Positions 1 to 21,693 of a stretch of DNA of 21,693 bases are shown here, piece after piece. How positions within the stretch are numbered: position 1 is the stretch's first letter; the number at the start of each line of letters is the position of its first letter. The position numbers were made by a program, and so were the translations under genes. Under the pieces are notes generated by a model, which searched no databases, was not told the DNA's origin, and worked only from the letters and a program-made list of their open reading frames with translations. Origin of the DNA: a virus; the IMG/VR virus record IMGVR_UViG_3300035458_000013, positions 1 through 21,693 of that record; one strand, written 5' to 3'.

Positions 1-1016
1 CCGAGACCGAGGAGCCGGTCGAGACCCAGGCCGCTCCCTCGCCGGCCGCGACGGACGAGCCGAAGCAGATCCCGCTCTTCGCGCCGCCGCCGTTCGACGC
101 CGACTCGGCGCTCCACGAGATCGCGCTCAAGAACCGCGACATGGCGACCGCCCGGGCGGCCTACGAAGAGTCGAAGGGCGAGACGGCGCGCCTGAAGAAG
201 GAATGGGAGCTCGAGGCGAAGTCGCTCGAGGACCTGATCATGACGTTCGAAGACCGGCGGCGTGACGCTGACCGCCGCGGTGCCCCGCGCCTGGTCGCCA
301 CTCTCGTCAAGGGCGCGGCGACCGCGGCGCCGGAGGATGCCGCGCCGCAGGTCAACCCCGAGGCGGTGAAGCCCGGGTGCCTCTTCGAGCGCGAGACCGG
401 GAAGCCGTGCCCCATCTGCCGCGACAGAAAGCCCGGCCTCGTGGCGACCGACGTCCGCAATCCGATGCATCCCGATCACGGCTACATCGCCGGCGAGCTC
501 GCGAAGGACGAGGCCGTGCAGCGGCAGCTCCTCGAGGCCGGCGTGCACCTGGACCTCCAGGATGTTGAGGACCTGTCGCTGGGTGACCAGGAGCGCGACG
601 AGATCCTCGCCTGGGCGTCGGCCGTCGTGCTCGCGCGGACGGCGGACTCCAGCGTGACCGTGCCCGTTCGGCCGGCGGCGCTGGGCACGCCACACGAGGC
701 CGCCGCGGCCGAGGGCAGCAGCCAGGCCTGCCGGGTGTGCGGCATCGCCCTGTGGAACACCACCGATCGCGACGAGGCCGGGCAGGACTTCTACCCGGCC
801 GGCGCCCTGGTGGGCACCGACTGTGAGGGCGAGCCGCCGCAGGAGGAGGCCCGACCAGTCGCCAAGCGCGGCTCGAAGAAGGGCCGCAAGAAGCACGAGC
901 CCGAGAAGATCGCCGCCGAGCAGCGGAGGGTCGCGCCGATCGACGTCCCGGACGTCGTCGACGTGCCGCCGGCGGCGCCGGAGGCTCAGACATCAGAGCT
1001 GCCGCCCGCGGCGTAG
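1..1016 (+). CDS. Phage protein with two cysteine clusters, 5'-truncated
   Basis: The reading frame is open from base 3 to the TAG stop, so the true start lies upstream of the window. ATG at 141 is the first in-frame start visible, but the codons before it read like coding sequence (a Pro/Ala/Glu-rich stretch, then an amphipathic DADSALHEIALKNRD segment). Counting from that ATG, residues 5-45 are charged and probably helical or coiled coil. A first cysteine cluster has C80, C90 and C93, and a second has C197, C200 and C228. Both look like possible metal-binding knuckles. The C-terminus (about residues 231-291) is a Lys/Pro/Ala-rich, probably disordered tail. I do not recognise the family. Its place just before a ParB-like gene suggests the DNA-metabolism or accessory module, but no function can be assigned. 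Confidence 0.75.
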   Translation, partial: ETEEPVETQAAPSPAATDEPKQIPLFAPPPFDADSALHEIALKNRDMATARAAYEESKGETARLKKEWELEAKSLEDLIMTFEDRRRDADRRGAPRLVATLVKGAATAAPEDAAPQVNPEAVKPGCLFERETGKPCPICRDRKPGLVATDVRNPMHPDHGYIAGELAKDEAVQRQLLEAGVHLDLQDVEDLSLGDQERDEILAWASAVVLARTADSSVTVPVRPAALGTPHEAAAAEGSSQACRVCGIALWNTTDRDEAGQDFYPAGALVGTDCEGEPPQEEARPVAKRGSKKGRKKHEPEKIAAEQRRVAPIDVPDVVDVPPAAPEAQTSELPPAA

Positions 1017-1040
1017 CGAGCGGACCCTCGACACAACAGG

Positions 1041-1064
1041 CCCGGACGATCCCAGCCGTCCGGG
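1041..1064 (+). terminator. Hairpin between the first gene and parB
   Basis: A perfect 8-bp inverted repeat, CCCGGACG (1041-1048) and CGTCCGGG (1057-1064), encloses an 8-nt loop in the 72-bp gap before the ParB gene. No T tract follows, so it is not a textbook intrinsic terminator. It may be an attenuating terminator, an RNA-processing or stability element, or an operator. The parB ribosome-binding site (AAAGGA, about 1072-1077) lies just beyond the stem. Confidence 0.4.
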
Positions 1065-1088
1065 ACCGACGAAAGGAACGGACACGAG

Positions 1089-2912
1089 ATGGCCACCAAC
1101 GAATTTCGGATGCTGCCACTCAGCGCGCTCCAGGAGAGCCCGCTCAACCCGAGGCAGCACTTCGACGCGACCGCGCTGCACGAGCTCACCGAGAGCATCA
1201 AGACCAAGGGCGTCCTGGTGCCGCTCCTCGTGCGCCCCGTCAACGGGCACTTCGAGATCGTCGCCGGCGCCCGCCGGTACCGCGCGGCGCAGGCCGCGGC
1301 GCTGACCGACGTGCCGACCCTCGTCCGGGAGCTCGACGACCTGCAGGCGCTCGAGGCCGCGACGATTGAGAACCTGCAGCGCGCCGACGTCCACCCACTC
1401 GACGAGGCGCTCGGCTACCAGGCCCTGATGACCCGCGCGCACTACGAGCCGGAGACCATCGCCGCGAAGGTGGGCAAGTCGATCAGCTACGTGTACCAGC
1501 GCCTGCAGCTGCTGAAGCTGATCGAGCCGCTCCGCACGCTGTTCCTCGAGGACGAGATGACCGCCGGCCACGCGGTGGAACTCGCGCGCCTCACCGCGAC
1601 TGACCAAGAGCAACTCCTGAACGAAGGCCACAGCGAGAGCCTCTTCGAGTACTCGTGGGACGGCAAGCGCAACCAGCGAGTGGGCGTCATCAACGTCCGC
1701 GCGCTGCGCCACCTGATTCAGCGGACCTTCCATCTCGACCTCGCCCGGGCCCCGTGGCGCCTCGAGGACGCGGACCTGGTGGACAGCGCCGGGTCGTGCG
1801 TGGCCTGCCCCAAGCGCGCCGGCGCCAATCCGGCGCTCTTCCCGGACATCGAGAAGGCGAACACCTGCACCGACCCGACCTGCTACGCGCTGAAGCAGCA
1901 CCGCACGGCTGAGCAGAAGCAGGCGCAGCTCGCCGCGAAGGGCGAGAAGACCGTGTTGATCTCGGAGGCCGACGCGTACAGCGGCAACGACGCCAAGCGG
2001 CTCGCCGCCGCGGGCATCCTGCCCCACAACGAATACAGCACCAGTCGAGCCGACACGGGGTGGCGCGACGCCGGAAAGCAGAAGTGCCCGCATCTGGCCA
2101 AGGGCATCGTCGCCGACGGCCGCGAGATCGGCACCGTGAAGGTCGTCTGCACGGCGCCAGGCTCGTGTCCCGTGCACGCCAAACGACTGAACGAGCACAC
2201 GGGCTCAGCCCAGAGCAGCGCCGCCTACAAGAAGCAGCAGCGCGAGCAGAAGATCCGGGCGGCCACCCGGCGACAGACGCTCGAGGCCATCGTGTCGAAG
2301 GTTTCGGTCCCGATGGCGGTCGACGATCTTCGCGCGGTCATCCTCCAGATCTTCACTCGACTGTACAACCCTCAGGACCGCGACCTGGTCAAGGCGCTCG
2401 GCTGGCTCCCCGAGGCGAAGAAGGGCAAGCGCCCCGACCACGACAAGGCGTTTCGGGCGAATGTGGCGGGCCTCGCCGATGGCGCCGCCCTGTGGCGGCT
2501 GGCGATCCGCACGATGCTCTGGCCCGATGCCCAGGTCGGGCCCGACTACGGCGCTCAGGGTGGCGGCCGCCTCGAGGAATTCGCCAAGCGCTACAAGGTC
2601 GACGCCGCGGCCATCGAGCGCGGGGTGCGCGCCGAGGAGAAGGCCAAAGCCGCCGAAAAGGGCAAGAAGGCGAAGAGCCGGGCAGCGAAGCCAACGCCGC
2701 TCGCGAAGGCCGCCGCGCGGACGAAGCGCGGCACGTGCCGGGTCTGCGGATGCACGGACGATCACGCCTGTCCGAACGGGTGTTTCTGGCTGGACCAGAG
2801 CGAGACGCTGTGCAGCACCTGCGGCACCGTCGATGCGGACGGACGGGCGGTCGAAAAATCGTCCACCCCGGCGAAGAAGCCGGCGACGAAGAAGGCCGGC
2901 AAGAAGCGGTAG
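1089..2912 (+). CDS. parB: ParB/Spo0J-family DNA-binding protein with zinc-finger-like C-terminus
   Basis: This 607-residue protein starts with a ParB N-terminal domain. It has a box-I-like segment LxxLQESPLNPRQHF (11-25), the nucleotide-binding GARRYRAAQ motif (60-68) and the ENLQRADVHPLDEALGY motif (94-110). A ParB helix-turn-helix follows (about 119-165). ParB family members are CTP-dependent DNA clamps that load at centromere-like sites. The GARR version of the usual GERR motif is also seen in KorB-like members. Unusually, three cysteine clusters follow: C237/C240/C260/C265; C333/H335/C354/C360; and a C-terminal set at C550, C553, C555, C561, C565, C575 and C578. The last has the CxxCGC...C...C...CSxC pattern I associate with phage-encoded ParB proteins. 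The tail is Lys-rich. No parA is adjacent, so a role in regulation, replication or packaging-site marking is as likely as partition. The start is ATG with an AAAGGA site upstream. Confidence 0.88.
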   Translation: MATNEFRMLPLSALQESPLNPRQHFDATALHELTESIKTKGVLVPLLVRPVNGHFEIVAGARRYRAAQAAALTDVPTLVRELDDLQALEAATIENLQRADVHPLDEALGYQALMTRAHYEPETIAAKVGKSISYVYQRLQLLKLIEPLRTLFLEDEMTAGHAVELARLTATDQEQLLNEGHSESLFEYSWDGKRNQRVGVINVRALRHLIQRTFHLDLARAPWRLEDADLVDSAGSCVACPKRAGANPALFPDIEKANTCTDPTCYALKQHRTAEQKQAQLAAKGEKTVLISEADAYSGNDAKRLAAAGILPHNEYSTSRADTGWRDAGKQKCPHLAKGIVADGREIGTVKVVCTAPGSCPVHAKRLNEHTGSAQSSAAYKKQQREQKIRAATRRQTLEAIVSKVSVPMAVDDLRAVILQIFTRLYNPQDRDLVKALGWLPEAKKGKRPDHDKAFRANVAGLADGAALWRLAIRTMLWPDAQVGPDYGAQGGGRLEEFAKRYKVDAAAIERGVRAEEKAKAAEKGKKAKSRAAKPTPLAKAAARTKRGTCRVCGCTDDHACPNGCFWLDQSETLCSTCGTVDADGRAVEKSSTPAKKPATKKAGKKR

Positions 2913-2956
2913 GCCAGAGTCCAGGAACCAGAACTGCCCCCACGAGAGGACCGACG

Positions 2957-3190
2957 ATGCACCTGAACACCTACATCATCCGCCTGGCGGTCGACGAGCT
3001 CGAGCGGCACGCCGGCGAGACGACCGCGCTGGCTGCGCAGTTGAAGACCCTGCTGCCGTCGACGGTTGCGCCACCGAAGGTGCAGCCGACGGCTGCAGCG
3101 CCTGCAGCGAAGCCGCGCAAGACGGCCGAAAAGTCTGCCCCCCCCCGGAACTTCCGTGGAGCCGCGCGTGAGGACGGCCCGCGTGACTGA
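2957..3190 (+). CDS. Small protein; probable N-terminal part of a frameshifted gene
   Basis: The ORF encodes 77 residues, starting at ATG after a GAGAGGA-like ribosome-binding site. Residues 1-35 form a plausible helix (MHLNTYIIRLAVDELERHAG onwards). Residues 36-62 are an Ala/Pro/Lys-rich linker. After the nine-C run at 3138-3146 the reading becomes arbitrary (NFRGAAREDGPRD) and stops. Removing one C from the run would join this ORF to the winged-helix-like ORF downstream and give one 136-residue protein with a helix, a linker and a winged helix. I therefore think this is one gene broken by a sequencing error, a real mutation or a slippage site. Nothing in the N-terminal part identifies a function. 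Confidence 0.6.
   Translation: MHLNTYIIRLAVDELERHAGETTALAAQLKTLLPSTVAPPKVQPTAAAPAAKPRKTAEKSAPPRNFRGAAREDGPRD
3138..3146 (+). other. Nine-C homopolymer, candidate frameshift site
   Basis: Nine consecutive C residues sit inside the coding sequence at the point where the 2957 ORF loses its sensible reading and the 3183 ORF frame takes over. The two frames differ by +1, so a run of eight C would make one continuous ORF from 2957 to 3368. No stop separates the upstream part of the second frame from the run: it is open back to about 3066. The run could be a homopolymer length error, a phase-variation or slippage site, or a true inactivating indel. Confidence 0.6.
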
Positions 3191-3368
3191 CGACGCCATC
3201 GTCGCGGCCGCAGCCGGCCTGACGGCCAGCGAGATCGGCGCCAAGGTGGGCCAGCCGACGGAGAACGTCTGGTACCGGCTCCAGCGCCTCGTCAAGGAGA
3301 ACCGCCTGACGGTGGGCGGCGACAAGAAATACCGACGCGTGGTTGCAGCCGCGGCGCCGGTGAACTGA
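3183..3368 (+). CDS. Winged-helix-like small protein (or C-terminal half of the 2957 gene)
   Basis: The frame is open from about 3066 to the TGA at 3368. A GTG at 3183, preceded by AGGA with 8-nt spacing, would start a 61-residue protein that overlaps the upstream stop. A GTG at 3168 is an alternative. The sequence TDDAIVAAAAGLTASEIGAK, then VGQPTENVWYRLQRLVKENRLTVGG, looks like a compact helix-turn-helix or winged helix: helix, recognition helix around WYRLQRLVKE, then a KLTV wing and KKYRRV. This kind of C-terminal domain fits a small DNA-binding phage protein. As noted for the 2957 ORF, one base less in the nine-C run would fuse it to the upstream helix and linker, which I consider the more natural gene. 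Confidence 0.6.
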   Translation: MTDDAIVAAAAGLTASEIGAKVGQPTENVWYRLQRLVKENRLTVGGDKKYRRVVAAAAPVN

Positions 3369-3376
3369 GCGCTGAC

Positions 3377-3784
3377 ATGGTCCAAGGCCTCCTGCCGCTC
3401 GAGCCGCCGACCGATCCCCTCCCGCCCTACAGCGGGAAGACGGCGGTGGCGCGCGCGTGCTCGCGGGAGGCCTCGGTCAAGGCGGTCCAGTTCAAGGAGA
3501 CCCAGGAGGCGCGCGTTTTGTGGTGGTGGGTCAGCCGCGGGCTCTACGGCGGGACGGACCCGGAGTGCGAGGCCAGCACGGGCGTCTGTCGCGCCAGCCT
3601 CTGCCAGCGGCGCGCCGCGCTCATCAGCAAGGGCTCGCTCGTCGCGAAGGGCGAGCTGGTGCGGCAGGGCCGACTGCCGGCCAACACGGTGACGACGCGG
3701 ATCCACGGCTCGGGCACCAGTGCGCGGCGGTGCGCGGTGTTCGTGGCCACCGAGGTGCTCCAGGCACAGGAGGGCGGGCTGTGA
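3377..3784 (+). CDS. Putative winged-helix phage protein
   Basis: The product has 135 residues. The N-terminal 38 residues are variable and proline-rich. Residues about 40-128 look like a winged-helix domain: QFKETQEARVLWWWVSRG is a first helix, GTDPECEASTGVCRASLCQRR resembles the turn and recognition helix, ALISKGSLVAKGE is a third helix, and ARRCAVFVATE resembles the paired wing strands. Similar small domains occur in phage early modules, often annotated as hypothetical or helix-turn-helix proteins, and they are thought to bind DNA. The tandem ELI..G.L...G pattern is typical of wHTH proteins. The stop overlaps the next gene start by one base (TGATG), so translation is probably coupled. No strong ribosome-binding site is seen. 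Confidence 0.65.
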   Translation: MVQGLLPLEPPTDPLPPYSGKTAVARACSREASVKAVQFKETQEARVLWWWVSRGLYGGTDPECEASTGVCRASLCQRRAALISKGSLVAKGELVRQGRLPANTVTTRIHGSGTSARRCAVFVATEVLQAQEGGL

Positions 3785-4620
3785 TGACACACGACGGAAC
3801 GCGGCCGGACGCATGGCGGGAAGGCGGATCGACGAGTGATACGACCCCGGCGGAGGTGCCCCAGTGGGCGCAGGCGCAGTCGGACAGGCTGTTGATGGAG
3901 TTGGCGCAGCAGTCCACAACCATGCGGGACGCTCTCGCAGCCGCCCTCGTGGCCGCCGCCGAGCGGGGACGACCAGAGACCCGGTGGTTCCCGATTCAGG
4001 CGAACGGACACACGCCCCACCCGATGCGAGTGCCGTGGTCGGTCGCGGAGAGGGCCTATTCGGTCTACGCCGCCCGTTATGGCACCGACCAGACACTCGA
4101 ACGGCTGGCCGAGCGCGGCGGGTTCGGGGCCTACGAGATGGACATATTCCTTCCCTTCTGGCGGAAGGAAGTCGACGCATTGGCACAGGCCGAGGTCCAG
4201 GTCGCGGCGCTCAACACCGAGAACGATCGCCTGCACGCGATGCTGGCCAGGGAGGCGCGCGAACACGATGAGCGGCTCTCGGCGCTCACGGCCGAACTGG
4301 CTGATTGCCGCACGATGCGCCTGGCGATGGACGTGCAGCAGCGCGCGCTTGGCATTGCGACTGACCATGCCGGCCACTTCCGAAACGTGCGAGCCGAGCG
4401 GGCTGAGTACGACCTCGCGGCGATGAGGGACCAGGTGGCCGAGTATCAGCGGCGCGAGGAAGCGACGGGGCTTGGCGTGGACAGGCTGCGGGCGCTGGTC
4501 GAGACGCTCAAGGCTGACCTCACCACGATGGTGGCGCAGCCGCTCGTTCTCGATGCCATGAGCGACGAGGACATCCGGCAGGTCGCGGAGATCAACGCGC
4601 GGGCGAAGGAGACGAAGTAA
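3784..4620 (+). CDS. Coiled-coil phage protein of unknown function
   Basis: The product has 278 residues from ATG at 3784 (a GTG at 3781 is an in-frame alternative). Residues about 60-125 include WFPIQANGHTPHPMRVPWSV, then a helical segment with the pattern ERAYSVYAARYGTDQTLERLAERGGFGAYEMD. This looks like a small conserved domain that I believe recurs in phage and environmental genomes, but I cannot name it. The rest is dominated by long heptad-like helices (about 130-255), such as AEVQVAALNTENDRLHAMLA and LRALVETLKADLTTMVAQ, so the protein is probably an elongated oligomer. The C-terminal AEINARAKETK is charged. It directly abuts the next gene (TAA then ATG). Function unknown. Confidence 0.7.
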   Translation: MTHDGTRPDAWREGGSTSDTTPAEVPQWAQAQSDRLLMELAQQSTTMRDALAAALVAAAERGRPETRWFPIQANGHTPHPMRVPWSVAERAYSVYAARYGTDQTLERLAERGGFGAYEMDIFLPFWRKEVDALAQAEVQVAALNTENDRLHAMLAREAREHDERLSALTAELADCRTMRLAMDVQQRALGIATDHAGHFRNVRAERAEYDLAAMRDQVAEYQRREEATGLGVDRLRALVETLKADLTTMVAQPLVLDAMSDEDIRQVAEINARAKETK

Positions 4621-5133
4621 ATGCCTGGACCAGACTACACGCTGCCGCCAGACCCAGAGCAGACCGAACGCCTCAAGCGGGCATTCGGACCCGCGTCGAA
4701 CTCCGCCGAGTGGGAACGCCTGACGGCCCAGGTCGCGGAGCTCACCGATAAGCGACTCGAATACGCGGAACTTGTCAGGCGGATGGTCACGCTGTGTGAT
4801 GCGCCCGACAACATGCCGGCGATCGACGCTGTAAAGGCACTCAGGAAGGAGCGAGACGAGGCGTTGTCGAAGGTGCCCACGGAAGCCCCTCCCGGAACGT
4901 CAGTCGGTCCTGAACGCTTGTTGCTGAACGCCTACGGACGGCGCTGTTACGACGCGGGACGCGAGGTGTCAGGGGCCGCGCTCGCGGCGGCACGGGCGGC
5001 GCTGGCGGAGGTGCATCGACTGGCGCAGGAGATTCGGGAGAGTCCGGCCAGCATGGACATCGAGGACGTGGACCGGCTGATCGCACTGGACGAAGAGGCG
5101 GCGCGAGCCCTCGCCGCGACGGAGGCGAGATGA
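4621..5133 (+). CDS. Small helical phage protein of unknown function
   Basis: The product has 170 residues, and its ATG directly follows the upstream TAA. The N-terminus is proline-rich (MPGPDYTLPPDPEQTERLKR). Residues about 32-85 form a helical or coiled-coil stretch (LTAQVAELTDKRLEYAELVR; VKALRKERDEALSKV). A second helical block (about 115-170) contains AAARAALAEVHRLAQEIRES and a DVDRLIALDEEAARALAATE end. I see no catalytic or metal-binding pattern. The gene ends in ATGA with the next gene, and GGAGGCGAGATGA supplies the ribosome-binding site, stop and start together. The family is not recognised; it belongs to the same cassette run as its neighbours. Confidence 0.65.
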   Translation: MPGPDYTLPPDPEQTERLKRAFGPASNSAEWERLTAQVAELTDKRLEYAELVRRMVTLCDAPDNMPAIDAVKALRKERDEALSKVPTEAPPGTSVGPERLLLNAYGRRCYDAGREVSGAALAAARAALAEVHRLAQEIRESPASMDIEDVDRLIALDEEAARALAATEAR

Positions 5134-5336
5134 GAAATCGGTGCCTCGGTTCGCTGAGGTTTCCATCGAGCGGAAAGTCACCGGTCATAGCAGGGCCGTG
5201 CACTGTCTGCGGACGCATGTTCCGGCTGCGATGCGCGGGAACGTCGATTGCGCGGTGGCCCGTGCATCAAGATCGTCGCGCTGATAGGACTCCCCGGAAG
5301 AGAGTGGCGGCCCTCGCCGCGAAGGAGGCGCAGTGA
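5130..5336 (+). CDS. Small zinc-ribbon-like protein
   Basis: The product has 68 residues and its ATG overlaps the upstream TGA. The informative part is C24-x2-C27-x7-C35 followed by H46. Short phage proteins often carry a similar pattern (CxxCGR..RL...G....H) and are probably single zinc knuckles. The first 20 residues and the Arg/Ala-rich C-terminus (DRRADRTPRKRVAALAAKEA) are not distinctive. The gene runs into the next by a GTGA overlap inside the sequence GGAGGCGCAGTGA. The biochemical role is unknown; nucleic-acid binding is an inference from the basic tail. Confidence 0.6.
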   Translation: MRNRCLGSLRFPSSGKSPVIAGPCTVCGRMFRLRCAGTSIARWPVHQDRRADRTPRKRVAALAAKEAQ

Positions 5337-5542
5337 CGCGCTGGTGCAACTACTGCGGCAGGCCGTGCGGGGAGTGTTCGTGTTACGAGGACGAGGACCG
5401 CTTCGGTGTCTGCTACGAATGTCGTGACGGCTATCACGAGCGATGCGTCGGCTCTTGCTGCGACTGCTCGTGCGAGCCGCAGACGTATCCGGACCCGGCG
5501 GCGGAACAGGACGCGAGAGAAAACCGGGCGGAGGCGCAGTGA
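5333..5542 (+). CDS. Cysteine-rich PHD/RING-like small protein
   Basis: The product has 69 residues, starts at a GTG overlapping the upstream TGA, and has 13 cysteines. The order is C5-x2-C8, C12, C15, C17, C27-x2-C30, H35, C38, C42, C43, C45 and C47. The subset C5/C8, C27/C30, H35/C38 and C42/C45 follows the C4HC3-like cross-brace spacing of PHD and RING fingers, although the final loop is much shorter than in classical PHD domains. Alternatively the extra cysteines may bind a cluster of metals or form two separate zinc knuckles. The C-terminal 20 residues are acidic and probably disordered. No enzymatic residues are visible. A protein-interaction or nucleic-acid-binding role is inferred, not shown. 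Confidence 0.65.
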   Translation: MTRWCNYCGRPCGECSCYEDEDRFGVCYECRDGYHERCVGSCCDCSCEPQTYPDPAAEQDARENRAEAQ

Positions 5543-6342
5543 GCACCATCCACGTCCCAGACGTGCCTGGTCCGAGGAAGGCGCTGTGCTGGGCGCAGTC
5601 CGCGAACATGACGCGGTGCGACCGCGTGGAAGGCCACTCGGGCATGCACTCGTGGGAGGCCGAGGCCGCGCTCGACCAGATCCGCACCATTCGGATCGAA
5701 GTACAGGCCGACATGGAGACGTTGATCAAGCAGCGGGATGCGGCGCGGGCCAACGCCGACTTTCTGCGCGAGTCCGTCGGCGAATGCCACCTGATGATCT
5801 CGCGCAATACACCGGCGTTCCAGACTCGGCACGACTGGGACGCGACCACGCTGCCGTTCAGGGTTCGTACGCTCATCGCCGCACTGCAGGTCGCCGAGGC
5901 CCGGGCCGCTGCGCTCACGGCTGAACGGGACACGGCTGTCGTCAGCGAGTTGCAGTCCGTTGCCGCCGCGAAGTCAGAGGCCGAACAGGCCAGGGACGCG
6001 ACCAGGTCCGTCGAGGTCTACGCCCACGAACTGAAGGCGGTGTGCGAGCGGCAGGCTGAGCAGATCACGGCTCTCCAGGCCGAGCGGGACGAGGCGCAGC
6101 GCATCGCGGGCCAGTGTGCGCTCATGGGTAAGCAGGCCGAGTCTGCTCTCGTGGCAGCACGGGAGGCACTGGCTCGGGAAACCGAGGCGTGCGCCCGTGT
6201 GGTGGAGACGCAGTATCGGCGCGACGGCAACCACATAGACAACGGGTTCAACCCGTCAGGCGCCAAGCGTCGGCTGACGGAGCGCATCGCGGCGGCTATC
6301 AGAGAGCGGGCGGCCCTCGCCACGAAGGAGCCGCTCCGGTGA
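5539..6342 (+). CDS. Coiled-coil protein with N-terminal C2H2-like zinc motif
   Basis: The product has 267 residues from GTG at 5539, which overlaps the upstream stop and follows GGAGG. The N-terminal motif C17-x9-C27-x5-H33-x3-H37, in the context CxRVEGHSGMHSW, matches a short metal-binding motif common in small phage and actinobacterial proteins. A long series of helices follows (about 42-75 and 110-215), rich in AExxALxAERD heptads. The C-terminal block (about 220-265) reads CARVVETQYRR, then a polar loop, then RLTERIAAAIRERA. That resembles the end domain of other phage coiled-coil proteins. It is probably a homo-oligomeric rod with a metal knuckle at one end. Function unknown. Confidence 0.65.
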   Translation: MSTIHVPDVPGPRKALCWAQSANMTRCDRVEGHSGMHSWEAEAALDQIRTIRIEVQADMETLIKQRDAARANADFLRESVGECHLMISRNTPAFQTRHDWDATTLPFRVRTLIAALQVAEARAAALTAERDTAVVSELQSVAAAKSEAEQARDATRSVEVYAHELKAVCERQAEQITALQAERDEAQRIAGQCALMGKQAESALVAAREALARETEACARVVETQYRRDGNHIDNGFNPSGAKRRLTERIAAAIRERAALATKEPLR

Positions 6343-6635
6343 CGCTGGCCGCCGCCCTCACATCCTGGGCCCTCTGGGCGATCGCCACCTGGTGGACATT
6401 CCGCGTCTGGTGCCAACGCGCCGACGCGAGGGAGGAAACGATGGAATGCCAACGGTCGAAGCAGCTGCGCGAGTCCGGACGCGTCAAGACGACGGAGCAG
6501 TGGCTGCACGAGCACCGGGACCACGGCGACATCGAGGAGCAGCCGTACACCGCCAATCCGGGCGGGCAGGTGCGGGTGCTCGTCTGCGAGTGCGGCGCCG
6601 AGCTGCTGACGATGGCGAAGGGAGTGGCGGCGTGA
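6339..6635 (+). CDS. Small protein with N-terminal membrane segment; possible second start inside
   Basis: From GTG at 6339 (a GTGA overlap with the upstream stop) the product has 98 residues. Residues 3-24 (LAAALTSWALWAIATWWTFR) would form one transmembrane helix. An in-frame ATG at 6441 (residue 35) is preceded by AGGGAGGA with good spacing, a much better ribosome-binding site, and would give a soluble 64-residue product. That short form begins MECQRSKQLRESGRVKTTEQ and ends in a CxC motif (C83, C85). Either both forms are made, or only one start is used. The gene ends with KGVAA and a junction nearly identical to that of the next gene. Not recognised. Confidence 0.55.
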   Translation: MTLAAALTSWALWAIATWWTFRVWCQRADAREETMECQRSKQLRESGRVKTTEQWLHEHRDHGDIEEQPYTANPGGQVRVLVCECGAELLTMAKGVAA

Positions 6636-6828
6636 AGACGTTCAAGGTCGGCGTCTTCGAGTTCCAACGCAAGCGACGCGTCGGCCTCACGGCGTACACC
6701 ACCTGGTTCAGCACGGCGTGGAATGGCTGCTGCCTCCACCAGGTGGACGCGATAAACGGGACCGAAGCGAAGCGGCTGGCGATGACGCAGCATCGCGCGA
6801 AATGCATGAAGGGAGTCGCGGCGTGAAG
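6617..6828 (+). repeat. Pair of near-identical gene-junction sequences
   Basis: Bases 6617-6637 and 6808-6828 are the same 21-nt sequence apart from one G/C difference. Each holds a GGGAG ribosome-binding site, codons for KGVAA, and a GTGA stop/start overlap with GTGAAG beginning the next gene. A second shared junction, GGAGGCGCAGTGA, occurs at 5324-5336 and 5530-5542, and a close relative at 5121-5133. The small genes in between are unrelated, so the borders are more conserved than the genes they delimit. Confidence 0.75.
6632..6826 (+). CDS. Small Cys/His phage protein
   Basis: The product has 64 residues, starting at GTG within the upstream stop overlap. The N-terminus is basic (MKTFKVGVFEFQRKRR). 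Residues 33-36 (CCLH) and H54-x3-C58 flank a helix of the form NGTEAKRLAMTQHRAKC, which suggests one zinc site made from C33 or C34, H36, H54 and C58. Comparable short phage proteins share the G-x2-AK-x2-A-x3-HR-x2-C pattern, in my recollection. The stop overlaps the GTG of the ATPase gene, so the two are probably translationally coupled. Function unknown. Confidence 0.6.
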   Translation: MKTFKVGVFEFQRKRRVGLTAYTTWFSTAWNGCCLHQVDAINGTEAKRLAMTQHRAKCMKGVAA

Positions 6829-8361
6829 CTGAAGCTCGGCGACGGCCTGGCGCTGCCGCTCGACGTGGTCACCGAAAAGCTCGCGTTCCTCGGGCGGACG
6901 GGCACCGGGAAGACCTACGCCGCCATGAAGCTCGCGGAGTTGATGCTCGAGGCCGGCGCCCAGGTTCTCGCGCTCGACGCGGTGGGGAAGTGGTACGGCC
7001 TCCGCGTCGACGGCGCCGGGCCCGGGTTTCCGATTCCCGTGTTCGGCGGCCTGAACGGCGACTTCCCCCTCGAGGCGACGGGCGGCAAGTTGATGGCGGA
7101 GGTCGTGACGGAGCGGGGCATCTCCGCCGTCCTCGACGTGAGCCAGTTCACGCATGGCGAGCAGACCCGGTTCGCCCTCGACTTCGCCACCCAGTTCTTC
7201 CAGCGCAAGAAGGCCTCGCCCTCCGCCGTGCACCTGGTGCTCGAGGAGTGCCAGGAGTTCGTGCCCCAGAACGCGATGCCCGGCGAGCAGGCGATGCTCT
7301 CCGCCTTCGAACGGCTCTGGAAGCTCGGGCGGAACTTCGGGGTCGGCGGAAGCCTCATCTCCCAGCGCCCCCAGGAGATCAACAAGAAGGCGCTGAACCA
7401 GACGGGCACCCTCTTCGTGTTCGGGATGACCGGCCCCCAGGAGCGCAAGGCGATCGAGTCGTGGGTCAGCGCCCAGGGCATCAACGAGGACATCGGCGAG
7501 GTCCTGCCCACGCTGCAGCAGGGTCAGCCACACGTCTGGAGCCCGACCTTCCTGGGCGTCTCGAAGACGGTCCGCATCGCCGAGAAGCGGACGGCGGACG
7601 TGTCCGCGACGCCGAAGTTCGGGGCCCGGGCGAAGGAGCGGCCACTGACGCCGATCGACGGCGAGCAGCTCCGCACCCAGATGGCCGCGACGATCGAACG
7701 GGCGAAGGCCGACGACCGGAAGGAGCTGCGGCAGCGCATCGTCGCCCTCGAGCGCGAGCTCCGCCAGACGAAGACGGCCGTACCCGCGCCGGCCGCGGCC
7801 GCGGACACCGCGAAGACGGACGCCCTCATCCAGGACCAGCTGCGCGACATCGTCCGGCTGCAGGGCCTGGCCGCCACGCACATCGACAAGCAGCTTGAGC
7901 TGCTGCAGCGGCACGCCCGCGAAGAAGCCGAGCGGTGGGAGCGCCTGGCCCGGAAGGCCGAGGAGTGGATCGCGACGTTTCGAGCCACGACCCGCGCGGC
8001 CGCGCAACCCGTCCGGGAGCCGCGGTCTGTCCCGACGCGGGCACCCGAGGCCGCCCGACGCGCCCCACACGTGGCTCCCCGAACCCGCGGTCAGGAGTCA
8101 GGGACCGACGCGGCGGTCTCGCCTGCCCAGCAGAAGATCCTCAACGGCCTGGCGTTCCTCGACGGGATCGGCGTCTCGCCGGCGGACAAGACGCAGCTCG
8201 CGCTGCTCGTCGGCGTCTCGCCCACGTCAGGTGGGTACTTCAACAACCTCGGGTCGCTCCGCTCCGCCGGACTGATTGACTACCCCGCCGGCGGCATGAC
8301 GGCCGTCGAGCAGCAGACCGCCCACGTCCGGCGCCTCACCGACGACGTGGAGGCCGCATGA
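6823..8361 (+). CDS. HerA/FtsK-type (DUF87-like) ATPase with C-terminal winged helix
   Basis: The product has 512 residues. The Walker A motif GRTGTGKT is at 24-31. LDVSQF at 104-109 is a conserved strand of this ATPase group. The Walker B region is HLVLEECQEF (137-146) with E141/E142, and LISQRPQ (178-184) carries the sensor and arginine residues. The architecture fits ring-forming HerA/FtsK-superfamily motors that move along or remodel DNA. Residues 280-385 form charged coiled coils broken by an Ala/Pro linker (320-330). Residues 395-430 are disordered. Residues about 432-495 form a winged helix (SPAQQKILNGLAFLDGIG onwards). No NurA-like nuclease is adjacent, so a DNA end-resection pair as in HerA-NurA is not supported. 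The GTG start was chosen for its overlap with the upstream stop and because the Walker A spacing is normal. Confidence 0.85.
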   Translation: MKLKLGDGLALPLDVVTEKLAFLGRTGTGKTYAAMKLAELMLEAGAQVLALDAVGKWYGLRVDGAGPGFPIPVFGGLNGDFPLEATGGKLMAEVVTERGISAVLDVSQFTHGEQTRFALDFATQFFQRKKASPSAVHLVLEECQEFVPQNAMPGEQAMLSAFERLWKLGRNFGVGGSLISQRPQEINKKALNQTGTLFVFGMTGPQERKAIESWVSAQGINEDIGEVLPTLQQGQPHVWSPTFLGVSKTVRIAEKRTADVSATPKFGARAKERPLTPIDGEQLRTQMAATIERAKADDRKELRQRIVALERELRQTKTAVPAPAAAADTAKTDALIQDQLRDIVRLQGLAATHIDKQLELLQRHAREEAERWERLARKAEEWIATFRATTRAAAQPVREPRSVPTRAPEAARRAPHVAPRTRGQESGTDAAVSPAQQKILNGLAFLDGIGVSPADKTQLALLVGVSPTSGGYFNNLGSLRSAGLIDYPAGGMTAVEQQTAHVRRLTDDVEAA

Positions 8362-8507
8362 CGCCCCGCGCCGCACGCACCCGCGCCTGCCGCGAGCAAC
8401 ACCGCGCGGCCGGTCGCTGCGCCAACTGCGGGCGCCCCTCCGAGCGCTTCTACCGCTGCCTCCGCTGCCGGCTCGGACACGCGGGACGGGCGAGGAGGGC
8501 CTCGTGA
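8358..8507 (+). CDS. 49-residue zinc-ribbon protein
   Basis: The ATG at 8358 overlaps the ATPase stop (ATGA), and the TGA at 8505-8507 overlaps the GTG of the small terminase gene. The product is very basic. It has a CANCGRPSERFYRCLRC core: C21-x2-C24 and C34-x2-C37, a four-cysteine zinc ribbon. Short proteins of this type are common just before or within phage packaging modules and may bind nucleic acid, but no specific role can be given. The double overlap with both neighbours is good evidence that it is a real gene. Confidence 0.65.
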   Translation: MTPRAARTRACREQHRAAGRCANCGRPSERFYRCLRCRLGHAGRARRAS

Positions 8508-9097
8508 CCCGCAAGCGCCACGTGGTGGCCGCCAAGGCGAAGGCGCGGCCGACGCAGACCCGGGCGGCCGCGAAGCCAGTCGCCATCGTGGTGAGGCCAC
8601 CGAAACCCTTCGCCGACCTTTGCCATCCGAACGCCCGCGCGCAACGGGCTTTCCTGATCGCCTACGCGAAAACGGGCATCATCACGCTCGCGGCGGCCGC
8701 GGCCCGGGTGGACCGGCACTCGCACCTCAACTGGCTGGCCTACGATGGTCGGGGCGGAGAAGCCTACCGCCTCGCCTTCTCCGAGGCTGAGGAGATGGCG
8801 GCCGACGTGCTCGAAGCGGAGGCGCGCCGGCGCGCCGTGGAGGGCCTGGTCCGCTATCGCTTCGACAAGCAGGGGAATCCGCTCCTGCACCCGCTGACGA
8901 AGAAGCCCTACTACGAGCTGGAATACAGCGACGCGCTCCTGCAGCAGCAGCTCCGCGCGAACCGGCCGGAGAAGTACCGCGAGCGGCTGGAACACACCGG
9001 TAAGGACGGCGGGCCGATTCTGATCGAGCCCGTGGTGGAGAAGCTCCGCGCGCGCCTTGAAGCGCAGGCGTCTTCGACGCGGGAGCCGTCGAAGTGA
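8504..9097 (+). CDS. terS: Terminase small subunit
   Basis: The product has 197 residues. The basic N-terminal 35 residues are probably flexible. Residues about 43-80 form a helix-turn-helix of the terminase small-subunit type: ARAQRAFLIAYAKTGIITLA, then AAARVDRHSHLNWL. The following block has the typical EAYRLAFSEAEEMAADVLEA and EARRRAVEGL helices. The YSDALLQQQLRANRPEKYRE segment (141-160) is characteristic of many small subunits. This protein recognises the phage DNA packaging site and hands the DNA to the large subunit. The gene directly precedes, and overlaps by four bases (GTGA), the large-subunit gene, which supports the call. Confidence 0.85.
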   Translation: MTRKRHVVAAKAKARPTQTRAAAKPVAIVVRPPKPFADLCHPNARAQRAFLIAYAKTGIITLAAAAARVDRHSHLNWLAYDGRGGEAYRLAFSEAEEMAADVLEAEARRRAVEGLVRYRFDKQGNPLLHPLTKKPYYELEYSDALLQQQLRANRPEKYRERLEHTGKDGGPILIEPVVEKLRARLEAQASSTREPSK

Positions 9098-10566
9098 CGA
9101 CGGACCTCGCAGCCCTGCGCACCGACCTGCTGCGCCTGACGCCGAGCGAGCGCGCGGCGGCGCTGGCCTCGCTGAGCGAGTCGGAAGCGCAGGCGCTGTA
9201 TTACAACTGGCGCTTCTGGGCGCGGCCGGCGCAACTTCCCCCGCCGGGGCCGTGGACCGTCTGGGTGCTCATGCCCGGACGCGGGTACGGGAAGACCAGA
9301 GCCGGCGCCGAGTGGGTCATCGAGCAGGCGCAGACACCGGAGACGCGGATCGCGCTCGTGGCCAACATCCCCTCGGACGCGCGCGACGTGCTCATCGAGG
9401 GCGAGTCGGGCATCCTGCCGTATTCGCCGCCCTGGTTCCGCCCGCACTACGAGCCGTCGAAGCGGCGCCTGACCTGGCCGAACGGGTCGATCGCGCGCAC
9501 GTTCTCGGCGCAGGTGCCCGACGAATTGCGCGGCCCCCAGCATCACAAGGCGTGGTGCGACGAGTTGTGCAAGTGGCGCAATCCGCAGGACACGTTCGAC
9601 ATGCTGATGTTCGGCCTGCGCCTCGGCGACAACCCGCAGGCCGTCATCACGACGACGCCGCGGCCCATCCCGACATTCAAGGCGATCCTCGCGGATGCGG
9701 CGACGGTCATCACGCGCGGGTCCACCTACGAGAACGCGGCAAACGTCGCGCCCGCGTTCCTGCGCCAGATTCTCAAAGCCTACGAGGGCACGAAACTCGG
9801 CCAGCAGGAGCTGCACGGGCAACTCGTCGAGCAGGTGGACGGGGCGCTGTGGACGCGCGACCTCATCGAGCGGGCGCGCGTGCGCTCGGCCCCGGCGTTG
9901 AAACGCATCGTGGTGGCGATCGACCCGGCCGCCACGAGCGGGGCCGATGCGGACGAGACGGGCATCGTCGTGGCGGGCATCGACGCGGCGGGCGAGGGCT
10001 ACGTGCTCGACGACCTGAGCGGCCGCTACTCGCCGGACGGCTGGGCCTCGCGGGCGGTCGCCGCGGCGAATGCGCAGGGCGCGGACCGCATCATCGCCGA
10101 GGCCAACAACGGCGGCGAGATGGTGGAGTTCACGATCCGCACGGTGGACAAGAACGCGAGCTATCGCGCGGTCCATGCGAGCCGGGGGAAGCGCACGCGC
10201 GCGGAGCCCGTCGCCGCGCTCTACGAACAGCAGAAGGTCCACCACGTCGGCCTCTTCGCGGAACTCGAAGATCAGCTCTGCACCTGGGAGGCGACGAGCG
10301 GCGACTCCTCGCCCGACCGACTCGACGCGCTCGTGTGGGCTTTGACGGACCTGATGCTGGACGGGCGCAGCGGGTTTCTCTCGTGGATGGAGCAGAAAGC
10401 CACGGCGGCGTCCGCGCCGGCCCCGGAGACGCATGGGGCGAGCGAGGACGATCTCGTGCTGGCGCACCAGGCGTGCCGCATCAAGGGCGGCGTGCGGACT
10501 GTCGCCGTGGACGGGCGGCTGAAGTGCTCGAAGTGCGGGTGCGATCTCGGGAGGGCGAACACGTGA
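9094..10566 (+). CDS. terL: Terminase large subunit (packaging ATPase-nuclease) with zinc-ribbon-like tail
   Basis: The product has 490 residues. The Walker A motif is PGRGYGKT (61-68) and the Walker B region is KAWCDEL (152-158, D156/E157). TTTPRP (187-192) matches the coupling motif. The RNase H-like nuclease domain has its acidic residues at D277 (AIDPAA), E336 (IAEANNGG) and D411 (DRLDALVWAL). This is the motor that cuts concatemeric DNA and pumps it into the prohead through the portal. The sequence resembles the COG5323/Terminase_6 group. After the usual end (about residue 430) there is an additional tail with C461, C478, C481 and C483 (LKCSKCGCDL), a possible zinc ribbon. The GTG start overlaps the small-subunit stop. 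Confidence 0.95.
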   Translation: MTTDLAALRTDLLRLTPSERAAALASLSESEAQALYYNWRFWARPAQLPPPGPWTVWVLMPGRGYGKTRAGAEWVIEQAQTPETRIALVANIPSDARDVLIEGESGILPYSPPWFRPHYEPSKRRLTWPNGSIARTFSAQVPDELRGPQHHKAWCDELCKWRNPQDTFDMLMFGLRLGDNPQAVITTTPRPIPTFKAILADAATVITRGSTYENAANVAPAFLRQILKAYEGTKLGQQELHGQLVEQVDGALWTRDLIERARVRSAPALKRIVVAIDPAATSGADADETGIVVAGIDAAGEGYVLDDLSGRYSPDGWASRAVAAANAQGADRIIAEANNGGEMVEFTIRTVDKNASYRAVHASRGKRTRAEPVAALYEQQKVHHVGLFAELEDQLCTWEATSGDSSPDRLDALVWALTDLMLDGRSGFLSWMEQKATAASAPAPETHGASEDDLVLAHQACRIKGGVRTVAVDGRLKCSKCGCDLGRANT

Positions 10567-10572
10567 GCACGT

Positions 10573-10697
10573 GGCGGGTCGAGGCCGGGCTAGGCGCGGC
10601 GGGGTGAGGCCGGGTCTGGTTCGGCATGGATCTCCGACGTGGCTGGGCAAGGAATGTGGCAGGGCAAAGCCGGGTCGGGCTAGGCGCGGCGGGGAAC
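10573..10697 (+). repeat. Degenerate 5-bp GGNNN repeat
   Basis: From 10573 to 10632, eleven of twelve consecutive 5-bp units start with GG on the + strand. Three further units (10641-10655) are in a shifted phase, and eight units (10658-10697) return to the first phase, again nearly all starting with GG. The three middle bases vary freely. A 19-bp exact repeat at 10586-10604 and 10676-10694 lies inside it, 90 bp (18 units) apart. Four GG pairs spaced by three bases is also a two-tetrad G-quadruplex motif. The block starts seven bases after the terminase stop. Confidence 0.75.
10586..10694 (+). repeat. 19-bp exact direct repeat pair
   Basis: The sequence CGGGCTAGGCGCGGCGGGG occurs at 10586-10604 and again at 10676-10694, exactly 90 bp apart. 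Both copies lie in the GGNNN repeat region and in the same 5-bp phase. The pair could be what remains of a tandem duplication, or a recombination substrate. Confidence 0.8.
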
Positions 10698-10802
10698 TGG
10701 GTCGCCCTGCTCTGGCTGGCGCGGCCTCGGGCGCCCAACACCTGCTCGTGGCTCGGCGTCACGGTGCAGTGGGATCACGTTCAGGACACGGAGGCTCCAT
10801 GA
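10626..10802 (+). CDS. Candidate 58-residue ORF within the terminase-portal insert
   Basis: ATG at 10626 opens a frame that ends in TGA at 10800-10802, overlapping the ATG (10799) of the HTH gene in the ATGA arrangement used by most genes here. The first 23 residues are read from the GGNNN repeat (MDLRRGWARNVAGQSRVGLG). The second half is less biased: PRAPNTCSWLGVTVQWDH and then VQDTEAP, with tryptophans and no stop until the overlap. No clear ribosome-binding site precedes ATG 10626. It may be a small coupled gene or the open frame may be accidental. No family is recognised. Confidence 0.4.
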   Translation: MDLRRGWARNVAGQSRVGLGAAGNWVALLWLARPRAPNTCSWLGVTVQWDHVQDTEAP

Positions 10803-11044
10803 CGAGTGACCAGTTCGAGCAGGCAGTGCTCGCGGGCAAGGCCCTCATCGAAATCGGCCGGCACGAGGATTCCGTCACCGTGCTCGTGGCGGCAGCCGTC
10901 CTCGACGTGTCGGCCGAGTGCGTCTACCGCTACGTCCGCGACGGCGTGCTGAAGGCGCACCACTTCGGCCGCTACCGGAAGCGCATCCGCATCCCCTGCG
11001 ACGAACTGCACCGGTTCGTTCACGGCGCGCGGGTGCGCGCATGA
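10799..11044 (+). CDS. Excisionase-family helix-turn-helix protein
   Basis: The product has 81 residues. ATG at 10799 was chosen because GGAGG lies 4 bases upstream; extending the frame back to GTG 10571 adds only repeat-derived, low-complexity residues. Residues 27-75 match the excisionase/MerR-like HTH_17 fold: TVLVAAAVLDVSAECVYRYV is the turn and recognition helix, then RDGVLKAHHFGRYRKRIRIP is the wing, ending in DELHRFV. Such proteins act as small DNA-binding regulators or recombination directionality factors. No integrase is in the window, so an excision role cannot be claimed. Sitting between terminase and portal is unusual and suggests a moron-like insertion. The stop overlaps the next ATG (ATGA). 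Confidence 0.8.
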   Translation: MTSDQFEQAVLAGKALIEIGRHEDSVTVLVAAAVLDVSAECVYRYVRDGVLKAHHFGRYRKRIRIPCDELHRFVHGARVRA

Positions 11045-11340
11045 GCGGTCCTATGGCCAACACCACGATTCGCAACGACGAGCTGCGTTCCTTGCCGATC
11101 GGAACCGAGCTGCTCTTTTCGTCCAGTGTGGAGCCCGCGCGGTCGATCCAGATGCGGCTGGCCCAACGGTGGACGATGTTCGACCCGCCCGGTCAGGTCA
11201 TCGTCATCCTGGAGGCCGTGTACCTGCCAGGCGTGACGGTGTCGATCGCGTTCAACCCCGATCGCTCACTGGGATCCGACGAACTGACGCTCTCGGTGTC
11301 TGACGACCCCGCCCCCGAATACGACGATAGGCTACCGTAG
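11041..11340 (+). CDS. Small protein of unknown function
   Basis: The product has 99 residues from ATG at 11041, overlapping the HTH stop. It has no cysteines or membrane helix and a beta-rich pattern: GTELLFSSSVEPARSIQMRL, GQVIVILEAVYLPGVTVSIA and ELTLSVSDDP alternate hydrophobic residues. The acidic C-terminus YDDRLP is encoded by the first copy of a 20-bp tandem duplication, whose last bases form the TAG stop. An ATG at 11053 is an alternative start. The fold cannot be named. Its companion role with the HTH protein is an inference from the overlap. Confidence 0.6.
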   Translation: MSGPMANTTIRNDELRSLPIGTELLFSSSVEPARSIQMRLAQRWTMFDPPGQVIVILEAVYLPGVTVSIAFNPDRSLGSDELTLSVSDDPAPEYDDRLP

Positions 11341-11360
11341 ACGACGATAGGCTACCGTAG
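11321..11360 (+). repeat. Perfect 20-bp tandem duplication
   Basis: The 20-mer ACGACGATAGGCTACCGTAG is present twice without spacer (11321-11340 and 11341-11360). The flanking bases differ, so the duplicated unit is exactly 20 bp. The first copy encodes the last codons and TAG stop of the upstream gene. The second lies between that stop and the portal start at 11373. There is a short inner symmetry, TAG-G-CTA. It could be a slippage duplication, a small operator pair upstream of the portal, or an assembly artefact. Confidence 0.85.
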
Positions 11361-11372
11361 TAACATCTCACG

Positions 11373-13274
11373 GTGGACACCTCAGCGGGTGGGGTCCATC
11401 GTGAGGTCGTGCATGCCGACCTGTCGATCGGCCCGTTCCGCCTGACGATTGGCCGTCCCGCCGATCCGGTCGCCGCATCCTCGCCTGACCCGATCACCAA
11501 AGCCGCCTCCCCGGCGGCGGTGTCGGCGTCACCCGCCACGTTCACCGCCGCTCCTGCCGCCGGCATTCGTCCCGACCCCGGCGCCACCCCTCCCGGCCAG
11601 CCGACCGCCGACCCGATCCGCTACCAGTATCCCTGGAACCGCAACGCCGTCTGGACGCCCCGCGCGGGCGAGACGACGCCGTTCCAGACGCTGCGCAATC
11701 TCGCCAAGGTCTGCTGGGAGATCTTCGCGTGCAAGGAGACGCGCAAGGAGCAACTCCAGTCGCTCGACTGGGACATCGTCCCGCGCGACAAGCACACCGG
11801 CAGCAATGAGCAGGCGAACATCGCCCGGGTGCGGGCCTTCTTCGCCAAGCCGGACGGGGAGACGCCCTTCCGGTCCTGGCTGGGCACGGCCATCGAGGAC
11901 GTGCTTGTGATCGACGCCCTGAGCCTCTACCGCCGCAAGACGCGCGGCGGGGCCTTCTACGGCCTGGAGATCGTCGACGGGGCCACCATCCTCCCGCTGC
12001 TCGATGCCCGCGGCCGGACGCCCGCCCCGCCGTCCACGGCCTATCGTCAAGTCATCTGGGGCCAGCCGATCGAGGGCGGCGACTGCACGCGCGAGCAGCT
12101 GATCTACCGGCCGCGCGTGAATGCCGTCAACAGCCCCTACGGCATGTCGCCGACTGAGGCCGTGTTGCTGACGGTCAACGCCGCGCTGTCGCGCCGCGTC
12201 TTCGACCTGCAGTACTACGCCGAGGGCAACGTGCCCGAGGGCTTCGCCACGCTGCCGGACACCTGGACGCCCGACCAGATGACGCAGTTCCAGGAGCACT
12301 TCAACAGCCTCGGGTCGGGCTACTCCACGGAGCGCAGTCGGATCAAGTTTCTGCCGGCGTCGACGGGCGAGAAGTTCATCCGCTTTCAGGAGCGCGACCA
12401 CGACACGAAGTTTGACGAGTTCCTCGTCAAGGTCGCCTGCGCGGCGTTCGCGGTCCCGCCCAGCGAGATCGGCTTCACGGCCGACGTCAACAAGTCCACC
12501 GCGAAGGCTCAGCAGGACATCGCGTATCGCCGCGGCGTCCGGCCGCTGTGCAACTACTTCAAGGATCTCTTCGACGAAGTCATCGCCTTCGATCTCGGCC
12601 TGCCGCAACTCGAATGGGCATGGGCGGCCGGCGAATCCGAGGACCGGCTGCGCCAAGCCGAGATCGACAAGATTTACGTCGAGATCGGCAAGAACTCGAT
12701 CGATGAGTTGCGCGCCCGCGACGGCGAAGAACTGATCGGGATGGGGAACGCCATCTACCTGACGGATGGACCGCGCTTCGTCGCGGATCTCATCTCGGGC
12801 ATCGACGACGACCCAACCACGACGGAGACGAGCGGCGCGCCGGGAGCCGAGGCGACGCCCGCACCGGGCGCCGAGCCCGTGACGGCGCAGCCCGACGCGG
12901 AGGCCGCGCACGCCGAAGCGGCCACGAAGGTAGCCGCCGTCGAGGCCGACCTTCGTAAGTGGCGCACGGTGGCCGTCAAGGCCGTCAAGTCCGGGAAGAC
13001 CGTCAAGGCGTTCACGTCCGAGGCCATTCCGCCCGCGCTCCACCAGGGCATCAGCCGTGCGCTCACGGCGGCCGTCTCGCCTGCGGACGTCGTCGCGGTG
13101 TTCGATGCCATCGAGAAGCGCGCGAAGACGGTCCGCACACGCGCCCAGATCGAAAAGCAGGTCCGGCAGCAGTCCTCCGCGTTCTTCGCGGCGCAGGGTG
13201 AGGCGCTCGCGCGCCATCTCCGCGCCCACATCCAAGCGGCCGGCGACGGGAACGGCGAGGTGGCCCGTGCATGA
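11373..13274 (+). CDS. Phage portal protein (HK97/SPP1-like)
   Basis: The product has 633 residues, starting at GTG 11373 (a GTG at 11409 is an alternative; neither has a strong ribosome-binding site). Residues 1-80 are Pro/Ala-rich, probably disordered, and longer than usual. The portal core (about 85-475) includes WNRNAVWTPRAG, the YRQVIWG strand, and NSPYGMSPTEAVLLTVNAAL followed by the QYYAEGNVPEGF helix-loop, which is the most recognisable portal signature. It also has FAVPPSEIGFTADVNKSTAK. The portal forms the dodecameric ring at the vertex through which terminase pumps DNA. A variable Thr/Ala/Pro linker (about 475-510) leads to a helical C-terminal domain (about 515-625) that may be a head-interior extension. 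The stop overlaps the next gene by ATGA. Confidence 0.92.
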   Translation: MDTSAGGVHREVVHADLSIGPFRLTIGRPADPVAASSPDPITKAASPAAVSASPATFTAAPAAGIRPDPGATPPGQPTADPIRYQYPWNRNAVWTPRAGETTPFQTLRNLAKVCWEIFACKETRKEQLQSLDWDIVPRDKHTGSNEQANIARVRAFFAKPDGETPFRSWLGTAIEDVLVIDALSLYRRKTRGGAFYGLEIVDGATILPLLDARGRTPAPPSTAYRQVIWGQPIEGGDCTREQLIYRPRVNAVNSPYGMSPTEAVLLTVNAALSRRVFDLQYYAEGNVPEGFATLPDTWTPDQMTQFQEHFNSLGSGYSTERSRIKFLPASTGEKFIRFQERDHDTKFDEFLVKVACAAFAVPPSEIGFTADVNKSTAKAQQDIAYRRGVRPLCNYFKDLFDEVIAFDLGLPQLEWAWAAGESEDRLRQAEIDKIYVEIGKNSIDELRARDGEELIGMGNAIYLTDGPRFVADLISGIDDDPTTTETSGAPGAEATPAPGAEPVTAQPDAEAAHAEAATKVAAVEADLRKWRTVAVKAVKSGKTVKAFTSEAIPPALHQGISRALTAAVSPADVVAVFDAIEKRAKTVRTRAQIEKQVRQQSSAFFAAQGEALARHLRAHIQAAGDGNGEVARA

Positions 13275-13870
13275 CCGTCCAGGACTTGAAGCGCCTGCTC
13301 GCGATCTTCCCGTGGGACCGCTGGATGGAGCGGTTTCAGGAGGAGTTCAAGCCGTTGCACGAGCAGCTGCTGACGGCCGGCGGCGAGGCGGGCGCGCATG
13401 CGGCGGGCGGCTCGTTCGACGTGGAGGCGCCCGAGGTACAGGCGTTTGCCGACCGCTACATCGGCGAGCGGATCGTGCAGCTGGACGAGACGACGCGGAC
13501 CGACGTGGTGGATCTGATCGAACGGACGTGGTCCGAGGCGCAGGCGGCCGAGACGGGGCCGACGGCCTTCGAGCTGGGCACGCTCATCGCCGACACGGTG
13601 CGGGAGCGGTTCGCGGGCTACGAACGCTGGCGCGCCGATCGGATTGCACGCACGGAGAGCGGGATCGCGTTCAACACGGGATCGCTCTTCGGCTACCGGC
13701 AGAACGGGCTCACGCGGGTCGAAGTCAGCGATGGGGACAGCGATCCGGAGTGCGAGGCGGTCAACGGCCGGGTCTGGACGCTCGAAGAAGCGATGGCGAA
13801 TCCGCTTGGCCATCCCAACTGCGAGCGGGAATTTCACCCGGCGCCCGAGGACGAGCCTGCTGAGGACTGA
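13271..13870 (+). CDS. Phage head morphogenesis protein (Mu F-like / SPP1 gp7-like)
   Basis: The product has 199 residues. The C-terminal part has the family pattern RADRIARTESGIAFNTGSLF (121-140), DSDPECEAVNG (157-166, C161) and NPLGHPNCEREF (177-188, H181 and C184). The Cys/His residues are conserved in Mu F-like minor head proteins and may bind metal. These proteins sit inside the head near the portal and help prohead assembly or DNA ejection. The N-terminal half is helical and variable. The ATG overlaps the portal stop, and this position between portal and protease is standard. Confidence 0.85.
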   Translation: MTVQDLKRLLAIFPWDRWMERFQEEFKPLHEQLLTAGGEAGAHAAGGSFDVEAPEVQAFADRYIGERIVQLDETTRTDVVDLIERTWSEAQAAETGPTAFELGTLIADTVRERFAGYERWRADRIARTESGIAFNTGSLFGYRQNGLTRVEVSDGDSDPECEAVNGRVWTLEEAMANPLGHPNCEREFHPAPEDEPAED

Positions 13871-13873
13871 CCC

Positions 13874-15358
13874 ATGAGTGCCGCCACCACGCCCACGCCG
13901 GCCGACCTCGTGCGCGTCTCGATCCCGATCACGAAAGTCGATCAGGAGCGGCGCCTCGTCACGGGTGTGCTGTCCGAGGAAGTCCTCGACAAGACGGGCG
14001 AGATCGCCGACTACGCGGCGCTGAAGGCCGCGCTGCAGGCCACCTGGCCCGGCAACATCCGCGAGCAGCACGACGTCAAGAAGGCCGTCGGCACGAGCTA
14101 CGACCTGGCGTTCGAAGATGCACTCAAGCGTGTCGTGCTGACCGCCTACGTGTCGAAGGGCGCGCCTGAGACCTGGGAGAAAGTCCTCGACCAGACGCTG
14201 AAGGGCTTCTCGATCGGCGGCGAGGCGCGGGAGCGGCGCCACGAGGCGCAGGCCGATGGGCGCGTCGTGCAGCGGCTCTACATGAAGGCCATTCACGAGG
14301 TCTCGCTCGTCGACAACCCCGCGTGCCCGACGGCGCTGTTTCACTTGGTGAAGTCGGTCGGCGGGGCGCTCGCCGACGCGCAAGAGGAGAGCCACATGGC
14401 CGAAGCAACGAAGACGGCGACCAAGGCAGAACCGGAAGGGACTGCGGCGCCCGTCACGAAGAACGCGCCCGAACCGTGGGACGTCGCCAACGCGGCCGAC
14501 CTCCTCGCGCGCCTCAACGCCCTCATGGCGGATGAAATGTGGGCGGCCAACTACGCCGCCGCTGACGGCGACCAGGCGCTCGCCGCCATTGAGCGCGGAC
14601 AGGTGGAGCTGCTGAAGCTCTCGATCGCCAACCTCATGGCCTTCCTGGAGTCCGAGGTGGCCGAGCAGTTCTCGGCGACGCCGGCTGCCGAAGGGGCCGC
14701 GGCCGTCGAGATGGCCGTGCCCGCGGGCGACGTCCAGAAGAAGGGCGCCAGAAACAGCAAGGCCGACGCCGAGCGCATCCAGCAGATGCACGACGTCGCC
14801 AAGGCGCTCGGAGCCGCGTGCGCCAAGGCTGACGCGAAGGCCGATCCCGAGCCCAAGGAGACCGAGAAGGGGACGGAGGGGACCGTCGCCAAGGTCGTGA
14901 CTCCGGTCACGCCGACGCCACAGGCACCGGCCGCGGCAACCCCTCCGCCCGCTGACCCCGTTGTCGTCGTCGAGAAGGTGCTCGCCATCGACGAGCACCC
15001 CGTCGTCAAGGCCCTGCAGTCGACCCTGACCGAGACCACGGCCGTCCTCAAGTCCGCCACCGACACGCTCGCAGAGCAGAAGGCGACGATCGCCGCGCAA
15101 GCGGGATCGCTCGCAGTGCTGGAGGAGCGCCTGGTGAAGCTCGAGGCCCAGCCGATGCCGGGCGGCCCCGTCACCCGGGCGGTCGAGAAGACGCTGGGCG
15201 GCGACCCGCCGAAGGTCGCGCAGGCCCCCGCTGCCGAGGCGGGTGGCGATCCGGTTCTGAAGGCGTTCGACACGCTGGCGCAGGCCGCGCCGACCGAGGA
15301 CGAGCGCCTGAAATACGCCCAGCAGAAGCTGGCCTACATCCGCCGGTCGTCGCGCTAG
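13874..15358 (+). CDS. XkdF-type prohead serine protease with C-terminal scaffold region
   Basis: The product has 494 residues. Residues 13-165 match the XkdF-like prohead protease domain (S78-type peptidase group): RVSIPITKVDQERRLVTGVL, DKTGEIADY, NIREQHD with the catalytic H66, GFSIGGEA with the nucleophile S113, and IHEVSLVDNPACP (140-152), where E142 or D147 could complete the triad. The enzyme cleaves scaffold and capsid precursors during head maturation. Proteases of this type are usually around 170-230 residues. The remaining about 320 residues, with Ala/Pro-rich linkers and coiled coils (about 365-440, SLAVLEERLVKLEAQP), look like a scaffold fused to the protease. An in-frame ATG at 14396 with a GAGGAGA site may give the scaffold separately. 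Confidence 0.88.
   Translation: MSAATTPTPADLVRVSIPITKVDQERRLVTGVLSEEVLDKTGEIADYAALKAALQATWPGNIREQHDVKKAVGTSYDLAFEDALKRVVLTAYVSKGAPETWEKVLDQTLKGFSIGGEARERRHEAQADGRVVQRLYMKAIHEVSLVDNPACPTALFHLVKSVGGALADAQEESHMAEATKTATKAEPEGTAAPVTKNAPEPWDVANAADLLARLNALMADEMWAANYAAADGDQALAAIERGQVELLKLSIANLMAFLESEVAEQFSATPAAEGAAAVEMAVPAGDVQKKGARNSKADAERIQQMHDVAKALGAACAKADAKADPEPKETEKGTEGTVAKVVTPVTPTPQAPAAATPPPADPVVVVEKVLAIDEHPVVKALQSTLTETTAVLKSATDTLAEQKATIAAQAGSLAVLEERLVKLEAQPMPGGPVTRAVEKTLGGDPPKVAQAPAAEAGGDPVLKAFDTLAQAAPTEDERLKYAQQKLAYIRRSSR
14396..15358 (+). CDS. Putative nested scaffold protein from an internal start
   Basis: The in-frame ATG at 14396 (residue 175 of the protease) is preceded by AAGAGGAGA (14382-14390), a strong ribosome-binding site with 5-nt spacing inside the protease ORF. 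It would give a 320-residue protein: an acidic/helical N-terminal part (DLLARLNALMADEMWAANYA), a Thr/Pro/Ala linker (about 160-185), and coiled-coil helices ending in TEDERLKYAQQKLAYIRRSS. It starts just after the protease domain. The layout resembles lambda C/Nu3, where a scaffold is read from the same frame as the protease. This is an inference from the start site and domain layout. Confidence 0.5.
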   Translation: MAEATKTATKAEPEGTAAPVTKNAPEPWDVANAADLLARLNALMADEMWAANYAAADGDQALAAIERGQVELLKLSIANLMAFLESEVAEQFSATPAAEGAAAVEMAVPAGDVQKKGARNSKADAERIQQMHDVAKALGAACAKADAKADPEPKETEKGTEGTVAKVVTPVTPTPQAPAAATPPPADPVVVVEKVLAIDEHPVVKALQSTLTETTAVLKSATDTLAEQKATIAAQAGSLAVLEERLVKLEAQPMPGGPVTRAVEKTLGGDPPKVAQAPAAEAGGDPVLKAFDTLAQAAPTEDERLKYAQQKLAYIRRSSR

Positions 15359-15389
15359 GCGCGGAGCGACCACGCACGAGGGCACATCC

Positions 15390-16805
15390 ATGAAAGCCAT
15401 GACGCAGGTCACCGAAGAACTCATCCAGAAGGCCCTGGAGCTGATCAAGGGTCAGAACGGCGTGCAGAAGTCGATCACGTCGGCGAGCGGCTTCTCCGGC
15501 TACGACCTCCAGCCGGTCGCCATGCTCCTGCAGCCGGTCATCACGCCGCTGCGCAACCGCCTCCCGCGCGTCTCCCCGGTGGGCGGCGGCACGTCCGCCG
15601 AGTGGCGCTACATCTCGTCCCTGATCTCGGCCGGCGTCACCAGCGCGACGCCCAGCGCCGAAGGCGCGAAGGGGAACGCGCTCGGCTACACCGCGACGCC
15701 CGTCACCGCGGCGTTCGCCGAGAAGGCCCTGAGCGACTACGTCACGTTCACGGCGCAGGACGCCGCCCGCGGCTTCGAGGATGACCTCAAGGCCCGCGCG
15801 CACACGAACCTCCTCTACGCGCTGATGATGGTCGAGGAACAGGATCTCCTCTTCGACCGCATCGCCAACTTCGGCGCCGTCACCGCCCCGACCGTCGTCG
15901 TCGACGCGGCGTCCGGCGCCGTGGCGGCGGGCACCTGGCTCGTGAAGGTCCGCGCCATCACCGGCACGGGCGACCACACGAACACCCGCGGGCGCATCTC
16001 GGCGTCCGGCACCTCTGGCGTCCTCGGCGGCGCGACGAACACCCTCTACTGCTACACCGACTGGGTCGAGGGCGCGGTCGCCTACGAGTGGTATGTCGAC
16101 AACGGCGCGGGCGGCGGCACCTGGTACTGGCAGGCCACCACGGGCGTCAACTGCGTCAAGCTCTCGTCGGTCATCGTGACGACGGGAACGGCCCCGAACA
16201 TCGCGGCCCCGGCGGACAACGTCGCCAACGCGCTCGGCATGAACGGGCTGATCGCGCAGGCCACGGCGGCCAACGGCGCCTACATCAAGACGCTGACCAC
16301 CGACACCACGACGGGCGTCGGGACCGACTTCACGCTCGACGACGTCGATGCCGCGAACAAGAGCGTGTGGGACAAGGCCAAGGGCAATCCCGACACGATC
16401 TACATGAACTCGACGCAGCGCGCCCGCATGACGAAGCTGTGGCTGGCGGCCAACGGCGGCCCGACCACGCTCGTGCAGGCAAACTCCGCCGACATGAGCG
16501 GCCTGCGCGGCGGCTTCCTGCTCTCCGAATACGTCAACGTGGCGACCGGTCGCGTGCAGACGATCGAGACGCATCCCTACCTGCCGGACGGCACGATGTG
16601 CGCCGTCAGCCACACCATCCCGTTCCCGACCGGCGGAGACATGGTCGGCGTCGACGTGCAGGTGAGCACCGACTACCGGCAGATCGACTACGCGCAGACG
16701 GCGAACCGCTATGACTTCGGCGTGTTCGTGCGCGAAGTCCTGCGGCTGAAGTTCCCCGGCGGATCGTGGGTCATCCGCAACATCCGCAGCAAGGCCACGG
16801 CGTAA
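15390..16805 (+). CDS. Major capsid protein (HK97 fold) with Ig-like insertion
   Basis: The product has 471 residues. It follows the protease/scaffold gene and has the features of a major capsid protein: a helical N-terminal arm (1-24); an E-loop-like region with GYDLQPVAMLLQPVITPLRN and a following SAEWRYISS strand (about 38-78); and a helix EDDLKARAHTNLLYALMMVE (130-149). The C-terminal core contains NPDTIYMNSTQRARMTKLWL, a QTIETHPYLPDGTM segment and FGVFVREVLRLKFPGG. Residues about 165-268 look like an inserted beta domain (GTWLVKVRAITGTGDHTNTR, YEWYVDNGAGGGTWYW), resembling Ig/fibronectin-type modules. HK97-fold capsids build the icosahedral shell. A two-part hairpin follows the stop. Confidence 0.88.
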   Translation: MKAMTQVTEELIQKALELIKGQNGVQKSITSASGFSGYDLQPVAMLLQPVITPLRNRLPRVSPVGGGTSAEWRYISSLISAGVTSATPSAEGAKGNALGYTATPVTAAFAEKALSDYVTFTAQDAARGFEDDLKARAHTNLLYALMMVEEQDLLFDRIANFGAVTAPTVVVDAASGAVAAGTWLVKVRAITGTGDHTNTRGRISASGTSGVLGGATNTLYCYTDWVEGAVAYEWYVDNGAGGGTWYWQATTGVNCVKLSSVIVTTGTAPNIAAPADNVANALGMNGLIAQATAANGAYIKTLTTDTTTGVGTDFTLDDVDAANKSVWDKAKGNPDTIYMNSTQRARMTKLWLAANGGPTTLVQANSADMSGLRGGFLLSEYVNVATGRVQTIETHPYLPDGTMCAVSHTIPFPTGGDMVGVDVQVSTDYRQIDYAQTANRYDFGVFVREVLRLKFPGGSWVIRNIRSKATA

Positions 16806-16812
16806 CGGCCCA

Positions 16813-16854
16813 AGGGGGCGGGCCGACGGGTCGGCTCGTCCCCTTCCGCCCCCT
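16813..16854 (+). terminator. Branched hairpin after the capsid gene
   Basis: A perfect 9-bp stem pairs AGGGGGCGG (16813-16821) with CCGCCCCCT (16846-16854). Inside it is a second stem, GCCGA (16822-16826) with TCGGC (16831-16835). It begins 8 bases after the capsid TAA and ends 15 bases before the next start. No T tract follows. A partial terminator or mRNA stabiliser that keeps capsid mRNA more abundant than downstream genes is a reasonable inference. Confidence 0.55.
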
Positions 16855-16869
16855 GACGGAGAGCCAGCG

Positions 16870-17100
16870 ATGAAGGTCCAGCATCCGACGATTCGACACG
16901 GCCAGGTCGGGCATCCCCGCTACGGGACGTTCGCCATCGAGGACGGCGTGCTCGACTGCCCGCCGGAGCTGGCCGCCGAACTCGGCGCGCGGCCCGTGCC
17001 CGAGGGTGCGAGCGTCGTGTCCGAGCCCGAACCGGATGCGGCCCCGGAGCCGCCCGAGACGCCCGACCCCAAACCGCCGCGCCGCAAGCGCGCGAAGTAG
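16870..17100 (+). CDS. Small head-module protein
   Basis: The product has 76 residues from an ATG preceded by GGAGAG. The N-terminus MKVQHPTIRHGQVGHPRYGT leads to a short beta segment FAIEDGVLDCPPELAAELGA. Comparable short proteins are often encoded right after the major capsid gene in HK97-type phages, and they usually have this DG-x-[FL]-x-x-P-x-ELA pattern. The C-terminal 30 residues are Pro/Glu-rich, ending in the basic PPRRKRAK, and are probably disordered. A capsid decoration or connector role is a guess from position only. Confidence 0.65.
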   Translation: MKVQHPTIRHGQVGHPRYGTFAIEDGVLDCPPELAAELGARPVPEGASVVSEPEPDAAPEPPETPDPKPPRRKRAK

Positions 17101-17119
17101 CGAGAAGCGAGAGGACACC

Positions 17120-18064
17120 ATGAAGCGACTGCTGATTGTGACGCTGTTGACCGCTCTGGTCGCCGTGGCCGCGACTCCCGCGCTCGCGGCCGACTACGCG
17201 ATCCCGCGCCGGGCCATCATCTCCTGCGCGGCCTACACGGACGCGCCGTATCTCTACTACAACAACACGGACCAGCTCTGGCACTGCACCTCCACCGCGC
17301 CGCTGATCCTCAATACGGCGACCGTGACCTCGACGGCGACGGAGATCAACCGCCTGCATTCGGTGACGCCGGGCACGGTGGCCGCGTCGAAGTTCGTCGC
17401 TGTGGACGCCAACAAGCACATCGACGTGCTGGGCCTGCCGGCCGGGGGGCTCAAGATCGGCGCGACCGGCAGTGAGGTGGCGGTCGCCTCGACGGCGGCC
17501 GAGTTGAATACCCTCAACACCGTCACGGCCGGGACCGTCGCCGCCAGCAAGGCGGTGGTGGTCAACGCGGCCAAGGCGATTGACACGATCGGCGTCACAG
17601 GTGCGCTCGTCTTCGGCGGCACGGGGACGGCTGGCGATGCGGGCAGCGCCACGTTGCTGGCAAAGACGATCATCAACGTCGCCGACAACACGGCCACCGA
17701 CATCGCCACCGTCACCGTCCCGAACGCCATCAACGGCGCCGCGATCCGCGTTACGGCGATGGGGATGTTGGGCGACGGCGATTCCACCGACTCGAAGATC
17801 TACATGATCGGGATCAGTCGCATCGCGGGCGCGGCAACCAAGGCCACGGCCTCGACGGCCACGGCTGTGGGCGCGACGACGGGCGCCACCGCGAACGCGA
17901 CCCTCACGATCAGCGTGACGGGCATGACGGGCGGCAACACCGCGACCCAGACCTTCACCATTCAGGGCAAGGTCGCCCGCAGCGCTGGCGCGTCCACGAA
18001 CCACGTCATCGTCATCAAGATCGAACTCCTGAACGCCAAGGCGACCGGCATCACGATCGCGTAA
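17120..18064 (+). CDS. Repeat protein with Sec signal peptide in the head module
   Basis: The product has 314 residues from ATG 17120 with a GAGAGGA site. Residues 1-23 look like a classical signal peptide: basic MKR, hydrophobic LLIVTLLTALVAVAA, then TPALA with cleavage expected before ADY. No lipobox cysteine is visible. Two repeats follow: about 69-104 (STATEINRLHSVTPGTVAAS, KFVAVDANKHID) and 122-157 (STAAELNTLNTVTAGTVAAS, KAVVVNAAKAID). This AELN-x-L-x-x-VT-x-GT-x-x-ASKAVVVD pattern occurs in phage fibre and decoration proteins. The C-terminal about 130 residues are beta-rich (ATDIATVTVPNAINGAAIRV). It may be a head fibre or decoration protein. A signal peptide would be odd for a protein assembled into cytoplasmic heads. 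Confidence 0.7.
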   Translation: MKRLLIVTLLTALVAVAATPALAADYAIPRRAIISCAAYTDAPYLYYNNTDQLWHCTSTAPLILNTATVTSTATEINRLHSVTPGTVAASKFVAVDANKHIDVLGLPAGGLKIGATGSEVAVASTAAELNTLNTVTAGTVAASKAVVVNAAKAIDTIGVTGALVFGGTGTAGDAGSATLLAKTIINVADNTATDIATVTVPNAINGAAIRVTAMGMLGDGDSTDSKIYMIGISRIAGAATKATASTATAVGATTGATANATLTISVTGMTGGNTATQTFTIQGKVARSAGASTNHVIVIKIELLNAKATGITIA

Positions 18065-18076
18065 GCGAGTCCCGAC

Positions 18077-18658
18077 ATGGCCGCACCTGCTACCGCCGCC
18101 ACGACGCTCGTCAGCCTGGACGCGCTCCTTGCCTGGATGCAGGCCGAGGACGCGACGACAGTCCAGGTGACGCGCCTCGTGCAGTGCGTGGATGCGGCAT
18201 CGGCGCTCATTGAGTCGAAGACTGGCCTGATCTTCGTGACGCGGGCGATCACCGAGACGAAGGACGGGAACGGACGCGCGGATCTCTGGCTTCGGCGGCG
18301 CCCGCTGGTCAGCGTGACGAGCGTCACGGTCAATGACGCGGCGCTGGACGCCAGTCAGTTCGTGGTGGATGCGGAGTTCGGCCGGCTGCGCCGGAAGGCC
18401 GGGGCGTGGCCGTCCGGGCTCGCCAACGTGACGGTGGTCTACCAGGCCGGCTACGGGGCGCAGGACGCCGCCACGCTGCCGCAGGACGTCGTGGGGGCCT
18501 GCCTGGATCTGACCAAGGCGGTCTACGACGAACTGACGACGGGCGCGATCGCGCTCTCCTCGGTGTCGCTGGGGCCTGGGTCGTTGGTCCTCAAGCAGAA
18601 CCTGTGGCCGAACGCGGTCAAGCGCGTGCTGGACGTGTGGCGCGAGACGCGGGTGTAA
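18077..18658 (+). CDS. Head-tail connector protein (gp6-like)
   Basis: The product has 193 residues. The helical N-terminal part (SLDALLAWMQAEDATTVQVT, RLVQCVDAASALIESKTG) is followed by beta strands RPLVSVTSVTVNDAALDASQ, then GRLRRKAGAWPSGLANVTVV and YQAGYG, and a C-terminal helix LPQDVVGACLDLTKAVYDEL. This is the usual layout of HK97 gp6 / SPP1 gp15-type adaptor proteins, including the VxVxYQAGYG strand. They attach as a ring under the portal. Position after the head genes and before a gp10-like gene supports the call. Only 12 bases separate it from the upstream stop. Confidence 0.82.
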   Translation: MAAPATAATTLVSLDALLAWMQAEDATTVQVTRLVQCVDAASALIESKTGLIFVTRAITETKDGNGRADLWLRRRPLVSVTSVTVNDAALDASQFVVDAEFGRLRRKAGAWPSGLANVTVVYQAGYGAQDAATLPQDVVGACLDLTKAVYDELTTGAIALSSVSLGPGSLVLKQNLWPNAVKRVLDVWRETRV

Positions 18659-18660
18659 CG

Positions 18661-19305
18661 ATGGCGGACTTCGAGGTGACGACGACGGCGCGGGAGGTGA
18701 GCGTGCGCTACGCGGACGCCAGCCGACTCGTGTCCGCGACGCTCCTCCCGGCCATGCGGGACATCGGGAGCCACCTGCACCGCGTGCTCGTCAGCGAGAA
18801 GCTGTCGAACGGCGGAATCCTCCAGCCGCGCACGGGAAACCTCAAGCGGGCGGTCAGGTCCGCGGCGAACGACAGCCGGGCGACCTACCTGGACGGCCGG
18901 GACATCGTGACGCGCGTCTGGTTCGATCAGGCCATCGCCAAGTATGTCCGCATCCAGGAAGAGGGCGGGACGATTGTCCCGGTGCGCGCGAAGAATCTGG
19001 CGATCCCGCTGCCGGCGATGCAGACCGGCAAGGGCGTGGCGCGCGGCACGGCGCGCGAGGTGATCAGCAACCCCCAGGCGTTCGGCTTCTGGGGGACGTT
19101 CACGGCGAAGCACGTCATCTTCGGGCGAACGCGGAACCACGACGAGGCGCCGACGCCGCTCTTCGCGCTGAAGTCCTCCGTGACGCTGCCGGCACGGGCG
19201 CCGCTGCGCTCGACGCTCGACAGCTCGCGCGGCTGGATCGCGCAGCGCATGGACACGGCCGCCGGGTCGATCGCCCAGCAGCTCGCCACCGGGGTGACGC
19301 CGTGA
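18661..19305 (+). CDS. HK97 gp10-like head-closure / virion morphogenesis protein
   Basis: The product has 214 residues from ATG 18661, two bases after the upstream stop. The pattern SGxL and GNLKRAVRSAANDSRATYLD (62-81) and the loop EEGGTIVPVRAKNLAIPLP (about 102-120) are typical of the HK97 gp10-like / phage virion morphogenesis family, in which the GGxIxPxxAKxLxxP motif is well conserved. These proteins close the head or join head and tail. A large insertion (TGKGVARGTAREVISNPQAF and FGFWGTFTAKHVIFGR) follows, and the C-terminal helix WIAQRMDTAAGSIAQQLATG is amphipathic. The stop overlaps the next GTG. Confidence 0.8.
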   Translation: MADFEVTTTAREVSVRYADASRLVSATLLPAMRDIGSHLHRVLVSEKLSNGGILQPRTGNLKRAVRSAANDSRATYLDGRDIVTRVWFDQAIAKYVRIQEEGGTIVPVRAKNLAIPLPAMQTGKGVARGTAREVISNPQAFGFWGTFTAKHVIFGRTRNHDEAPTPLFALKSSVTLPARAPLRSTLDSSRGWIAQRMDTAAGSIAQQLATGVTP

Positions 19306-19787
19306 CGCCGCCGCCCGACCCGATCCGCCTCTCGGTCCTGAAGTCCATGCAGACGGCCCTGCAGGGCATCAGCACGGCGGCCGGCTACTACTTCGACGTG
19401 CGGGCCGAGGCGGTCACGCTGGACCGCCGGAACCTGGCCACGGCCACCCTGCTGCCGGCGTTCGTCATCAACAGCGGGGCCGGCGGGACGCGGACCTACT
19501 TCCCGTCGATGCGGATGCGGGAGATCTTCCCGGTCGTCATCTACGGGCGCGCCGACGCAATGGGCATCCGCGACATGAGCCGGCGGCAGACCATCTTCGA
19601 GCGCCTGGTCGCCGACCTCGAACGGGCGCTCACGCGGGACATCACGCGCGGCGGGCTGGCGGTCGATACGCGCCTGCAGTCGCCGCTCGAGCCCTACATG
19701 GAAATGGACCCGATCAACTCGGTCTACATCGAACAGCCGGTGGATGTGACGCTGCGTCGCGTCTACGGCACGGGAGAGGTGGGATAG
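19302..19787 (+). CDS. Tail terminator / minor tail protein (gpU-like position)
   Basis: The product has 161 residues, starting at a GTG overlapping the upstream stop. It has an N-terminal helix (DPIRLSVLKSMQTALQGIST), a strand pair (YYFDVRAEAVTLDRRNLATA and PAFVINSGAGGTRTYFPS), MREIFPVVIYGRA, then a helix RRQTIFERLVADLERALTRD and a C-terminal beta segment VDVTLRRVYGTGEVG. This alternation, with a central helix packed between strands, matches tail terminator proteins, which cap the tail tube and set its joining to the head. The order connector, gp10-like, this gene, tail tube is canonical. The call rests on position and fold impression. Confidence 0.7.
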   Translation: MTPPPDPIRLSVLKSMQTALQGISTAAGYYFDVRAEAVTLDRRNLATATLLPAFVINSGAGGTRTYFPSMRMREIFPVVIYGRADAMGIRDMSRRQTIFERLVADLERALTRDITRGGLAVDTRLQSPLEPYMEMDPINSVYIEQPVDVTLRRVYGTGEVG

Positions 19788-19789
19788 CA

Positions 19790-20005
19790 ATGCTGGCCAT
19801 CTGCCGAGGCGTGGTGATCGTGCACGGGCAGGAATACGGCCGGACGTTCGGCCCGGGGGCCGTGGTCGATCTCGACGCGGTCAGCAGCGTGGCGCCCGGT
19901 CGGACCTGGCGCGACGTGCTCGGCGCGGAGGTGGCGCTCTTCGAGCCGGCCCCCGCGGAGGCAGTCGATTCGGTGACGACCGGCCAGGCGCCGGCAGAGG
20001 AGTAG
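19790..20005 (+). CDS. Small protein before the tail tube gene
   Basis: The product has 71 residues from ATG 19790, two bases after the upstream stop (GTGGGA site). The N-terminal 35 residues look like a small beta fold (MLAICRGVVIVHGQEYGRTF, GPGAVVDLDAVSS). The C-terminal 30 residues are acidic and Ala/Pro-rich. It somewhat recalls the small head-module protein at 16870. No family is recognised. A tail-associated role is inferred from position only. Confidence 0.6.
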   Translation: MLAICRGVVIVHGQEYGRTFGPGAVVDLDAVSSVAPGRTWRDVLGAEVALFEPAPAEAVDSVTTGQAPAEE

Positions 20006-20008
20006 GAC

Positions 20009-21169
20009 ATGGCCAACCCGATCTATCAGATCCGCCGCCTCGGCCGCGTCTACGTGGCCAAGGAAGGCACCTACGGCTCGGCGGCCACCCTCGCCGCCAC
20101 CGACGCCGTCCGGCACCTCAGCGTGAAGTTGAACCGCAAGAACAACGCCGAGCCGTCGAAGGAGCGCTTCCCGCACCCGTCGCTGCTCCGCAACTTCAAG
20201 CGGCGCAAGACGTATGACTGGAGCTTGGGCGGGCTGCTCTACCCGTCCGGCACGATCGCCACGCCGCCCGACATGGATCCGGTGTTCGAGTGCGGCTTCG
20301 GCGCGATCTCGAAACCGAGCGTCGCGCTCGTGACGACCGTCGCGGCGTCGCCGACGCCGACGACGACCGTCTTCACGGTGGCCAGCGCGACCGGACTCGC
20401 CGTCGGGCAGGGCGTCCTCTGCAAGATCACCGGGGGCACCTACGCCGGCAACTACATCCGCGTCATCACGGCGATCAACACGCTGGCGATCACCGTCTCG
20501 CCCGCGCTCCCGCAGGCGCCGGCCAGCGGCGACACGATCAAGAGCGGCTACACCTACCGCCTGGCGACGCTCAACACGGCGCTATCGCTGGACATCGCGC
20601 ACTACCTCGCCAACGTGAGCTACGAGGGCCTGGGGTGCGTCGTGCAGTCGCTGAAGTTCACGCTCGACGCCAACGACGAAATCCACTGGGAGGCGTCCGG
20701 CAACTTCGCGTCGCGTTCGCACCCGGCGCAGACGGACCCGGCGACCCAGACGCTCGTCGGCACGGCGATCCCCTCCGGCCTCACGGGCTACGCCTACCTG
20801 GACGGCGCGGCGCAGGAGTTCCTGAAGGCGTCCATCGAGGTCAACAACAACTTTGCGATGGACAACAAGCAGTACGGCCTGACGACGGCGCGCGGCGGCT
20901 ACCGGGTCGGCCAGCGCAGCGTGAAGCTGAACGTCAACGTCTCGGCGACCGACGACGCGACGGCGATGACGGCGGCCGAGGGCGAGGCCGACCACACGCA
21001 GCTGATTCAGACGGGCGAATCGGAGGGCAACTACATCGGCTTCTACATGCCGGCGGTCAACTTCGAGGTGCCCGACGACTCGGATGGCGACGGCGAGACG
21101 GAGTTCGACTATGCCGGCACCTGCAAGGGCGTGGCGGGCAACGACGAACTCTGCCTCGTTCTGGCGTAG
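20009..21169 (+). CDS. Phage tail tube (major tail) protein
   Basis: The product has 386 residues. The start MANPIYQIRRLGRVYVAKEG then TYGSAATL is typical of tail tube proteins. The core contains TYDWSLGGLLYPSGTIATPP, DPVFECGFGA, AHYLANVSYEGLGCVVQSLK, FTLDANDEIHWEASGNF, then the GYRVGQRSVKLNVNVSATDD strand and the acidic C-terminus. Tail tube subunits stack in hexamers to form the inner tail tube of a long-tailed phage. Residues about 105-180 (VTTVAASPTPTTTVFTVASA, YAGNYIRVITAINTLAITVS) look like an inserted beta domain on the tube surface. Long tails of this kind are expected here, and no sheath gene is visible next to it. Confidence 0.85.
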   Translation: MANPIYQIRRLGRVYVAKEGTYGSAATLAATDAVRHLSVKLNRKNNAEPSKERFPHPSLLRNFKRRKTYDWSLGGLLYPSGTIATPPDMDPVFECGFGAISKPSVALVTTVAASPTPTTTVFTVASATGLAVGQGVLCKITGGTYAGNYIRVITAINTLAITVSPALPQAPASGDTIKSGYTYRLATLNTALSLDIAHYLANVSYEGLGCVVQSLKFTLDANDEIHWEASGNFASRSHPAQTDPATQTLVGTAIPSGLTGYAYLDGAAQEFLKASIEVNNNFAMDNKQYGLTTARGGYRVGQRSVKLNVNVSATDDATAMTAAEGEADHTQLIQTGESEGNYIGFYMPAVNFEVPDDSDGDGETEFDYAGTCKGVAGNDELCLVLA

Positions 21170-21203
21170 ACGGCGCGACAGTCCTGCAGTCCGTCCACCG
21201 CAT

Positions 21204-21243
21204 GCGCCGGGGCATCCCGTCATCCCTTCGGGATCCTCGGCGC
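21204..21243 (+). terminator. Nested hairpin after the tail tube gene
   Basis: In the 171-bp gap, GCGCCGGGG (21204-21212) can pair with CCTCGGCGC (21235-21243), with one G-U pair. Inside it ATCCC (21222-21226) pairs with GGGAT (21230-21234) around a TTC loop, leaving an unpaired 9-base bulge (21213-21221). No T tract follows. It may reduce readthrough into the low-abundance tail chaperone gene. The rest of the gap (21170-21340) holds no ORF that I can support. Confidence 0.45.
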
Positions 21244-21287
21244 GCACACCGCGGCGGGCATGGTGAGTCCCTCGCGTTCTCGATCGC

Positions 21288-21304
21288 CGACGCACGGTGC
21301 GTCG
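21288..21304 (+). other. 17-nt odd palindrome
   Basis: CGACGCAC and GTGCGTCG form a perfect inverted repeat around a single central G (21288-21304). It lies 37 bases before the next gene's start. As RNA it would make a short stem with a small loop. As DNA it could be a protein-binding site. Neither can be told from sequence alone. Confidence 0.4.
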
Positions 21305-21340
21305 CGGTCCCTGGCTGTTCCGCCTGGAGGGATGATCGTC

Positions 21341-21693
21341 ATGGCCAAGCGTGTGGTGCGGTTCTTCACAGTCCCCTTCCCGATCGACGGCGACGAGGTG
21401 CGTCTGCGCGTGGCGCGCCTCTCGCCGGACGAGTTCGCCGACTACGAACGCAACCTGTTCCGCTTCGGACGTGTCGGGCATCGTCGCACGAAGGCTCTGA
21501 AGGCGGCCGGCGAGGATGACGAGGCGCAGGACCGCGTCATCGCGCAGATCGACCAGGAGCGCGCCGAGGAGCGCGTGTGGCACAGCGAGGTCATCGACCG
21601 CTACCTCTCCGTCGAGCCCGGCGAGCTGGAGGACGTGGCCGCAGACGGCACGGCGATCCCCGTGACGTCGGGCCGTGACCTGGTGCGCCTCTA
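21341..21693 (+). CDS. Probable tail assembly chaperone, 3'-truncated
   Basis: ATG at 21341 is preceded by GGAGGG (21326-21331) with suitable spacing; ATG 21332 is in frame but too close to that site. The frame is open to the window end (117 codons). It begins MAKRVVRFFTVPFPIDGDEV, then RLSPDEFADYERNLFRFGR, a charged helix (about 53-80, including QDRVIAQIDQERAEERVWHS) and EVIDRYLSVEPGELEDVAA. The family is not recognised from motifs. The position directly after the tail tube gene is where the tail assembly chaperone, usually with a programmed frameshift, lies. That frameshift site would be outside the window. The mixed helical charged composition fits, but the assignment is an inference. Confidence 0.55.
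   Translation, partial: MAKRVVRFFTVPFPIDGDEVRLRVARLSPDEFADYERNLFRFGRVGHRRTKALKAAGEDDEAQDRVIAQIDQERAEERVWHSEVIDRYLSVEPGELEDVAADGTAIPVTSGRDLVRL

Follow-up and report, generated by a model that had tools for sequence, protein, structure and literature searches.

What is the role of a run of five-base units, most of them beginning with GG, that lies between the terminase and portal genes of a phage? The run is found in a viral IMG/VR record of 21,693 bases, which was analysed at its full length (the window) and is a fragment. The gene order of the window leads from a ParB-like gene and a HerA-like ATPase to terminase, portal, head protease, a gene in the capsid position and connector genes. The capsid-position gene (15390-16805) belongs to a PHROG of unknown function. 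The features on which the question turns are these:

9094..10566, + strand: terminase large subunit, left flank of the insert, with its stop at 10566
10567..11372, + strand: terminase-portal insert of 806 bp, with the array at its left edge, followed by an HTH_17 protein and a 99-aa ORF
10573..10632, + strand: array block 1, 12 GGYNN slots giving 11 YNNGG units, with GT for GG once; last unit GGA
10586..10604, + strand: 19-bp segment CGGGCTAGGCGCGGCGGGG, copy 1, the duplicated segment of the putative guide
10641..10655, + strand: three shifted GGYNN units within the interruption (GGCTG GGCAA GGAAT), register offset 3 nt
10658..10697, + strand: array block 2, 8 units with AG for GG once, resuming the phase of block 1; last unit GGA
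10676..10694, + strand: 19-bp segment CGGGCTAGGCGCGGCGGGG, copy 2, 90 bp (18 units) downstream of copy 1
10799..11044, + strand: HTH_17 (excisionase-like) small DNA-binding protein in the insert (PF12728, E 1.3e-9)
11041..11340, + strand: 99-aa ORF in the insert, annotated without a function and without similarity to Vipr
11373..13274, + strand: portal protein, right flank of the insert, with its start at 11373

The array at 10573-10697 consists of 23 five-base units in two registers, 21 of which start with GG, and one common phase holds 18 of its 25 slots. A sequence-only reading of this DNA had described a GGNNN repeat that keeps its phase across a short interruption. Block 2 does return to the phase of block 1, but the interruption itself contains three units that are out of register. 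The exact copy of 19 bp that was claimed to lie 18 units away is present. The regular spacing of the GGs also stands, as does the proposal that selection acts on this spacing and not on codons, but the three bases that follow are not all free. The third base is a pyrimidine in 18 of the 21 GG units and never a G. In the rest of the window, the base that follows GG is a pyrimidine in 62% of cases and a G in 20% (P about 0.017 for the first difference and 0.009 for the second). Since the third base is rich in pyrimidine and free of G, the true motif is GGY/NN. Twelve different NN dinucleotides occur among the 23 units, and it is these varying bases that probably carry the information of the array. 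The terminal GGA units were considered as a mark of guide ends; their enrichment is mild (12% vs 3%) and is not relied on. The exact 19-mer was dropped as a tag for sister phages because its one other occurrence in IMG/VR is unrelated and lies outside any array. Duplication of the same kind is seen in a long array of another phage locus (L088, 1088-1462), in which a nine-unit segment is duplicated exactly.

The periodicity is a real signal at the coordinates first reported. The score of the period-5 GG run is 11 in the array, and the next best score for any period below 10 in the window is 5. Local shuffles of the same length that preserve dinucleotides reached 11 in none of 2000 trials (maximum 9, mean 3.4), 100 order-2 Markov versions of the full window stayed at or below 6, and 415 kb of GC-rich relatives, scored on both strands, peaked at 7. 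These controls argue against chance or tandem-repeat drift in GC-rich DNA, and so does the variety of dinucleotides, since simple tandem repeats have a uniform NN. A related idea is that the block is an attenuator hairpin with an incidental GG rhythm. It draws on the strong fold of block 1 (z -5.4 against dinucleotide shuffles), whose hairpin is stronger than that of NN-shuffled versions (P 0.006), and drift could likewise account for the 19-bp copy as a local duplication. Taken together with the controls, we regard an origin by drift or as an attenuator as very unlikely. No CRISPR-type repeats (about 25-40 bp with unique spacers) were found in the window, the unit of the array being 5 bp. A search of the window against Rfam gave no match at the gathering threshold and only a chance-level match at a relaxed threshold, and direct BLAST of the array against phage records returned chance pieces only.

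A literature search on the grammar of the array gave one match, the VIPR preprint of 2026 (PMC13142463). VIPR combines a small phage-encoded RAMP protein, Vipr, with vrRNAs, which are discrete RNAs of about 100 nt that co-purify with Vipr (PMC13142463). A vrRNA has 9-16 YNNGG units, in which GGY is conserved and NN is variable, followed by an invariant structured 3' tail that differs between types (PMC13142463). DNA is recognised through the variable NN pairs, with a single skipped base separating one pair from the next, and rival phages are repressed by the complex (PMC13142463). Some VIPR arrays contain hammerhead ribozymes, an Rfam-type family, and a complete locus also carries a vap accessory gene that often encodes a DNA-binding protein (PMC13142463). 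With 11 YNNGG units, block 1 of the window array lies inside the vrRNA range.

Whether such arrays in phages belong to VIPR was addressed by scanning IMG/VR for GGHNN x11, which returned at least 120 stretches and bears out the earlier impression that similar GG-periodic blocks occur in other phages. Vipr homologues were sought with ALH47069 and iterated profiles; this protein belongs to Escherichia phage SUSP1 (KT454805), the type II VIPR reference (PMC13142463), where arrays flank its gene. Among the matches listed, 89 of 120 array stretches have a Vipr homologue, which is never more than 1 kb away from an array (median distance 15 bp) and in 87 of the 89 is on the same strand. None of 52 array-free terminase relatives has one. 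The aligned family (A1) matches PDB entry 36pp, 'SUSP1 Vipr protein', at 7.8e-50, and an AlphaFold model built from IMG/VR sequences (pLDDT 96) is structurally closest to Csm3 and further CRISPR RAMPs of types III and VII. The Vipr family is a Cas7/Csm3-like RAMP. The linkage, the PDB match and the Csm3-like model together identify the arrays of these phage contigs as vrRNA arrays. In PHROGs the family is phrog_4652 (which includes SUSP1 ALH47069) with 'unknown function', and Pfam gives no function either; as a result, annotated phage genomes list its members as hypothetical. In one locus (L223, G410:C15:80407-81030), the Vipr gene that adjoins the array has one in-frame TGA and is possibly a pseudogene.

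Arrays with varied NN exist outside VIPR, although they are rare. GGHNN x10 occurs in 16 of 385 alphaproteobacterial genomes, mostly as uniform tandem repeats. Five of the 16 genomes, with varied NN, were checked, and Vipr was present in one and absent in four; these four of 385 are a further point for drift. GCHNN proved a poor control pattern, since GGC arrays fit it when they are read on the other strand.

The family-wide link also bears on the roles first suggested for the block, namely two-tetrad G-quadruplexes, a packaging or recombination signal, or a short-repeat mobile sequence. Formally, two-tetrad quadruplexes could be built from G2N3 runs, and the terminase gene is next to the block. 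However, a pyrimidine at the third position is required by neither a quadruplex nor a signal, no array is present in comparable relatives whose terminase and portal genes stand in the same order, and the arrays track the Vipr gene and not the terminase. We therefore set these proposals aside in favour of a grammar that matches VIPR guide RNAs and of arrays that follow a Cas7-like RAMP gene, and consider a quadruplex, packaging or recombination role highly improbable.

The location of the array was compared among 22 relatives with a recognisable terminase and portal. The gap between the two genes is 738-1133 bp shorter in 21 of the 22, with a median difference of 826.5 bp. The window array therefore opens an insert, and its suspected position at the border of an inserted block is confirmed at the left edge of the 806 bp. 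The HTH_17 protein of the insert may be an accessory gene; in comparison with the Vipr loci, only L083 encodes a similar protein (E 0.019), which is no clear relative. Searches for sister phages that started from the HTH gene or from the major capsid were negative, and no relative carrying this array came to light. Shortly before the portal gene begins, a 20-bp sequence at the insert's right end is duplicated exactly in tandem (ACGACGATAGGCTACCGTAG twice, 11321-11360). VIPR loci lie between terminase and portal in three other cases (L023, L037, L040) and after a terminase in two more (L064, L105). The terminase-portal junction is an apparent cargo niche for VIPR loci, and other loci adjoin Sak4, RecT or exonuclease genes. 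At the same junction of another relative, a different insert is present (L125, 3860-4990), the reading frame of which suggests a tRNA-like sequence.

A Vipr gene is absent from the window contig, as judged by profile HMM, HH comparison and a search of all six frames over the full 21.7 kb. Because this defining gene was sought without success, the window array is classified as vrRNA-like and not as a complete VIPR system. Neither a terminator nor a promoter was found at the array, and a 3' hairpin after block 2 does not go beyond shuffles (z -0.29 and +0.93), with no relative found to compare tails. Block 2 is irregular. As for targets, an exact search of IMG/VR with block 1 under the rule of one skipped nucleotide gave no match. 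The same rule gave three exact matches for block 1 in GTDB species genomes and four matches for block 2, which is about the chance level. These matches include a Fimbriimonadales ORF, a Bacteroidales ORF and a Leisingera gene without phage context; with none in a plausible phage gene, they were taken as chance. When 0-3 bases were skipped, the targets decoded in the window, its relatives and the array loci were no better than those of shuffled guides.

These results raise the question of whether the array is the leftover of a decayed VIPR locus, which has lost its vipr gene and no longer provides a working guide. The missing vipr gene, tail hairpin and target agree with decay, and so do the two register slips and two broken GGs of the array. 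On the other hand, working SUSP1 vrRNAs carry as many broken units, the in-phase density of the window array (18 of 25 slots) is above the median of Vipr-adjacent arrays (median 14, upper quartile 19), and arrays without Vipr occur elsewhere with intact terminators. A decayed remnant is accordingly an unlikely explanation, if one that deserves some weight.

Arrays apart from a Vipr gene are not peculiar to the window. In three records (L059, L104, L086) the Vipr gene is far from the array, and others have an array without detectable Vipr in the record, among them L021 (105 kb), L025/G024 (56 kb), L012/G036 (35 kb) and L016/G022 (24.5 kb). The 56-kb contig carries four GGY arrays at three sites (including L225, 4925-5132). 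Two of its arrays are antisense; they are flanked by a portal-like gene on one side and a head protease/capsid-like gene on the other, and a similar hairpin with a T-run follows each of them. The L016/G022 contig has a single array with its own terminator among recombination-type genes. A hidden Vipr near the Vipr-less arrays was sought with a full-sensitivity HMM, by HH comparison with 421 ORFs from their vicinity and by searching the entire records, and none was found apart from cut-off fragments (L011, L062, L084) and the distant copies. In the Vipr-less records, which are possible fragments in IMG/VR, the Vipr may be too divergent for the profile or may lie on the missing part of the genome.

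The recurrence of Vipr-less arrays in phages, as on the 56-kb contig, could also mean that such an array is a decoy, an orphan vrRNA mimic that would load or jam the Vipr of a competing element. A guide for which no target was found suits a decoy as well. However, no observation made here tells a decoy from a guide, and the CRISPR parallel behind the idea is general knowledge; a decoy seems quite improbable.

The analysis shows the repeat grammar, the family-wide link of array and Vipr, the insert and the lack of a Vipr on the contig. We favour the view, with somewhat better than even confidence, that the block is a VIPR-type vrRNA guide array that works with a Vipr encoded elsewhere. It would comprise one guide of about 11 GGY/NN units and a second, irregular guide that shares the duplicated segment. 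The array and the two small genes would have been inserted together between the terminase and portal genes, and the array RNA would be read from the late operon. A Vipr RAMP is predicted to bind this RNA, with the protein holding the fixed GGY triplets. The NN dinucleotides would then pair with duplex DNA of a rival phage or satellite, one base being skipped between pairs, and transcription would be blocked there. Because Vipr is absent from the contig, its gene would lie on a part of the genome that this record lacks, or a co-resident element would provide the protein in trans. The array would be an orphan or be separated from its Vipr, and it may be decaying.

More broadly, and only tentatively, phages may carry orphan vrRNA genes as tiny cargo of the head and packaging operon, which would borrow or jam the Vipr of a co-resident phage. 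Guide and effector of this RNA-guided weapon between phages would then circulate separately, as the window would exemplify. The first description of VIPR dates only from 2026, and the main text of the preprint treats guides beside a vipr gene (PMC13142463). If guide arrays travel without their effector, VIPR immunity could be shared, parasitised and countered between phages, as with solitary CRISPR arrays. The decoded dinucleotides would give a direct, testable prediction of the rival of each phage. Even plainly read as a vrRNA-like array, the block explains a baffling class of repeats, seen in many phage contigs.

Solitary CRISPR repeat units and mini-arrays exist in phages, and solitary repeat RNAs act against CRISPR-Cas. 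The window array resembles them as a guide-like RNA on a mobile element without an effector of its own, but the repeat code and the RAMP family differ. With the vrRNAs of VIPR it shares the alternation of GGY and NN, about 11 units per guide and an intergenic position in a phage, and with those of SUSP1 the imperfect units with broken GGs, which are as numerous there. In contrast to VIPR vrRNAs, it lies on a contig without vipr, has no recognisable 3' tail hairpin or identified target, and has a strong internal fold in block 1; the folds of 232 Vipr-adjacent arrays have an average z of 0.03, with 1.3% below -2.5. The Vipr-less arrays of L025, L016 and L012 are similar to it in having the same grammar, a position between unrelated phage genes and no Vipr found in the record. 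Those of L025 and L016 are regular and have clear hairpin terminators, whereas the window array has neither property.
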